This document shows positions 1 to 64,000 of a DNA stretch of 64,000 nt, piece by piece. The notes below the pieces were generated by a model. That model was not told the origin of the DNA and did not search any database. It saw only the letters and a list, made by a program, of their open reading frames with translations. How positions within the stretch are numbered: position 1 is the stretch's first letter; each line of letters starts with the position of its first letter. Made by a program: the position numbers and the translations under genes. The stretch comes from Marinomonas colpomeniae (GTDB lineage: Bacteria > Pseudomonadota > Gammaproteobacteria > Pseudomonadales > Marinomonadaceae): positions 186,001-250,000 of the forward strand of contig NZ_JACYFC010000002.1 of the NCBI RefSeq assembly GCF_014803385.1. The letters are read 5' to 3'.

Positions 1-25
1 AAGGATATTTCATTCTTATATAGTA

Positions 26-1276
26 ATGATTAAATCAAATATAAACGTAAATGTTGATGAAGACGCATTACTTAACATGCTTAGTGAGCTTGTTGCTTTA
101 GATAGCTGTTTTCCTCCTGGGTCGAGTTATCCAGAAATGGCGACTTTGCTTGAAAAGATGACAATGAAATTTGGCGGAACTCGCGTTCGAGTTGATGTAC
201 CTGAAGCATTATGGAAAGTACAGGGTACCCATGGCGCACGAACGAATTTAATTGTGCGCCCTGACTTAGCACCAGTTGGTTCGCCTGAAGTTACTATTTA
301 TTTTCACGTCGACACGGCACCTGTAGGTGATGGTTGGACGCGCCCTGCTTTTCAAATGACCTGTGAAGACAGCAAAGTCTATGCTCGCGGGGCTGCTGAT
401 ATGAAAGGAGCGATTGCGGCCGCTTTGGCTGGACTTGAGGCATTACGTTCAGCAGGTCACACATTTTCATTTCAACCTGTGCTGGCATTTTGTACGGATG
501 AAGAAGGTGGTGTTTATCCTGGTATCCGTTACCTAGCCGAACAAAACCTTGTGAGCGACACCATTATCAATTTAAACGGTTCTGCCACGCCACGTATTTG
601 GGCAGGTAGCTTTGGATCGTTGGATTTTTCATTTGAATTTGAAGGAAAAGCTGCTCATTCGGGTCGACCTGAATTAGGTGTTAATGCCATAGAACAGGCA
701 TTGCCTGTATTGAATGCCTTAACGACACTAAAAATGGAAGTCGAAAAACGTACTTCGGCTATGCCGCCTCCTCCAACAGCAACTGGACCTTTACATGCCC
801 TGCTCAATATCACCGCCATACACGGGGGCGATAAAGGCTCTGCACTTCCTGGTACATGCCGAGTGGTGGTGAATCGTCGTTATGCACCGGAAGAAAATGT
901 CGTAGCTGTACGTTCTGAAATACAAGCGTGTGTAGAGGCTGCAGCAAAGAATTCAGACCTTGTTGGATGGACTGTATCAGAAATAGGCCATTTACCGCCT
1001 GTCGAAAACACACAAGGTGTCCTGTCTCCCCGTTGGACCGCAGCAATGTCTGCTGGCTATAACGTGTCATTGGATGAGTTTGTGGCTTTCGGGTCAACAA
1101 CATCATCAGATTTTGGCTGGATACAGCAAGCTGGCGGAAAGCATCGTGAAATCATGCTGGGAGGTTTATCTCGACCTGACCGTAATGTTCATGCGGCCGA
1201 TGAATTTACTACAAAAGAAGATCTGCTGGGCTTAGCACGTTCAATCGCACTTTTTTTTAGCGCCAATTTTGATTAA
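26..1276 (+). CDS. M20 family metallohydrolase (ArgE/DapE/carboxypeptidase G2-like)
   Basis: Likely a cytoplasmic zinc amidohydrolase that cleaves an N-acyl amino acid or dipeptide. The 416-residue length fits the family. Visible metal-site motifs are HVDT (His94), GAADMKG (bridging Asp125), DEEGG (general base Glu159 and ligand Glu160) and a C-terminal NVHAADE (His389). The usual GEP(T) ligand segment reads NGSA near residue 185, so the Glu/Asp ligand there may be missing. No signal peptide is evident. It is followed after 49 bases by a DppA-type binding protein and the rest of an importer operon, so its substrate is probably what that importer brings in. No strong ribosome site is visible before the ATG, and the promoter would lie outside the window. 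Family assignment is firm; the substrate is unknown. Confidence 0.85.
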   Translation: MIKSNINVNVDEDALLNMLSELVALDSCFPPGSSYPEMATLLEKMTMKFGGTRVRVDVPEALWKVQGTHGARTNLIVRPDLAPVGSPEVTIYFHVDTAPVGDGWTRPAFQMTCEDSKVYARGAADMKGAIAAALAGLEALRSAGHTFSFQPVLAFCTDEEGGVYPGIRYLAEQNLVSDTIINLNGSATPRIWAGSFGSLDFSFEFEGKAAHSGRPELGVNAIEQALPVLNALTTLKMEVEKRTSAMPPPPTATGPLHALLNITAIHGGDKGSALPGTCRVVVNRRYAPEENVVAVRSEIQACVEAAAKNSDLVGWTVSEIGHLPPVENTQGVLSPRWTAAMSAGYNVSLDEFVAFGSTTSSDFGWIQQAGGKHREIMLGGLSRPDRNVHAADEFTTKEDLLGLARSIALFFSANFD

Positions 1277-1325
1277 AAATTAATGAAATATGACCAACTT
1301 TGTCAAATCAAGGAGTATCAACACT

Positions 1326-2888
1326 ATGAAAACTGAATTGAATAGACGGCAATTACTCAAACTTTGTGCGGCTGGAGCTTCAGTTGCATTAACTTCTGGC
1401 CTATCTAGTATCTCTGTTGCGGCAACGAGAGCAGATAACACACTCAGATTAAGTGTAAATATTACGCCGGGTGTTTTGAATCCTATGTTGTCTCGTGCAG
1501 CGGCAGAATACATGATGTCTGAAATGCTTTATTCTGGCCTTACGTCACTAGGCACAGATATGACTGCACAACCAGATTTGGCAACAGAATGGTCATCCAA
1601 TGATGATGTGACACAGTGGCGTTTTACCTTACGCCAAGGTGTGAAATTCTCGAATGGTCAGGAATTGACGTCAAAAGACGTGGTTGCCTCACTTCGAAAA
1701 CTACTCGATCCAGAAACAGGTGCACCGGGCCGACGTAACCTTGGTCCAATCAAAATGGTCGAGGCTGATGGTGATTACACAGTTGTTGTAACAACCGAAA
1801 CGCCGTTTGCAGATTTACCTGTTGCTTTGACTTATCCAACAGCCAAAGTGGTTCCTGCCGACATTATTGCAACGAATTTCGACAGTCTTGCACAAGTTCC
1901 TGTGGGTTCTGGTCCATTTAGATTACAAGAATTCCGAGTGGATGAAGTTGCTGTTTTGGTGAAGAATCCTGAGTATTTTGTTGCAGGCTTACCTTATCTT
2001 AATCAAATCGAAATTAAGACTTTTCCTGATGCAGCAGGCTCTACTGCGGCATTATTGGCGGGTGAAATCGACATGATTCATGACGTACAACCTACCGACT
2101 TTGCACGAATTGATCAAGCTTCTGGAGTGAGTGGACTACGCACACCATCAGGTCGCTTCCTCGATGTTGTCATGGACACAACCGTTGCACCTTTCGACAA
2201 TATTTTAGTACGCCAAGCCTTGTCTTACTGTGTTGATCGCGAAGCCATGATTGAATTGGTTGCTGACGGCTACGGAACGCCGGGTAACGATACTCCAATT
2301 AATGCGGCTTACCATTATTACGCCGATGCACCGCATAAATCTTATGATCCGAAAAAAGCGAAAACCTTATTAGCTGAAGCTGGATATCCAAACGGATTGG
2401 ATCTTGAACTGATCGCATCTGTGAAACCAGGTTACCGTTCTACGATGGCAGTTGTGCTTCGTGAAATGGCGAAAGCGGGTGGCTTTAATATCAGCGTGAA
2501 GACCATGGATCACTCGTCTTACCTTGATCAGGTTTGGAAAAAAGGCAAATTCTATGTTGGTTTCTACAACATGATGCCAACGGAAGGTATGTCATTCAAT
2601 TTGCTGTTTACCTCTGGCGCTTCTTGGAATGAAACGAAATGGAACAATACGACGTTCGATGAATACGTACGTCTTGCAGATGAAACAACAGATTCGGAAA
2701 AACGTAAGGAACTTTATGCGAATGCTCAGTCATTGATGCAAAAAGAAGTACCTGCATTGATCCCATGTTTTTTCGATATTCTTGGCGCAAAAGCAGATTA
2801 TGTAAACGGATATGAACAGCATCCACGCGGCGCTAGTTTTGCGTTCCATAAAATTTGGGTTGGTTCTAATCCTCCTACAAAAAGCTAA
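1326..2888 (+). CDS. ABC transporter substrate-binding protein, family 5 (DppA/OppA-like)
   Basis: Periplasmic binding protein for peptides or similar oligomeric solutes, about 520 residues, usual for family 5. I chose the ATG at 1326 because AGGAG lies ten bases before it; an in-frame ATG at 1290 has no such site. The N-terminus carries a twin-arginine-like motif (NRRQLLKLC) followed by a hydrophobic stretch, which suggests export through Tat rather than Sec. The mature part shows family features such as the segments TEWSSNDDVTQWRFTLRQGV and FRLQEF. It lies between the first hydrolase and two permease genes in one operon. The ligand cannot be read from sequence. Confidence 0.9.
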   Translation: MKTELNRRQLLKLCAAGASVALTSGLSSISVAATRADNTLRLSVNITPGVLNPMLSRAAAEYMMSEMLYSGLTSLGTDMTAQPDLATEWSSNDDVTQWRFTLRQGVKFSNGQELTSKDVVASLRKLLDPETGAPGRRNLGPIKMVEADGDYTVVVTTETPFADLPVALTYPTAKVVPADIIATNFDSLAQVPVGSGPFRLQEFRVDEVAVLVKNPEYFVAGLPYLNQIEIKTFPDAAGSTAALLAGEIDMIHDVQPTDFARIDQASGVSGLRTPSGRFLDVVMDTTVAPFDNILVRQALSYCVDREAMIELVADGYGTPGNDTPINAAYHYYADAPHKSYDPKKAKTLLAEAGYPNGLDLELIASVKPGYRSTMAVVLREMAKAGGFNISVKTMDHSSYLDQVWKKGKFYVGFYNMMPTEGMSFNLLFTSGASWNETKWNNTTFDEYVRLADETTDSEKRKELYANAQSLMQKEVPALIPCFFDILGAKADYVNGYEQHPRGASFAFHKIWVGSNPPTKS

Positions 2889-2948
2889 TCGATCTTTAGA
2901 ACGAAAAGCTGGTGGCTCTGAAAAAATTAAGGTACAAGGCGTCTGAAC

Positions 2949-3896
2949 ATGACTGTTTCTTATGTAATAAAACGACTGATTTATTTGGTTTTTACCGCTT
3001 TATTGGTCTCTCTGATTGTGTTCAGCGTCACGCAGCTCTTGCCAGCTAACGCAGCCACAATGATCCTTGGCGAATACGCCACGGATGAAGCGTTGGCGAT
3101 ATTGAACAGCAAACTGGGGTTAGATGATCCCGCTGTTGTTCAATATTTCCGTTGGTTGGGGAATGTAGTACAGGGGGATTTTGGTATCTCACTTCGTACT
3201 AGTCAGCCTGTGGGACCGACGATTCTAAATGCGTTTGGAAGATCGGCCATCTTGGCAATCACATCACTTGTGCTGGTTTGTATCATAGCGATTCCGCTTG
3301 GGGTTTTAGCGGCGTCTCGTCGTGGTAAACCAACAGACCTTGCTGTTTCCTTGGTGTCTTATATCGGTGTCAGCATGCCTGAGTTTGTGTTGGCAACCTT
3401 GTTATTAGTATGGCTAGCAAGCCCTTCGATTGGACTTTTTCCTGCTTCCGGATATGTACCTTTCTCAGAAGATTTCTGGGGTGCATTGCATCATATCGCT
3501 CTGCCCGTATTGACCTTGACGATTGTATTAACGGCTCATATTAGTCGAATGATTCGTTCTGAAATGGCAGATACTCTCGAAATGGATTTTATCCGAGCGG
3601 GTCGTTTACGCGGATTGTCTAGACGACGAGTTCTGTTTCGTCATGCGCTTCGCAATTCGATGTTGCCAGCGATTACCGTCATTGCGCTGGATGTGGGCTA
3701 CCTGATCGGCGGCGTCATTGTGGTTGAAGAGGTGTTTGCTTTTCCTGGTATTGGTCGACAATTGATATTAGCCATACAAAATCGAGATTTACCAATGATA
3801 CAAGCAGGTGCGCTTATCATGGCGGCTTCTTATGCCGTGGCTAACCTACTTGCTGACTTGGCATACGGTGCTCTTGATAAAAGGATTAAATACTAA
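2949..3896 (+). CDS. ABC transporter permease, DppB/OppB type
   Basis: Inner-membrane permease of a peptide-type importer, 315 residues with about six hydrophobic segments. The N-terminal YVIKRLIYLVFTALLVSLIV is typical of DppB. The cytoplasmic EAA loop that contacts the ATPase is seen as RAGRLRGLSRRRVLFRHALR around residues 218-237. The stop codon overlaps the start of the next permease by one base (TAATG), so the two are translationally coupled. It should pair with the DppC-type subunit and the fused ATPase downstream. Confidence 0.93.
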   Translation: MTVSYVIKRLIYLVFTALLVSLIVFSVTQLLPANAATMILGEYATDEALAILNSKLGLDDPAVVQYFRWLGNVVQGDFGISLRTSQPVGPTILNAFGRSAILAITSLVLVCIIAIPLGVLAASRRGKPTDLAVSLVSYIGVSMPEFVLATLLLVWLASPSIGLFPASGYVPFSEDFWGALHHIALPVLTLTIVLTAHISRMIRSEMADTLEMDFIRAGRLRGLSRRRVLFRHALRNSMLPAITVIALDVGYLIGGVIVVEEVFAFPGIGRQLILAIQNRDLPMIQAGALIMAASYAVANLLADLAYGALDKRIKY

Positions 3897-4735
3897 TGCT
3901 CTTTTTAATAAAAACGCTGCGCGCGTTAATGCGCAGTCCACAAGGTGCTGTGGGTACTGTACTGGTTTTTTTATTGTTATTGATATCTGTATTCGGTCCG
4001 CTTCTCGCACCACAAGATCCTGAAAGCTTTAATTTTGGTTCTCGCTTTGCTCCACCCTCTGCTGAGTTTCTTTTTGGTACCGATTGGTTTGGACGTGATT
4101 TGTTCAGCCGAATTTTAGTAGGTGCTCGTTCTACTGTGTTGTTGGCGATATTAGCGACCTTTATAGGGACAGCATCTGGTGCTTTGATTGGTATTTTTTC
4201 TGGCTTTGTTGGCGGATGGGTAGATGAACTTATCATGCGAACCATCGATGCCATTATGGCCATCCCCGGCTTATTGCTGGCATTGATGATATTAACCGTA
4301 CTTGGATCATCAAGTCTGAACGCTGTTATTGCGATTGGTGTGGCATTTGCTCCCGGCATGGCAAGAATTTCACGCTCAACCACATTAGCGGTGCGTGAGC
4401 TTGATTATGTGTCTGCGGCTCGTGCTCGTGGGGAAAGTAAGTTGTGGATAATTTTTGCTGAAATTTTGCCGAACATGGTCGCGCCAGTCATCGTCGAAGC
4501 AACCATTCGTGTGGCCTTTGCCATCATGACGCTGGCAACTTTGTCTTTCTTAGGTTTAGGCGCTCAACCTCCTTCTCCTGAATGGGGCTTGATGATTGCG
4601 GATGCGCGTGAACATATGTTCCGTAGTCCTTGGCCTATTCTTGCTCCCGGTATTTCCATCGCGCTTGTTGCTATTGCATTTAACCTTCTTGGGGATGGTT
4701 TACGTGACGTTTTGAATCCCCATTCACAGGAATAA
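3896..4735 (+). CDS. ABC transporter permease, DppC/OppC type
   Basis: Second inner-membrane permease, 279 residues. Features of DppC are a short cytoplasmic N-terminus, the segment FGTDWFGRDLFSRILVGAR after the first membrane helix, and an EAA loop (VSAARARGESKLWIIFAEIL) near residues 171-190. It starts inside the stop codon of the first permease and is followed four bases later by the ATPase gene, so the transport genes form one tight operon. Confidence 0.93.
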   Translation: MLFLIKTLRALMRSPQGAVGTVLVFLLLLISVFGPLLAPQDPESFNFGSRFAPPSAEFLFGTDWFGRDLFSRILVGARSTVLLAILATFIGTASGALIGIFSGFVGGWVDELIMRTIDAIMAIPGLLLALMILTVLGSSSLNAVIAIGVAFAPGMARISRSTTLAVRELDYVSAARARGESKLWIIFAEILPNMVAPVIVEATIRVAFAIMTLATLSFLGLGAQPPSPEWGLMIADAREHMFRSPWPILAPGISIALVAIAFNLLGDGLRDVLNPHSQE

Positions 4736-4739
4736 AACT

Positions 4740-6770
4740 ATGACGCAGACAATGGTATTAGACATTAAAGACTACAGTCTGACCTATCAAACGCAGTCAG
4801 GCCCGATACGTATTCTTGAAAACATAAACCTTCAAATAGCCAAAGGTGAAGTGTTGGGACTAGTTGGAGAAAGTGGCTCAGCCAAATCCTCTCTTGCCTA
4901 TTCTGTGATGCGTGACTTACCGGGACAGGTAGAGTTAGAAACAGGGTCTATGTGGTTAAAAGGTGAAGACCTTATGACTATGACTGAAGAAGAACTGATG
5001 CATCGCCGTGGAAAACAGATTTCTATGGTTTTCCAAAATGCCGCGACCGCATTAGACCCAACTCAATCTCTGGGTGACCATGTAGTAGAGACGTTACAAG
5101 CTCATCAAGCGGCCAGTAAGGAGGACACGCTTAAACGCGTGTACGAGTTATTCGAGCTGGTTGGTTTACCTGATCCTATCTTGATGGCAAATAAATATCC
5201 TCATGAAGTCTCTGGTGGTGAAAAACAACGTGTTGTCTTGGCCATGGCTATTTCTTCCAACCCTGATCTTATTTTGTTTGATGAGCCAACGTCTGCGCTA
5301 GACGCCACAACAGCAGTCAATATGTTGGATCTGTTTGCTGAAATGCAGAAAAAAATCGGTGTCGCTGGGTTATTTATCAGTCACGATTTAGGGGTTGTTG
5401 CTGAAGTCGCAGACCGAGTAGCGGTTATTTATGGCGGCAGAATTGTTGAAGTGGCGACAGTAGACGATTTATTCGCTAATCCAAAGCACCCTTATACTCA
5501 ATCTTTGTTGGCCAGCCTACCTAGGCCTTCAGATATTAGAAACAAACGAGGTCTTAAGGTCGATGAAGGCACGCCGCCACCACGACGAGGAGAGGTTCCT
5601 TCTTGTAATTTTTCTCACCGTTGTTCTAAACACGATCCAGCAATCTGTGACCAATCTCGTGTGTTTTTAGAAGTACAAGGCGATCGTAAATTGGCGTGTG
5701 TACGCCCTGATGTTGCTGTTGACGAAACACAGGCAAGTTCATCTGATATTTTACCGGCCACAACAGACGTTGTGTTAGAAGTGAAGAATCTAACTGTTAA
5801 GTTAGGCCGAACCTCTCTTCTAGATGAATTACTTAACAAAGAAGCGACTCAGGTTCATGCCGTTAACAACATTGACCTTAAAATTCATCGCGGTGAAACG
5901 GTTAGTTTGGTTGGCGAAAGTGGGTGCGGTAAATCCAGTCTAGCCCGAGCACTGGTTGGACTAAATTCATTCGAGGGTGAATTACGCTTGAATGGACGTG
6001 ATATCAAAGCCTTAGATGAGGCTTATCGTGCCGATGTTCAGATTATTTTCCAGAATCCTGATAGTTCATTGAACCCTAGACACACGCTAGAAACTATTTT
6101 GTCACGAGCAATCAAGCTTTACCGCCCTGACATTGCCACTGACGAACGCAGTGAAGCCATTCAAAAATTGTTTGAACAAGTTCGTTTGCCTGCTCACTAC
6201 CGCAATCGCTACCCACACCAATTATCTGGTGGTGAGAAGCAACGAGTTGCTATAGCACGGGCCATTGCCGCAGATCCTAAAGTCATTATTTGTGATGAAA
6301 TCACCTCTGGCCTTGATGCGGCTGTACAGGCCGCGATCGTCGCGTTATTACGTAAAATTCAACAAGATACCGGTGTGGCGCTATTGTTCATTACCCATGA
6401 TCTTGCAATTTTACGACATATTGCCCACCGTACGGCGGTTATGTATTTGGGCGAAATAATAGAAACACGTTCAATCTCTGGACTCGATCACGCGCCTTAC
6501 CACCCTTATACAGAAGCGCTTTTGTCTTCTGCAAGCAGCCCCGATCCAAAAACTGAAACACGCCAAGTACGACTCAAAGGCAGTTTGCCTGTGCGGACGT
6601 CCTTGTTAACTGGGTGCGGTTTTGAAAGCCGTTGTCCTAGACGTATTGGTGATATTTGCCATGAACAGCCTGCTCCAATGAAAGAGGTTGTTGAATCATC
6701 CCACGTTTTGAAATGTCATCATGAAATTGTTGACCTTGAACACATTGAGCCTGTTTGGAAGTTCACATGA
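4740..6770 (+). CDS. Fused double ATPase of a peptide-type ABC importer (DppD-DppF fusion)
   Basis: Energises the importer. At 676 residues it contains two complete nucleotide-binding domains, equal to DppD followed by DppF in one chain, each ending in the oligopeptide-transporter C-terminal extension with conserved Cys residues. Domain 1 has Walker A as GESGSAKS, with Ala48 in place of the glycine before the catalytic Lys, signature VSGGEKQR and Walker B LILFDEP (Asp181). Domain 2 has a canonical GESGCGKS near residue 392, signature LSGGEKQR and Walker B VIICDEI near residue 519, where Ile replaces the usual Pro. Fused ATPases of this kind are known (GsiA, YejF). The altered first site could mean asymmetric ATP use. 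Confidence 0.93.
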   Translation: MTQTMVLDIKDYSLTYQTQSGPIRILENINLQIAKGEVLGLVGESGSAKSSLAYSVMRDLPGQVELETGSMWLKGEDLMTMTEEELMHRRGKQISMVFQNAATALDPTQSLGDHVVETLQAHQAASKEDTLKRVYELFELVGLPDPILMANKYPHEVSGGEKQRVVLAMAISSNPDLILFDEPTSALDATTAVNMLDLFAEMQKKIGVAGLFISHDLGVVAEVADRVAVIYGGRIVEVATVDDLFANPKHPYTQSLLASLPRPSDIRNKRGLKVDEGTPPPRRGEVPSCNFSHRCSKHDPAICDQSRVFLEVQGDRKLACVRPDVAVDETQASSSDILPATTDVVLEVKNLTVKLGRTSLLDELLNKEATQVHAVNNIDLKIHRGETVSLVGESGCGKSSLARALVGLNSFEGELRLNGRDIKALDEAYRADVQIIFQNPDSSLNPRHTLETILSRAIKLYRPDIATDERSEAIQKLFEQVRLPAHYRNRYPHQLSGGEKQRVAIARAIAADPKVIICDEITSGLDAAVQAAIVALLRKIQQDTGVALLFITHDLAILRHIAHRTAVMYLGEIIETRSISGLDHAPYHPYTEALLSSASSPDPKTETRQVRLKGSLPVRTSLLTGCGFESRCPRRIGDICHEQPAPMKEVVESSHVLKCHHEIVDLEHIEPVWKFT

Positions 6771-6816
6771 CACCGTGCAAAAGGCTCGATCTTAATATTA
6801 CTATGGAGATACCGTT

Positions 6817-8037
6817 ATGAATGGAACTGATATTTTCGATTATATCGACGTCGATTCCTGCTTAAATTTACTTTCCTCTATGGTGCAGCATAAGAGTTAT
6901 ACAGAAACGGAAGGCGAACGATTACTGGCTGGCGTAATGCATGATCGTATGACCCAGTTGGGCATGAGCAGTGAATTACAGCCTGTTGTTGATGATCGAG
7001 TAAATGCGATTGGACGCCTTAAGGGCACAGGTGGCGGCGCTAGCTTGCTGTTCAACGGACACCTTGATACAAACCCAGCCACAGAAGGCTGGACGGTAGA
7101 TCCGTGGTCAGGATTGATCGACGATGAATTCATTTATGGCATTGGCGTTTCTAACATGAAGGCAGGTGATGCCGCGTATTTCTGTGCCGTTGAAACCATT
7201 CTAAAAGCCGGTATTAAGTTGAAAGGCGATGTGGTTCTTAGTTTTGTTGTTGGTGAGCTTCAGGCTGGTATCGGAACGGTTCGTGCTATCGAACAAGGGC
7301 TTCGTGCAGACTATTTTATTAACAGCGAGCCTACGGATTTACAAGCACTCACAATGCATGCTGGTTCAGTGATGTTTGATATTGAGCTGGTGGGCGATAC
7401 TCGTCACTTGTCTAAACGAGAAGAAGCCTGTGATGCCCTAGCGGCGGCCACTGTACTTGCTCAACGAATTAATAAACTCGTCTTTACGGGGGCAATAACA
7501 CCGGATCAAATTGCCGTAAACCGAGGTCACGTGGGTTCATTGCGTGCTGGATTAGGTCGTGAATATCACGAATGGCGACCACCGCAAGTCGCCGATCAAG
7601 CCAAGCTAAAAGGGTCATGCCGTTATGGCCCAGGTCAAACCATTGAGAGTGTGACCAATGATTTAGAATTGTTGTTAGAAGCGCTTAAATTAGAGTTTCC
7701 AAAGCTTCAAACTTCACTTCGAGTCGGCGGACCAACGGAGAATGCTTTGCGCATGCCGCCGTTTGAAGTGTCTCGTGATTCTCGTATCGTTAAAACTCTG
7801 AATTCTGCGTTTGAATCGGTAATGGGATACGCTCAACCAACGGGGCCAATAGCGCCTGCGGCTTTCTTTGGAACCGATGCAGCGCATCTCGCTGCTGCGG
7901 GAATGGAAGGCGTTGTCTGTGGCCCCGGCGGTGAATTTAATACCATGCCAGATGAACGCGTACGCAAAGAACAATTCCTGAATTGCGTGCGGATTTACAT
8001 CCTATGCATTATTGAAATCTGTGGTGTTAGCGAGTAA
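6817..8037 (+). CDS. M20-family hydrolase homologue with degenerate metal site
   Basis: A 406-residue protein with the fold of acetylornithine deacetylase and related M20 hydrolases. NGHLDTNP (His82) and SEPT (Glu171) are kept, but three ligand positions differ. The bridging Asp is Asn113 (VSNMKAG). The second Glu of the Glu-Glu pair is Leu148 (GELQAG). The C-terminal ligand His appears to be Thr376 (FNTMPDE). It may therefore not be an ordinary di-zinc peptidase, and could use one metal, act differently or serve as a binding partner. It is the last gene of the importer operon, 46 bases after the ATPase, with a strong terminator behind it. Confidence 0.8.
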   Translation: MNGTDIFDYIDVDSCLNLLSSMVQHKSYTETEGERLLAGVMHDRMTQLGMSSELQPVVDDRVNAIGRLKGTGGGASLLFNGHLDTNPATEGWTVDPWSGLIDDEFIYGIGVSNMKAGDAAYFCAVETILKAGIKLKGDVVLSFVVGELQAGIGTVRAIEQGLRADYFINSEPTDLQALTMHAGSVMFDIELVGDTRHLSKREEACDALAAATVLAQRINKLVFTGAITPDQIAVNRGHVGSLRAGLGREYHEWRPPQVADQAKLKGSCRYGPGQTIESVTNDLELLLEALKLEFPKLQTSLRVGGPTENALRMPPFEVSRDSRIVKTLNSAFESVMGYAQPTGPIAPAAFFGTDAAHLAAAGMEGVVCGPGGEFNTMPDERVRKEQFLNCVRIYILCIIEICGVSE

Positions 8038-8100
8038 CAACAACGCGTCGTAACTTATCCTAAGATAACGCCTTGAACGTTAAGTTGTCAGGTTGAATAA

Positions 8101-8138
8101 AAAAGCGGTTAGATATAAGACTCTAACCGCTTTTTTTG
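8101..8138 (+). terminator. Rho-independent terminator of the importer operon
   Basis: Perfect 13-base arms AAAAGCGGTTAGA and TCTAACCGCTTTT, separated by eight bases, end in a run of T. It lies 64 bases after the stop of the last operon gene. Confidence 0.93.
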
Positions 8139-8184
8139 TGCTTGAACCTGCCATGTGATTGACATCATCTTCTTTGAATCACAC

Positions 8185-8247
8185 AACCACAGATAACGGA
8201 TCATTACGACACTGGCGCGAACCCTTCATGATCCGTTATCTGTGGTT
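8185..8247. repeat. Long hairpin with conserved loop core, copy 1
   Basis: Perfect 20-base inverted repeat (left arm AACCACAGATAACGGATCAT at 8185-8204, right arm 8228-8247) around a 23-base loop. The loop contains CGACACTGGCGCGAAC (8208-8223). The exact reverse complement of this 16-mer sits in the loop of another long hairpin at 13716-13794, whose stem is unrelated. It lies between convergent genes, after an independent terminator. There is no T tract on either side, so it is not a simple terminator. Confidence 0.85.
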
Positions 8248-8253
8248 TTAATC

Positions 8254-8280
8254 TGAAGGTTTATGTTTGCTAAACCTTCA
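8254..8280. terminator. Hairpin overlapping the stop codon of the zinc-ribbon gene
   Basis: Arms TGAAGGTTTA and TAAACCTTCA pair perfectly around seven bases. The right arm includes the stop codon of the minus-strand gene. Beyond the stem there is no clear T run on the minus strand, so transcription termination is possible but not proven. Confidence 0.45.
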
Positions 8281-8505
8281 TTTAAATAGGTTTTTCAAGC
8301 TCGAATTGATTTCTTTTTCAAACTCATCCTTGGCTAATTTAATACCTTTTTCTTTTGCAATATCTAAGACGGAATCATAATCATTTAATTCTTTACATTC
8401 AAAGCAATTGATCATGTCCCCAGACTGATATTCTTTATTATCTTCAATCCTTAAAGGTGCATCACAAAATAAGCAAACCACCTCAATAGAATAACTGTTA
8501 TCCAT
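8278..8505 (-). CDS. Small zinc-ribbon protein, unknown function
   Basis: Not recognised. A 75-residue acidic and lysine-rich protein with two CxxC pairs (Cys11/Cys14 in CLFC and Cys34/Cys37 in CFEC) separated by 19 residues, the layout of a single zinc ribbon, then a helical tail (about residues 40-75). I start it at 8505 because GGAGG lies nine bases upstream. The start overlaps the end of the upstream gene by eight bases, so the pair is translationally coupled. It may be a nucleic-acid or protein-binding partner of that membrane-anchored protein. The DNA is more AT-rich than its neighbours, which hints at acquisition. Confidence 0.7.
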   Translation of the reverse strand: MDNSYSIEVVCLFCDAPLRIEDNKEYQSGDMINCFECKELNDYDSVLDIAKEKGIKLAKDEFEKEINSSLKNLFK

Positions 8506-8917
8506 TTCCAGAACCTCCTTTAATAATTCCAATAATTAACCCAGATGCTCCAATAACCGAGCCCAAAAGCAAAAAAATGCCTTTGTGATCTTCAATATAA
8601 TCCGATGTTTTTTTAAGGAGAGATCTATTTTCGCGCAATTCATTGGATTTTCGTTTTGAAGTTGCAACTCCCAATCCTTTGGTCGTTAATTTAAGGCCAT
8701 TATGTGGACCGCTTCCCAAGTATGCATGTTCTAACCATTCTCTAGCATAGCATCGGTCAACTATTTTTTTCAGTTCATCTATAGGTACTTGTATTCCATA
8801 CCTGTCATAAAGATCCTCTATTAATGCTTCATTAACGTCGAAGCGAACATGATTATGGCGATTACCGTTATCTTCACAAAGTTCAAGCATATGTATTAAT
8901 AGTTTGTATTCATCCAT
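8498..8917 (-). CDS. Winged-helix-like protein with C-terminal membrane anchor, unknown function
   Basis: Not recognised with certainty. Of 139 residues, about 1-85 look like a winged-helix domain, ending in LKLTTKGLGVATSKRK, a pattern seen in DUF2513-like phage and accessory proteins. A charged, probably helical linker (90-112) follows, then a single membrane segment (about 113-133, IFLLLGSVIGASGLIIGIIK) and a glycine-rich tail. The last eight bases overlap the zinc-ribbon gene. A DNA-binding-like head tied to the membrane beside a small zinc protein is unusual for housekeeping genes. I see no strong ribosome site before the ATG at 8917. Confidence 0.65.
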   Translation of the reverse strand: MDEYKLLIHMLELCEDNGNRHNHVRFDVNEALIEDLYDRYGIQVPIDELKKIVDRCYAREWLEHAYLGSGPHNGLKLTTKGLGVATSKRKSNELRENRSLLKKTSDYIEDHKGIFLLLGSVIGASGLIIGIIKGGSGNG

Positions 8918-9113
8918 AAATATTCATTCAAACCTCATAAATTTTAATATTTTATATGGTGCGTTATTACTCTCCATTAATTAATACTAAGGGGTTTTTA
9001 ATTTTCCTGCTAGATTCAGTATATAAAACTATTTATTAATATATATCGTGACTTTTTACTCGCGAATAAAAACGGCAGATTACGGTCGTTCCTCCCTCAT
9101 CTGCCCTACGTAA

Positions 9114-10109
9114 TTATGTGTTTTTGATTTGACGATTTTCTAAGTATTTGAACGTGTCGGCTAAAGTATCGTGTGGTGTTTTCGGTTGGTAACCGAGTTC
9201 TTTTCTCGCTTTTGAAATGTCGTATTCTTGTTTCACGTTGAAGAACATGGTGACTTGGCTGGCGATCAGTTCAGCAGGTTTCCCGGTGATTTTTGCGCCT
9301 AATCCCAATACTCCCGATAATACGTACAACAACCATTTCGGAAAAGCTGGTGGTGTTTTGACTTTCAGGCCAATGGATTTCGCGGCTGTTAGTATCTCTT
9401 CTAAAGAAGAAGAATGATCGTTGGCGAGAATGTAGCGTTCCCCTGATGTGCCTTTTTCTGTCGCGGCAATCATGCCTTTTGCGACGTCACTAGGATCAAC
9501 GAAGTTAAAAAAGAAGCTTGGGTTCATGGCCAGTTTATTGGTGCGGATATTATCAATAAATTGCATGGTATCGGTTAAACGACCGATGTTTGCGCCAACC
9601 ATAGCGGAAGGAAGCACGGAAACCATCCATAAGTTATATTGCTTCGCCAGCTCCCACGCCCTTTTTTCAGATTCAATTTTGGAACGATAATAAGGATTGG
9701 ATAAATCGTCATTCCAGTTCTTTTCTGTTAAAGGGGTACCGTCATGACCAATAGCTGCGACTGAGCTGACATAAACCACCTTCCTTACTTTGGCTTTTGC
9801 CGCTGCCGCTAGAACAATTTCTGTACCTTTTATGTTTGCCTGAACTATTTCTGTTTCTGGGTCTTTTGCCCAATGTTTAAAAACCGCGGCGACATGATAA
9901 AGCACATCCACACCAACTAAGGCTTTCTCCATGGAATCTCGATCTAGCATGTCGGCTTCAACGAGTTGACAGTCTAAACCAGACAAAATGCCTGCATTTC
10001 TGATGTCTCGCACGCCCGCACGAACCGTGTCTCCTTGTTTAAGAAGGTCTCGTACGAGATTATTGCCTAAGTGGCCGTTTGCGCCTGTGACTAAGCTGAT
10101 ATTTGCCAT
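9114..10109 (-). CDS. Extended SDR / NAD-dependent epimerase-dehydratase (dihydroflavonol-reductase-like)
   Basis: Probable NAD(P)-dependent reductase of a carbonyl or sugar-like substrate, 331 residues. The nucleotide-binding motif TGANGHLG is at residues 8-15 and the catalytic Tyr-x3-Lys pair at Tyr140/Lys144 (YYRSK), preceded by VVYVSSVAAIG, which places the catalytic Ser. This matches the dihydroflavonol-4-reductase/3-beta-HSD-like extended SDR group. A MerR gene lies just upstream on the same strand, and the gap holds a MerR-type promoter, so expression is probably induced by whatever that regulator senses. The substrate is unknown. Confidence 0.85.
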   Translation of the reverse strand: MANISLVTGANGHLGNNLVRDLLKQGDTVRAGVRDIRNAGILSGLDCQLVEADMLDRDSMEKALVGVDVLYHVAAVFKHWAKDPETEIVQANIKGTEIVLAAAAKAKVRKVVYVSSVAAIGHDGTPLTEKNWNDDLSNPYYRSKIESEKRAWELAKQYNLWMVSVLPSAMVGANIGRLTDTMQFIDNIRTNKLAMNPSFFFNFVDPSDVAKGMIAATEKGTSGERYILANDHSSSLEEILTAAKSIGLKVKTPPAFPKWLLYVLSGVLGLGAKITGKPAELIASQVTMFFNVKQEYDISKARKELGYQPKTPHDTLADTFKYLENRQIKNT

Positions 10110-10142
10110 TGTATTTATCCTATATAAGTTACGATAAATAGC

Positions 10143-10174
10143 ATGGTAAACCCAACCCTTAAGGGGCGAGTCAA
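10143..10174 (-). promoter_or_regulatory. MerR-type promoter with long spacer
   Basis: On the minus strand a -35 element TTGACT (10174-10169) and a -10-like TACCAT (10148-10143) are separated by 20 bases. The dyad CCCTTAAGGG (10156-10165) sits near the middle of the spacer. Stretched 19-20 base spacers with a central dyad are the hallmark of MerR-activated promoters. It precedes the SDR gene. Confidence 0.6.
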
Positions 10175-10219
10175 CAGAGGTTTCAATGTATTTTTTATTT
10201 GGGGTGAAGGGGTTCTAAT

Positions 10220-10579
10220 TCAGGTGCCTGAGAAGACTTTTTGAAGCTCTGCTTGGAGGGATTTTAACCCACTGTCTTTTGCTTTTAAGGTTTGTTGCTC
10301 TGTTTTGATTTGATCTCTTTTACTGGTAATTAGGTCGTTGGCGAGATCGAGAGGAAAGCTCTGTTGTGCTTCTTTAGCAACAATCAAGGGCGTTAATTCA
10401 GCCAGTTTAATCCCTAAGCTTTGAGCGTGTTTTATGAGGGATATGACGACAATGTGGTTCTGATCGTAAACACGATAACTTCCTGAACGTTTAACATGCC
10501 GCAACAAGCCTATCTCTTCGTAGTGAAGAATGGCTTTTCTAGTTGCGCCCGTTAATTGGCTTACCTTTCCTATATACAT
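10220..10579 (-). CDS. MerR family transcriptional regulator
   Basis: About 119 residues. The N-terminal winged helix (MYIGKVSQLTGATRKAILHY, then EEIGLLRHVKRSGSYRVY) is classic MerR. A helical dimerisation segment runs to the C-terminus, and no effector domain or metal-binding cysteines are visible. I start at the ATG at 10579, which has TTGAGG nine bases upstream; a TTG five codons earlier is possible but overlaps that site. The adjacent long-spacer promoter and the SDR gene are its likely target. Confidence 0.85.
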   Translation of the reverse strand: MYIGKVSQLTGATRKAILHYEEIGLLRHVKRSGSYRVYDQNHIVVISLIKHAQSLGIKLAELTPLIVAKEAQQSFPLDLANDLITSKRDQIKTEQQTLKAKDSGLKSLQAELQKVFSGT

Positions 10580-10684
10580 ACTCGATCGCCTCAAATTCAG
10601 AGACTTTCATAGTATGGGTAAGCATTTACTAACTCAAGGCTTATGCACCCAGAAAGCAAGAATATAAAGAAGAAGGCTGCTTCT

Positions 10685-12355
10685 TTAAAAGCTTTCGTAG
10701 TAAATGGCGGCGCGCTTGACTCCCAGTGCTTCCAACTCAGACGTTAGATCATTTAGAAAAGGGGTTGGACCACAAAGGTAGAAATCGGCATTGAGGTCGG
10801 GAACATAATGTTTAATGAGTTCTGCATTTATATGACCTTCTCTATCGTAATCTGTGCCGAGCGTGTCCTGCTCATTGGGTTGGCTAAAAACCACATCAAG
10901 CTGTAATGCTTGGTGTTGGCGGTGACACTCTCTGACTTCATTCAGTAAAGGTGCATCTTTGCCATTTCGTGCACCATAAAGGAAGTACACAGGCCACGAC
11001 TTTTGCGTCTGAGTCAGTGAGTACAGCATGCTTAATAAAGGCGTGATGCCGATACCTGCACTGATTAATACAATCGGTCTGGTGGCGTATTTGAGAGTGA
11101 AATCGCCATTGGGTTTTCGTGCCTCAATGATATCGCCTACTTCAATGTGGTCATGTAAATAACTTGAACCTATGCCTTTGTCTTCTCGCTTCACACTGAT
11201 TCGATAATAATCATCTATTGGTGAGTTAGAAAGAGAGTAAGTACGTTCGATAGGTGGCTTGCCTTCGGATAGAGGTAACTGTATTGGTAAATGTTGGCCA
11301 GCATAAAAGCGAGGAAGCGTTTCTGCACTCATTGGTTCTGCTAAAGCTAACTCGAATGAAGTAACAGAATTACTCTCGATTGTTTTTTTGATAACACGCA
11401 ATCCACCTTTGATACTGTTTTGTAAGCTCCAGCGTAAAGGCAAAACAGCATTCAGTTGCACCACTTCATCTATCTCAATGTTTAACAGTCGATGCGCGCC
11501 AGGGTGTTCTTGAATTTTTTCTGAATCCCAATCAATGTCCACCCGTCCTGTTATTTGCAGCATATTGCCTTTTTCAAAGTCCAGAAATAGCAAACCAACT
11601 AAAGGGTTGAGTATTAAATTGCCTATGGTGTTGAAAAAATTATTGCCAGAATAATCGGGAAGTACCAATTGGTGCTCATTGAGCACCTTCATAAAACCGG
11701 GGGAACCACCGCGATGAGAAGCATCCATACCGTTTGATCTATGCTCACCTTCTTCCTTGTAACCACTACCAATAAACAAAGTATCGGCGGATGAAATCCA
11801 CTTTTGCATGGATTCAGTTAATCTACTGTGGTGCGTTGAGCTCATCTCATTGGTGTTAGTTTCGGTATATTCCCAGACACGTTCTGAAATATATTGAGGG
11901 CAATTTCCAAAGGATTGGGACACTTTGAAAGTGATGCCTTGCTCGTTTTTACTCGCTATCGAACCTGTTGCTCTGTTGCGACGGCGATTACTCAGTTCAA
12001 TACCAATCAGGCCAATGTCTGTGCCTTCTACAAAGGCTTCTTCTAAGGCATCGCCTTGAATCGGCTGGGTGGCGAAATGCAGTGTTTTATCATTAGGGAA
12101 GTGCATAAAACCTTGTTTACCCGTTAATAACGTCACCCAAGGTTTGCCCTTTTTGTCCGTTGCCGATACGACGGCGAAAGGAAGTTCACTGAAAAAAAGT
12201 CGATGTTGTTCTATGAAAAAAGGACGAATCGCTTTGGCTCCCCAATGAGCCATTTCTTCATGCATACCCACATGTTTCTGTGCCTGAATTTCGCCCTTAT
12301 GGAAAGCTGAAGGCGTAGTATTCATGGTATTAAGATTGCTATTGGGGAGCGTCAT
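10685..12355 (-). CDS. PNPOx-like / ferredoxin-NADP reductase fusion flavoprotein
   Basis: A 556-residue fusion. Residues about 40-300 look like a pyridoxamine-phosphate-oxidase-type split barrel that would bind FMN. Residues about 315-556 form a ferredoxin-reductase module with FAD motif RTYSLSN (371-377), NAD(P) motif GIGITPLLSM (434-443) and CGP (528-530). There is no C-terminal 2Fe-2S domain, although many relatives carry one. The reductase half resembles the C-terminal half of the flavohaemoprotein at 53507-54697. AAAGGA lies seven bases before the ATG. It is the second gene after a VOC-family gene, 11 bases downstream. A role in reducing or detoxifying a small molecule is likely, but the substrate is unknown. 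Confidence 0.85.
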   Translation of the reverse strand: MTLPNSNLNTMNTTPSAFHKGEIQAQKHVGMHEEMAHWGAKAIRPFFIEQHRLFFSELPFAVVSATDKKGKPWVTLLTGKQGFMHFPNDKTLHFATQPIQGDALEEAFVEGTDIGLIGIELSNRRRNRATGSIASKNEQGITFKVSQSFGNCPQYISERVWEYTETNTNEMSSTHHSRLTESMQKWISSADTLFIGSGYKEEGEHRSNGMDASHRGGSPGFMKVLNEHQLVLPDYSGNNFFNTIGNLILNPLVGLLFLDFEKGNMLQITGRVDIDWDSEKIQEHPGAHRLLNIEIDEVVQLNAVLPLRWSLQNSIKGGLRVIKKTIESNSVTSFELALAEPMSAETLPRFYAGQHLPIQLPLSEGKPPIERTYSLSNSPIDDYYRISVKREDKGIGSSYLHDHIEVGDIIEARKPNGDFTLKYATRPIVLISAGIGITPLLSMLYSLTQTQKSWPVYFLYGARNGKDAPLLNEVRECHRQHQALQLDVVFSQPNEQDTLGTDYDREGHINAELIKHYVPDLNADFYLCGPTPFLNDLTSELEALGVKRAAIYYESF

Positions 12356-12366
12356 AAAACTTTCCT

Positions 12367-12762
12367 TTAAAGCTTGATTAACTCAAGGCGAATGTTGCCA
12401 GGAATACGACACATCATGTGCTCTATTCCACTGTCATCTAATGCTTCTGGTGCGAATTCAATGGTGACATCATCACGAGCAACCAACTGTTCGTGTAGTT
12501 CTGCTAATACTGTCGTCTCTGCAACGCGCAATGCAAAATGGTGTAATCCAAGATTGGCTTTGCGGTCAAATGGTGTTGCTGTTGCAGGATCTTCTGCTTG
12601 CCAAAGAGTCAGCATGATGGTGCCATCGCTCACAAAAATAGCGGGATAAGCGGATACTTCTTTTACTTGTTTAAAGCCAAGAGCCTCAATGAAAAATGTA
12701 CTTGCTGCTTTTACGTCAGAAACCGTAAGACCTAGATGATGTATACCTTGAGTATGAGTCAT
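12367..12762 (-). CDS. VOC family protein (glyoxalase/bleomycin-resistance fold)
   Basis: A 131-residue vicinal-oxygen-chelate protein. GIHHLGLTVSDVKAASTFF near the start and GLHHFALRV in the middle supply the two half-site histidines, and a final Glu lies in RLELIKL. Such proteins are metal-dependent lyases, dioxygenases or drug-binding proteins; the exact role is open. AAGGA is well placed before the ATG. It shares a divergent operator region with the CGNR regulator and is followed by the flavoprotein fusion in the same operon. Confidence 0.85.
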   Translation of the reverse strand: MTHTQGIHHLGLTVSDVKAASTFFIEALGFKQVKEVSAYPAIFVSDGTIMLTLWQAEDPATATPFDRKANLGLHHFALRVAETTVLAELHEQLVARDDVTIEFAPEALDDSGIEHMMCRIPGNIRLELIKL

Positions 12763-12796
12763 TGTTTGTTCCTTATTGATTATTCATCAGGGTAAA

Positions 12797-12850
12797 ATAT
12801 AACCGTTATAATTATATTATAGAGGTTATATTATATTTCCTGTTATAACC
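12797..12850. promoter_or_regulatory. Operator-like TATAACC repeats between divergent genes
   Basis: TATAACC occurs at 12798-12804 and 12844-12850, and its reverse complement GGTTATA at 12824-12830, in a very AT-rich 105-base gap. The last two form an inverted repeat with a 13-base spacer. This is the natural binding region for the neighbouring regulator, but I cannot show which protein binds. Confidence 0.5.
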
Positions 12851-12867
12851 TGTAAAGGTGTTTTATA

Positions 12868-13449
12868 ATGGTTATCATGAAAAATCATAAAAGATCCTTT
12901 ATCCATGTGGGTAACCATCTCGCTATGGACCTGATAAATACTCAGTTTGAATGTCATGGAGAAGCCGTTAATCTGCTCTCTTGTTATGATGACCTGTGCC
13001 AATGGGGCACTGAGGTGGGTATTGAGTTAGAAGCCAATAATGACGATTCAGAAATGGACTCTGTTTGGTTACTAAGAGATGCGATAAAAACACTGATGAC
13101 AAATCGGATTGATCAACAAGTGCTTTCTAAAGACGCAATAGACGTTGTGAATAAGTATTTGTGTCATGCACCCACTCAGCAACAATTACTGACGATTGGT
13201 GAAGACGTCACGCTACAGTCTTTATATCAGACGCTAACACTTGATCAATTGCTTGGGAAAATAGCCAAAGAAGCGGCTGAATTATTAACCTCGCCACAAA
13301 GCCAACAAATCAAATCTTGCTCGAACGAGAAATGCATTCTGTTATTTTTGGATACATCCCGTTCGAGAAAACGCCGATGGTGCAGCATGGAGCGTTGTGG
13401 GAATCGAGCAAAAGCGGCGAACTTTTATCATGCGAATAAAGACGCTTGA
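12868..13449 (+). CDS. CGNR zinc-finger transcriptional regulator (ABATE domain)
   Basis: A 193-residue regulator. The N-terminal half shows the ABATE pattern (HVGNHLAMDLINTQ). The C-terminus holds the zinc finger CSNEKC then CSMERCGNRAKA, giving the family its name. These proteins are thought to be stress-responsive repressors or activators. It is transcribed away from the VOC/flavoprotein operon across operator-like TATAACC repeats, so it probably controls that operon and itself. Start chosen at 12868, with AAGGTG seven bases upstream. Confidence 0.87.
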   Translation: MVIMKNHKRSFIHVGNHLAMDLINTQFECHGEAVNLLSCYDDLCQWGTEVGIELEANNDDSEMDSVWLLRDAIKTLMTNRIDQQVLSKDAIDVVNKYLCHAPTQQQLLTIGEDVTLQSLYQTLTLDQLLGKIAKEAAELLTSPQSQQIKSCSNEKCILLFLDTSRSRKRRWCSMERCGNRAKAANFYHANKDA

Positions 13450-13715
13450 AGCTCAATCCATATATTTTCCATCCACCAATACTTAATACCTTTCTCCTTC
13501 AGACGATATCAAACTTTTAATAGTATGCATGCACCTTATCATTCTTCCAATATTGATACTAAAAAGCTTTTTGTTTCTCTATCACGTCCAATACGTCAAA
13601 CAGTGATTATTTAGACTGGGTCAGTTGTCTAGGTTCAAAGCTCGATGGTTGAAAGAATTTTTCGGGACGAATCTCAATTTACAAAAAATCTTCTATTATT
13701 TGCATTAACAATAGA
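13450..13715. other. Gene-free stretch before hairpin copy 2
   Basis: No convincing open reading frame, promoter or repeat was seen in these bases. The gap separates the end of the CGNR gene from the end of fhuB. Its only clear structure is the long hairpin that follows. Confidence 0.6.
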
Positions 13716-13794
13716 AAGCCAGAAGTAACACATCATGGATAGTTCGCGCCAGTGTCGCTTTTGTTATCAAGTTAATATGTGTTGCTTCTGGCTT
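13716..13794. repeat. Long hairpin with conserved loop core, copy 2
   Basis: Arms AAGCCAGAAGTAACACAT (13716-13733) and ATGTGTTGCTTCTGGCTT (13777-13794) pair over 18 bases with one G-T pair. The 43-base loop contains GTTCGCGCCAGTGTCG (13742-13757), the exact reverse complement of the core in the loop at 8208-8223. The stems of the two copies share no sequence. As with copy 1, it lies between the 3' ends of convergent genes. Confidence 0.85.
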
Positions 13795-13820
13795 GCCGTA
13801 ACTAGAAAATTGCGAGGTTG

Positions 13821-15818
13821 CTATACAGCTGTATTCCTGCGATTTTTAAGCAGTAAGACGATGAAATAAGCGCCGCCTAAAATCGTCACCATAGTGCCTG
13901 CGGCTAAATGGTTAGGATAAATAATGGTTTGACCTAGCCAATCTGACGCTTGTAACAGTGTTGCTCCTAATAAAGCGGATAACGACAGTTGCATAAGTAC
14001 CGTTCGTGCTCCGAGTAAACTGGCTAAATGTGGCGCTACAATACTGATGAAAGCAATGGGGCCGAGCAATGCGGTTACTGTGGCACATAACGCTGCAGCC
14101 AGTATTAATAGCAATACAAAGGTCGGTTTAACTGCAATACCTCGTGCTGCGGCCGCCATTTTTCCCATCGACATTAACGTTAACCAGCGGTGTAAACTAA
14201 GAGTGATCAATATAAACACGCTTGAGCAGGCCATGAGTAGAATGGCTTGGTCTGGTGTCACTCGATAAGTAGACCCTGCTAACCAGCGTAAAATGTCATA
14301 AATTTCTTCTGTACCCTTTAATAGACTAAATTGAACAAATGTTTCTATTAGCGCTGATAATGCCACGCCGGTTAATATCATCGGCGCGGGAGAAAATCGA
14401 AATTTCCTTCCTAATAAAAGTAAAAGAAACAACACACTCATGCTGCCAGAAAAGGCGATAAGTGGCCCTAACTCTCCTAAGCGGATACCAAAGAAAGCAC
14501 TGCAACCAACCATGGCAAGTACGGCGCCTGCAGACAATCCCAGCAAGTCTGGGCTGGCGAGTGGATTATGAATCAGTCTTTGCATAATTACGCCTGAAAC
14601 AGCCATGGCTGCGCCCGCTGCGAGGCTTGCTATTAACCTAGGCCATTTCAATTGCCAGCTGAAAGCGTTTGGCCAGTGGAGTACATATTGGTTTTGTTGA
14701 AAGTGAGAAAACACACCTAATAAAATCACAGCACTAAAAACACCAAATACCATGAATAAGCGGTTTTGGGTAAACGCTTGTTTTCTTGCCATAGCTTGGA
14801 AGCTGCTGTTATCAGCGTGGTTTAAACGTTGTCGAATTAGCCAAATTAGCAATGGTGCGCCAAGTAATGCGGTGGTTAATCCTGTCGGAACAATATCAAA
14901 GCTAAATAAACCAATAATCAAGGCGAGATTATCAGACATAATTAATAAGGTAGCTCCCAGTAAACTGGACCAATACAGCTCAGAAGTGGCCGTTCTTGCC
15001 CCAACTAGCCGTGCAAGGTTTGGGGCCACTAAACCTAAAAAACCAATGATGCCTACCATGGTAATTGCAGCGGATAATATCCAAAGCCCTGCGATCATTA
15101 AAATGAGGAATAAAGCCGTAACGTTTAATCCTCGTCCTGCTGCACCACTTTGTCCTAATTTAAGTAAGGTGAGAGGTTTACCAGCATAAGCCAATATGGC
15201 AACACCGATTAAACAATGGGGCCACAGCCACTGAACCTTATCCCAGCCGTTTTGACTTAAATCTCCAGCGCCCCAAATAAACAAATTTTGGGCGTATTTC
15301 TCATTTAATAAAATGAGTGCTGTGGTAATTGCTCCAAATAGTAAATTGACCGCCATGCCAGACAGTACAATGGATAAACCCGTAAGCTGTCGAATCCCGC
15401 TGATTAATAACACCAAAGCCAATGCGAGCAGTGAACCTGTCATAGCCGCCATTGCTTGGAAATGTGTTTGCCCTTCTGGCCAAAAAATGGATAGAACGAT
15501 TAACCCAAGCCATGCGCCGCTAGAGGTGCCAAGTGTTGTGGGTGACAACAAAGGATTGCGAGTGAGCTGTTGAATGACACTGCCGATTAAGCCAATACTT
15601 GCGCCAACTAATAGCGCCATAACGAGTCTTGGTAAGCGAGCATACGCCCAATCGACTCGTTCAAAGTCTTGTGCAATAAGGCTTTGAGGAATACCACCGG
15701 TAACTATTCCCCATTGAGTCGAAAAACTTAAGTTTGTGTCTATTTGCAAAAATATAATAGTAAAAAAGCACAGAACGAAAATCGCTCCGCATTGTAATGC
15801 TGTGCTGGGCAATCTCAT
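13821..15818 (-). CDS. fhuB: Fe(3+)-hydroxamate ABC transporter permease FhuB
   Basis: Double-length inner-membrane permease of 665 residues, made of two BtuC/FecCD-type halves of about 330 residues each, as in E. coli FhuB. Each half repeats family signatures, for example RLPRLVMALLVGASIGLIG with GVIQQLTRNPLLSPTTLG-like sequence in the first, and RLIASLAAGAAMAVSG with RLIHNPLASPDLLGLS in the second. It imports iron-loaded hydroxamate siderophores with FhuD and FhuC. The start overlaps the fhuD stop by one base, so translation is coupled. It is last in the operon. Confidence 0.93.
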   Translation of the reverse strand: MRLPSTALQCGAIFVLCFFTIIFLQIDTNLSFSTQWGIVTGGIPQSLIAQDFERVDWAYARLPRLVMALLVGASIGLIGSVIQQLTRNPLLSPTTLGTSSGAWLGLIVLSIFWPEGQTHFQAMAAMTGSLLALALVLLISGIRQLTGLSIVLSGMAVNLLFGAITTALILLNEKYAQNLFIWGAGDLSQNGWDKVQWLWPHCLIGVAILAYAGKPLTLLKLGQSGAAGRGLNVTALFLILMIAGLWILSAAITMVGIIGFLGLVAPNLARLVGARTATSELYWSSLLGATLLIMSDNLALIIGLFSFDIVPTGLTTALLGAPLLIWLIRQRLNHADNSSFQAMARKQAFTQNRLFMVFGVFSAVILLGVFSHFQQNQYVLHWPNAFSWQLKWPRLIASLAAGAAMAVSGVIMQRLIHNPLASPDLLGLSAGAVLAMVGCSAFFGIRLGELGPLIAFSGSMSVLFLLLLLGRKFRFSPAPMILTGVALSALIETFVQFSLLKGTEEIYDILRWLAGSTYRVTPDQAILLMACSSVFILITLSLHRWLTLMSMGKMAAAARGIAVKPTFVLLLILAAALCATVTALLGPIAFISIVAPHLASLLGARTVLMQLSLSALLGATLLQASDWLGQTIIYPNHLAAGTMVTILGGAYFIVLLLKNRRNTAV

Positions 15819-16750
15819 TATTTATTCGCCAGCTTGAGCAAAGCATCTGTCATGGCTTCTGCTAAATATTGTAACGACATCGAGCTACCATACGTCCAGG
15901 TTGATTCAACTGATGCGACGTTACCTTGTTGTACAAATGGCATGGCTTTCCATAAAGGTGAAGCGTTTAGTTTTTCTTCTTCGTAAAACGGTTGGAAGTA
16001 CAGCAAGATGTTTTGATCGACCGTGCGTAAGAACTTTAACCGTTTTTGCTCCAGCCCCCATTGGCTGTTTTTGATTGTTAGCGCATTTTGTATACCGAGT
16101 GCTTCCAACGCATATTGAGGCATGGAGTTTCCGCCATAAACATAGGCAGACGTTGTGTTGGCAAAGCGCATGGTGGCGACTTTTGGTAAACCATTCGGAA
16201 AAGCGTGTTCGAGTTGAGTTTTAAGGTACTTGAACGCTTCATCTCGTTGTTGCAGCTTTTTGACAGCGACGGCTTCTTTGTCTAATAGTATTGCAAGTGT
16301 CATGAAGTCTTTATCGACTTGCTCTGCATTATTGTGATCTGCTTGGTAGCTATCAAATAGAACGACGGGAGCAATCTTTTCCAATGTTGATTTTATGTCT
16401 TTTAATTCGGCGCCAATTAAAATGACATCAGGCTTCAATTCAACGAGCTTTTCTAAATTCGGCTCTTCACGTACACCTAGGTCTTCTGTTGATGCTGGAA
16501 TAGCAGGTCGCTTTACCCACTCTTGATAGCCTTTCATATCACCAACAGCAATAGGCGTCACACCCAGTTCTATAACACTTTCCGTAAGCCCCCAACCTAC
16601 GGCTGCAACACGCACCGGTGTTTCTGAAAATACTTGTTCACCTAGGCTATCTTGAATGCGAATCTCTGCATAACTTAGGCTTGATAGACTTAATATGAGA
16701 AGAGGAAATAATCCTTTAATAAGTGAAAATTTAGAAGTAAGTACTAACAT
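15818..16750 (-). CDS. fhuD: Iron-siderophore periplasmic binding protein FhuD
   Basis: A 310-residue class III binding protein. A Sec-type signal peptide is seen (residues 1-28, ending SSLSYA), followed by IRIQDSLGEQVFSETPVRVAA, and the domain contains EPNLEKLVELKPDVILIGAE, characteristic of siderophore-binding lipoprotein-like folds. It has no lipobox Cys, so it is probably soluble. It overlaps fhuC upstream by seven bases and fhuB downstream by one base. Confidence 0.92.
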   Translation of the reverse strand: MLVLTSKFSLIKGLFPLLILSLSSLSYAEIRIQDSLGEQVFSETPVRVAAVGWGLTESVIELGVTPIAVGDMKGYQEWVKRPAIPASTEDLGVREEPNLEKLVELKPDVILIGAELKDIKSTLEKIAPVVLFDSYQADHNNAEQVDKDFMTLAILLDKEAVAVKKLQQRDEAFKYLKTQLEHAFPNGLPKVATMRFANTTSAYVYGGNSMPQYALEALGIQNALTIKNSQWGLEQKRLKFLRTVDQNILLYFQPFYEEEKLNASPLWKAMPFVQQGNVASVESTWTYGSSMSLQYLAEAMTDALLKLANK

Positions 16751-17511
16751 ACGATAGCTACCTTGGAGTTGTGTTTTGGGTGGTTAATTAATGACATAGG
16801 AATGCCGTATAAGTCTTTTAGGCGATCTGGTTGCATGATCTCTTCTGGTGATCCTTGAAAGAAAACTTCGCCTTTTTTCATAGCCAATATGTGATCTGCG
16901 TAGCGTGCAGCCAGATTAATATCGTGCAGAATTAATATCATTCCCTGCCCTGTTTCTCGGTTTAAGGTTTGTAATAAATTCATTAATTCGTATTGATGAG
17001 CAACATCTAATGCCGAGGTAGGTTCATCTAATAGCAATACGGGAGACTGCTGTGCGAGTAGCATTGCGATCCATGCTCGTTGACGCTCGCCGCCTGATAA
17101 GTCTTCTATACATTGTTTGGCATGATGACGAATACCGACCTGATCAATCGATTGTTCAATGATGTTGTTATCTTCGTTTTGCAACCTCCCCCATGTTCCT
17201 CTCCAAGGGAAACGACCAAGCTGCACAAGCTCTTGCACCGTTAACCCTGAAGACGCAGGTAATTGCTGTGGTAAAAATGCTATTTGTTGGGCCAAGGTCC
17301 TCTGTGAAAACTGACTGAGAGTTTGTTTGTTAAAGGTAATGTGCCCTTCATCAGGCACTAGTTGGCGAGCAAGGCACTGCATTAAAGTCGTTTTACCTGA
17401 GCCATTGTGACCAAGAATGACACACAGCTTGTCGCTGGGAAGCTCTAAATGAGGGATGTTTAAAATCTGTCGTTGGTTGCGTTCGACGCAGACGTTAGTT
17501 AATTCGAACAT
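16744..17511 (-). CDS. fhuC: Iron-siderophore ABC transporter ATPase FhuC
   Basis: About 255 residues with Walker A GHNGSGKT, signature LSGGERQR and Walker B VLLLDEPTSALD. The overall sequence is of the FhuC/FepC type. I place the start at the ATG at 17511 (MFELTNV), where AAGGAA lies four bases upstream, rather than at an upstream ATG that would add 22 basic residues. It overlaps the end of the FhuF-like gene by 17 bases. Confidence 0.93.
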   Translation of the reverse strand: MFELTNVCVERNQRQILNIPHLELPSDKLCVILGHNGSGKTTLMQCLARQLVPDEGHITFNKQTLSQFSQRTLAQQIAFLPQQLPASSGLTVQELVQLGRFPWRGTWGRLQNEDNNIIEQSIDQVGIRHHAKQCIEDLSGGERQRAWIAMLLAQQSPVLLLDEPTSALDVAHQYELMNLLQTLNRETGQGMILILHDINLAARYADHILAMKKGEVFFQGSPEEIMQPDRLKDLYGIPMSLINHPKHNSKVAIVC

Positions 17512-18286
17512 CTTGTTCCTTGTGTATTTTGTTCTTTTTGTGGCGCGGGCATTCTGCGCATAATTCACCATCATCACGACGATAATGTAGGCAACAACTG
17601 CGACGGGTAAAAGTGAGTACAGATTCTTCGTGGTACATACGCTCTATTGGTGTGAGCGGTAAACCAAGAGTGTGTGCCCACAAGGTATATTCTTCTTTGA
17701 TGGCTCTTTCATTTTCATAGGTAGAAGGTTTTTCCTCTACGTCATGGAAAGCCATTTGTTGAGCGACCAACATCGACGTCATGAATTGGTCGGCCAGCAA
17801 GGCTTGATACAAGACTTGTCGACCTCCAAATTGTTTGAGGTGCTCTTCTTGTAAAGCATTGAATAAGGTTTTGAGCTGAGCCGCTGCAAATTCTACTAAT
17901 TGCTGATGATCACCAGAAAACCAATTCTCATCATTTACTTCATTAGGAAGAGCATAGCCCGCGATATAAGCGGCTTGCTGGTTTTGATGTAAACGACTTA
18001 AGGAATTGGGTACAAGCTTAAGGTGGTAGACACAGATAAGTGCCAAATAGATAGGCTGCCAACAGCTTAATCCCCACGACCGTACACGCCAATAAGGCAC
18101 ACCCGCTTCCGGATGTGCCTTATTGAGTTCTCGATGCAAATTTGCCAAGAAGCCTTCTGTCGAATGAATCGACAGAAGGCTTTCATTGGTAATCAAATCT
18201 GTATCTAGTTCTCTTCCTTGAAGAACGGAGATACAGGCTTTGCTAGTTTTAAACAGATGCTCTAAAGGGCTTTTCATCTCATTCAT
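17495..18286 (-). CDS. fhuF: FhuF-like siderophore-iron reductase
   Basis: A 263-residue protein ending in the signature Cys-Cys-x10-Cys-x2-Cys (Cys231, Cys232, Cys243, Cys246), which binds the unusual 2Fe-2S cluster in FhuF. It releases iron from imported ferric hydroxamates by reduction in the cytoplasm. It starts eight bases after the receptor gene and overlaps fhuC, so it belongs to the same transcript. Family membership rests mainly on this C-terminal motif and on context. Confidence 0.88.
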   Translation of the reverse strand: MNEMKSPLEHLFKTSKACISVLQGRELDTDLITNESLLSIHSTEGFLANLHRELNKAHPEAGVPYWRVRSWGLSCWQPIYLALICVYHLKLVPNSLSRLHQNQQAAYIAGYALPNEVNDENWFSGDHQQLVEFAAAQLKTLFNALQEEHLKQFGGRQVLYQALLADQFMTSMLVAQQMAFHDVEEKPSTYENERAIKEEYTLWAHTLGLPLTPIERMYHEESVLTFTRRSCCLHYRRDDGELCAECPRHKKNKIHKEQDVRIN

Positions 18287-18294
18287 TTTGATTT

Positions 18295-20424
18295 TTAGAA
18301 CTCATAGCGCCCGCTTATTTCGAAAGACCTATCGGCCCCAAACCAACAATTAGAGGTGTCGTAGCATGTGTAATAGGTTTCATCAAAGGCATTGGAAACA
18401 GCAAAACTAACACTTGCACCTTTCCAATTAGCTGATAGCTGAGACAAGTCATAGCCGACAGATAAATCGACAAGTGTATAGGAAGGAACGGTATCGGAAT
18501 TAGCTGCATCAACTTGAGTTTCGCCAATATATCGTAATCCTAAACCGAAATTAGAACCTGCTAATTTGCCTTGTTGTGGCTGATAAGATAACCATGTGCT
18601 AAGTAGCTTTTCCGGTGTTCTTATTGGTGTGTTTCCAACAATAGCGTTTGTTGAGTCTTTGGTTATTTCAACATCTTGTAGGGTAAGAGCAACCGCAAGG
18701 CTAATTTCTGACGTTAGTGCTTTTTGAAGATCTATTTCAAGACCTCGAGAGCGAGCTTCCTCGACTTGTCTTGTGACATAGGTGCTAGTCGTTGGCGTTA
18801 GAAAGTTATCCTTAATGATTTCATATGCTGTAATACCAGCATTGAAGCCATTTGCTCTGTATTTAATACCAGCTTCTAATTGATCCGACATGGATGGCTC
18901 GTTAACATTGCCACCACTGTCTGAACCACTTAAGGCTTCAAAGCTTTGTGAGTAACTGACAAAAGGTGATAGACCGTTTTCGAATTCATATAATGCGCCT
19001 ATTCGACCAGTAAACTCACTTGCATCGACTGTATCTGTTGCACTAGCGCCGTATTTCGTACCGCTCTCTTCATAGTCATATCGATCATAGCGTCCGCCAA
19101 CGATGAAGACCCATTGATCTAAACGAATTTGATCTTGTATATAGAAACCGAGTTGCTTTCTCTCAATTGTGAAGTCACTGCTATAACCTGATGCCGCAAA
19201 ATCCAAGCTACTGAAGGTGATTTGTGAATAGTCTGGGTTATAGATATCAATCGTTGGAGCAACCGCATCTTCATATTTAATATCAGATGTTAAGGTAAGA
19301 TAATCTAAGCCAAATAATACGTTGTGCTCAGCTTCACCCAGATCAAAAACGGCAGAGAGTTGGTTATCAATATTAAACCCTTCTGTCGATTCATCGGTTA
19401 AATAAGCTCGACGATTTAAGGTGCGTTCGTCACTGTCTAAGCTCGTTGAATAGGTATTTTCTTGGTAGGCTTCAGCAAGGGTTACACGAGAATTTTGTAA
19501 GAAACTCCACGTATCGTTGATTGTATGGTCTAGCTTGTAACCGAATAGTAAGACTTCTCGCTCGTAGCTGTCCCAGTTGTCATCGCCTACGTAAGCGTCT
19601 GAGCTTAGTTGTCCATTAGAGTTATTGTAAACCGTGCCTTTGGAAGGTAATGCTGAGTAAACTCCCATACTTGGATCATTTTGATAATACATATTTACGT
19701 TCAGTAGCGTGTCTTCACTGATTTTAATATCAAGTGATGGCGCTATCATGATGCGCTCTTCATCAGAGGTAACCGCTTGCCCTTCTTTTTGACGAACTAG
19801 GCCAACTACTCGGTAATTAACACTATCGCTGATGGACCCTGTACTATCGAATTGAACTTCTTTTTTATTGTCGCTGCCAAGAGATACCTCAATACTATTG
19901 TGAGCCTCTTCTTGTGGGGATTTACTAATCATGTTGACCATTCCACCAGTAGCGGTTGCACCATATAAGGTTGATGAAGGTCCTTTGAATACTTCAATTT
20001 GTTCAACTGCTGCACTGTCAATTTGTGGTTGAATATTCCAACCATTGAAAAGTAGTTGAAGACCGTCGTAATAGGCGATGTTATTACTAAACCCACGAAT
20101 ATTGAAAAAATCAAAACGTGTAATCGCACCACCACGTAGTTCAGTATGAACGCCAGATGAATAACGTAGTGCTTCAGAAAGACTTTCTACACCTCTCTCT
20201 TCTAGTTCTTCACTTGTAACAATTGAAATCGGCTGAGGTGTCTCTTCAGAGTCAAGCTGAGTTTTTGTCGCCGTGTTACGATAAGTCTGGCCTTTTACTT
20301 CCAGTGTATCCAATACGCTTTCTTCAATTATATTTGTATCTTGTTCAGCGGAATAAGTCATAGATGAAGCAGTGGCAATAGCGACTGCTATTAATGTAGG
20401 TTTGAAATATTGTGATCGTTTCAT
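18295..20424 (-). CDS. TonB-dependent siderophore receptor (hydroxamate type)
   Basis: Outer-membrane receptor of 709 residues. It shows a signal peptide (ending TYSAEQ), a TonB-box-like LDTLEVKG, a plug domain with QPISIVTSEELEERG and RGFSNNIAYYDG, a beta-barrel, and a C-terminal Phe (GRYEF). The C-terminal region TCYDTSNCWFGADRSFEISG resembles ferrichrome, ferrioxamine and coprogen receptors (FhuA/FoxA/FhuE). It is the first gene of the fhuF-C-D-B operon and has a Fur-type box upstream. Substrate class is inferred from the partners; the exact siderophore cannot be named. Confidence 0.9.
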   Translation of the reverse strand: MKRSQYFKPTLIAVAIATASSMTYSAEQDTNIIEESVLDTLEVKGQTYRNTATKTQLDSEETPQPISIVTSEELEERGVESLSEALRYSSGVHTELRGGAITRFDFFNIRGFSNNIAYYDGLQLLFNGWNIQPQIDSAAVEQIEVFKGPSSTLYGATATGGMVNMISKSPQEEAHNSIEVSLGSDNKKEVQFDSTGSISDSVNYRVVGLVRQKEGQAVTSDEERIMIAPSLDIKISEDTLLNVNMYYQNDPSMGVYSALPSKGTVYNNSNGQLSSDAYVGDDNWDSYEREVLLFGYKLDHTINDTWSFLQNSRVTLAEAYQENTYSTSLDSDERTLNRRAYLTDESTEGFNIDNQLSAVFDLGEAEHNVLFGLDYLTLTSDIKYEDAVAPTIDIYNPDYSQITFSSLDFAASGYSSDFTIERKQLGFYIQDQIRLDQWVFIVGGRYDRYDYEESGTKYGASATDTVDASEFTGRIGALYEFENGLSPFVSYSQSFEALSGSDSGGNVNEPSMSDQLEAGIKYRANGFNAGITAYEIIKDNFLTPTTSTYVTRQVEEARSRGLEIDLQKALTSEISLAVALTLQDVEITKDSTNAIVGNTPIRTPEKLLSTWLSYQPQQGKLAGSNFGLGLRYIGETQVDAANSDTVPSYTLVDLSVGYDLSQLSANWKGASVSFAVSNAFDETYYTCYDTSNCWFGADRSFEISGRYEF

Positions 20425-20450
20425 TCGGGCTCCAAGAATACAATATAGAT

Positions 20451-20470
20451 GATATTGAGAATGGATCTCA
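20451..20470. promoter_or_regulatory. Fur-type box before the siderophore receptor
   Basis: The 19 bases from 20451 match the Fur consensus GATAATGATAATCATTATC at 13 positions, and TGAGAATGGATCTCA (20456-20470) has inverted TGAGA/TCTCA arms. It lies 27 bases before the receptor start codon. The spot fits iron repression. Confidence 0.6.
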
Positions 20471-20538
20471 TTCTATTGATTGCCGCGGGAAGAAACTTAA
20501 CCTTTTGGTGCATGATTAGTTTAAATTATTCAGATTGC

Positions 20539-21447
20539 TTAGAATTTTCTAGAATCAGGGATTCGTCTAGGTTCGATCGGAAGCCAATACTCCATGTAAC
20601 TGTCTTTACTAGCAGGATCGTAATTTGGTGAATAGAGCTCTAGTTCAAAGCCAGCAATACTTGAGTAATTAGATTCAGGTAGCCAGTGACCAATAAACCA
20701 CTCTACTGCAGATTCTAATGCACTGATTTCACCATGCACTGGAATAACTGCGTATTCTTGTTCTGGAATGTTTAATATTTCCATTCGTTTTTGTTGTGCT
20801 TCACTAGGATAGCCAGCCCAATACAAAAGCTGTTCTGGTCGCTCGGTTTGCTTTCGGTTATCAATGACGCCAATTGGATTGTCCATTAAACAGTTAATAT
20901 TTCTTGTTTCAATGGCTTGCCAAAGCGCGCGCCAAACTTGTGGAACTCGTTCTATAAAATCCGGTTTTTCAGAAAAGGGTCCATATATCCAATCGGAACT
21001 TCCAGTAATGCTAAACGCTGCTCGATTTTCAATACGGATTTGAGTAAATGCAGTGGGAGTAATCCATGTACGTTTTGGTGTGCTGTATTTAAGCGGTGTT
21101 CTAAGCCCGATTCTTTTGCCCCTTTGACGATATTCTCTTGGTGAGCATTGAAACATTTGCTTAAACGCCCTGCTGAAACTTATCTCAGACTCAAATCCAC
21201 AGGCTAAAGCAATTTCTAGGTGCCTACTTTGGTTTTCTAGTAGCAGTTCTGCTGCATTACTTAATCGAAGTTCTCTAACATATTGTGCAACAGTGAGACC
21301 TGTCGCATTGCCAAATACACGTTGGAACTGCCAACGAGACCAGCAACTTTTTTCAGCCAAGTTAGTCACGTTAATCGGCTCATCCAGATGTTCATGAATG
21401 TAGTCCAATACTTTTTCAATACGAGTTAATGTGGCTGTTGTTGGCAT
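20539..21447 (-). CDS. AraC family regulator with C-terminal GyrI-like domain
   Basis: A 302-residue regulator. Two helix-turn-helices of the AraC/Rob type occupy residues 1-108 (ending FSRAFKQMFQCSPREYRQRG). A GyrI-like small-molecule-binding domain follows (about 130-300), as in Rob and SoxS-like multidomain proteins. It is encoded directly upstream of the siderophore receptor on the same strand and has its own Fur-type box, so it probably activates the uptake operon when the siderophore or another ligand is present and iron is low. That regulatory role is an inference. Confidence 0.85.
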   Translation of the reverse strand: MPTTATLTRIEKVLDYIHEHLDEPINVTNLAEKSCWSRWQFQRVFGNATGLTVAQYVRELRLSNAAELLLENQSRHLEIALACGFESEISFSRAFKQMFQCSPREYRQRGKRIGLRTPLKYSTPKRTWITPTAFTQIRIENRAAFSITGSSDWIYGPFSEKPDFIERVPQVWRALWQAIETRNINCLMDNPIGVIDNRKQTERPEQLLYWAGYPSEAQQKRMEILNIPEQEYAVIPVHGEISALESAVEWFIGHWLPESNYSSIAGFELELYSPNYDPASKDSYMEYWLPIEPRRIPDSRKF

Positions 21448-21458
21448 AAGTTTTTGTT

Positions 21459-21477
21459 GTCAATGATTCTCATTTGT
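21459..21477. promoter_or_regulatory. Fur-type box before the AraC regulator
   Basis: On the minus strand AAATGAGAATCATTG matches the core of the Fur consensus; 13 of 19 positions agree over the full site. It lies about 12-30 bases before the regulator start, in the region where binding would block transcription. Confidence 0.55.
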
Positions 21478-21570
21478 TTTGGGGATTGTACCTGAAGAAC
21501 TTTCACTATACATCTAAGAATGATGACTTTTTGTACACGTATAGTTTAAAGGGAGAAAGAAAATGACGGG

Positions 21571-21611
21571 CTAATAAATAAGAACTTAGATAAATAGTTC
21601 TTATTTATTAG
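21571..21611. repeat. AT-rich perfect inverted repeat downstream of gmhB
   Basis: Arms CTAATAAATAAGAACT and AGTTCTTATTTATTAG pair over 16 bases with a nine-base loop. It sits between the end of gmhB and the AraC gene. There is no T run directly after the stem on the minus strand, so it may be a weak terminator or a protein site. Confidence 0.5.
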
Positions 21612-21664
21612 TGTATAAAAAAGGAGTAAGTGCTCACAAACTGTATGTTTCTTTTAAAAAGAGA

Positions 21665-22222
21665 CTAAGAAAATTTATGCAAAGTCGCAATAGTGAAAGC
21701 AGCTAGGTCTGTGTAAACGTCAAATGGAATGTCTATTTTCTTATATTGAGTCTCGCGGCCTTTTCCCGTTAATACTAATACTGGGGAGCATCCACGTGCT
21801 GCGCCCGCTAGGAGGTCTCTCAAAGAGTCTCCAACCATAATCGCTGGGTGTTCTTGGAATGATAAACCAAGTTGAGTTTCAATCGCCTCTATCATTCCGC
21901 TCTTTGGTTTACGGCACTGGCAATTGTCGTCTGGCCCATGCGGACAATATTCGATACCTGAAATAACACCGCCTTCTGCTTCTACCAAATTTTTCATCTT
22001 ATTGTGCATTGCTTGCAGCGTTGCTTCGTCATAATAGCCACGAGCGATACCTGATTGATTGGTCACAACAAATATTTGAAAACCTGCTTTGGATAGCGCC
22101 GCGATAGATTTGATACTGCCAGAAATTGGCTGCCATTCATCGACGGATTTCACATAGGCGTCAGAGTCTTTATTGATGACACCATCTCTGTCTAACAAAA
22201 TAATAGGTTTGATTCGCGCCAT
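21665..22222 (-). CDS. gmhB: D-glycero-beta-D-manno-heptose-1,7-bisphosphate 7-phosphatase
   Basis: HAD-family phosphatase of the ADP-heptose pathway for the lipopolysaccharide core, 185 residues. The catalytic motif is LLDRDGVIN with the expected Asp-x-Asp, followed by VVTNQSGIARG and MVGDSLRD. The zinc loop CPHGPDDNCQCRKPKSG (Cys-x-His and Cys-x-Cys) is characteristic of GmhB. I start at the ATG at 22222, preceded by AAGG, rather than 15 codons upstream. A gmhB-like gene at this place in the chromosome matches Pseudomonas. Confidence 0.92.
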   Translation of the reverse strand: MARIKPIILLDRDGVINKDSDAYVKSVDEWQPISGSIKSIAALSKAGFQIFVVTNQSGIARGYYDEATLQAMHNKMKNLVEAEGGVISGIEYCPHGPDDNCQCRKPKSGMIEAIETQLGLSFQEHPAIMVGDSLRDLLAGAARGCSPVLVLTGKGRETQYKKIDIPFDVYTDLAAFTIATLHKFS

Positions 22223-22294
22223 GGGAATGCCTTTTTGTGAAAGTAATAAATTGGAAATAATGATCAATTATAAAGCGTTGGCCAATATAAGTTG

Positions 22295-22768
22295 TTACTT
22301 GCTTTCGCCAATATCTGCAAAGGAAGCATTACGGCAAGCTGAGCTAAGGTCTTTTGGAGTTAAGCCAATATCTAAACCTCGTTGTCCACCGCTGACATAA
22401 ACGGTTGGATGAGATAGCGCACTCTGATCGATGCAAGTCACTAAGCTTTTCTTTTGTCCAATAGGACTTATGCCGCCAACTAAATAGCCTGTTAGTCGTT
22501 CAGCTACTTTCATGTCTGCCATGTGCAGTTTCTTGACACCGAATGCGTTCGCAGCACGTTTTAAATTCAGTGTACCAGTAACCGGTACTATACAAACAAA
22601 GAGATTTTTATCGTCGCTTACGAGTAGTGTTTTAAACACACAGGCAGGATCTAAATTGAGTTTTTCAGCAGCCTCTTCGCCAAAATTAGCGCAGTTATGG
22701 TCGTGTTCGTACTCATGAATACTAAATAGAACCTTTTTTTTCTTGAGTTGGTTTATGGCTGGTGTCAT
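22295..22768 (-). CDS. ybaK: Cys-tRNA(Pro)/Cys-tRNA(Cys) deacylase YbaK
   Basis: Trans-editing enzyme of 157 residues that hydrolyses Cys-tRNA mis-made by prolyl-tRNA synthetase. Family features are the VFKTLLV segment with the conserved Lys, the GTLNLKRAANAFGVKKLHMAD stretch and GYLVGGISPIGQKK, which is diagnostic of YbaK/EbsC. It follows trkH after 11 bases on the same strand. Confidence 0.92.
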   Translation of the reverse strand: MTPAINQLKKKKVLFSIHEYEHDHNCANFGEEAAEKLNLDPACVFKTLLVSDDKNLFVCIVPVTGTLNLKRAANAFGVKKLHMADMKVAERLTGYLVGGISPIGQKKSLVTCIDQSALSHPTVYVSGGQRGLDIGLTPKDLSSACRNASFADIGESK

Positions 22769-22779
22769 TTATTCTGACC

Positions 22780-24228
22780 TTATTTTTGCCAAAACATCGG
22801 TGTAAATAATACTAATAAAGTAAATACTTCTAAACGTCCAAGCAGCATAGAGAAACACAACATCCATTTTGCAGGATCACTAACACTAGAAAAACTTGAT
22901 GACACGTCACCTAAACCAGGCCCAAGGTTATTCAATGTAGCAGCTACTGCTGACCATGCTGTCACCTGATCCAAACCTGTCGCCATTAAACCAATCATCA
23001 AAATAACGTAGACCATTAGATAGGCGGAAAAGAATCCCCATACTGCAGATACGACTCTTTCCTGAATCGCTTTACCGCCAACTTTTACAGGGATGACGGC
23101 ATTAGGGTGGATAAGGCGTTGAATTTCTCGAACCCCTTGCTTGAGGATAAGTAGAATACGAATTACCTTCATTCCGCCGCCAGTAGAGCTTGCACAACCA
23201 CCAACAAAAGATGTGACGATTAATAAGAAAGGCAAGAAGTGCGGCCAGCTGGCAAAGTCTGATGTACTAAAACCTGAGGTAGTAGCAATGGAGACACTTT
23301 CGAATACAGCGTAACGTAGGGATGTGCCCCAATCAAATGTTGAAGTCATCGCCAGTACTAAGGTGGATAAGATTACTGTGCTGAATAAAATTAATAAAAA
23401 GAAGCGCGCTTCAGGGTCTTTCAAATAGTGCCAAACACTTTTGTGACGCCAAGCGAAAAAGTGCAAAGCGAAGTTGAAAGCAGAGACAATCATAAAGAAG
23501 GTACATATCATCTCGATGGCAACACTATTGAAGTAACCAATACTTTCGTCGTGGGTAGAGAAACCACCAATCGCCACCGTCGAAAAACTGTGACAAATAG
23601 CATCGAACAAGCTCATGCCAGCGATCCAATACCCAAGTGCACAGACGCTTGTTAGTGTTGCGTATATGTACCAAAGTGCCTTTGCTGTTCCAGCAATTCG
23701 AGGGGTAAGTTTTGTATCTTTTACTGGCCCAGGTGCTTCCGTACGGTAAAGCTGCATGCCACCGATACCTAGCATTGGCATAATTGCCACGGCTAATACG
23801 ATGATACCCATGCCGCCTAACCAGGTAACAAGCTGACGGTAGAATAGAATAGATTTAGGTAAGTCATCTATTCCCGTTAATATGGTAGCTCCTGTTGTTG
23901 TGAAACCAGAAATAGATTCGAACAAGGCGTCTGTGAAGCTAAGATCGGGACTCTCTGCCAAGAAAAAAGGTACTGAACCAAACAAGCCTAATACCGTCCA
24001 GAATAAAACAGTTACCAAGAAACCATCTCGAATTTTTAATTCTCCACGAGCATTCCTTACCGGGAACCAAAGTAAAAAGCCACCCAATAAGTTAATGCCT
24101 AGAGCGGATAAAAAAGCATTTAGTGCGCCATCTGCATAAATCAAAGATACGATAATTGGAGGAATTAGCGACACGCTAAACACCATAACCAATAAACCGA
24201 TGACACGTAAAATAACACTAAAATGCAT
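22780..24228 (-). CDS. trkH: Trk system potassium uptake protein TrkH
   Basis: Potassium-translocating membrane subunit of 482 residues. The selectivity-filter-like pore loops are visible in each of four repeats, for example ISGFTTTGATILTG, IGGFSTHDESIG, TSGFSTSDF and LNNLGPGLGDV. It works with the cytoplasmic gating protein TrkA encoded 79 bases upstream. The ion path and length match E. coli TrkH. Confidence 0.95.
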   Translation of the reverse strand: MHFSVILRVIGLLVMVFSVSLIPPIIVSLIYADGALNAFLSALGINLLGGFLLWFPVRNARGELKIRDGFLVTVLFWTVLGLFGSVPFFLAESPDLSFTDALFESISGFTTTGATILTGIDDLPKSILFYRQLVTWLGGMGIIVLAVAIMPMLGIGGMQLYRTEAPGPVKDTKLTPRIAGTAKALWYIYATLTSVCALGYWIAGMSLFDAICHSFSTVAIGGFSTHDESIGYFNSVAIEMICTFFMIVSAFNFALHFFAWRHKSVWHYLKDPEARFFLLILFSTVILSTLVLAMTSTFDWGTSLRYAVFESVSIATTSGFSTSDFASWPHFLPFLLIVTSFVGGCASSTGGGMKVIRILLILKQGVREIQRLIHPNAVIPVKVGGKAIQERVVSAVWGFFSAYLMVYVILMIGLMATGLDQVTAWSAVAATLNNLGPGLGDVSSSFSSVSDPAKWMLCFSMLLGRLEVFTLLVLFTPMFWQK

Positions 24229-24307
24229 ACTGGGTTCCTAGATCCTGACTGACTAAAATTGAACAACTAAGTCAGGAACTTGTTTTAATAATATTAAAAA
24301 GTAAAAA

Positions 24308-25681
24308 TCAGAAAAAGCTCAAACCGACTTGAAAGAGTAGCTCTACTGCAGGGATTTGTTTTTTGTTTGTTACAAAAATAATTACGTGATCTTCTGCCTG
24401 AATTACTAAGTCACCAGTCGCAATAATCAAATCTTCTTCACGAACAATAGCTCCAATTGTCGCACCTTCAGGTAAATTCAAGTTGGCAATACTGCGCCCC
24501 ACTACCTTTGATGAACGGTAATCGCCATGCGCTACTGCTTCTAATGCTTCAGCAGCACCCTTACGCATAGAATGTACATTCACCACATCACCACGACGAA
24601 TGTAACTTAACAAAGAACCAATGGTTGTTTGTTGAGGTGAGATAGCGATGTCAATCATGCCTTCTTGAACTATGTCTACGTAGGCAGGATTGTTAATAAT
24701 TGTCATAACAGTACGAACGCCCAATACCTTAGCTAACATTGACGACATGATATTTGCTTCGTCATTGTTGGTCAGAGCACAAAACACATCAGTAGATTCA
24801 ATGTTTTCTTCAAGCAACAACTCTTGTTTAGAGGCATCACCGTTTAACACTATGGTGTTATCTAAGGTCTCAGATAGATATCGGCAACGTTCTGGATCAC
24901 GCTCAATGATTTTTACTCGGTATTCTTTTTCTAAACTCTGTGCCAAGCGTTCGCCTATGTTGCCACCACCTGCAATGATGATGCGACGATAAGGTGTATC
25001 AAGTGGACGTAACTCACTCATGACATCTAATACGTCTCGTTGTGCGGTTAGGAAAAATACTTCGTCATTAGCTCGTATGTGAGTATTGCCATCAGGAGAA
25101 ATAGATTGACCTTCTCTATAGATCGCAGCAATACGAGTTTGAATAGATGGCATATGTTCTTTTAAGAAGCTGATAGGCTGATCAATAAGTGGGCCACCCT
25201 TTTCTGCCTTCACAACAACTAATTGAACCTTGCCTTCAGCAAATTCCATTACTTGTAATGCACCAGGGTAACGAATCAATCGACTTAAATGTTTGGTAAC
25301 TTCTTTTTCTGGACTGATTCGAACATCCATTGGTAACGCTTGGTCGCAAAAAAGCTCTGGATATTTAGCATATGCGCTTGATCGAATACGGCCAATCTTC
25401 GTCGGTGTTTTAAATAAGGTATGAGCAACCTGACAAGCTACCATATTGGTTTCGTCTTGGTTGCTTACTGCAATCAGCATGTCAGCATCATTACAGCCGG
25501 CTTGTTCTAATACATCAGGATGTGAACCACTGCCTTCGACTGTTTGTATGTCGAGTCTATCTTGAAGTTCTCTAAGGCGATCTGAGTCTTTATCAATGAC
25601 TGTGATGTCGTTGTCTTCACTTGCCAAATTTTCTGCCAGTGTGGCGCCAACTTGGCCCGCACCTATGATGATAATTTTCAT
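24308..25681 (-). CDS. trkA: Trk system potassium uptake regulator TrkA
   Basis: Cytoplasmic NAD-binding gate for TrkH, 457 residues with two RCK repeats. Each begins with a Rossmann motif: IIIGAGQVGATLAENL at residues 4-19 and IIIAGGGNIGERLAQSL in the middle. Each repeat ends in a TrkA-C domain. The start at 25681 gives the family's conserved MKIIIIGAGQVG; an ATG five codons upstream adds non-conserved residues. Confidence 0.95.
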   Translation of the reverse strand: MKIIIIGAGQVGATLAENLASEDNDITVIDKDSDRLRELQDRLDIQTVEGSGSHPDVLEQAGCNDADMLIAVSNQDETNMVACQVAHTLFKTPTKIGRIRSSAYAKYPELFCDQALPMDVRISPEKEVTKHLSRLIRYPGALQVMEFAEGKVQLVVVKAEKGGPLIDQPISFLKEHMPSIQTRIAAIYREGQSISPDGNTHIRANDEVFFLTAQRDVLDVMSELRPLDTPYRRIIIAGGGNIGERLAQSLEKEYRVKIIERDPERCRYLSETLDNTIVLNGDASKQELLLEENIESTDVFCALTNNDEANIMSSMLAKVLGVRTVMTIINNPAYVDIVQEGMIDIAISPQQTTIGSLLSYIRRGDVVNVHSMRKGAAEALEAVAHGDYRSSKVVGRSIANLNLPEGATIGAIVREEDLIIATGDLVIQAEDHVIIFVTNKKQIPAVELLFQVGLSFF

Positions 25682-25932
25682 ATACTGCCTTAGCACTGAA
25701 GTACTAAATCTTAAGAGTCGATTGATGGATAAAGTTGTGTGGATGCAAACGAATAATTGTTCGCTCTACAATGGTTTAAGTGTACCCATATAAAAGCAAT
25801 AATTTAACTTGATTCGAAAAATACTCGTAATTATTTTCTCAGTTCGACCTACACCTAACCATTAATTTAACCTTGGTTCTTAATACGTTCATTATGACCC
25901 ACATTGGGTTATAAAAAATGCCCAGAAAACTG

Positions 25933-25948
25933 TGTTTCATGTGAAACA
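25933..25948. promoter_or_regulatory. parS-like ParB site
   Basis: TGTTTCATGTGAAACA matches the bacterial parS consensus TGTTTCACGTGAAACA at 15 of 16 positions; the centre is CATGTG instead of CACGTG. Intergenic. Confidence 0.7.
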
Positions 25949-25962
25949 ATTTACCGGACATT

Positions 25963-25971
25963 TGTGGATAA
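25963..25971 (-). other. DnaA-box 9-mer
   Basis: TGTGGATAA here is the exact reverse complement of the DnaA box TTATCCACA. A 9-mer is expected about once per genome window this size by chance, so its meaning rests on its place beside a parS-like site. Confidence 0.35.
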
Positions 25972-26060
25972 CTGCTTATATTTCCGATTTTTTTCTGTGT
26001 CTAATCTAAGTATGCAATAACTTACTAGAGTTGGAATTTATAATATGAGTCGTTTACATG

Positions 26061-27455
26061 TTAAGTAGATGTTTTTTGTAGCAAGCAATAATAGAATCCA
26101 TCATGGCTTTCTAATGTAGGAAACATTTGTCGACCATGACTTACCTCTGTTCCCCATTCAATCTTTGCATCATTATTGAGTGTATTTAGTTTTACTTCAT
26201 TAGCATCTGACTGTGCTTCAAGAAACTGATGTACTTGCTGCTCATTTTCTTCAGGCATTAAAGAGCATGTCGCATACAACATAAAGCCACCAGGCTTTAA
26301 TGTTTTCCATACCTGAGTCAATATTTCACGCTGAATAACGATCAATTCGTTTATGTCGGCAGGCTTTCGATTGATTTTGATATCCGGATTTCTACGGATG
26401 ACACCTGTTGCTGAACAAGGGACATCTAATAAGATTTTATCGTACTGCTCGCCTTCCCACCAAGCATCCAAATCACCTGCATCAGCACAAATCAAATGTG
26501 CCGAATAACCTAGGCGCTCTAAATTTGATTCAATTTTTTCCATACGCCATGGTTCAAGTTCAACTGCCGTTAACTCAACTCCTTTATTTTCAGAGTTATT
26601 TCCCCTCTCTAAAAGGTGTCCTGTTTTTCCTCCTGGTGCTGCACAAGCATCTAATATTTTTTCACCAGGTTTAGGAGAAAGGATATGTGCAGATAACTGA
26701 GCCGCTTCATCTTGAACGCTAGCAAAGCCTTCTTCAAAATCAGGTAACTGACTAACTCGAACGGCTGTTTGTAGATACAAAGCTGATGTTGAAAACTTTC
26801 CAATCTCAGATTCTATACCCTTATCTTTAAGCATTTTTTGATATGTTTCACGTGAAACGCGACTTTCATTTACGCGTATGCACATTGGTGGATGCGTGTT
26901 ACTTGCTTCAATGATTTGCTCTAGGTCATCAGGCCAGTGTTTATTAATACGTTTAACAAGCCACTTTGGTTGGTTGTACTCAATTGATGGCATCGACGAT
27001 AGATTGTCTAAGATTTCATGTTCTTCACGTTGATAGCGACGTAGTACAGCATTCATTAGTTTTGTTGCCCAATCTTTTTTTAGGAGACGGCAAGCTTCTA
27101 CGGTTTCATGGACAGCTGCGTGATCTGGCGTGTTCATATAGGTCAATTGATATAAACCTAAAAGCAAGGTTGCATATAGATCTGTGTCCTTCTCTTCAAA
27201 AGGATGAGCCAACAAACTCAAAGCTACGCTGTTCAATGTTGGGTATTGACGACATACGCCGAAGCATAGCTCTTTAAGTAGAGGTATATGTTCATTAGCA
27301 ACGTCTGTTTGATGGCGAGCAAGTTGGGTGCTGAGTGAGCCATGTTCTAGCAATATGTTCGTAATAACTTTTATAGCGACTTGGCGAGCGCTGTGCTGAA
27401 TAGACAATACTTCAGAAGGTGTTGCGCTGTATGGAATTGGGTTTGATGTAGTCAT
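26061..27455 (-). CDS. rsmB: 16S rRNA (cytosine-967-C5)-methyltransferase RsmB
   Basis: A 464-residue enzyme with an N-terminal NusB-like RNA-binding domain (about 20-155) and a Rossmann methyltransferase domain. Motifs seen are ILDACAAPGGKTGHLLE (SAM site) and the two catalytic cysteines in VPCSATG and ATCSLMPEE. It methylates C967 of 16S rRNA. It lies 18 bases after fmt in the def-fmt-rsmB order common in Gammaproteobacteria. A parS-like sequence occurs inside the gene. Confidence 0.95.
   Translation of the reverse strand: MTTSNPIPYSATPSEVLSIQHSARQVAIKVITNILLEHGSLSTQLARHQTDVANEHIPLLKELCFGVCRQYPTLNSVALSLLAHPFEEKDTDLYATLLLGLYQLTYMNTPDHAAVHETVEACRLLKKDWATKLMNAVLRRYQREEHEILDNLSSMPSIEYNQPKWLVKRINKHWPDDLEQIIEASNTHPPMCIRVNESRVSRETYQKMLKDKGIESEIGKFSTSALYLQTAVRVSQLPDFEEGFASVQDEAAQLSAHILSPKPGEKILDACAAPGGKTGHLLERGNNSENKGVELTAVELEPWRMEKIESNLERLGYSAHLICADAGDLDAWWEGEQYDKILLDVPCSATGVIRRNPDIKINRKPADINELIVIQREILTQVWKTLKPGGFMLYATCSLMPEENEQQVHQFLEAQSDANEVKLNTLNNDAKIEWGTEVSHGRQMFPTLESHDGFYYCLLQKTST
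26844..26859. promoter_or_regulatory. parS-like ParB site inside rsmB
   Basis: TGTTTCACGTGAAACG matches the parS consensus at 15 of 16 positions; only the last base differs. It lies in rsmB coding sequence, as parS sites often do. Confidence 0.75.
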
Positions 27456-27473
27456 AATATTTGCTCGGTAAGG

Positions 27474-28460
27474 CTAAAGTGTTGGCGTGCTGTTTGAAAA
27501 TGTTTGACGAATCTCTAATACGCCTTTGTGTTTACCGTTCAATGCGTCCTGAACTTTCATTCGTTTGCCACCAGCGAATTGAACTTCAGTAATGAGAATG
27601 GAACCCTTCGCAGTGGCAACTACAATGCCGTCTTTGCTCACCACAACGATTTCACCAGGACAATTTGAATCGTCACTTACGTCTGATAGCTGAACAGTAT
27701 GAATCTTCATGATGCCAGTAAGACTGTTTGTGTAGGCCCCCGGCCAAGGAGATAAACCTCGGACTTGTCTTTCAATTTCTGCTGCAGACAGTGACCAATC
27801 AATATTACCTTCCTGCTTAGTCAGTTTTGCCGCGTAACAGGTTTGGCTTTCATCTTGCTGTTCTGGTATCAAAGCACCTTGTTTTAATAATTCTAATGCC
27901 TCGATTAATGCTTCGCCACCAATGGTCGCTAAGCGATCATGAAGCGTCGAGAAAGTATCTGCAGGTGTGATATCACAATGGCTTTTTAACAGCATATCAC
28001 CAGTGTCTAAGCCCACATCCATTTGCATGATGGTTATGCCTGTTTCTAAATCTCCAGCGATTAGAGCTCTGTTGATAGGTGCAGCACCACGCCAACGGGG
28101 TAGCAAGGACGCATGAACATTAATGCAACCAAGCTTAGGGGTATCGAGTACAAGCTTAGGCAGAATTATTCCATAAGCAGCGACTATCATAATGTCGGCA
28201 TTAAGTGCTTTGAGCTGATCCTTGTCTTCATCTTGCTTGAAGTTCAATGGCTGAAAAACAGGGATGCTGTTCGCGATTGCCAATTGCTTAACAGGGCTTT
28301 GAACTAGCTTTTGACCTCGTCCAGCTGGGCGATCTGGTTGAGTGTAAACGCCTACTAACTCATATTGATTTTCTGCTTTTTGTTCTAGTAGTGCTTGCAA
28401 GCTTGTCGCTGCGAATTCAGGAGTACCTGCGAAAACAATGCGAAGTGGAGATGTTGGCAT
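27474..28460 (-). CDS. fmt: Methionyl-tRNA formyltransferase
   Basis: Formylates initiator Met-tRNA using 10-formyl-tetrahydrofolate. The 328-residue length is usual. The catalytic region INVHASLLPRWRGAAPINRA and the N-terminal RIVFAGTPEFAATSL are diagnostic, and the C-terminal tRNA-binding domain is present. AGGAACC stands before the ATG. A strong hairpin with a T run lies between def and this gene, so fmt-rsmB may be partly insulated from def. Confidence 0.96.
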   Translation of the reverse strand: MPTSPLRIVFAGTPEFAATSLQALLEQKAENQYELVGVYTQPDRPAGRGQKLVQSPVKQLAIANSIPVFQPLNFKQDEDKDQLKALNADIMIVAAYGIILPKLVLDTPKLGCINVHASLLPRWRGAAPINRALIAGDLETGITIMQMDVGLDTGDMLLKSHCDITPADTFSTLHDRLATIGGEALIEALELLKQGALIPEQQDESQTCYAAKLTKQEGNIDWSLSAAEIERQVRGLSPWPGAYTNSLTGIMKIHTVQLSDVSDDSNCPGEIVVVSKDGIVVATAKGSILITEVQFAGGKRMKVQDALNGKHKGVLEIRQTFSNSTPTL

Positions 28461-28470
28461 AAAGGTTCCT

Positions 28471-28500
28471 TAACAAAAAATCAGGCCAAGGCCTGATTTT
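28471..28500 (-). terminator. Terminator/attenuator between def and fmt
   Basis: Perfect 11-base arms AAAATCAGGCC and GGCCTGATTTT around two bases (28477-28500), followed on the minus strand by a T run. It ends just before the fmt ribosome site. Confidence 0.75.
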
Positions 28501-28561
28501 AAATACGTATGTTAATAATCTAGAGGTTTAGAAATATCTAGTCGAGTTCGTAAGACTGGTT

Positions 28562-29080
28562 TTATTGGCCTTCTTTTAGGGCTAATTTATGAGCTTTTTC
28601 TAACTTGGTTTTGATACGGTTGCGTTTTAACGGAGACAGATAATCGACCATAAGTTTACCATCAAGGTGATCTATTTCATGTTGTACACAAACCGCCATA
28701 AGCTGATCGACATCTAATTCAAATGGTTTACCATGACGATCTAAAGCTTTTACTTTTACTTTAGCGGCACGATAAATATGCTCGTAGAAGCCAGGGACAG
28801 ATAAACAACCTTCTTGGCATTCATTGGCTTCATCATCTAATACTTCGAATTCAGGATTGATGAAAACAAGTGGTTTGTTATGCTCTTCAGAAAAATCCAT
28901 AACCACAAGACGGTAATGGTAATCCACTTGAGTCGCTGCTAATCCCAAACCATTTTCATCGTACATGGTATCTAGCATGTCATCGATTTGAGTTTGTAAT
29001 GCATCAGTGAATTCTGTAATAGGCTCAGCTACTTTGCGTAAGCGCTTATCTGGGTATTCAAGTACGGTTAAAACAGTCAT
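28562..29080 (-). CDS. def: Peptide deformylase
   Basis: Removes the formyl group from nascent proteins. The three family motifs are present: [16 protein letters not shown] with the metal-binding Cys, and HEIDH with two metal-binding His. I start at 29080 ([14 protein letters not shown]), giving 172 residues like other Def proteins; an upstream start would add ten residues. It pairs functionally with fmt, the next gene on the same strand, and is divergent from dprA. Confidence 0.96.
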
Positions 29081-29365
29081 GATCTTTTCCAACGATGTGT
29101 CTTTTTTCATGAGAGGAGACGGTCTCTCCTACTCTTTTCATTTTTTTATTATAACGCAACTCTGCCTATTGAGCAGTCTTCTAATGGCGGTTTTTTGTGC
29201 AATATGATTGAATGACTTTTATAGCAAAGACTATTTGAACGAAGCAAGGAATGCTTAGTTCTGATTTCTATCAATGAGCTTGATACGTGAGAGTATTGGC
29301 GAGTAAATCTTTTATTAAGTGTGACGATATTCTGTCATGCATATGCGCAAGGAAGCGGACTTATT

Positions 29366-30661
29366 ATGAATACATCTAGATCAGCAGGCTTAACTGAAAC
29401 CGATTGGCTTTGCCTTAGCTTTTTATCTGGCATTGGCCCTTCTCGACTCTCTCGACTTTATACCTATTTAGATAACTTACAAACACCAGAGTGTGAAATC
29501 AATCATCAAGAAACTGAAAGCCTAAAAGATACTGACTCTCAAAATTGGCTTAGTCTCACACCACCTATTCTTGATATAAGTCGTTCATTATTTGAAAGCG
29601 ACTCCTCAGATATTCTCAATTATAACGTATTAAAGGCCTTGAAATGGCCTGACATTACAGCTCGAGAAGCGATGGACTATTTATCTAATACGACACTCAC
29701 AGATGAGCAAAAGATAAAGCGTGATAAAACCTTATTATGGCTAGAAGATGCTAATCACCATTTAATACTTCGAGAGAGCAAACTTTATCCCAAAGCATTA
29801 AAAGAGATACATGTAGCACCTGCATTTCTTTATGTAGAAGGTGAACAGAAAGCATTAATGCTTCCAAAAATTGGTATTGTTGGAGCGCGAAAATGCACCC
29901 ATTACGGACGCGATGCAACTTTTCAATTTGCAGAACAATTATCTAGTCGCGGGGTCTGTGTTGTTAGTGGTGGTGCACTTGGTGTTGATACGGCCGCCCA
30001 TCAAGGTGCACTTCATAAGAAAACAACACCAACTATTGCTGTCATGGGGACGGGATTACAGCATCGTTACCCCAATCAAAACTCGCGTCTTTTCGAGGAT
30101 ATATTGGAGCAAGGTGGCGCGCTAATAAGTGAATGCCCACTTACTACTAGCCCCAAACCTCACCTATTCCCTCCACGTAATAGAATTATTAGTGGGTTAA
30201 GTATGGGAGTGCTAGTGGCCGAAGCCTCTCTTAAAAGTGGTTCTTTAATTACGGCGAGTTATGCGGTACAACAAAATCGAGAGGTGTTCGCTTTTCCAGG
30301 CCGGCTATCAGATCTACAGTCAGAGGGTTGTCATCAATTATTGAGACAAGGAGCGACCTTAGTTCGTAATGTTGATGAAATCTTAGAGGAATGTTCCGCC
30401 GCACTTGATGCATCAAAGGTTTTTTCTGAGGGTACTTCTTCAGAGATGGTTAAAGGAAAATCAATTTCTGCTTTGCCTGACACGCTTTCAAATGAGGCTA
30501 AAAGTGTCGCTGTTTTATTAGAAAAAGAAGTGACTCCGCTAGATTTCGATAGTCTTATTCGCCATACCGAAATGAATGCTGGCGCAATGATGCAGGTTTT
30601 AATGGAATTAGAACTATCGGAGTGCGTGATGAATCGTGAAGGACTTTACTATCGCAGTTAG
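29366..30661 (+). CDS. dprA: DNA-processing protein DprA
   Basis: Loads RecA on incoming single-stranded DNA in natural transformation, about 431 residues. It has an N-terminal helix-hairpin-helix-like part (LSFLSGIGPSRLSRLY), the extended Rossmann domain (GIVGARKCTHYGRDAT, VVSGGALGVDTAAH, FPPRNRIISGLS) and a C-terminal winged helix. The start at 29366 has AAGGA eleven bases upstream; a GTG 15 codons earlier is possible. The usual neighbour lysM is absent. Confidence 0.93.
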   Translation: MNTSRSAGLTETDWLCLSFLSGIGPSRLSRLYTYLDNLQTPECEINHQETESLKDTDSQNWLSLTPPILDISRSLFESDSSDILNYNVLKALKWPDITAREAMDYLSNTTLTDEQKIKRDKTLLWLEDANHHLILRESKLYPKALKEIHVAPAFLYVEGEQKALMLPKIGIVGARKCTHYGRDATFQFAEQLSSRGVCVVSGGALGVDTAAHQGALHKKTTPTIAVMGTGLQHRYPNQNSRLFEDILEQGGALISECPLTTSPKPHLFPPRNRIISGLSMGVLVAEASLKSGSLITASYAVQQNREVFAFPGRLSDLQSEGCHQLLRQGATLVRNVDEILEECSAALDASKVFSEGTSSEMVKGKSISALPDTLSNEAKSVAVLLEKEVTPLDFDSLIRHTEMNAGAMMQVLMELELSECVMNREGLYYRS

Positions 30662-30690
30662 AAATTTATAGCATTGAATAGAAATAATAT

Positions 30691-30732
30691 GGGCAAATAT
30701 AGAGCTCTTATTAAGAACTCTATATTATTGCC
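30691..30732. terminator. Bidirectional hairpin between dprA and hslR
   Basis: AATATAGAG and CTCTATATT form a stem with further inner (TCTT/AAGA) and outer (GGCAA/TTGCC) pairing. It lies between the 3' ends of two convergent genes, where a shared terminator is expected. Confidence 0.55.
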
Positions 30733-30745
30733 TAGTCCTTAATTA

Positions 30746-31165
30746 CTACTCTTTATCACTAAAGATATCGTGTTTAAGTTGTTTTATGTCTCGGCGTTCT
30801 TTTTTATTAGGTTTATGATCTGCCATTATTCGACCACCATAGGATTTGTTTTCAAGGGCGCGACGCTCACGCTTCTCGATTGAACCTGGCGTTTCCTCAT
30901 AAAGCAACTGAGCCTCTGGTGCGCCACGACGTTGAGCGCTAATCGCTTTGATCTCAATAATCTTTTCATCCCAACCAACTCGTATTCCAATCAAGGCTCC
31001 GAGTTCCACATTACGGCTCGCTTTGCCTTTACTGCCATTGTAAGAGACCTTGCCACCGTCTATTGCATCCTTACAAAGTGAACGTGTTTTGTAAAATCGT
31101 GCGGCCCATAGCCACTTATCTAAACGAACGGCTTGTGGTGTAGACTGCTTTTCTGCTTTACTCAT
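30746..31165 (-). CDS. hslR: Heat-shock protein 15, ribosome-associated S4 protein
   Basis: A 139-residue protein with an N-terminal S4 RNA-binding domain (VRLDKWLWAARFYKTRSLCK, then GGKVSYNGSKGKASRNV). A basic C-terminal tail follows (KPNKKERRDIKQLKHD). HslR binds stalled 50S subunits carrying nascent chains and helps recycle them. It is convergent with dprA and divergent from cysQ. Confidence 0.93.
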   Translation of the reverse strand: MSKAEKQSTPQAVRLDKWLWAARFYKTRSLCKDAIDGGKVSYNGSKGKASRNVELGALIGIRVGWDEKIIEIKAISAQRRGAPEAQLLYEETPGSIEKRERRALENKSYGGRIMADHKPNKKERRDIKQLKHDIFSDKE

Positions 31166-31226
31166 AAGTCTGTTTTACTCATTAAAAATACATTGACGCT
31201 ATTTTGTTGTCATATTTGAGGCTGTC

Positions 31227-32063
31227 ATGAAGGACGTTAATACACACCCTACTTTCCAAGCTCTTCAAAAAATCATACACGATGCTGCCGATGTGATCAT
31301 GGATATTTATCAACGTTCAGATTTAGGTATCGAACAAAAGTCTGATGACAGTCCTGTCACGGCGGCAGACCTTGCTGCGCACAATGTCATATTAGCAGGC
31401 TTGCAGTCACTTACACCTGATATTCCAGTTTTGTCTGAAGAAGGTGTAGTGGCGTTTGAAGAGCGTTCTCAGTGGCCAATGTTATGGGTTGTTGATCCAT
31501 TAGATGGCACGAAGGAATTTATTAAGCGTAATGGTGAATTCAGTATAAACATCGCTCTTGTTGAAGATGGTGAACCTATTCTTGGTATGGTCTATTTACC
31601 AACGACAACAGAAGGTTACTTTGGTGTGACTCGTCCATGGAGAGGTCTACCTGTGGGTGCCGTAAAATGGCAAGGTGATGAATATGAAAGCATTAATGTA
31701 CGAGAGCCTCGTGAACCCATTATTGCAATGACCAGTCGTAGTCACGGGCCTGCATTGCCAAAAGACCTGAAAGCAACTTTGAAGTTAACCTATGAACAAG
31801 TCCGAGAATTACCAAAAGGCAGTTCAATAAAGGGTTGTCGTATTGCAGAAGGTATTGCGGATTTACATTTACGTCGTGGGCCGACAAGTGAATGGGACAC
31901 TGCTGCTCAGCAAGCTATTATCGAAGCTGCTGGCGGAATGTTAGTGACACCAACCGGAAAGCCTTTTCGTTATAACCAGCGTGAGACTCTTCTCAACGGG
32001 CATTTCTTTGTATCTGGCCCTGAAATCGCTCCAACTGTAATTGACTGGTATAAAAAAGATTGA
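31227..32063 (+). CDS. cysQ: 3'(2'),5'-bisphosphate nucleotidase CysQ
   Basis: Inositol-monophosphatase-family enzyme of 278 residues that hydrolyses PAP formed during sulfate assimilation. Metal-binding motifs are LSEEG, VVDPLDGTKEFIKRNGEF and SEWDTAAQQAI; the GTKEFIKRNGEF sequence is typical of CysQ. A strong terminator follows. Confidence 0.94.
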   Translation: MKDVNTHPTFQALQKIIHDAADVIMDIYQRSDLGIEQKSDDSPVTAADLAAHNVILAGLQSLTPDIPVLSEEGVVAFEERSQWPMLWVVDPLDGTKEFIKRNGEFSINIALVEDGEPILGMVYLPTTTEGYFGVTRPWRGLPVGAVKWQGDEYESINVREPREPIIAMTSRSHGPALPKDLKATLKLTYEQVRELPKGSSIKGCRIAEGIADLHLRRGPTSEWDTAAQQAIIEAAGGMLVTPTGKPFRYNQRETLLNGHFFVSGPEIAPTVIDWYKKD

Positions 32064-32070
32064 TGTGTAT

Positions 32071-32106
32071 AAAAAAAGACTAAAGCGTGGCCTTAGTCTT
32101 TTTTTT
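32071..32106 (+). terminator. Rho-independent terminator of cysQ
   Basis: Arms AAAAAAGACTAA and TTAGTCTTTTTT enclose nine bases and end in a T run, eight bases after the cysQ stop. Confidence 0.93.
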
Positions 32107-32162
32107 GCATTCCCTTTTTATGTCTATAACCAATTAGAATTTTTAGACACTACACCGAACCA

Positions 32163-32178
32163 TGTTTCACGTGAAACA
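32163..32178. promoter_or_regulatory. Perfect parS site
   Basis: TGTTTCACGTGAAACA, an exact match to the bacterial chromosomal parS consensus bound by ParB. It lies in the gap between cysQ and a tetR gene. It is the centre of a group of four such sites within about 8.2 kb. Confidence 0.9.
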
Positions 32179-32239
32179 CGCATCAGTATATTGACTTACA
32201 AAACAATCAAATAACCAAATCAATCCCAGAGTTCTTCTA

Positions 32240-32830
32240 TTAATTCGTTACTTTCAGGCCGCTATTGAGCCTAGAAACAATACGTTCTTGAGCTCGCTTC
32301 AAAAAGTCATTTTGTAATGGTTGAGCAAAAGAACGTGCAATTGCCACGGTACCTACCAAAGACACAACCGTTTCTTCTGCCAATGCTTTGGCTTCTTTTG
32401 CGCCACGCTTTTGTAAAATCTCGGTCAGGCGTTCGACTAGGTTATCGAAACACGCTTGATAAGCTTGACGGACTTTTTCTTCTTTGTGAGCTGCATCAGT
32501 AACAAGGAACTCCAATGGTGAGGGATGTTCTTTGTCGCTTTTGCTCCAGCTTAAATAACGAATGACGAGCGCCTTAAGATGAGTTTCTTTACTTTCAGTT
32601 TGCTTGTCATCTCGAGCCCAGAAACCATGAGAGGTAGCGAATTGCATCGCAGCTTCATACAAACTGCTCTTTCCAGAAAAATGCGCATAAAACGCACCAT
32701 GGGTCATGTTTGCTTTTTTCATGATTTGTGTGAGGGTGACGCGATCAAAACCATTCGAGCAAAACAACTTTGCTGCGGCTTGTAAAATTCGCTGACGAGT
32801 CTGTTCTTTATGCTTTGGTGTGTAAGGCAT
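32240..32830 (-). CDS. TetR family transcriptional regulator
   Basis: About 196 residues. The N-terminal helix-turn-helix is clear (QTRQRILQAAAKLFCSNGFD, then TLTQIMKKANMTHGAFYAHF). The start at 32830 has AGGAG upstream. It is divergent from a beta-ketoacyl-ACP synthase gene across about 110 bases and probably controls it. The ligand is unknown. Confidence 0.9.
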   Translation of the reverse strand: MPYTPKHKEQTRQRILQAAAKLFCSNGFDRVTLTQIMKKANMTHGAFYAHFSGKSSLYEAAMQFATSHGFWARDDKQTESKETHLKALVIRYLSWSKSDKEHPSPLEFLVTDAAHKEEKVRQAYQACFDNLVERLTEILQKRGAKEAKALAEETVVSLVGTVAIARSFAQPLQNDFLKRAQERIVSRLNSGLKVTN

Positions 32831-32940
32831 ATTTAGTCTCCTAAATATTATCTTGATCATATAAAGACTCACTCTAACATGAGGACTTTCTTCTAGTCGA
32901 ATTAGTCGTATCACTGACGTAAGTAAAAGAGGTTTTTATC

Positions 32941-34209
32941 ATGTCACTAGAACAACGAATTGTTATTACCGGAATGGGATTAGTTTCACCATTAGGGTTA
33001 GGCGTAGAGGCTGTTTGGGAAAAATTGATTCGAGGTGAGTCTGGTATTCGTACACTACCAACTACCCTTTCCGATGGATTGAATACGCATATTGCAGGAC
33101 AAGTTCCAAGTCACACGGAACAAGATAACGGATTAAATGAATCTGACTATCTGTCTCCAAAAGAGCGTAAGCGTGTAGATCTGTTTACTCTTTTCGCTCT
33201 TGCCGCTGCTGAAGAGGCTTTAACGCAAGCTAATTGGCAACCAAGCACAACGGAAGACCAAGAAGCGACGGCAACTATTATCGCCACTGGAATTGGTGGA
33301 CTACCGACAATTACTCATGCGCAATCGGTTCTAAGTAATCAAGGGGCTCGTCGTTTATCGCCATTTACTGTGCCGGCTTTTCTTGCAAACCTTGCTGCAG
33401 GTAATGTGTCGATAAAATATGGTTTCAAAGGCCCAATCGGCACGCCTGTGACCGCATGTGCTGCAGGTGTTCAAGCCATTGGTGATGCTATGCGTTTATT
33501 ACGCACAGGCGAAGCAAAAGTTGCTTTAGCTGGTGGAACTGAAGCTTGTATTGACCCTTTATCACTTGCAGGGTTTGGTGCACTAAAAGCGCTTTCGACA
33601 AGAAACGATGATCCAGAAAAAGCGTCTCGTCCTTTCGATAAAGGTAGAGAAGGTTTTGTAATGGGAGAAGGTGCAGGATTAGTAGTACTAGAAACGCTGG
33701 AACATGCGTTAGCTCGAGGTGCCACACCACTGGTAGAAATCGTTGGATATGGAACCAGTGCTGATGCGCATCACCTAACCTCTGGTCCTGAAAGTGGGGA
33801 AGGTGCAGCACGCGCAATAAAAACAGCATTAACCATGGCGAGTATTTCAGCAGACCAAATTGGCTATGTGAATGCTCATGCGACATCTACTCCAGTTGGT
33901 GATCGTGGTGAGATTGGTGCGTTAAGACAAATATTCAAAGATAAGATACAGCAAGTCGCTATTTCATCCACTAAGTCTGCCACCGGTCATTTGCTTGGTG
34001 CTGCTGGTGGTGTCGAAGCAATTTTTAGTGCTCAAGCATTAAGAACAGGCATTCTTCCTCCTACGCTTAATTTGGAGCAACCAGAAGAAAGTATGGCTGA
34101 TCTAGATCTTATTCCATTGGTTTCACGTGAAAAAAATGTTGAATACGTTTTGTGTAATGGCTTTGGTTTTGGTGGTGTAAACGCAGCACTTATCTTAAAA
34201 CGTTACTAA
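32941..34209 (+). CDS. Beta-ketoacyl-ACP synthase, FabF type
   Basis: Condensing enzyme of fatty-acid synthesis, 422 residues. The Cys-His-His triad is visible: ACAAGVQ (Cys about 173), NAHATSTPVGD and ATGHLLGAAGG; the Lys of STKSATGH is also kept. It stands alone, without acpP, fabG or fabD neighbours, and is divergent from a TetR gene. It may therefore be an accessory FabF paralogue rather than the housekeeping copy. Confidence 0.9.
   Translation: MSLEQRIVITGMGLVSPLGLGVEAVWEKLIRGESGIRTLPTTLSDGLNTHIAGQVPSHTEQDNGLNESDYLSPKERKRVDLFTLFALAAAEEALTQANWQPSTTEDQEATATIIATGIGGLPTITHAQSVLSNQGARRLSPFTVPAFLANLAAGNVSIKYGFKGPIGTPVTACAAGVQAIGDAMRLLRTGEAKVALAGGTEACIDPLSLAGFGALKALSTRNDDPEKASRPFDKGREGFVMGEGAGLVVLETLEHALARGATPLVEIVGYGTSADAHHLTSGPESGEGAARAIKTALTMASISADQIGYVNAHATSTPVGDRGEIGALRQIFKDKIQQVAISSTKSATGHLLGAAGGVEAIFSAQALRTGILPPTLNLEQPEESMADLDLIPLVSREKNVEYVLCNGFGFGGVNAALILKRY
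34119..34134. promoter_or_regulatory. Weak parS-like site inside fabF-type gene
   Basis: GGTTTCACGTGAAAAA matches parS at 14 of 16 positions and keeps the central TTTCACGTGAAA palindrome. Its activity is uncertain. Confidence 0.45.
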
Positions 34210-34335
34210 GTTAGTTATATCTTGGATCGCTCATTGCCTTGTATCTGTTAAACTGTCTTTTTAAATGGGCTTAAGCTCGCTTAATGCTTAGGTACTAAAA
34301 CCTTTTTAGGTTAAGAGACAATCCATGGAGAGAGA

Positions 34336-35274
34336 ATGAGTGCTAAAAACTATTCACTAGGTCAAGTCGGCGACTATGAGATTAAACAGCTAAAGGTGTT
34401 TAAAACGGTTGTCGACTGTGGTGGTTTTTCAGCAGCTGAAACGGCTCTCAATATTGGTCGCTCTACGATCAGTCTTCATATTTCGAATTTAGAAAACCGC
34501 CTTAATCTTGTTTTGTGTAAGCGTGGCCGAGGCGGATTTTCTCTGACGGAAGAAGGCGAAATCATTTATAAAATGACCGATAACCTTCTAGAGTCGTTAG
34601 ATGCGTTTCGTACCACGGTGAATAACTTAAACGTTAGTTTGACCGGAAAATTAAGAATCGCTCTCTCTGATGCGATCAGTCTTGACCCTCGTAGTTACTT
34701 CCCTGAGCTCATTCAAAGATTCTCACAACAGGCCCCAGACGTTTCTATCACAACGAACGTTGCCTCTATGGCAAACATTGAAAGAATGATTTTGAATGAT
34801 GAAGCAGATATTGGTTTTATTCCTTATCATCGAAAACTAGAAGGGCTGGACTATGTTCATCTTTATCGTGATACGTGTTTTTTGTATTGCGGGAAGGGTC
34901 ATGATTTAGTGGCGATGACAGAAGAAGAGCAATCGGAACAAGCAAATACCTATCCAGCAACTCACGCTGGTTTAAAACCTCATGAAGCCATGAGTGAGCA
35001 AATATCACAGTTAAAGCTTGCTGCGATTTCTTATTTTTATGACAGTCGTTTAGCGCTTATTTTATCAGGCCAGTACATCGGTTTTTTACCTGAGTTGTAT
35101 GCTCAGCCTTATCTTGATCAAGGCGATATCGTTACAGTTGCATCCAATACTAGAAGTTATACATTGGGGGTTGCCGTGATCTGCAAGAAAACTTCGCAGC
35201 CGAATAAGCCCAGAGAGTTATTTTCAAATGTGTTGCACCAGACTGTAAAAGAGCTAGGGGTTGCACCTTATTAA
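34336..35274 (+). CDS. LysR family transcriptional regulator
   Basis: A 312-residue regulator. The N-terminal winged helix reads EIKQLKVFKTVVDCGGFSAA and, after it, STISLHISNLENRLN. A periplasmic-binding-like effector domain follows. GGAGAGAGA precedes the ATG. It stands alone between fabF and the hydroxyproline genes, and its target cannot be read from context. Confidence 0.88.
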   Translation: MSAKNYSLGQVGDYEIKQLKVFKTVVDCGGFSAAETALNIGRSTISLHISNLENRLNLVLCKRGRGGFSLTEEGEIIYKMTDNLLESLDAFRTTVNNLNVSLTGKLRIALSDAISLDPRSYFPELIQRFSQQAPDVSITTNVASMANIERMILNDEADIGFIPYHRKLEGLDYVHLYRDTCFLYCGKGHDLVAMTEEEQSEQANTYPATHAGLKPHEAMSEQISQLKLAAISYFYDSRLALILSGQYIGFLPELYAQPYLDQGDIVTVASNTRSYTLGVAVICKKTSQPNKPRELFSNVLHQTVKELGVAPY

Positions 35275-35405
35275 TTAACCATTTAGGCAAGGCTCGTTTC
35301 CGGGTATTTAGAATCTACAAAAGGTGTTTTAATAAAATAGATTGAAAAATGCAGAGTGGTCGATAAGATAGCGCTTTCATACGTATTTTAAGAGAGGATT
35401 AAAAA

Positions 35406-36077
35406 TTGGCTCAAAAAAGAGCTGTTATACGTCAGAGCTTACCTGATGTTATTACTGCAGATTTACGTAATCGAATATTGTCTGGTGATCTTGCTGAAGG
35501 TGAACTTATCCGGCAAGAGCTATTAGCTGAAGAATATGATGTATCTCGAATGCCTGTTCGAGAGGCGTTAAAACGTCTTGATTCAGAAGGCCTGGTTGTA
35601 TTTATTAACAATCGTGGTGCCACTGTTACTAAGCATTCTTTAGCTGAAATAGCTGAAATTTTTGATGTTAGAATTCTCTTAGAAGTCGATTTGCTTAAAA
35701 AAGCCATTCCCTTGATGGAAGAAAATCACTTCGATCTGTGTGAAAATTTACTTGTTGAAATGGAAGCTTCATACGCTGCTAGAAATGTAGCGGATTGGGG
35801 GCCATTAAATGCGCAATATCATGGCCTGCTTTATCAGGCTGCTAATCATAAATTAACGATGCAGTTGCTTGATCGAGTCAGTATACAAGCTAATCGTTAT
35901 GTGAGCATGCATATAGATCAACTAAGAAAAGCGGATAATGCAGAGCATGACCACCGAGAGTTATTACGCTTGGCACGTTTATGTGACATTGATGCCGCAG
36001 CTGATTTACTGTGTTCACATCTTGAAAATACTAAATCACAGATACTAGAACTAATTGCTGCAACGAGATCAAAATAA
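35406..36077 (+). CDS. GntR/FCD-type regulator, likely of hydroxyproline catabolism
   Basis: A 223-residue GntR-family protein: DNA-binding winged helix at about residues 10-75 (LRNRILSGDLAEGELIRQEL, then YDVSRMPVREALKRL), followed by an all-helical FCD ligand domain. The start codon appears to be TTG at 35406, with GAGAGGA about seven bases upstream. The next gene on the same strand encodes the last enzyme of hydroxyproline degradation. An operator-like 16-mer before that gene recurs before the opposing operon. It is therefore the best candidate for the local regulator; that link is an inference. Confidence 0.83.
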   Translation: MAQKRAVIRQSLPDVITADLRNRILSGDLAEGELIRQELLAEEYDVSRMPVREALKRLDSEGLVVFINNRGATVTKHSLAEIAEIFDVRILLEVDLLKKAIPLMEENHFDLCENLLVEMEASYAARNVADWGPLNAQYHGLLYQAANHKLTMQLLDRVSIQANRYVSMHIDQLRKADNAEHDHRELLRLARLCDIDAAADLLCSHLENTKSQILELIAATRSK

Positions 36078-36091
36078 GTACTTTTGTGTTA

Positions 36092-36130
36092 ACTGAATGA
36101 TGTTGTCAAAATAAGAAGACATCATTCAGT
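36092..36130. terminator. Inverted repeat downstream of the GntR gene
   Basis: Arms ACTGAATGATGT and ACATCATTCAGT pair over 12 bases around a 15-base loop, 15 bases after the stop codon. No T run follows the stem, so termination is plausible but unproven. Confidence 0.45.
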
Positions 36131-36216
36131 ATCCTTCCTTCATATTCTTAATACGCTTTACGTCATCTACTTGCTTGCATGCTCATTATGCTTATACTCT
36201 TGTACAATGTGTATTT

Positions 36217-36232
36217 TTGGATACAATATCCA
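36217..36232. promoter_or_regulatory. Operator-like 16-mer before the semialdehyde dehydrogenase
   Basis: TTGGATACAATATCCA contains the palindrome TGGATA-CAA-TATCCA. It agrees at 14 of 16 positions with a 16-mer at 42143-42158, before the opposing hydroxyproline operon. Confidence 0.6.
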
Positions 36233-36274
36233 CTAAGAGTTACTTTGAACTAATTTTAATGGAGCAAGAATTAC

Positions 36275-37789
36275 ATGACTTTCATGCCACATGGTAAACA
36301 TCTTATTGCTGGAAAATGGATCACTTCAGAACAGACTTTCGCATCCTCCCCTGCTGTTGGCGAAGTATATGATTTTTCTAAAGGCTCTGTTGTAAATGTT
36401 AATGATGCAGTTGAGGCCGCAGAGCTTGCTTTTATTGATTATGGTTATTTATCACGTGAAGCTCGAGCTGATTTTTTGAATGCCATTGCAGATGAAATAG
36501 AAGCCCGTGGCGATGACATTACAAAAATTGGTTGTTCTGAAACAGGTTTACCTGAAGCCCGTTTGATCGGTGAACGTGGTCGAACGTGTGGTCAGTTAAG
36601 ATTATTTGCACAGCATATTATGCAGGGAGAATATCTGGACAAGCGTCATGATGCGGCCTTGCCTGAGCGTCAGCCTCTTCCTAGAAATGATTTGAAGCTA
36701 ATACAGCGCCCTATTGGCCCTATTGCTGTATTTGGAGCATCTAACTTCCCATTGGCTTTCTCTACGGCTGGTGGCGACACTGCAGCGGCACTGGCTGCCG
36801 GTTGCCCTGTTGTTGTAAAGGGTCACAGTGCGCACCCTGGAACAGGCGAAATTATTGCTGAAGCGGTTCACGCTGCTATCATAAAATGCAATATGCCAGC
36901 AGGTGTCTTTAGTTTTATTCAAGATAATGGCTATGAAGTTGGTGCTGCGCTTGTACAGCACCCATTAATTAAAGCGGTTGGCTTTACTGGTTCTTTAGCA
37001 GGAGGGCGCGCGTTATTTAATTTATGTGCGGCACGTCCTGAACCTATTCCATTTTTTGGTGAGTTAGGTTCAATTAATCCAATGTTTTTGTTTCCTAATG
37101 CCGTATCCAATCGTGGTGAGGCGTTAGCAAAAGGCTGGGCGGCTTCTTTAACGATGGGTGCTGGGCAGTTTTGCACTAACCCTGGTGTTGCAGTATTAAT
37201 TGCTGGGCCTGAAACGGATTTATTTGTGTCTACTGTTGGTGAAAGTTTATCATCAGTACCTACTCAAACCATGCTTACAGATGGCATTGCTGCATCATAT
37301 CGTGTTGGTCAACAACGTATATCTGCATCAACAGGCGTTCGTGAAGTATTGTCTACCTCTTGTGAGTCTCGCGGTGCAACACCTTACCTTTATTCTGTGA
37401 CAGCGGCTGAATGGCTAAAAAATAAAGCGTTAGCAGAAGAAGTATTTGGGCCATTAGGTATTGTCGTTTTGGCATCCTCTATTGAAGAAATGTTAGAAGT
37501 GGCTAAAAACTTAGAGGGCCAGTTAACCTGTACCATCCATGTTGATGACTTGGACCTTAATGCTGCAAAAAACTTTTTACCTGTACTGGAGCGTAAAGCG
37601 GGTCGTATATTGGCTAATGCTTTCCCAACGGGTGTAGAGGTATGTGACAGTATGGTTCATGGAGGTCCTTATCCAGCAACAACAAATTTTGGCGCTACTT
37701 CAGTAGGTACCATGGCTATTCGTCGATTCGTACGGCCTGTCTGCTATCAAGACATTCCTGCTGGATTATTACCAGATGACCTTATCTAA
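36275..37789 (+). CDS. Alpha-ketoglutarate semialdehyde dehydrogenase
   Basis: Aldehyde dehydrogenase of 504 residues that should oxidise 2,5-dioxopentanoate to alpha-ketoglutarate, the last step of 4-hydroxyproline breakdown. The catalytic Cys lies in GAGQFCTNPG, characteristic of the type III enzymes, and the Glu in FGELGSINP. NAD(P)-binding segments such as GFTGSLAGGRALF are present. It follows the GntR gene and is convergent with the other pathway genes. Related sugar-acid pathways use similar enzymes, but the neighbours favour hydroxyproline. Confidence 0.88.
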   Translation: MTFMPHGKHLIAGKWITSEQTFASSPAVGEVYDFSKGSVVNVNDAVEAAELAFIDYGYLSREARADFLNAIADEIEARGDDITKIGCSETGLPEARLIGERGRTCGQLRLFAQHIMQGEYLDKRHDAALPERQPLPRNDLKLIQRPIGPIAVFGASNFPLAFSTAGGDTAAALAAGCPVVVKGHSAHPGTGEIIAEAVHAAIIKCNMPAGVFSFIQDNGYEVGAALVQHPLIKAVGFTGSLAGGRALFNLCAARPEPIPFFGELGSINPMFLFPNAVSNRGEALAKGWAASLTMGAGQFCTNPGVAVLIAGPETDLFVSTVGESLSSVPTQTMLTDGIAASYRVGQQRISASTGVREVLSTSCESRGATPYLYSVTAAEWLKNKALAEEVFGPLGIVVLASSIEEMLEVAKNLEGQLTCTIHVDDLDLNAAKNFLPVLERKAGRILANAFPTGVEVCDSMVHGGPYPATTNFGATSVGTMAIRRFVRPVCYQDIPAGLLPDDLI

Positions 37790-37850
37790 GGTCATTATCG
37801 TTAGGTAAAGTGTTTAAGAAGCTTAGAGCTATTATTAGTCTGACAGACGA

Positions 37851-37880
37851 AAAAGCCGTGTTAGTAACACGGCTTTTTTT
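37851..37880. terminator. Bidirectional terminator between convergent hydroxyproline units
   Basis: AAAAGCCGTGTTA and TAACACGGCTTTTTTT form a strong stem with a T run on the plus strand and an A/T-rich tail on the minus strand. It lies between the ends of the dehydrogenase and reductase genes. Confidence 0.9.
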
Positions 37881-37896
37881 ATGCACCTATTTTTCT

Positions 37897-38919
37897 TTAT
37901 GCGTTCTTACGTAAAGCAAGAAGTTCGTCATATAGCTTTCTTGGAATCTCTACGGCATCACGCTTTATATTGTGCTCACGCGCGGCATAACGACGTTGAG
38001 ATGGCAAACGTGCACCTTGTTCAATAATGTCTGCAAACAGTCGCTCTGCTCTCTCATCATTAGCGATTGCCCTGCCACCGCTTAGTAAATTAGGGTCTAT
38101 CGCAATGAGTATTTCACCATGATAAGGCGCTTCAGGTTTACCTTCAGCAAACTCCATGCTTTCTTTACTGGTCAGGTCGTCGATAAGAGGCCCTGCAAGC
38201 AATTCAATCATGATAGACAATGCTGAGCCTTTATAACCGCCAAAGGTCAACATGGCACCATCCATAGCGGCTTCTGCGTCTGTGGTTGGCTTCCCATTTT
38301 TGTCTATTGCAACGCCTTCAGGCAGTGGTTTTCCTGCTCTGCGATATAACTCAATTTCACCTCTAGCAAATTGGCTAGTGGCAAAGTCAAAGGTAAAAGG
38401 GTGATTTTCTCTGCGTGGCCAGCTGAATGCCAAAGGGTTCGTGCCTAATGTTCCGCGTGTGCCACCAGCAGGAGCGACCCATGCGTGGCTAGGAACCATG
38501 GCTATACCTGCTAACCCTGCTTCTGAAAGCTTTTCGACTTCTGGCCAAAGCGCAGAGAAGTGGTAACAATTATTGATTGCCAGTGCGGCGATACCATTTG
38601 TTTTTGCTTTCTCTATCAGCAGTGGAAGTGCTGCTTGCAGAGCAAGTAAAGACATTCCTTTGTTGGCGTTAGCTCGAACAACTGAAGGGCCTGCGTCTGT
38701 AATAATCGGTTCTGCTGTACCATCTATTCGTCCAGACTTTATACTGTCAACGCACATAAGCAGACGGTGAAGACCGTGTGAGTGGCAATCATCACGCTGA
38801 CAGGCATACATTATATTAGTGATAGAATGGGCGTGGTCTTTGTTAAAGCCGTTATCCATGAGTATGGTTTTGCTTAGTTCATACATTTCTGCCAAACCTA
38901 GAGTGACATTATCGCTCAT
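37897..38919 (-). CDS. Ldh2/malate-lactate dehydrogenase family reductase (likely delta-1-pyrroline-2-carboxylate reductase)
   Basis: A 340-residue NAD(P)-dependent oxidoreductase of the malate/L-lactate dehydrogenase family, not the classical Rossmann type. Family features are DDCHSHGLHRL with the catalytic His, the LGTNPLAFSWPR segment and GYKGSALSIMIELLAG. In hydroxyproline clusters such enzymes reduce delta-1-pyrroline-2-carboxylate to L-proline, a step of trans-3-hydroxyproline use. It is last of four minus-strand genes, 16 bases after the FAD enzyme. The exact substrate is inferred from context. Confidence 0.78.
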   Translation of the reverse strand: MSDNVTLGLAEMYELSKTILMDNGFNKDHAHSITNIMYACQRDDCHSHGLHRLLMCVDSIKSGRIDGTAEPIITDAGPSVVRANANKGMSLLALQAALPLLIEKAKTNGIAALAINNCYHFSALWPEVEKLSEAGLAGIAMVPSHAWVAPAGGTRGTLGTNPLAFSWPRRENHPFTFDFATSQFARGEIELYRRAGKPLPEGVAIDKNGKPTTDAEAAMDGAMLTFGGYKGSALSIMIELLAGPLIDDLTSKESMEFAEGKPEAPYHGEILIAIDPNLLSGGRAIANDERAERLFADIIEQGARLPSQRRYAAREHNIKRDAVEIPRKLYDELLALRKNA

Positions 38920-38935
38920 ACTTTCTCCGTAAATT

Positions 38936-40189
38936 TTATTGGAAGCGTGTTGCTGAATAAGGTGTCATTGAAATACTAGCCTTCTTCTCTGTCAAAAGAT
39001 CGCTCACTAACTCTGCGGTACCTGCTGATTGAGTGAGACCTAGATGTCCGTGTCCGAAGGCATAGATTACTCGTTTAGATTGGGTCGAGTAGTCAATTAC
39101 AGGTAAGCTGTCAGGCATAGAAGGTCGAAACCCCATCCATTGCACTCCTCCTGTGATATTGAGTTCTGGTAAAAAACTGGCGGCTTTGTTAAGCAATACG
39201 TCGGCGCGTTTGTAGTTCGGTTTTAGGTCTAATCCTCCGAACTCAACTGCACCACCGACTCTAACTCCTTGACCTACTTTACTAATAACAAAACCGTGAT
39301 TACTAAAAGTAATGTGGGTTTTGAGGTCGAAAGCATTTGCCGGAAGTGTTGTGTTATACCCTCGCTCTGTATCAAGTGGTAAACTGTCACCAATAGATTT
39401 GGCGAATGCTTTTGACCATGCCCCCGCAGCCAGTACTATATGCTCAGTCTCATAATCTTTATCATCGCATTTTAAAACGACACTTTTTTCTTTTAAATCA
39501 ATAGACTGAATGGACTCTATGGCTATTTCACCACCTAGTTTTTCAAAGGCATTAGCTAAGTGTTGAGTCCATTTTGCAGGATGAACAACGTTTTTCCACT
39601 CAGGGGTAAAAACTGCATGAGTAAAACGAGGATCGATACCCGGCTGTATTTTCGCAATTTCTTCAGGGCCTTCTAAGAATTCAAATACCACGCCTAAATC
39701 TTGGCGAGTCTTCCAACTAGCAAGACTGTCGTTGAATTCGGCCAAACCTTCATAAAGCTGTAATTGCCCTTCTCGACGAATTAAAGCCTCACCATTCACG
39801 GCTATGATTTGACGTTCTAAAGCCGCTTTGGACAAATTCATTAGCTCAGTTTGAGCATTGAGTGCCGCTTGATATTTATCTTTCCAGCTAGCACGCCAAA
39901 ATTGGAACATCCAAGGAAGAATCTTGAGGGCATAAGTGGGGCATACAGAAAGAGGGCCAAGTGGATCCATAAGCCATTTTGGCGCTTTGCGCATGATGCC
40001 GGGTGTAGCAAGAGGAATAACGTCTGAAAAAGCAAAAGCACCAGCGTTACCAGCTGATGTTTCAGAGGCGATACCTTTTCTATCCAGAACCAATACTTGC
40101 TTACCTTCTAACTGTAATTTCAGTGCAATACTAATACCGATAATCCCAGCACCAATCACGATAACATCTGGTTTTATTGCCTCGTTCAT
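38936..40189 (-). CDS. FAD-dependent D-amino-acid dehydrogenase (likely cis-4-hydroxy-D-proline dehydrogenase)
   Basis: DadA-like flavoprotein of 417 residues. The FAD-binding motif VIVIGAGIIGISIALKLQLEG is at the N-terminus, followed by SAGNAGAFAFSDVIPLATPG, typical of DadA and D-hydroxyproline dehydrogenases. The C-terminus has the second FAD contact (FGHGHLGLTQS). It should oxidise cis-4-hydroxy-D-proline to delta-1-pyrroline-4-hydroxy-2-carboxylate, passing electrons to the respiratory chain. The epimerase gene 18 bases upstream makes its substrate. Confidence 0.87.
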   Translation of the reverse strand: MNEAIKPDVIVIGAGIIGISIALKLQLEGKQVLVLDRKGIASETSAGNAGAFAFSDVIPLATPGIMRKAPKWLMDPLGPLSVCPTYALKILPWMFQFWRASWKDKYQAALNAQTELMNLSKAALERQIIAVNGEALIRREGQLQLYEGLAEFNDSLASWKTRQDLGVVFEFLEGPEEIAKIQPGIDPRFTHAVFTPEWKNVVHPAKWTQHLANAFEKLGGEIAIESIQSIDLKEKSVVLKCDDKDYETEHIVLAAGAWSKAFAKSIGDSLPLDTERGYNTTLPANAFDLKTHITFSNHGFVISKVGQGVRVGGAVEFGGLDLKPNYKRADVLLNKAASFLPELNITGGVQWMGFRPSMPDSLPVIDYSTQSKRVIYAFGHGHLGLTQSAGTAELVSDLLTEKKASISMTPYSATRFQ

Positions 40190-40207
40190 AGTTCCTCCTT
40201 GCGTGTT

Positions 40208-41164
40208 CTAGGCTTCTAGCACTACGCCATTTTTTAATGGATCGCTTGGGTTAAATATAAGAGTGGCTTCACGAGTAATAAAAGCTTGACCTGTTATAGA
40301 AGGAACAATACTAGCCTTGGATGATGAAGAGGGGTTGGTAGACATTTGATAACTCAATGTATAGCCACTGCCAATGGTACTTTCTTGATAAATTTCGTCA
40401 CCAGCTGAAAGTAAGTTGTCTGCTGCAAGGCATGCTAAACGAGCAGAACTTGCTGTTCCACAAGGCGAGCGATCGTAGGCATCATCAGGACAAAGAACAA
40501 AATTACGTGTATGACCTTTTTGAGTAAGTGCTGGGCCATACAAGACAATATGATCTATAATTCCGCTATTGTCTCCAGTAATGTTCTGAGCATAAATGGC
40601 TTCTCGAATTGCAATGCCAGTTTCTGTTAAACTACGAATATTATTTGGTAATACAGGTGTTGGACTATCATCGACTAAAAAGAACCAATTACCACCATAA
40701 GCAATATCACCTGTTACCTTTCCTATCCCTTCCACATCAACTGTAATGGATTTTTGGAAACGATAGCTGTCTATATTCTTCACTGTGACAGTATTTTTAT
40801 CACTTAATGTCACCTCAACAATACCAACAGGTGTTTCTATTTTATAGCTACCAATTCCAATTTTTCCGATATAAGCAAGGGTGGCTGCGACCCCAATTGT
40901 TCCATGACCACACATTCCAATAACAGCCGCAGCGTCGAAGTAAATGACACCGGTTACACATTCTGGGTCGACAGGTTCAACTAGCAAGACGCCAACCATG
41001 GCTTCTTGTCCGTATGGTTCCACGACCATTGAACGATAGAAGTCTTTATGCTCTCTTTCTAAGCATGCTGCGCGCTCTGACAAAGGCCCCGATCCAAGAT
41101 CAGGGCCTCCTTCAAGAATAACTCTAGTAGGTTCACCTTCCGTATGACTATCTACGATAAGCAT
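40208..41164 (-). CDS. 4-hydroxyproline 2-epimerase (proline racemase family)
   Basis: Converts trans-4-hydroxy-L-proline to cis-4-hydroxy-D-proline, without a cofactor. The 318-residue protein keeps both catalytic cysteines: Cys85 in MCGHGTIG and Cys235 in DRSPCGTASSA. This Cys/Cys pair separates epimerases from trans-3-hydroxyproline dehydratases, where one is Ser or Thr. It overlaps the deaminase gene by 13 bases. Proline racemase is the alternative, but the neighbours fit hydroxyproline. Confidence 0.92.
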   Translation of the reverse strand: MLIVDSHTEGEPTRVILEGGPDLGSGPLSERAACLEREHKDFYRSMVVEPYGQEAMVGVLLVEPVDPECVTGVIYFDAAAVIGMCGHGTIGVAATLAYIGKIGIGSYKIETPVGIVEVTLSDKNTVTVKNIDSYRFQKSITVDVEGIGKVTGDIAYGGNWFFLVDDSPTPVLPNNIRSLTETGIAIREAIYAQNITGDNSGIIDHIVLYGPALTQKGHTRNFVLCPDDAYDRSPCGTASSARLACLAADNLLSAGDEIYQESTIGSGYTLSYQMSTNPSSSSKASIVPSITGQAFITREATLIFNPSDPLKNGVVLEA

Positions 41165-42114
41165 TCAGTAATTACTCCACCTTGCTTTGCCCAATCTTGG
41201 AACCAAGTTTTGAAAATTGTATATTGATTTTCACAGTAATGACGTTGTGCTGCTGTTAATTCATCTGTTTCATTGAAATGTAAGCGATACTCTTCTTCAC
41301 CATTTAAGACAAGTAGGTATTTAAAGAATAACACTAACTCAGGACCTTCATCGAAACTAGCGAGAACTGAAAAAGCTTCTTCTAATTCCTGTGTTCTAAG
41401 GCGTGCTTCCGCATTTCCAGTCGCTGCTTTTTTTGCTAAGTCACATAGAAGTAGAACTTCTTTTGGTAAGGCGGTACCAATTCCTGTAATGGCACCAACG
41501 GCACCACACTTAACAAAACCGTGATACACCGCAGTATCTACGCCGACCATTAACAAAACATCATCGTCTTTTGAGGTGATATTTTCTGCTGCATAACGCA
41601 GAGCTTCTTTGCTACCAAACTCTTTAAAACCAATTAAGTTTGAATGTTCTGCACGTAATGTGAAAAATAGCTCGGCACGAGTCTCAAATCCGTAAACAGG
41701 ACTATTGTAGATAATGGCAGGTACAGAAGGAGCTGCATCTAGAATGGCTTTGAAGTGGTTTTTCTGTGCCGAGATTACTGAGCCGCGAGATAAAACGCGA
41801 GGAATAACCATCAATCCTGCTGCGCCAACTTTTTCAGCGTGTGCTGCATGTGCAACGGCAGATTTTGTATTAATGGCACCGGTACCAACAACAACAGGTA
41901 TACCTGCATTGACCAGGCGCTCAACCCCTTCCATTCGTTCTTCGTCAGTTAATAGTGGCCAATCTCCCATTGATCCACAATAAACCACAGCAGACATCCC
42001 TGCTTCTATCATCTGCTTGCCTTTTTTTACTAGGGCATCGTAGTCCGGGGTGCGATCTGCTTTACATGGTGTCATTAGGGCGGGTATTACGCCGTTAAAA
42101 ATGTCTGTGTTCAT
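41152..42114 (-). CDS. DapA/NAL-family lyase (likely 1-pyrroline-4-hydroxy-2-carboxylate deaminase)
   Basis: A 320-residue TIM-barrel aldolase-family enzyme with the Schiff-base Lys in LIGFKEFGSKEA and the catalytic Tyr in IIYNSPVYG. In hydroxyproline clusters this protein removes ammonia from the pyrroline product, giving alpha-ketoglutarate semialdehyde. I start at 42114 (MNTDIFNGVIPALMTP); an upstream in-frame ATG would add 15 residues. First gene of the four-gene minus-strand operon. Confidence 0.9.
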   Translation of the reverse strand: MNTDIFNGVIPALMTPCKADRTPDYDALVKKGKQMIEAGMSAVVYCGSMGDWPLLTDEERMEGVERLVNAGIPVVVGTGAINTKSAVAHAAHAEKVGAAGLMVIPRVLSRGSVISAQKNHFKAILDAAPSVPAIIYNSPVYGFETRAELFFTLRAEHSNLIGFKEFGSKEALRYAAENITSKDDDVLLMVGVDTAVYHGFVKCGAVGAITGIGTALPKEVLLLCDLAKKAATGNAEARLRTQELEEAFSVLASFDEGPELVLFFKYLLVLNGEEEYRLHFNETDELTAAQRHYCENQYTIFKTWFQDWAKQGGVITECLS

Positions 42115-42142
42115 TATGAAGGCCTTTGTTATTTGTAGGATA

Positions 42143-42158
42143 TTGGATACAAAATACA
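42143..42158. promoter_or_regulatory. Operator-like 16-mer before the hydroxyproline operon
   Basis: TTGGATACAAAATACA on the plus strand agrees at 14 of 16 positions with the site at 36217-36232. It lies 29-44 bases upstream of the deaminase start, a usual place for a repressor site. Confidence 0.58.
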
Positions 42159-42264
42159 TTTAGGTTTGATTAGCGTCAATAGAGGCGCTGAAATTAAACA
42201 AAGGAAGTTGTACATATTTAAAGCAATAATAAAAAAACTGTACTTATTAGGTGTTTTTATAGCA

Positions 42265-43161
42265 TTAGGAGTTGATGTTAGCTTCATGCGATAACCAATT
42301 CACGAAAGCTTCTATTCTTGCTTTTCTAGAAGAGTTTTTAGAGTAATTTACATAGAATTCTATGCTATTTTGTAAGGTATTTGGAAAAAGGTGTATGAGT
42401 GTTCCTTGATCAAGTTCTTTTTGTACCATGAATTTTGGGCATAGAAATACACCATGACCTGCTTTTACTGCATTAATACCCATGTACCAAGAGCTGACTT
42501 CTGTCCACAGAATGCCTTTACTGTTTAATGATGAAATATGCTGCTCTGCGAACCAAGTCATCCAGCGATAGGCTGGTAGATCTACTTGTATCAACCAACA
42601 CTGCAATAAGTCGGTAGGTTTTTTAAGAGATCTTCTTGCGGCCAATTCAGGTGAGCAGATCGGAATCACTTCAGAAGACAAAATTAGACTTTGTATTGTG
42701 TTGTCTTGGATATTAACTCTATTATCAATGCTTATATCGATTGAACCTGAATGAAGATCCTCCCTTTCATCCGATGAAAAAAGTTTAACATTTACTCCTT
42801 GGTGCAAATCTGAAAAACGCCACAGCTTTGGCATTAGCCAAAGAGACACGAAGCTTTGCAAACCTGATACTTGGAGTGTTCCCTCAAGGGGTTCAAGCTT
42901 AACGCTTTCTAAGCCCTTTCCTATATGATCAAACGCTAGTGATAAATGTTCCGCCAGTGCTTGCCCTTGACTGGTTAAGCGCATTTCTCGACCAGAACGA
43001 TAAAAGAGTGCAACACCAAGGTATTCTTCTAACAATCGAATCTGTTGGCTAACAGCTGCTTGTGATACATGAAGTTGTTCAGCTGCTTTTGTATAACTCA
43101 AAGTCTGGCTTGCAACAGAAAAGTAATGAGATGCTTTTAAGTGTGTAACGCGATAGCTCAT
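42265..43161 (-). CDS. LysR family transcriptional regulator (GcvA-like)
   Basis: A 298-residue LysR protein with an N-terminal winged helix (SVASQTLSYTKAAEQLHVSQ, then QAAVSQQIRLLEEYLGVALF). The effector domain resembles GcvA-type regulators. It is encoded 150 bases upstream of the hydroxyproline operon on the same strand, so it may act on that operon together with the GntR protein. Target not proven. Confidence 0.85.
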   Translation of the reverse strand: MSYRVTHLKASHYFSVASQTLSYTKAAEQLHVSQAAVSQQIRLLEEYLGVALFYRSGREMRLTSQGQALAEHLSLAFDHIGKGLESVKLEPLEGTLQVSGLQSFVSLWLMPKLWRFSDLHQGVNVKLFSSDEREDLHSGSIDISIDNRVNIQDNTIQSLILSSEVIPICSPELAARRSLKKPTDLLQCWLIQVDLPAYRWMTWFAEQHISSLNSKGILWTEVSSWYMGINAVKAGHGVFLCPKFMVQKELDQGTLIHLFPNTLQNSIEFYVNYSKNSSRKARIEAFVNWLSHEANINS

Positions 43162-43281
43162 AACCTATTCCTCATAAATCATTTCCTATAAGATTTTCTA
43201 ATCCTATGTGTAAGAAAACACCATTCGTTTTTACCTTTTTTTAACGACAAAATAAAGTTCTTATCAAGAGGAAGTAAGAAT

Positions 43282-43482
43282 ATGTGGATTCTATTAGTGT
43301 GGCTGAATGAAAAGGCAATGAATGGCTATAAATCTTTAAAATTAGGCCATAAAAAGCGAAAATCTAAAAAAGCACATATTCAACAAATGATGCTTTCTCG
43401 TAAGCTTCCTGAATATTTACGTCGGGACATGGGACTTCCACCTTATAGTTCACGACATGAAAATGATAAGAGACAGCCTTAA
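43282..43482 (+). CDS. Small basic protein, DUF1127-like
   Basis: A 66-residue protein, very basic in the middle (HKKRKSKKAHIQQ) and ending in RKLPEYLRRDMGLPPY, which resembles the DUF1127 pattern. GAGGA eight bases before the ATG supports translation. Divergent from the LysR gene. DUF1127 members are linked to RNA-based regulation and phosphate or nitrogen metabolism in some proteobacteria. Assignment to that family is tentative. Confidence 0.6.
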   Translation: MWILLVWLNEKAMNGYKSLKLGHKKRKSKKAHIQQMMLSRKLPEYLRRDMGLPPYSSRHENDKRQP

Positions 43483-43572
43483 GCTTATCTAATGATTGTC
43501 TGTGCTTTTTAGTGACTTAGAGCTGTTAACGCTTGGCTTACCTGTTATAGATATATAAAAAAATGGACGAAT

Positions 43573-43603
43573 AAAAAAAGCCACTGTGTTTATGCAGTGG
43601 CTT
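43573..43603 (-). terminator. Rho-independent terminator of gabT
   Basis: AAGCCACTG and CAGTGGCTT pair around eight bases; on the minus strand the stem is followed by a T run. It lies 60 bases after the gabT stop. Confidence 0.9.
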
Positions 43604-43662
43604 GAGTGCAAGAATGTTTCCTGCCAATGGGAGGGGTTAACGCCAATAAGCGCTACTAACGT

Positions 43663-44940
43663 TTAAACAAGTTCTTTAAAGCAGCGTTTGAATATGTCCA
43701 TGCCTTCATCAATGATATTCATTTCAATCGTCAAAGCTGGTAAGAAGCGAATAACGTTGCCACGAATACCACAAGACAAAAGTATCAGGCCATTTTGCGC
43801 TGCTTTTGCAGACAAGGCTTTGGTTAGTTCTGCATTTGGTTTATTCGCATCGCCATCATGAACAAGCTCCATCGCAATCATCGCGCCTGCATTACGAACG
43901 TCACCAATTAGTTGTGGATATTCTGCTTTCATTGCCGTCAGATATTTAACGAAGTGAGTACCTACTTCTGTAGCACGAGCGCACAATTGTTCTTCTTCAA
44001 TCACATCAAAAACAGCCAGTGCCGCAGCACAGCCCACAGGAGAACCACCATAAGTACCGCCTAATCCACCAGGAATTGGAGCATCCATAATGTCAGCTTT
44101 ACCAACGACAGCAGCAAGAGGGAAACCGCCAGCAATGCCTTTGGCTGCGGTCATTAGATCCGCTTCAATGCCTGCTTGCTCATGGCAAAATAGTGTTCCA
44201 GTACGCGCAAAACCAGACTGAATTTCGTCAAGGATTAGTAAAATTCCGTGCTCATCACAAATCTTACGTAAAGCTTGTAAGAACTCAGCAGGTGCTTGAT
44301 AGAAACCACCCTCGCCTTGGACAGGTTCGATCAAAATAGCCGCAACACGAGACGCTTCAATGTCGCATGTGAAGCGCATTTTAAGCTCTTCCAAAGATTG
44401 CTCAATACTGATGCCATGGTATTCATTTGGGTAAGCCACATGAAATATGTCGCTTGGGAAAGGACCAAATCCAACTTTGTAAGGGTTCACTTTACCAGTC
44501 AGCCCCATCGTCATATTGGTACGACCATGGAAGCCGCCATTAAACGCGATAATGCCAGGGCGACCGGTATAAGCACGAGCAATTTTCACGCAGTTTTCTA
44601 CTGCTTCCGCACCCGTTGTCACAAAGATGGATTTCTTTGGCGTGTTTCCCGGTGCAGCGGCGTTTAGCTTTTCAGCCAAAGCAACGGCAGACTCATATGG
44701 GCTCACCATGACGCAAGTGTGAGTGAAGCGTTCGACTTGTGCCTGTACCGCGGCTTTTACTTTCGGATGATTGTGACCCGTATTGACTACGGCAATACCA
44801 GCACCAAAATCGATGTGACGATTGCCTTCAACGTCCCACAACTCGGAGTTAACGGCTCTATCAACATAAACTGGCGCCATGTTACCTTGGCCGCGAGCCA
44901 TCGCGCTTTCTTTGCGCTTTTGTAGATCTGCGTTTTTCAT
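43663..44940 (-). CDS. gabT: 4-aminobutyrate aminotransferase
   Basis: PLP-dependent class III aminotransferase of 425 residues that turns GABA and alpha-ketoglutarate into succinate semialdehyde and glutamate. The PLP-binding Lys lies in MTAAKGIAGGFPLAAVVG; other family signatures are ILIEPVQGEGGFY, LILDEIQSGFARTG and GGTYGGSP. It follows gabD by 56 bases on the same strand, in a two-gene GABA operon. Confidence 0.93.
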   Translation of the reverse strand: MKNADLQKRKESAMARGQGNMAPVYVDRAVNSELWDVEGNRHIDFGAGIAVVNTGHNHPKVKAAVQAQVERFTHTCVMVSPYESAVALAEKLNAAAPGNTPKKSIFVTTGAEAVENCVKIARAYTGRPGIIAFNGGFHGRTNMTMGLTGKVNPYKVGFGPFPSDIFHVAYPNEYHGISIEQSLEELKMRFTCDIEASRVAAILIEPVQGEGGFYQAPAEFLQALRKICDEHGILLILDEIQSGFARTGTLFCHEQAGIEADLMTAAKGIAGGFPLAAVVGKADIMDAPIPGGLGGTYGGSPVGCAAALAVFDVIEEEQLCARATEVGTHFVKYLTAMKAEYPQLIGDVRNAGAMIAMELVHDGDANKPNAELTKALSAKAAQNGLILLSCGIRGNVIRFLPALTIEMNIIDEGMDIFKRCFKELV

Positions 44941-44996
44941 GTATTTTCTTACCTATAAATGGATGAATTTATGTTGTTCGAGTTACTTAGAGCGGT

Positions 44997-46463
44997 TTAC
45001 GCTAATCCACCGATGCACATGTATTTGATTTCGACGTATTCATCGATACCGTACTGAGACCCTTCACGACCACTGCCGGATTCTTTCACTCCACCAAATG
45101 GTGCTACTTCAGTCGAAATAATACCTTCGTTAATTCCCACCATGCCGTACTCTAATGCTTCGGATACACGCCAGATTCGAGCGATATTTTGGGAATAGAA
45201 ATAAGACGCCAAGCCAAATGGGGTATTGTTTGCCATGGCAACCGCTTCGTCTTCTGTTTTGAAACGGAACAAGGGTGCGACAGGGCCAAAAATTTCATTA
45301 GAGAAAATCGCCATGTCGTCAGTAACATTCGTCAATATGGTTGGCTCAAAGAACTGAGAACCGACACCTTTAGCGGCAGAACCACCAATCAAGACTTTCG
45401 CACCTTGGCTAATTGCACCTTGGACTAACTCTTCTACTTTGTTGATCGCGGCTTGGTTAATCAGTGGACCAATATTAACGCCCTCAACAAAGCCATCACC
45501 TGTTTTGAATGTCGCTACACGAGCGGCCAGTTTTGCCGCGAAAGCATCATAAACGCTGTCTTGAACCAATATACGGTTGGCACAAACACAGGTTTGGCCT
45601 GCATTACGGTATTTAGAAGCAATAGCGCCTTCAACTGCCGCGTCTAGGTCTGCATCGTCAAAGACAATGAAGGGTGCGTTGCCACCTAATTCCATCGACG
45701 TACGTTTCACGGTTTGCGCACACTGAGACAATAAAAGTTTGCCCACAGGCGTTGAGCCCGTGAAAGACAATTTACGAACAATTGGGTTACCTGTTAAAAC
45801 ACCGCCAATGGCTTTTGCGTCTTTACCCACCACGACATTTAATACACCGGCTGGAATGCCTGCTTGGTGAGCCAGTTCGGCCAGCGCCAATGCACACAAA
45901 GGCGTTTCGTCAGATGGCTTGATGACAATCGCACAACCAGCAGCTAACGCTGGACCCGCTTTTCGAGTAATCATCGCAATGGGGAAGTTCCAAGGCGTAA
46001 TCGCGGCAACAACACCAATGGCTTGTTTGATGGTTAAAATACGTTTGTCTTTCGCAAATGTTGGAATCACATCACCATTTAAACGGCGTGCTTCGTCAGC
46101 AAACCAATCAATAAAAGACGCACCGTAAAGCACTTCGCCTTTGGATTCTGCAAGTGGTTTGCCTTGCTCCAACGTCATCAGCTTCGCCAAATCGTCTTGG
46201 TTGTCCAGAATCAACTGATTCCAACGACGCAGCAAAGTAGCACGTTCTTTTGCGGTTCGGCCTTGCCATTCTTTCTGTGCTTTTTCTGCTGCCTCAACGG
46301 CTTGAGTTGTTTCATCTGCACCCAAATCGGCAACATCAATAATGTGCTCGCCGTTTGATGGGTTCGTAATGGGAAAGGTCTTTCCTGACACAGCAGTAAC
46401 CCATTCACCATTAATGTAAGAATGGCTTTTCAGTAAACTAGGTTGAGACAGTAGTACTTGCAT
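44997..46463 (-). CDS. gabD: Succinate-semialdehyde dehydrogenase (NADP+)
   Basis: Aldehyde dehydrogenase of 488 residues that oxidises succinate semialdehyde to succinate. The catalytic Glu is in MELGGNAPFIVF and the Cys in NAGQTCVCANR. The C-terminal ESGSGREGSQYGIDEYVEIKY matches GabD. It is encoded just upstream of gabT, the enzyme that forms its substrate. A perfect inverted repeat lies about 120 bases before its start. Confidence 0.93.
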   Translation of the reverse strand: MQVLLSQPSLLKSHSYINGEWVTAVSGKTFPITNPSNGEHIIDVADLGADETTQAVEAAEKAQKEWQGRTAKERATLLRRWNQLILDNQDDLAKLMTLEQGKPLAESKGEVLYGASFIDWFADEARRLNGDVIPTFAKDKRILTIKQAIGVVAAITPWNFPIAMITRKAGPALAAGCAIVIKPSDETPLCALALAELAHQAGIPAGVLNVVVGKDAKAIGGVLTGNPIVRKLSFTGSTPVGKLLLSQCAQTVKRTSMELGGNAPFIVFDDADLDAAVEGAIASKYRNAGQTCVCANRILVQDSVYDAFAAKLAARVATFKTGDGFVEGVNIGPLINQAAINKVEELVQGAISQGAKVLIGGSAAKGVGSQFFEPTILTNVTDDMAIFSNEIFGPVAPLFRFKTEDEAVAMANNTPFGLASYFYSQNIARIWRVSEALEYGMVGINEGIISTEVAPFGGVKESGSGREGSQYGIDEYVEIKYMCIGGLA

Positions 46464-46871
46464 AAAAAACTCCAGACTGAACGAAAGAAAGAGAACCAGT
46501 AAACGCCTTTTGCATTTGGTTGTCTCTTCATATTAATTGATAGTAAGCAAAGGTCGAACGATGAAAAATGGTAGGCAATCAATTTAATGTTTGATGTGCT
46601 TCAAACATTAAACTCTGAGAAGTAATGTGAAGAAGTTAACAGGTTAACCTTCTCCAAAGTTAATTGATGTTCTTCTGGCAAGACATATCATTTCCCCCTG
46701 TAGATATTAGCTGTACACCATCGCTATGCCTCTGTTGGAATAGGGTTGATAATTTCCTTTTACAGTCTTCCTTATTTATCCATTACTTTTATGACAACAG
46801 ATTACGAGAAGCATGAGTAATCTATAAAATAGGAAGAATTAACTTGATGTAGCTCGGTTTGGAGAAAGTAT
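46464..46871. other. Intergenic region gabD to orphan gene
   Basis: No gene seen in 408 bases. It holds the inverted repeat at 46583-46612 and will contain the gabD promoter. Nothing else stands out, apart from a short GGTTAACC palindrome near 46640. Confidence 0.55.
46583..46612. promoter_or_regulatory. Perfect inverted repeat upstream of gabD
   Basis: TTTAATGTTTGA and TCAAACATTAAA, 12-base arms around six bases. No T run follows, and the spot upstream of gabD suggests a regulator binding site. Confidence 0.55.
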
Positions 46872-47225
46872 TTGCCATATTTAGAACAGTTTATGCAGCA
46901 GTGGAAAGCGTATTTGTTAAGCGAGTTTACCGTTTATGGGCTTGATTATAATGAAACCGATAGCAGCGAAGATTTTGATATTAAAACGAATTCGCTGGTT
47001 TATTTCGGTTGGTTGCGTAGGACGTTTCAATCGACAAATAACATGGATAAATCAAGAGATGATGTCGTTTGGATTATGCTAGAAAGGCAATTAAGAGAGC
47101 TCGCAAAGAAAGCTGAAAAAGGCAGTGCTAACTTAGTTTCTAAGATGTGTTTTGATGAAAGGCAAATTCAGATTATCCTCAATTTTAGCTACGATGATGA
47201 GCAACATATTATCTATGTAAGCTGA
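46872..47225 (+). CDS. Hypothetical protein, 117 residues
   Basis: Not recognised. An acidic soluble protein with several aromatic residues (WKAYLLSEFTVYGLDY, LVYFGWLRRTF) and no membrane segment or metal motif. The start appears to be TTG at 46872, with GGAG about eight bases upstream, which supports it as a real gene. It stands alone, convergent with lpdA. No function can be offered. Confidence 0.55.
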   Translation: MPYLEQFMQQWKAYLLSEFTVYGLDYNETDSSEDFDIKTNSLVYFGWLRRTFQSTNNMDKSRDDVVWIMLERQLRELAKKAEKGSANLVSKMCFDERQIQIILNFSYDDEQHIIYVS

Positions 47226-47276
47226 TCTCACTTTTTAATTAAGGTGAGCAGTAAGATCAGCACATATCAAACAGGT

Positions 47277-48686
47277 CTATTTAGCTTTCTTTGCTTTCTT
47301 ATTCGGTAAATCTGTAATGGTTCCAGCGCCCAGTTCCGCAGCGAGTCCAACTGTTTCATGTAAGCTTGGGTGGGCATGAATGGTTAAAGCGATATCTTCT
47401 AGTGTTGCACCAAATTCAATGGCGAGAGTCAGTTCACCGAGTAATTCACCTGCGTGAGAACCAACAATACCAGCGCCTAATACGCGTTCTGTTGCTTCAT
47501 CGTAGATGAGTTTGGTTTTGCCTTGAGTCACGCCGGAAGCAATCGCCCGACCACTTGCACTCCATGGGAAAACAGCCGTTTTGACTGGAATTTCTTGTTT
47601 CTTCGCTTCGGTTTCTGTTAAGCCAACCCAAGCAACTTCTGGAAAGGTGTAAGCAATAGAAGGAATGGCAAGCGGTTGGAAATCCACTTTATGTCCTGCA
47701 ATTACTTCGGCTGTAATATGGCCTTGATGAGACGCTTTGTGAGCAAGCATAGGTCCGTGAGTCACATCGCCAATAGCAAAGATATTGGGTACAGATGTTT
47801 TACCTTGGTCGTCTGTTAAAACAAAGCCTCTTTCGTCTAGTTCAACGCCTATCTCCGCAATACCTGCCGTGCGACCATTTGGAGAACGACCAACAGCCAC
47901 CAAGACAGAATCAACAGCCAGATTACGTTCCCCGTTTTTGTCTTTAAGTGTAATGTTCAAGGCTTTTGGGGTGGCTTTGATATCAATTACTTGGGTTTGA
48001 GTTAGGAACGTCATGCGATCTTTATTGGCTTGTTCAAAAACTTTTACTAGATCTTTGTCTGCCCCTGTCATGATTTGATCACCTAATTCCGCAACAGTTA
48101 TCTTTGATCCTAATGATTGATACACAGTCGCCATTTCTAAGCCAATAATCCCACCGCCGAGTACCAAGAGGTGTTTTGGAATATTTTCAAGTTGTAAGGC
48201 GCTGGTAGAGTCTAGAATGCGTGAATCGTCATAAGGAACGAAAGGCAATTTAATTGCGCGGGAACCGACGGCAATGATGGCATTTTTAAATTCAATTTTT
48301 TCTTCTTTGCCTTCTTTGGTCACAATGATGGAGTTGGTTGAATCAAACTTACCTTCGCCATGAAGTACGGTGACTTTCCTTCCTTTTGCCATCATGGCGA
48401 GGCCGCCAGTTAATGTGTCTACGGTGGATTGTCTGTGAAGTCGAACATCGTCTAGATTTATGGTTGGTTTAGTAAATTGCACGCCATGCGCTGGCTCATC
48501 GGCCATAAGAATTTTCCCTGCCACATGCAATAAGGCTTTGGATGGTATGCAGCCGACATTCAAACAAACACCACCTAAAGCATTATGGCGCTCGATCATA
48601 GCAACGTTTAAACCTAAATCTGCTGCGCGGAAAGCGGACGCATAACCACCAGGCCCACTTCCTAATACCACAAGATCGTATGTCAT
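47277..48686 (-). CDS. lpdA: Dihydrolipoyl dehydrogenase
   Basis: FAD enzyme of 469 residues that reoxidises protein-bound dihydrolipoamide with NAD. The redox disulfide is in GGVCLNVGCIPSK, and the catalytic His-Glu in HAHPSLHETVG. It ends in a short lysine-rich tail. The start at 48686 has AGGAGAG upstream. No E1 or E2 gene of a dehydrogenase complex is adjacent, so it may be a shared or alternative E3. It is divergent from a TetR gene across a long palindrome, so expression is probably under local control. Confidence 0.93.
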   Translation of the reverse strand: MTYDLVVLGSGPGGYASAFRAADLGLNVAMIERHNALGGVCLNVGCIPSKALLHVAGKILMADEPAHGVQFTKPTINLDDVRLHRQSTVDTLTGGLAMMAKGRKVTVLHGEGKFDSTNSIIVTKEGKEEKIEFKNAIIAVGSRAIKLPFVPYDDSRILDSTSALQLENIPKHLLVLGGGIIGLEMATVYQSLGSKITVAELGDQIMTGADKDLVKVFEQANKDRMTFLTQTQVIDIKATPKALNITLKDKNGERNLAVDSVLVAVGRSPNGRTAGIAEIGVELDERGFVLTDDQGKTSVPNIFAIGDVTHGPMLAHKASHQGHITAEVIAGHKVDFQPLAIPSIAYTFPEVAWVGLTETEAKKQEIPVKTAVFPWSASGRAIASGVTQGKTKLIYDEATERVLGAGIVGSHAGELLGELTLAIEFGATLEDIALTIHAHPSLHETVGLAAELGAGTITDLPNKKAKKAK

Positions 48687-48720
48687 TTTTACTCTCCTCA
48701 AATCGGGTTTCGTAAGGTAG

Positions 48721-48756
48721 TTATATTCTACCTATCTCAAGATAGGTAGAATATAA
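48721..48756. promoter_or_regulatory. Near-perfect long palindrome, probable TetR operator 1
   Basis: Arms TTATATTCTACCTATCT and AGATAGGTAGAATATAA are exact reverse complements of 17 bases around two bases. It lies 35-70 bases upstream of lpdA, in the lpdA-tetR gap. Confidence 0.8.
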
Positions 48757-48784
48757 CTTGTGGATTTGTGTCAGGTCAATAAAA

Positions 48785-48804
48785 TACCTATCACTAGATA
48801 GATA
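48785..48804. promoter_or_regulatory. Probable TetR operator 2
   Basis: TACCTATCACTAGATAGATA agrees at 17 of 20 positions with the centre of the palindrome at 48729-48748. It lies 28 bases before the TetR start codon, consistent with autorepression. Confidence 0.7.
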
Positions 48805-48831
48805 AAACATGCGTAGAGAGAAAATGGCTTC

Positions 48832-49395
48832 ATGAGCAAAGCAAAATTTGATACTAAATCTAAGATTCAGGACGTAGCTGAGCGTTTTATTATTCAAGGA
48901 GGATATGGAAATTTTAGCTTTCGAGACATAGCAGAAGCGGTTGGTATAAAGAGTGCGAGTGTTCACTATCATTATCGAACTAAAGGTGATTTGGTTGCTA
49001 CTGTAATGGCTCGTTATACCCATACCTTTTCTTTGATGCTGCCAGACCCTCATAATGAAGAGCTTGATGCCAAGCATCTACTGAATAGTTTCATTGACGG
49101 ATTTAAAGACAAGATTGTTACTAACGGCGATATGAGTTTGTGTACTATGCTGACATCAAATAAACCAATTTTACCTGAGCCCGTTTGCGATGAACTGGCT
49201 GTATTTTATAAGGTAAAGTTAGATTGGGTGACGCAAGTTTTAGTACGTTTAGAGCAGGTCACTGAAGAGGAAGCCTTGATTAAAGCAAGTCAGTTGCTTG
49301 CTTGTCTGCATGGTGCCTCCATTTTGGTTCAAGGCACCAATGATCCGACTTTTTTTGATCGAGCTCTGTCTTATTGGAAAATTGCTTATGTTTAA
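48832..49395 (+). CDS. TetR family transcriptional regulator
   Basis: A 187-residue protein with an N-terminal helix-turn-helix (KIQDVAERFIIQGGYGNFSF, then RDIAEAVGIKSASVHYHYRT). The C-terminal ligand domain contains several cysteines (MSLCTMLTSNK, VCDELAV, LACLHG). Divergent from lpdA, with two related operator-like sites between. It probably represses both genes and is released by an unknown signal. Confidence 0.9.
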   Translation: MSKAKFDTKSKIQDVAERFIIQGGYGNFSFRDIAEAVGIKSASVHYHYRTKGDLVATVMARYTHTFSLMLPDPHNEELDAKHLLNSFIDGFKDKIVTNGDMSLCTMLTSNKPILPEPVCDELAVFYKVKLDWVTQVLVRLEQVTEEEALIKASQLLACLHGASILVQGTNDPTFFDRALSYWKIAYV

Positions 49396-49485
49396 CTGTA
49401 GCACTATAAAATAACCGCCTCCTTGGGTAACATGATTGTTAATAAAAAACTAAGAATTAAAAAATTCACTAAAAAAAGAAAGATA

Positions 49486-50427
49486 ATGAGCTTACAAGAT
49501 AAAAATCTACATAATCCTAAGTTTACATGGAGTTTTCTTGCGCCGAAGTTTTGGCTTACTTGGTTGTTAATGATGTTTGCATTTATATTGGCGTATGTTC
49601 CTTTTCGACTCCGTGACAAGCTTGCAAAGAAAATCGTCCCTTTTGTTATCAATAAAAAAAGCAGTGCTCTAAAACGTGCTCGCTTAAATCTTCAACATTG
49701 TTTCCCAAATAAATCGTTAGAAGAACGAGATGTCATGTTACGTGATAGCTTAGGCACCGCCATTCAGTTTTGTTTTGCTTATGGTGAATTGTTTGTCCGT
49801 AGTGAAAAATATAAAAAAAATCGGAATGAAGTGATTGGGGGAGAAAACCTATTCCCTTTGTTAGACCGGGGTGAAAACGTTATTACATTAGTACCTCATT
49901 GTTGGGCGATTGATTACACTGGGTCAATGTTGGCATCACTTGGGTATACGATAACAACCATCATGAAGCCTCAAAAAAATCCATTAATGGACTGGATTAT
50001 GCACTCCCAGCGTATGCAATATGGGCGTGGTGTTGTTTATCCTCGAAGTGCAGGAGTAAAACCTTTCTTACAATCCGTTAAAAAGGGTTACGTTGGTTAT
50101 TATTTACCAGATGAAGATTTAGGTGCACAGCACTCTGTATTTGTTCCTTTCCTTGGTGCCGAAAAAGCAACCATGAAAGGGTTAGGTAAACTAACTAAAT
50201 TAACGAAAGCCCATATTGTTCCTATGTTTCAAGCTTATAACGACAAAACAGGGAAATATGAGTTACATATTTTTCCCGCGCTTGAGAACTTTCCTACAGG
50301 TGACGATACCCAAGATGCTATTTTGATGAACCAAGCATTAGAAGCCATGATCGAAAAACACACGGAACAATATATGTGGATTTTGAATTTGCTACGAAGT
50401 CAGCCAGATGGTAATAACCTGTATTAG
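49486..50427 (+). CDS. lpxM: Lipid A acyltransferase, LpxM type
   Basis: Inner-membrane enzyme of 313 residues that adds the last acyl chain to Kdo2-lipid A. An N-terminal membrane segment (TWLLMMFAFILAYVPF) precedes the catalytic HxxxxD-like motif in LVPHCWAIDYTG and the segment KKGYVGYYLPDEDLGAQHSV. The YYLPDED region and the ending EQYMWILNLL match LpxM (MsbB) rather than LpxL. I start at 49486 (MSLQDKN); longer forms have a basic extension with no good ribosome site. Confidence 0.88.
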   Translation: MSLQDKNLHNPKFTWSFLAPKFWLTWLLMMFAFILAYVPFRLRDKLAKKIVPFVINKKSSALKRARLNLQHCFPNKSLEERDVMLRDSLGTAIQFCFAYGELFVRSEKYKKNRNEVIGGENLFPLLDRGENVITLVPHCWAIDYTGSMLASLGYTITTIMKPQKNPLMDWIMHSQRMQYGRGVVYPRSAGVKPFLQSVKKGYVGYYLPDEDLGAQHSVFVPFLGAEKATMKGLGKLTKLTKAHIVPMFQAYNDKTGKYELHIFPALENFPTGDDTQDAILMNQALEAMIEKHTEQYMWILNLLRSQPDGNNLY

Positions 50428-50458
50428 TAACAAAGAGTTAAGTTAATGATATTTTTAA

Positions 50459-51421
<963 letters not shown>

Positions 51422-51447
51422 ATACAATAAAAAAAAGAGGATATGTT

Positions 51448-52254
51448 TTGGATCAATACGCCGTATTTGGTAACCCTATCGCTCACAGTAAATCCCCAGA
51501 CATACATATGCACTTTGCTGAAGAAACGCAGCAAAATATAAGCTATTCACGGATTTTAGGCGACGATGTTGAATTTGAAAACCAAGTTCGAGATTTTTTT
51601 GCGAACGGCGGGAAAGGGTTGAATGTCACAGCGCCCTTTAAAGATCGAGCTTTTGCTATGTGCGACATTCTGAGTCAACGAGCGAAAAAAGCCGGCGCTG
51701 TAAATACCTTGCTTATGGGTAAAAATGGCGACCTATTTGGCGACACAACAGATGGTGTTGGCATGGTACGAGATATCATTGATAACCATAAACAGGTTTT
51801 AAAAGATAAACGTATTTTGATTATTGGTGCTGGTGGTGCAGTCCAAGGCATTTTAGATAATGTGCTGGCAGAGAATCCAAAATCTGTAACCATTGCGAAT
51901 CGAACAGTTGAAAAAGCGCAAGCTTTAGCCGAAAAGTTTGACTGCTTTGGATCTTCTTTTGAAGACTTGGAAGGTGCGTTTGATTTGATTATCAATGGTA
52001 CATCCGCGAGTCGCTCTAGTAGTTTGCCGCCTTTAAAAGATGAACTAGCGAACGAGAAGACCTGGTGCTATGACATGACCTACGGAAAAGGCACGACCAT
52101 TTTTTTACAATGGGCTATTGATCATGGTGCAACCGGTGCTGACGGTTTGGGTATGTTGGTTGGCCAAGCGGCGGAATCTTTTTACATCTGGCGACAAGTT
52201 CGACCAGATATGACTCGCTTGCTAAACACTATGCGCACAGAGCTTGAAGGCTAA
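51448..52254 (+). CDS. aroE: Shikimate dehydrogenase
   Basis: NADPH-dependent reduction of 3-dehydroshikimate in aromatic amino-acid synthesis, 268 residues. The N-terminal DQYAVFGNPIAHSKSPDIH and the NADP motif IIGAGGAVQGIL are diagnostic. The start codon is most likely TTG at 51448, with AGAGG seven bases upstream; it gives the conserved N-terminus. A TTG inside the end of hemF would add 14 residues. Confidence 0.95.
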   Translation: MDQYAVFGNPIAHSKSPDIHMHFAEETQQNISYSRILGDDVEFENQVRDFFANGGKGLNVTAPFKDRAFAMCDILSQRAKKAGAVNTLLMGKNGDLFGDTTDGVGMVRDIIDNHKQVLKDKRILIIGAGGAVQGILDNVLAENPKSVTIANRTVEKAQALAEKFDCFGSSFEDLEGAFDLIINGTSASRSSSLPPLKDELANEKTWCYDMTYGKGTTIFLQWAIDHGATGADGLGMLVGQAAESFYIWRQVRPDMTRLLNTMRTELEG

Positions 52255-52304
52255 TTTAAAAAAACTGGCTGAAATTTGAATATTAAAAAGTAAGGTTGAA
52301 AGCG

Positions 52305-53510
52305 ATGAAAGCGCAGTGGTTTAATTCTGTAGATCAAATAGGCGAAGCCAAATGGCAAGCGGCTATTGGTGAAACACGTTACCCGTTTGCGCAGTTTGCC
52401 TTTCATAAGGCGCTTGAACAAAGCGACAGCATTGGTGATGGAACAGGTTGGTATTCTGAATACTTATTCGTTATAGACGATGATGACGAACCACTAGCAA
52501 TTGCACCAACCTATTTGAAAACCCATTCCCAAGGCGAGTTTGTGTTTGATTGGTCATGGGCGGATGCGTATCAGCAACATGGTTTGCAGTACTATCCAAA
52601 ACGTATTTGGGCGATTCCTTTCTCCCCTGCTACTGGTCCTCGTATTTTTTCTCATCTTGATCCACAAGGCGATGATGTTGCATTTTCTCATCTGTACCCA
52701 GCGTTAGCGGAGCTGATGACTCAAGCGAACCAAGAGAGAGGTTTTTCAAGCTGGCATTTGCTTTTTACCAAAGCAGAACATGCAGAGTTGTTTCTGAATG
52801 GCAAAGGCCTTGAAAATGACAGCCTGCCAAATAAAAACCTTCTACATCGGATTTCCTGCCAGTTTCATTGGTTCAATCGTGATTATCAGAACATGGAGGA
52901 TTACTTTTCTCACTTCTCTAGTCGCAAACGCAAGGCGGCTCGGAAAGAGCGAGAAAAAGTCATTGCTCAAGGTGTTACTCTAGATCGCAAATTAGGCAGT
53001 GAACTAACATCAGAAGAGATTGATTTTTTCTACATGTGTTATCAATCGACCTACGCCAAACGAGGTCAGCGTGGCTATTTGACGCGAGAGTTCTTTGGTT
53101 TGTTAGCAGACACCATGGGCGAGCAAATTCTTCTGGTACAAGCTTATAAAGACGGCGAGCCGATTGCCGCGTCTTGGTGTTTCTTTGATGACCATTCACT
53201 TTTTGGGCGTTATTGGGGCTGCATGGAAGAAGTCGATTGTCTGCACTTTGAAGCCTGTTATTACCAAGGAATTGAATTCTGCTTAGAAAAAGGGTTACAG
53301 AATTTTGATCCTGGCACACAAGGGGAACACAAAATAGCGCGAGGTTTCGAGCCTGTTTTTAGCCACAGTATCCATCATATCGCACACGATGGTTTTCGTG
53401 AGGCGATTGGGCGTTTCTGTGAGGAAGAAGCAGAAGCGGTACGCGGATACCATCAAGATACCCGCGCACTTTTACCTTTCAAACAGTCACCTTCTAAACA
53501 AGACAATTAA
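52305..53510 (+). CDS. FemAB-like / GNAT-fold protein (DUF482, PF04339-like)
   Basis: A 401-residue protein of the group annotated as peptidogalycan biosynthesis/recognition, related to FemAB acyltransferases. Visible features are the segments FSHFSSRKRKAARKEREKV, FYMCYQSTYAKRGQRGYL and ASWCFFDDHSLFGRYWGC. Biochemical role is unclear in the family. AAGG lies nine bases before the ATG at 52305. Its stop codon overlaps that of the convergent hmp gene by three bases. Confidence 0.82.
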   Translation: MKAQWFNSVDQIGEAKWQAAIGETRYPFAQFAFHKALEQSDSIGDGTGWYSEYLFVIDDDDEPLAIAPTYLKTHSQGEFVFDWSWADAYQQHGLQYYPKRIWAIPFSPATGPRIFSHLDPQGDDVAFSHLYPALAELMTQANQERGFSSWHLLFTKAEHAELFLNGKGLENDSLPNKNLLHRISCQFHWFNRDYQNMEDYFSHFSSRKRKAARKEREKVIAQGVTLDRKLGSELTSEEIDFFYMCYQSTYAKRGQRGYLTREFFGLLADTMGEQILLVQAYKDGEPIAASWCFFDDHSLFGRYWGCMEEVDCLHFEACYYQGIEFCLEKGLQNFDPGTQGEHKIARGFEPVFSHSIHHIAHDGFREAIGRFCEEEAEAVRGYHQDTRALLPFKQSPSKQDN

Positions 53511-54697
53511 ACATCTTGGTGTGGACCGAACAATTCGTAATGAATACGATCAGCTTGCACTCCAAGTGTTAGTAGCTGTTGTTTTACAAACATCATGAAA
53601 CCCAGTGGCCCACATAAGTAAAACTCACCATCTGCAATAGGTAGATCATTTTTGATGGATTCTAGCGTCATGTTGCCTTCGTAAACGCCTTCTTCTGTTT
53701 TATCTGTCTTTTCATACCAAGTATGTACGCTCAACGGCAAAGATGTTTTCAGGCCATTCACATGCTCTTTAAATGAATGCTGGCTTGGTGCTGCACAAGC
53801 ATGTAAGTAGTTGATTGGCTGTGCGTAACCTTGTTTTGCGAAGGTATCCAACATGGCTTGCATCGGCGTTAAACCTACGCCGCCAGAGATTAGAACAACA
53901 GGCTTTTGCTTGTCTTGGAAGCTAAAGTCACCTGCTGGTGGCATTAACTCAACTTCGTCGCCTATCTTTAGGTGATCATGAAGGTAGTTAGACATAACAC
54001 CAGCAAGATCTCCGCTGCCTTCACGTTTCACACTGATACGGTAAGTTTCGCCATTCGGTGCTGTAGACAAAGAGTATTGGCGAATTTCTTCGTATTGGTT
54101 GCCTTTAGGATGCAGTTTTACCCCTAAGTATTGCCCTGGAAGATAGTCAATGACAGCTTCTCCATCGACAGGTGCGAAAACAAAACTGGTGACCAAATCA
54201 GATTCTGGTGTTTTAGAAACTACGTTAAAGCGACGGAAGTCTTTCCATCCGCCAGTCTGTGCTGCGCGTTCTTCATAAAGGTCCTTTTCTATCTTGATGA
54301 AGATATCCGCCAATTGTCCGTAAGCGGCCACCCAAGCCTCTTCTACGTCCTTGGTAAAAGCGTCAGGCGCTAATTCACGTAGAGTTTCAATCAAGTGATG
54401 ACCAACGATATCGTATTGATCTGGCTTGATGTTAAAACTGGTGTGTTTATGAGCGATACGCATTACGGCGCTCGTCAAAACTTCTAAGTTATCAATGTGT
54501 GTCGCATAGGCTGCAATCGCATTAAACAAGGCGGCTGGCTGGCGTCCTGTTTTTTGGTGAGTCATGTTGAATACGTCTTGTAACTCAGGGTTATGAGTAA
54601 ACATACGCTTGTAGAAATATTCTGTAATAGCAGGCCCTGCAGAGGCTAATAATGGAATGGTGGATTTTACAGTGTCTATATGTTGTTGAGATAACAT
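53507..54697 (-). CDS. hmp: Flavohaemoprotein, nitric oxide dioxygenase
   Basis: Detoxifies nitric oxide to nitrate using oxygen and NAD(P)H. The 396 residues comprise a globin domain (1-140) with Tyr29, Gln53 and haem-ligand His85 (HKHTSF), then a ferredoxin-reductase module with FAD motif RQYSLSTAP, NAD motif GGVGLTPMQAM and CGPLGFM near the end. It is divergent from norR. The gap holds three NorR-type sites and, on this strand, a -24/-12 promoter, so expression should need NO, NorR and sigma-54. Confidence 0.95.
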   Translation of the reverse strand: MLSQQHIDTVKSTIPLLASAGPAITEYFYKRMFTHNPELQDVFNMTHQKTGRQPAALFNAIAAYATHIDNLEVLTSAVMRIAHKHTSFNIKPDQYDIVGHHLIETLRELAPDAFTKDVEEAWVAAYGQLADIFIKIEKDLYEERAAQTGGWKDFRRFNVVSKTPESDLVTSFVFAPVDGEAVIDYLPGQYLGVKLHPKGNQYEEIRQYSLSTAPNGETYRISVKREGSGDLAGVMSNYLHDHLKIGDEVELMPPAGDFSFQDKQKPVVLISGGVGLTPMQAMLDTFAKQGYAQPINYLHACAAPSQHSFKEHVNGLKTSLPLSVHTWYEKTDKTEEGVYEGNMTLESIKNDLPIADGEFYLCGPLGFMMFVKQQLLTLGVQADRIHYELFGPHQDV

Positions 54698-54755
54698 GGC
54701 GCTTCCTTAGTAATCGATGTAATAAACAGTTCGTTTTAATGTCTTATCGTTGTTA

Positions 54756-54772
54756 TTGCGAAGTTTGTGCCA
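54756..54772 (-). promoter_or_regulatory. Sigma-54 promoter of hmp
   Basis: On the minus strand TGGCACAAACTTCGCA has GG and GC separated by ten bases, matching the consensus TGGCAC-N5-TTGCA except for one base in the -12 box. It lies about 60-75 bases upstream of the hmp start. Confidence 0.75.
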
Positions 54773-54823
54773 ATTAAAAATAACTAATAAAAACATGTGC
54801 TTATGGGGTTTAAACAATTTTAA

Positions 54824-54838
54824 GAGTCAATAAGACTC
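54824..54838. promoter_or_regulatory. NorR-type enhancer site 1
   Basis: GAGTCAATAAGACTC contains the NorR core GT-N7-AC with symmetric GAGTC/GACTC arms. It is nearest to the hmp promoter. Confidence 0.75.
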
Positions 54839-54848
54839 ACATAAAATA

Positions 54849-54863
54849 AAGTCAATATGATAT
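54849..54863. promoter_or_regulatory. NorR-type enhancer site 2 (weaker)
   Basis: AAGTCAATATGATAT has GT-N7-AT, one base off the core. It is 25 bases from site 1 (core to core). Confidence 0.55.
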
Positions 54864-54867
54864 CTTT

Positions 54868-54882
54868 GAGTCAATAAGACAC
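54868..54882. promoter_or_regulatory. NorR-type enhancer site 3
   Basis: GAGTCAATAAGACAC carries the GT-N7-AC core with the same seven-base centre as site 1. It lies 32 bases before the norR start. Confidence 0.75.
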
Positions 54883-54913
54883 GAAAAGCAATCTATCCGA
54901 TGAGTCAGTCACA

Positions 54914-56503
54914 ATGAATCAGGTTTCAAACAACGCTCTACTTGGCTTTGCACTCGACCTAGCCAGTGCGGTTACTCAACCCAATCGTTTTGAGCAATTG
55001 GTGTACGCCGTACGTGCCACTATCAATTGTGATGCGGTTGTTTTACTGGTGAACAATAACGATGTGCTGACACCGATTGCCCAGCGTGGTTTGTCTGATG
55101 ACCTGATGGGAAGGCGTTTTGTTATCGAAGAACATCCTCGACTCAAAGAAATCTGTAGCGGTCATTATCCTGTTCGATTTCCGGCAGACTCAGAATTGCC
55201 AGACCCTTATGATGGAATGGTAATCGGCCATGACGACCACTTACGCGTGCATTCTTGCATGGGCGTGCCTTTGCATTTAGAAGGCAAACTGATTGGCGTG
55301 GTGACGCTAGACAGCATCACACCGGGTGTATTTGATAACATTGATTCAAGAGCATTAGAAATTATTGGCGCTATGTCTGCCATGACCTTGAATACAGCCA
55401 TTTTGATGGAACAACTGGAAGACAAAACACAGCGAGCACAACATGTACTTCAAGCCATGAATGAACAAGCCCAAGTAAAAGGTGGCGGCGAAATGATTGG
55501 TCAAAGTGATGTTATGAAGGCGCTAGATCAAGCGATTAAGCTGGTAGCACCTTCTGATTTTGCGATTCTGATTGAAGGGGAAACGGGTGTCGGGAAGGAA
55601 CTCGTAGCACGTATGCTCCATCAAACTTCATCACGTTCCGCATCGCCTATGGTGTATGTGAATTGCGCAGCGATTCCTCATCATCTAATCGAAAGCGAGT
55701 TATTTGGTCATGTGAAAGGGGCTTTTACGGGCGCGGATCGGGACCGACAAGGAAAGTTTTTGCTCGCAGATGGCGGAACCTTATTCCTCGATGAAATCGG
55801 TGAATTACCATTAGAAGTACAAGGCACCTTGCTAAGAGCGATTCAAAACCAAGAAATTCAAGCGGTTGGTAAAGATCAAGTTCGTAAAATCGATGTGAGA
55901 ATCATCGCAGCGACCAATCGCCATTTAGAAACCGAGGTCACGGAGCGTCGTTTTCGCGCTGACCTATTTCATCGCCTCAGTGTGTTTCCTATTCAAGTGC
56001 CAGCTTTGCGTCATCGACAAGGCGACATTCCATTATTGGCAGGTTTCTTCGCTGAGCGATTTCGTCGTAAATTGGGTTTGCAGCAATTGACCTTATCTAG
56101 TTCAGCCATAGAGCTGTTAGAAGCTTATCGCTGGCCTGGTAATGTCCGTGAGCTAGAGCATGTTATCTCTCGTGCCGCTTTGTTTGCCAAAGCGGATACC
56201 CCGACTGGTATTACCGTGATTTCACCTGCTCATTTAACAGGGTTACAAATAAACCAAGAGGCAAAAGAAAGGATACAAAATAAAGAGAGTAATACTGCTA
56301 AAAATACTAATAAGGCTAGAGAGGTAGTAGATTTTCGTTTAGAAACAAAAGCTTATCAACGAAATTTGATTCAATCTGCATTAGATCAAACGAATGGAAA
56401 CTGGACGAAAGCAGCGGAAGATTTGTCTATGGACAGAGCCAACTTAGCTCGATTGGCTAAGCGACTCGGTATTCGAGTTATTAAAGAGGTTGTTTCAAAG
56501 TAA
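54914..56503 (+). CDS. norR: Nitric-oxide-sensing sigma-54 activator NorR
   Basis: A 529-residue enhancer-binding protein. The N-terminal GAF domain (about 1-170) would hold a non-haem iron for [10 protein letters not shown] and the nearby Asp/Arg segment match NorR. The AAA+ domain has Walker A GETGVGKE near residue 222 and GAFTGA near 269, the loop that contacts sigma-54. A C-terminal Fis-type helix-turn-helix ([20 protein letters not shown]) ends the protein. It is divergent from hmp, its likely main target. The P. aeruginosa FhpR system has the same logic. Confidence 0.93.
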
Positions 56504-56525
56504 TACTTTCATCTAAATCGACTGA

Positions 56526-57413
56526 TTAATTCGTCGGCTTTATGACTGTTCTTAAAGTAAAACCTGTTGTTTTAATCGTACCTGCAATAACCAAAATAGC
56601 ACCGATTAATGTGTGCCATCCGACTATTTCGTCCAAGAAAATGACGCCCCATAACACCCCAAAAATAGGAATTAAAAATGTCACCGTTAGCGTTGATGGC
56701 ATTCCTATGTCGTTTAATAACTTATAGAAAATTAAGAAGGCTACACCAGTGCAAATAATGCCTAGTGTTAAAACTGAAGCCATCACAACCCAATCAATAT
56801 CAGCCACCGAGTTAGGCGGAATAAAGAATAAAAGAGGCGTTATAAATAAGGTGGCCATAAACATAGAGCCGTAAGCGTTTGCTATAGGGTCTACTTTTTT
56901 TGCTGTTTGTGTGTAGGTGCTTACTATGCCATAACAAATCGGGGCACATAGCACGACCAATACAGCAAACAGGTTATTGCCTTCTAATAACTCTGGATCA
57001 AGTCCAACAATCACTGCCACACCTAATAAACCGAGAAATAAGCCAATGACTTTTCCTGCCTCAAGAGACGTTCGAAAATAAAGCGCGCTTATCGCAGTAC
57101 CAAAAATAGGTGTTAATGCATTAACGACGGACATCAGTGACGCGGTTAAATATTGCGCCGCATAGCCATAACAAAGAAAAGGGATCGCAGCACTCAAAAT
57201 ACCAATGACAGCATAATGCTTTCCGTTTTCTTTTAAATTGATTTGTTTCTTTAAGAAAAGCACGACAAAGAAAAGAAATAGAGCAGCGAAACCTACTCGA
57301 CCTTCAATGAGCCAAACGCCACCCAATGATGGTGCGCCAATACGCATAAACAGAAAAGATGCACCCCAAATAGCAGCCAGTAAAATAAGGTAATACGCGC
57401 TTTTTAAGCCCAT
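56526..57413 (-). CDS. EamA/DMT family transporter
   Basis: A 295-residue membrane protein with ten predicted helices in two EamA repeats. The opening GLKSAYYLILLAAIWGASFL and the repeat segment FLIPIFGVLWGVIFLDE are typical of the drug/metabolite transporter superfamily. The substrate is unknown. It is convergent with norR across 22 bases, and its link to NO defence is only positional. Confidence 0.88.
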   Translation of the reverse strand: MGLKSAYYLILLAAIWGASFLFMRIGAPSLGGVWLIEGRVGFAALFLFFVVLFLKKQINLKENGKHYAVIGILSAAIPFLCYGYAAQYLTASLMSVVNALTPIFGTAISALYFRTSLEAGKVIGLFLGLLGVAVIVGLDPELLEGNNLFAVLVVLCAPICYGIVSTYTQTAKKVDPIANAYGSMFMATLFITPLLFFIPPNSVADIDWVVMASVLTLGIICTGVAFLIFYKLLNDIGMPSTLTVTFLIPIFGVLWGVIFLDEIVGWHTLIGAILVIAGTIKTTGFTLRTVIKPTN

Positions 57414-57506
57414 GTAGACATCCTTTAGGAGAGCTGTTTATTTAGATTTGAATGGTAGCATTTTTTATTATGAAGACATGACGATTCTTTTAGAAATTAC
57501 TTCCTA

Positions 57507-57935
57507 TTATAGGTCGTGATGTGCTGCGCTTACTTGGCGAATACGTTCGGCTGGAAACTCTAATTTAGGTAATAAATAGTCTTTCAATTCTTCTGAATAA
57601 CCTAGCTCATCTAAAGCTGCTGCCATGCAATTTAGCCACATGGCTTTTTCCTTTTCTGTCACTATCAAATGCGCATGAGCCTGAGGAAGATTAATTTCAC
57701 CATAAGTCTTTGCGTATAAACGCTCTCCTCCCATCCAACCAGACAAAAAAGCCGTTAGCTTGTTGATTGTGAGCTCTATGTTTTTTGGATGCATCTCAAA
57801 CAATGGGTGAAACTCTGGAGTGTTTTCCATAAGACGATAAAAAGTCTCAACCAATTTTCGTAAGCCAGTTAATCCTCCAACGGCTTGAAGTGTACCGTCG
57901 CTGTCGCCATAAATTGGAGGGTTTGCCTGTGTCAT
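57507..57935 (-). CDS. Truncated haemoglobin, group II-like
   Basis: A 142-residue globin. FYRLMENTPEFHPLFEMHP and GWMGGERLYAKTYG correspond to the B/E helices, and EKAMWLNCMAAALDEL holds the conserved Trp G8 of group II and III proteins. It may handle oxygen or NO, which suits its location near hmp-norR. It follows a small membrane-protein gene directly (stop TAA adjacent to ATG), so the two are co-translated. Confidence 0.82.
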   Translation of the reverse strand: MTQANPPIYGDSDGTLQAVGGLTGLRKLVETFYRLMENTPEFHPLFEMHPKNIELTINKLTAFLSGWMGGERLYAKTYGEINLPQAHAHLIVTEKEKAMWLNCMAAALDELGYSEELKDYLLPKLEFPAERIRQVSAAHHDL

Positions 57936-58151
57936 TTAGTCTTGATCTCGTTGTTGCTTTTTATCTTTCTTAGATTCTTTATCAAGGTCCATTTTAATTG
58001 AATTGCGGTAACCACCTAACGCAGCTAAAGCGCCAATGATGAAACTCATATATAGAGGAATTTCGAACAACAATGTGATGCTGATAAAAACACACCCTAC
58101 CGCTAAACCTTCAATAAAAGGTTTGAATTTCTTAGGAATAGCGTTAAACAT
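57936..58151 (-). CDS. Small membrane protein, unknown function
   Basis: Not recognised. A 71-residue protein with one long or two short hydrophobic segments (FIEGLAVGCVFISITLLFEI and MSFIIGALAALGGY), and a strongly charged C-terminal tail (KESKKDKKQQRDQD). GGAG six bases before the ATG at 58151 supports this start. Its stop touches the start of the truncated haemoglobin gene, suggesting a two-gene unit. Confidence 0.65.
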   Translation of the reverse strand: MFNAIPKKFKPFIEGLAVGCVFISITLLFEIPLYMSFIIGALAALGGYRNSIKMDLDKESKKDKKQQRDQD

Positions 58152-58479
58152 AGGTTTCTCCACGATGTATAAAATAAACGCGAGTTTAGCAAACTTATAC
58201 GACGATGCGAGCAATATTGTGGAAAAAAGCATTACTTATCCAAGATTTTAGACATGTTTCTTCAAGCACTTTTCAATTTTCATATATGTGGACAAGTTGA
58301 TGAAAAATGAAAATAATGAGTAGATAAGGTTTAAATTTAACCGATAATAGGCTAAATCATTAAAAAACCTAGTTCAATGTGAATAACTGCTATTATTTCC
58401 CACAGAATTTATCAATATAACAGCGATTATTGTTGGTTTTTTATCCACAAGCAGCGACATACCCACAAGTGAGATTTCT
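58152..58479. other. AT-rich intergenic region with DnaA-box-like 9-mers
   Basis: No gene is seen in 328 bases. Three DnaA-type boxes occur: TTGTCCACA (58287-58295, minus), TTATTCACA (58378-58386, minus) and the perfect TTATCCACA (58441-58449, plus). The intervening DNA is very AT-rich. It also holds the promoters of the flanking genes. Confidence 0.5.
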
Positions 58480-59844
58480 GTGACAAAATTATCACTAAAT
58501 TCTGTATTTTACGCTTATCGCTCGAATATCGCGTTAAATACCAAAATTTGGCGAATGGCGTGGCCGCCGATGGTATCGAACATTACAACGCCTTTATTAG
58601 GTTTGGTTGATACGGCCGTTGTTGGACACTTAGGAACAGCAACACACCTTGGTGCGGTAGCGATTGGTGCAAGCATTTTTAGCTTCCTATTTTGGGCGTT
58701 TGGTTTTTTACGAATGGGGTCGACAGGACTCACAGCACAATCACTGGGTCAAGGTGATGAAAGGCGTGTTCGCGAGCTGTTATTACAATCTATATTGATG
58801 GGTGTTCTCATTGGTTTGCTGCTGATTTTATTTCGTGCGCCTTTAATTGATATTGCTATAGATTTGATGCAGCCAAGTACAGATGTAGAGCCTTGGGCGC
58901 GGCTTTATTGTGAAGCCCGAATTTTTAGTGCACCAGCGGTGTTAGCTGGCTATGCCTTAATGGGGTGGTTTTTTGGCGTGCAATACGCAAAAGGAGCCCT
59001 GTGGATGTTGTTGGTGATTAACCTTGCCAACATGGTGCTCGATTATTTCGCGGTTTATGGCCTAGGTATGGCCAGTGATGGTGTGGCGTGGGCGACGGTA
59101 TTTGCGCATTATATTGGCGTAACCGTGGCGGGTGTTTTGGCGTGGCATAAGCTAAAAGGTTTTTCTGGCCACGTGCCGATAAAAGCCTTGGTGAAATGGA
59201 GAGAATACATAGCATTAGTACAGGTAAACCGTTATCTGTTTGTGCGCACGATTTTGTTATTATTAGTCATGTTGTTTTTTACCGCTCAAGGGGCGCGCCA
59301 AGGGGATTCCATCCTTGCCGCAAATGCCGTATTACTGACTTTCTTGATGATCATTTCCAATGCGCTTGATGGCTTTGCTTTTTCAGTAGAAGCTTTGTGC
59401 GGCGAATATTATGGTCGTAAGGACAAAGATAATTTTCGTAAGGTAGTTCGTCTTTCTACCTATTGGGCATTATTCGCAGCGGTTATTTTAATGCTAATTT
59501 TTTGGCTTTTTGGTAATCAAATCATTAATTTATTAACCAATGTTGATAGCGTTAAAGATACCGCCAAACTGTACCTACCTTGGCTTATATTTTTTCCTCT
59601 GTTGGGTATTTGGTCTTTTATGTTAGATGGGGTCTTCATTGGAACGACCAGTGTGAAGCAAATGCAAAACACCATGATTATCTGTGTTTTAGGGGTTTTC
59701 TTTCCTGTTTGGTTTATCACTCAAGGTATGGGGAATCATGGTTTGTGGTTTAGCCAAGCGGTATTATTCCTTGCTCGCGGGGTAACATTATATTGGTGCT
59801 ATTTACAAAATATGAAGAAAGAGATCTGGTTTAAAAATATTTAA
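58480..59844 (+). CDS. dinF: MATE family efflux transporter, DinF-like
   Basis: A 454-residue membrane protein with about twelve helices in two MATE repeats. The segments PLLGLVDTAVVGHLGTATHL and GFLRMGSTGLTAQSLGQGD are characteristic of DinF-type exporters of drugs or toxic compounds driven by H+ or Na+. The start appears to be GTG at 58480. It is not next to lexA, unlike in E. coli, so SOS control is not implied. Confidence 0.87.
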   Translation: MTKLSLNSVFYAYRSNIALNTKIWRMAWPPMVSNITTPLLGLVDTAVVGHLGTATHLGAVAIGASIFSFLFWAFGFLRMGSTGLTAQSLGQGDERRVRELLLQSILMGVLIGLLLILFRAPLIDIAIDLMQPSTDVEPWARLYCEARIFSAPAVLAGYALMGWFFGVQYAKGALWMLLVINLANMVLDYFAVYGLGMASDGVAWATVFAHYIGVTVAGVLAWHKLKGFSGHVPIKALVKWREYIALVQVNRYLFVRTILLLLVMLFFTAQGARQGDSILAANAVLLTFLMIISNALDGFAFSVEALCGEYYGRKDKDNFRKVVRLSTYWALFAAVILMLIFWLFGNQIINLLTNVDSVKDTAKLYLPWLIFFPLLGIWSFMLDGVFIGTTSVKQMQNTMIICVLGVFFPVWFITQGMGNHGLWFSQAVLFLARGVTLYWCYLQNMKKEIWFKNI

Positions 59845-59851
59845 ACCAGAT
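59824..59851. terminator. Hairpin across the ends of the MATE and GntR genes
   Basis: ATCTGGTTTAAA and TTTAAACCAGAT pair over 12 bases around four bases and include the MATE stop codon. It lies between convergent genes and could serve both; T runs are weak. Confidence 0.6.
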
Positions 59852-59853
59852 TA

Positions 59854-60636
59854 TTATTCATTGTCGTTATTTTGGTTTTCTGTTCTACGCAATGAACGTT
59901 CTATTCGTGTTTCTTCTTGTCGCATTTTTAATAAATTATCTTCGACAAACACCAAGTGGGTATGCGCTGCGACGCGAGCATCGTCTGCGTTCCCATTGAT
60001 AATCGCCTGATATAGATTGTGATGTTGTTCCATCACAAGACTGCGAGCGGCTCTTTTCTCAAATAAATTTTTAAGATTGGTTGAAATACTTTTTGCAAGA
60101 ACAGCATGTAAGCTGCGTAACGTATGTAATAACACGACGTTATGGGAAGCTTCGGCAATCACCATGTGAAATTCAGCATCTAACTTTGCTTCTAAGGTGA
60201 AGTTTTGATTTTGATTCGCGCTAACTAATTGATCAAAGCAATGGGTTAGTTTTGCTTTGTCTGCGTCTGTGCTTCGCAGTGCTGCGTAATAAGCTGCTAA
60301 GCCTTCTAATGCATCTCGAAATTCTAATTGGTCGTATAAGAACTCATCGTGAGAGCTCAGCAAGTCTTGTAGTGGATCTGCAAAGGCACTGCCAAGTTGT
60401 TCTGATACATAGGTTCCACCGCCATGTCGACTAAATAAAACTTCGCGAGCAACTAGCTTTTGGATTGCTTCTCTAACAGAAGGTCGAGACACCTCGAATT
60501 GTGCTGCCAATTCTCGTTCTGGTGGTAGTTTTTGCCCTGCTTTGAAGCTTCCTTCTAATATCATTCCTTCCAGCTGTTGCATGATAATATCGGAAATTTT
60601 ACGTTGCTTAACGCGTCCGAAAGGGCTGGGTTCCAT
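59854..60636 (-). CDS. lldR: GntR/FadR-type regulator, LldR/PdhR-like
   Basis: A 260-residue regulator with a GntR winged helix (GQKLPPERELAAQFEVSRPS, then VREAIQKLVAREVLFSRHGG) and an FCD effector domain. Sequence and context fit the LldR/PdhR subgroup, which responds to lactate or pyruvate. It is divergent from a large D-lactate-dehydrogenase-type gene, and two ATTGGT-N3-ACCAAT operators lie between. The effector is inferred. Confidence 0.8.
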   Translation of the reverse strand: MEPSPFGRVKQRKISDIIMQQLEGMILEGSFKAGQKLPPERELAAQFEVSRPSVREAIQKLVAREVLFSRHGGGTYVSEQLGSAFADPLQDLLSSHDEFLYDQLEFRDALEGLAAYYAALRSTDADKAKLTHCFDQLVSANQNQNFTLEAKLDAEFHMVIAEASHNVVLLHTLRSLHAVLAKSISTNLKNLFEKRAARSLVMEQHHNLYQAIINGNADDARVAAHTHLVFVEDNLLKMRQEETRIERSLRRTENQNNDNE

Positions 60637-60679
60637 GCTTATTCCTATAAAAAATCAGTATATGGTGAATAACTTAATA

Positions 60680-60694
60680 ATTGGTAAAACCAAT
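60680..60694. promoter_or_regulatory. LldR/PdhR-type operator 1
   Basis: ATTGGTAAAACCAAT is a perfect ATTGGT-N3-ACCAAT palindrome, matching the PdhR/LldR consensus. It lies 44 bases before the regulator's start. Confidence 0.75.
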
Positions 60695-60736
60695 AAAATT
60701 GCCTTAAAACTGTCTAGATATGAACTAAAGTATAGG

Positions 60737-60765
60737 TTGACAAAGATTAAGGCGCTTCTTATTGT
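60737..60765 (+). promoter_or_regulatory. Sigma-70 promoter of the D-lactate-type dehydrogenase
   Basis: A consensus -35 TTGACA and a -10-like TATTGT are separated by 17 bases. Operator 2 begins 22 bases after the -10 box, where a bound repressor would block the start of transcription. Confidence 0.6.
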
Positions 60766-60786
60766 GCTGACTATATCGGTCGGTAA

Positions 60787-60801
60787 ATTGGTCTTACCAG
60801 T
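60787..60801. promoter_or_regulatory. LldR/PdhR-type operator 2
   Basis: ATTGGTCTTACCAGT matches the same palindrome with one base off. It lies just downstream of the plus-strand promoter. Confidence 0.7.
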
Positions 60802-60869
60802 TTAAAGCTTTTTTTGTCAGTTTGTCCAGCTTATGTATTTTGAATGTTCATTCCTTAGTGCTGTTTAAT

Positions 60870-60888
60870 TCATTGAGAATCATTAAAG
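60870..60888. promoter_or_regulatory. Possible Fur-type box
   Basis: The stretch around ATTGAGAATCATTA (60872-60885) matches the Fur consensus at 12 of 19 positions and shares GAGAATCATT with the box at 21459-21477. It precedes an iron-sulfur enzyme gene. Weak evidence. Confidence 0.35.
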
Positions 60889-60956
60889 AATATTAAAAAT
60901 AATTAAAGGCGAACGACTCACCATTTGTATGAATGGTTTTTTACATAGGATTTTTT

Positions 60957-63815
60957 ATGACGACTTCACATACAGTCGGCGAAAAGCAGTCACAATATGA
61001 TGATTTGTATCGAGTTTTAAAAGACTCAATTGATGAGTCTAGGTTAATTCGAGATCCACTTAGAACCTTGGCATATGGAACCGATGCAAGTTTCTATCGA
61101 TTGATTCCTCAGCTTGTGGTGCGAGTGGACAATGAACATGAAGTGCAATTAGTGCTTAAAGAAGCTCGTTCTCGTCATTTGCCTATTACTTTTCGTGCCG
61201 CTGGAACGAGTTTATCGGGCCAAGCGGTGACTGACTCTATTTTGATGCAGCTTTCCGATAACTGGAAAGGCCATAAAATTCACGATCACGGTCATAGTAT
61301 TTCCATGCAACCTGGCATTATCGGCGCGAAAGCTAACTTATTGCTATTGCCTTTTCAGCGTAAAATTGGCCCAGATCCAGCGTCTATTAATGCTTGTATG
61401 ATTGGTGGTATTGCAGCGAATAACGCCAGCGGAATGTGTTGTGGTACTGCGCAGAACAGTTATCAAACGATTCAAAATGCACGCCTTATTTTTGCTGATG
61501 GCACTTTATTAGATACGGCAAATGAAGAAAGCCGTCTTGCCTTTGGCAATCGACATGCTGACTTGTTAGATACATTAGGTCGACTATCAAAAAGTGTTCA
61601 AAGCAATACTGAACTTGCTGATAGAATTAGATACAAGTACCGTTTAAAAAATACAACAGGGTATAGTTTAAATAGCTTGGTAGATTACCAAGATCCCTTC
61701 GATATCTTGCTTCACTTGATGATTGGCTCTGAAGGTACCTTAGGTTTCATCAGCGAAGTTACGTATGAAACGGTACTAGATCACCCAATTAAAGCGGCTG
61801 CGATGATCTTCTTTGATAGCATGGAAGTCACTTGTCATGCGGTAACGGCGTTAAAAATGGCACCAGTATCGGCGGTTGAGCTGATTGACCGCGCGGGATT
61901 AAAAGCCGTTGAAGGCAAACCGGGAATGCCAGAAATACTGTCTTCTCTTGGGCCTCAAGCCGCAGGCTTATTGATTGATGTACGAGCGTCTAATGCGAAG
62001 GAACTAGAAGCTAACCTAGTGTCTGTTTCTCAAGCTTTGAACGGTTTAGAGACCATCAACGACATAGCATTTACGCAAAATAAAGCCATTTACGATTCTT
62101 ATTGGAAAATCCGTAAAGGCTTATTTCCAGCTGTTGGTGCGGTTCGTCCTGTTGGTACAACCGTTATTATTGAAGACGTTGCCTTCCCAGTAGAACAACT
62201 TGCAGAAGGCGTGTTGGAGCTGCAAGGTGTTTTCCAAAAGCATGGTTACCATGAAGCGATTTTGTTTGGTCATGCGCTTGAAGGTAATCTGCATTTTGTT
62301 TTCACCCAAGGCTTTGAAGACCCAGCCGAAGTGATTCGTTACGAAAAACTCATGGAAGAAGTCGCTCAGTTGGTTGCCGTGAAATACCAAGGTTCTTTAA
62401 AAGCCGAACACGGCACTGGTCGAAATATGGCACCCTTCGTCGAGTTAGAATGGGGTAAAGAAGCCTACGACATTATGTGGGAAATTAAGCGCGCGTTTGA
62501 TCCTCTGTTCTTGCTGAATCCAGATGTCATTCTTTCTCACAATGCGAACTTGCATGTACAGAATTTGAAACCTATGCCTAAGGCGAACGACAGAGTTGAC
62601 ACTTGTATTGAGTGTGGTTTTTGTGAACCTGTTTGCCCTTCTAAATCGCTAACCTTAACACCTCGCCAACGTATTGTTATATGGCGTGAAATTCAAAGTT
62701 TAAGCGCGTCAGGCGATAACCCTGAACGTTTGGCGAGATTACAAAAAGACTATGATTATCAATCGATAGACACCTGTGCAGCCTGTGGTCTGTGTTCTAC
62801 TCAATGCCCTGTTGGCATAAATACGGGCGATTTAACGAGAGAACTACGGCACGACCGAAATCCAGACAGTAAAATCGGTTATTGGGTCGCCGATCATTTT
62901 GAAGGCGTGACGAAAACGGCAAAGGTAGGATTAACGGTAGCGAATGGTGCACGTCATATTTTGGGTAACAAAGGTATGGGCATTGCGACCGGGGTACTGA
63001 ATAAAGTATCTGGCAGTGTGATACCTAAATGGCACAACCAAATGCCGAAACCAGCTGGCTTGATTCCTACGTTTGATTGCAGTGATTTAGAGTCGACTGA
63101 AACATTGAAAGAAGTAATTTATTTCCCAAGTTGCGCAACACGCGTCATGGGGGCAGGACCCAATACGGAAGACAAACGCTCAGTGATGACCGTCATGTTT
63201 TCTGTGCTTGAAAAGGCAGGTTTTAAAATAACTGTACCTGAAGGTGTAGAAAGCCAATGTTGTGGTATGGCGTTTGAGTCCAAAGGTCAATTTGAGGCCG
63301 CTCACCAAAAAGCCAATGACCTCAATACGTTATTGCTCGCAGCGAGTGACAATGGACGAATCCCTGTCGTGTGTGATGTGAGTCCTTGCTCATTACGCAT
63401 GAAGGAAAGTTTAGATTCTCGTTTGGAATTGCATGAACAAGTTAGCTTCTTATCGACGCATGTGATGTCGCATTTAACGCTGAAAGATAAAGTAGAGAAG
63501 ATCGCGCTTCATGTCACTTGCAGTACCACCCGAATGGGATTGGCTGACGATTTTGTTGCCTTGGCGAAACAGTTAGCAGACGAAGTCGTTATTCCACCTG
63601 AGATTACTTGTTGTGGTTTCGCTGGTGACAAAGGTTTCTCAACCCCTGAGCTAAATGCCAGCGCGTTAAAAACCTTAGCCAAAGCCGTAGAAGGCTGTGA
63701 TGTCGGTTATTCCAATAGCCGAACTTGTGAAATCGGTTTGTCAGAACACAGTGGCATCGAGTATCAGTCGATTGTTTACTTGGTTGATCAACTGGCTCAG
63801 TCTTCTGTTTCTTAG
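60957..63815 (+). CDS. dld: FAD / 4Fe-4S D-lactate-type dehydrogenase (Dld-II/YdiJ-like)
   Basis: A 952-residue membrane-associated oxidoreductase. An FAD-binding domain of the vanillyl-oxidase type comes first (FRAAGTSLSGQAV, GPDPASINACMIGGIAANNA). An FAD-linked oxidase C domain follows, with FGHALEGNLHFVF and KAEHGTGRNMAP. Then come two 4Fe-4S motifs (CIECGFCEPVCP, CAACGLCSTQCP) and two cysteine-rich CCG domains (SQCCGMAFESKG, TCCGFAGDKG). It oxidises a D-2-hydroxy acid and passes electrons to quinone. The LldR-like neighbour favours D-lactate; D-2-hydroxyglutarate is the alternative. AGGA is six bases before the ATG at 60957. Confidence 0.87.
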   Translation: MTTSHTVGEKQSQYDDLYRVLKDSIDESRLIRDPLRTLAYGTDASFYRLIPQLVVRVDNEHEVQLVLKEARSRHLPITFRAAGTSLSGQAVTDSILMQLSDNWKGHKIHDHGHSISMQPGIIGAKANLLLLPFQRKIGPDPASINACMIGGIAANNASGMCCGTAQNSYQTIQNARLIFADGTLLDTANEESRLAFGNRHADLLDTLGRLSKSVQSNTELADRIRYKYRLKNTTGYSLNSLVDYQDPFDILLHLMIGSEGTLGFISEVTYETVLDHPIKAAAMIFFDSMEVTCHAVTALKMAPVSAVELIDRAGLKAVEGKPGMPEILSSLGPQAAGLLIDVRASNAKELEANLVSVSQALNGLETINDIAFTQNKAIYDSYWKIRKGLFPAVGAVRPVGTTVIIEDVAFPVEQLAEGVLELQGVFQKHGYHEAILFGHALEGNLHFVFTQGFEDPAEVIRYEKLMEEVAQLVAVKYQGSLKAEHGTGRNMAPFVELEWGKEAYDIMWEIKRAFDPLFLLNPDVILSHNANLHVQNLKPMPKANDRVDTCIECGFCEPVCPSKSLTLTPRQRIVIWREIQSLSASGDNPERLARLQKDYDYQSIDTCAACGLCSTQCPVGINTGDLTRELRHDRNPDSKIGYWVADHFEGVTKTAKVGLTVANGARHILGNKGMGIATGVLNKVSGSVIPKWHNQMPKPAGLIPTFDCSDLESTETLKEVIYFPSCATRVMGAGPNTEDKRSVMTVMFSVLEKAGFKITVPEGVESQCCGMAFESKGQFEAAHQKANDLNTLLLAASDNGRIPVVCDVSPCSLRMKESLDSRLELHEQVSFLSTHVMSHLTLKDKVEKIALHVTCSTTRMGLADDFVALAKQLADEVVIPPEITCCGFAGDKGFSTPELNASALKTLAKAVEGCDVGYSNSRTCEIGLSEHSGIEYQSIVYLVDQLAQSSVS

Positions 63816-63838
63816 TTGCGTATTATCAGTTAACTCAC

Positions 63839-63886
63839 AACAAAGACCAACGCCTCATAACATCCATTCGGCGTTGGTCTTTGTTT
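63839..63886 (+). terminator. Rho-independent terminator of the dehydrogenase gene
   Basis: Perfect 16-base arms AACAAAGACCAACGCC and GGCGTTGGTCTTTGTT around 15 bases, 24 bases after the stop codon. The remaining bases to the window end hold no visible gene. Confidence 0.85.
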
Positions 63887-64000
63887 CTTGGCTATTCTTC
63901 AGGTGTGTCTGAGAGGATATTTAGATTTTAAATTACACGTATTATGCTTTCTAAACTTCAAATCATTTTTCTGTCAAAAGCATTAATGAAGTTCCCTTTT

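Follow-up and report, generated by a model that had tools for sequence, protein, structure and literature searches.

lpdA and tetR stand as divergent neighbours in the window, the 64,000-nucleotide stretch of Marinomonas colpomeniae DNA analyzed here. lpdA (47277–48686, minus strand) encodes a predicted stand-alone dihydrolipoyl dehydrogenase (E3) that matches TIGR01350 at 486.8 bits, against a cut-off of 408.8, and carries the catalytic motifs, namely the redox disulfide CxxxxC motif GGVCLNVGCIPSK at position 38 and the C-terminal His-Glu motif HAHPSLHE at position 437; no E2 gene adjoins it. tetR (48832–49395, plus strand) encodes a predicted TetR-family regulator of 187 aa, residues 14–56 of which match PF00440 (E 4e-10). 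The lpdA start codon (ATG at 48686) and the tetR start at 48832 leave a divergent gap of 145 bp, which contains an exact palindrome at 48719–48758 with perfect 19-base arms, a 2-base spacer and 38 paired bases. The sequence-only reading had recognized a perfect palindrome here but had underestimated its length, giving 17-base arms with a 2-base spacer and 34 paired bases. It had also ranked the element among the longest of the window, and it is in fact the longest perfect inverted repeat when spacers of 0–12 bases are allowed. The longest arm per sequence was 9–12 bases in 20 simulated first-order Markov sequences matched in length and composition. The second-longest palindrome of the window, at 21571–21611, has 16-base arms and a 9-base spacer.

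The central 20 bases of the palindrome at 48729–48748, TACCTATC-N4-GATAGGTA, form the core of putative operator 1 and lie over the predicted lpdA start point. They recur at 17 of 20 positions in putative operator 2 (48785–48804), which is conserved and lies over the predicted tetR start point; the two centres are 56 bp apart, as had been noted from the sequence alone, and none of these palindromic features is assigned a strand. The proposal to look for further copies of the core was followed by a search of the 3.7-Mb Marinomonas genome for TACCTATCN4GATAGGTA with up to three mismatches. One site without mismatch and one with a single mismatch were found, and these are the two lpdA–tetR sites; the other 15 matches all have three mismatches, in line with the 18 matches of a reversed-pattern control. 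At least 13 other one-mismatch sites from ten genus genomes, part of them inspected singly, were considered as extra regulon members and are taken as chance matches: 11 lie inside predicted ORFs, and the two outside ORFs (L110, L113) have no common neighbour.

Each operator core begins directly at a -10 box or one base past it, so the expected start point is covered. The predicted lpdA promoter (48750–48779, minus strand) consists of -35 TTGACC (48779–48774), an 18-bp spacer and -10 TATATT (48755–48750). It reached 10 of 12 consensus matches in a promoter scan in which 1.0 such site is expected by chance in the region, and it is therefore conservation that carries weight for this promoter. The putative tetR promoter (48758–48785, plus strand), with -35 TTGTGG (48758–48763), a 16-bp spacer and -10 TAAAAT (48780–48785), was read by eye; it is absent from the promoter-scan output for the region and its -35 is weak. 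That this promoter was read by eye and that the single scan match is at chance level both count against the repression model. Its -10 box lies inside the conserved block GTCAATAAAATA in a footprint of 28 orthologous intergenic regions, in which the conserved parts are both operators, AATATA-R-CT and GTCAATARAAT. The two promoters interlock within the 56-bp gap, the -35 box of each adjoining the other's -10 box.

How widely is this arrangement kept? Among 48 Marinomonas genomes, the window's own (G000) included, lpdA is held at ≥64% identity by 28, and all 28 of these have tetR divergent beside lpdA together with both sites, whose centres are spaced by 56 bp in 23 regions, 57 bp in three and 66 bp in two. 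The arrangement that the sequence-only reading had regarded as unusual, the specific control of a lone E3, is thus no one-off of the strain but a conserved lpdA–TetR unit. Nine genomes keep tetR without an adjoining lpdA (G003, G014, G015, G016, G019, G029, G058, G059 and G060), which implies other uses of TetR or its decay in those genomes, a point against the repression model. hemF lies beside tetR in eight of the nine; in the G059 counterpart (L147), a hemF match was not found at the threshold used. Both lpdA and tetR are truncated at their facing ends in G008, and only a tetR fragment is present in G011. In G008 (L048/L097), a single deletion has taken the facing 5' parts of both genes, which we count in favour of the repression model. 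G017 and G023 carry an lpdA of 59–60% identity elsewhere in the genome, plus a more distant TetR, and G028 carries such an lpdA with no TetR match; G068 has a distant TetR only, and G001, G002, G022, G034 and G057 have neither gene. The site was not found in the upstream stretch read of the stand-alone lpdA genes of G017, G023, G028 and G135, which also speaks against the model.

Several features of the surrounding genes were seen in passing. A palindrome with 12-base arms (TTTAATGTTTGA...TCAAACATTAAA) lies upstream of gabD at 46583–46612 and may be a gabDT operator. A 117-aa ORF at 46872–47225 has no Pfam or NCBIfam match, and a 56% homologue occupies the same place in G008 (L048). The lipid A acyltransferase gene at 49486–50427 falls genus-wide into two identity classes at the same locus, at about 56–60% and 64–84%, which look as if a diverged version had replaced the gene. 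Catabolic genes of the proline-racemase/hydroxyproline type occur in genomes without intact lpdA (L083, L084, L086, L087, L095, L097 and L098), either beside tetR or between an lpdA remnant and gabD. A general gabDT link was considered, as gabD adjoins tetR in G029, and was discarded: most lpdA-less genomes carry the hydroxyproline-type cluster beside tetR, and no common target emerges.

Beyond the genus, a stand-alone lpdA goes together with this type of TetR in seven genomes; three more (G666, G734 and G767), which seem to be of the same species as three of the seven, were left out of the count. The pair is divergent with two sites in G181, G094, G155, Natronospirillum and Marinimicrobium, site 2 being weaker in G094 and G155. 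In Reinekea and Saccharospirillum, lpdA is followed by tetR in the same orientation, and a single site precedes lpdA. An alignment-query scan of GTDB contigs gave 80 TetR loci, and 50 of those outside the genus (L151–L202 without L154 and L159), four of them lpdA-linked, were examined for the site. Within about 250 bp upstream of tetR, 35 of the 50 distant loci have an exact match to the operator consensus CTAYCN4GRTAG, compared with 7 of 1105 control segments from the same loci (Fisher P 6e-48, a value that overstates independence as there are close relatives among the loci). In 45 of the 50 distant relatives there is a recognition-helix motif of the GIKSASVHYH type. The neighbours within 3 kb are diverse: ChrR cupin at 16 loci, GST at 13, SDR at 13, FAD amine oxidase at seven, lpdA at four, VOC-like at four and CMD/AhpD-like at two, with 11 loci having none of these classes. 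One locus may count in several of these classes; Pfam labels come from representatives, and the VOC-like label was given by eye, the two VOC-like proteins having no Pfam match. The site tracks the regulator and not its target, and no other computational argument speaks as strongly for this TetR as the binder. A paralogous TetR with operator-like sites, 34% identical, is encoded in the window's own genome (C9:554202–554702). At this locus (L108, G000:C9:551500–559500), the paralogue follows a CmcJ-like ORF, labelled by eye, and faces VOC-like and ChrR-cupin genes with operator-like sites before them (TACCTACCTGATGGTAGATA; CTACCTTCTGGTAGGTAG precedes the VOC-like gene).

The sequence shows the sites, how they are placed, that they are conserved and that they go with this TetR subfamily; from this we infer binding, repression and induction. 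We propose that lpdA and tetR share a control region of about 75 bp with two interlocked, divergent sigma-70-like promoters, and that a TetR-family dimer would bind two operators, each just downstream of one -10 box and over the start point. Bound TetR would stop RNA polymerase at both promoters and thus repress lpdA and its own gene; a ligand or a modification would free TetR from the DNA, so that more of the stand-alone E3 is made. Because the operators lie at the predicted starts of two interlocked promoters, repression by a dimeric TetR is the best explanation. We assign a probability of about 0.88 to the reading that a TetR dimer binds both sites, represses lpdA and tetR and is released by a ligand or a modification. 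Comparative genomics strongly supports the TetR control of lpdA that had been proposed from the sequence alone, and likewise TetR control of tetR itself.

Other readings of the two sites fit less well. TetR could act at site 2 on its own gene and on no other, with site 1 belonging to another regulator or being accidental, as the lpdA-less genus genomes read show a site just near tetR. We regard this as very improbable, given that site 1 fits the same consensus and occurs at near-fixed spacing in all 28 lpdA-linked regions, and that the tandem pairs of Reinekea and Saccharospirillum carry a site before lpdA. A long perfect inverted repeat might also be a transcription terminator, a mobile-element end or another DNA-structure element, an explanation that is scarcely credible here: the repeat lies between two divergent starts, a scan of the region found no terminator-like site, and the core is unique genome-wide apart from site 2 and conserved as an 18–20-bp operator. 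The outer arms are another matter. The sequence-only reading took the palindrome as an operator; the conserved, predicted operator is its central 18–20 bases, whereas the full-length 19-base arms are common to only two other species of the 28. Such arms, seen in G000, G056 and G012, mirror the lpdA -10 box. Template switching, or quasi-palindrome correction, is a mutational route to such symmetry. As each left arm copies its own right -10 flank, down to the variable base of AGYTATATT, in just these three species, the extra length is probably a mirrored -10 region produced by quasi-palindrome correction and not part of the operator, an origin that we favour by a modest degree; a longer TetR contact or a second -10 box favoured by selection is a possible alternative. 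This origin concerns just the additional arm length.

What, then, does the switch serve? E. coli Lpd is the E3 of the aceEF–lpd operon, and LpdA is closer to it (4jdr, 558.5 bits, one of the two closest solved E3 relatives) than to Pseudomonas-type enzymes; a literature search on Pseudomonas Lpd3 gave no match. The sequence-only statement that this E3 stands apart from any complex was borne out. The genome has only two E2 genes (on contigs C1 and C10), sucAB–lpd lies on another contig than lpdA (C8), and aceE–aceF lies on a third (C10) with no lpd alongside, so that lpdA lacks the linkage to aceF that marks a PDH-complex E3. The second Lpd of the genome, which adjoins sucAB, is 41% identical to LpdA. 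By these comparisons, LpdA is a PDH-type E3 living alone. In an Lpd tree, whose root is unsure owing to long outgroup branches, the PDH-operon Lpds form one group (89/99) that also takes in two stand-alone rows, and the remaining stand-alone Lpds form two groups (84/70 and 92/81). A single clade for the TetR-linked Lpds was not obtained, and no fewer than three changes are required on the tree. The LpdA of G181 is placed within the Marinomonas group (98/90), a position compatible with transfer of the lpdA–tetR pair.

One account of the target is metabolic: LpdA would be a detached E3 of pyruvate dehydrogenase, and TetR would tune its level to a pyruvate- or NADH-related metabolite, not to stress. 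The affinity to E. coli Lpd and the aceE–aceF genes without a neighbouring lpd suit this account, as does the finding that, across the class, an aceF homologue adjoins 27 of the 29 E. coli-type Lpd loci that were examined. However, 20 of the 48 genus genomes are without an intact lpdA beside tetR and all 48 have a second, LpdG-like Lpd, so lpdA would be dispensable for PDH; the GST, ChrR-cupin and SDR genes beside TetR relatives also speak against it. We consider this account possible, at clearly less than even odds. A different purpose is suggested by the regulator. Its AlphaFold model (pLDDT 90.8) has an all-helical two-domain fold, and the best Foldseek and VIA matches are TetR-family proteins; an N-terminal TetR_N HTH, the all-helical fold and a palindromic operator near its own gene, recognized on sequence grounds, place it in that family. 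All 12 rows of alignment A2 have Cys104, as do 46 of the 50 distant relatives and, as judged by eye, all 28 lpdA-linked proteins; the residue is replaced in four of six aligned proteins from lpdA-less genus genomes (L042, L043, L045 and L046) and kept in L041 and L044. Based on this near-invariant cysteine, the GST and ChrR-cupin neighbours of relatives and the presence of NemR, an electrophile and hypochlorite sensor, among the nearest folds, we tentatively name an electrophile or oxidant as the most likely releasing signal, at less than even odds. A more speculative and rather unlikely extension is that an E3 freed from 2-oxoacid metabolism serves as an inducible thiol/dihydrolipoamide reductase in the defence against electrophiles or oxidants, controlled by a TetR subfamily that bears a cysteine and has GST, ChrR-cupin, VOC-like and AhpD-like (CMD) genes as its targets elsewhere, with lpdA–tetR moving between marine gammaproteobacteria as one cassette.

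Under the repression model, a TetR subfamily that is widespread and apparently undescribed would be connected with a defined operator and with several kinds of target, and the regulon of this subfamily would thereby be predictable from sequence across many marine bacteria. The model may also help to explain why some bacteria have an E3 of no complex, and the inducer would tell the purpose of the enzyme. In the literature titles and abstract openings searched, no stand-alone lpd under a TetR regulator was found described.

Known systems resemble the lpdA–tetR unit in part. The solved structures nearest to TetR are 3on4 (Legionella) and 2g7s (Agrobacterium), followed by 4yze (NemR) and 4l62. The first two, both uncharacterized, are the closest solved relatives by sequence and fold; their titles give no function or target, and no structure with a known ligand is apparent, by title, among the closest relatives of TetR. 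E. coli NemR (4yze) is near in fold (VIA Z 20.6, 181 residues at 2.5 Å) but shares just 17% identity with TetR, short of a clear sequence similarity. NemR C106 aligns with TetR C104 in MAFFT and lies two residues off in hhalign. NemR is encoded in one stretch with nemA and gloA in E. coli, whereas TetR has lpdA as its neighbour; relatives of TetR do adjoin GST and VOC-like genes. As clues to the signal, the nearness in fold and the conserved cysteine are suggestive only. E. coli-type Lpd is like LpdA in its active-site motifs and in its closeness among solved structures and differs in that lpdA lies outside any aceEF operon, with a predicted promoter and a TetR gene of its own. According to excerpts of a Streptomyces study, five of five tested TetR-family regulators less than 200 bp away repressed their divergent neighbour (PMC3511530), which, with the 145-bp gap here, we count for the repression model. 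Divergent autoregulated pairs of the TetR/tetA type (PF00440) are alike in the TetR_N domain and all-helical TetR fold, in a divergent target less than 200 bp off and in two palindromic operators over two divergent promoters; the target there is a pump, and here a dihydrolipoyl dehydrogenase that stands alone. The proposed mechanism follows ordinary TetR logic, and the interesting part is the target and its conservation with the regulator as a unit.
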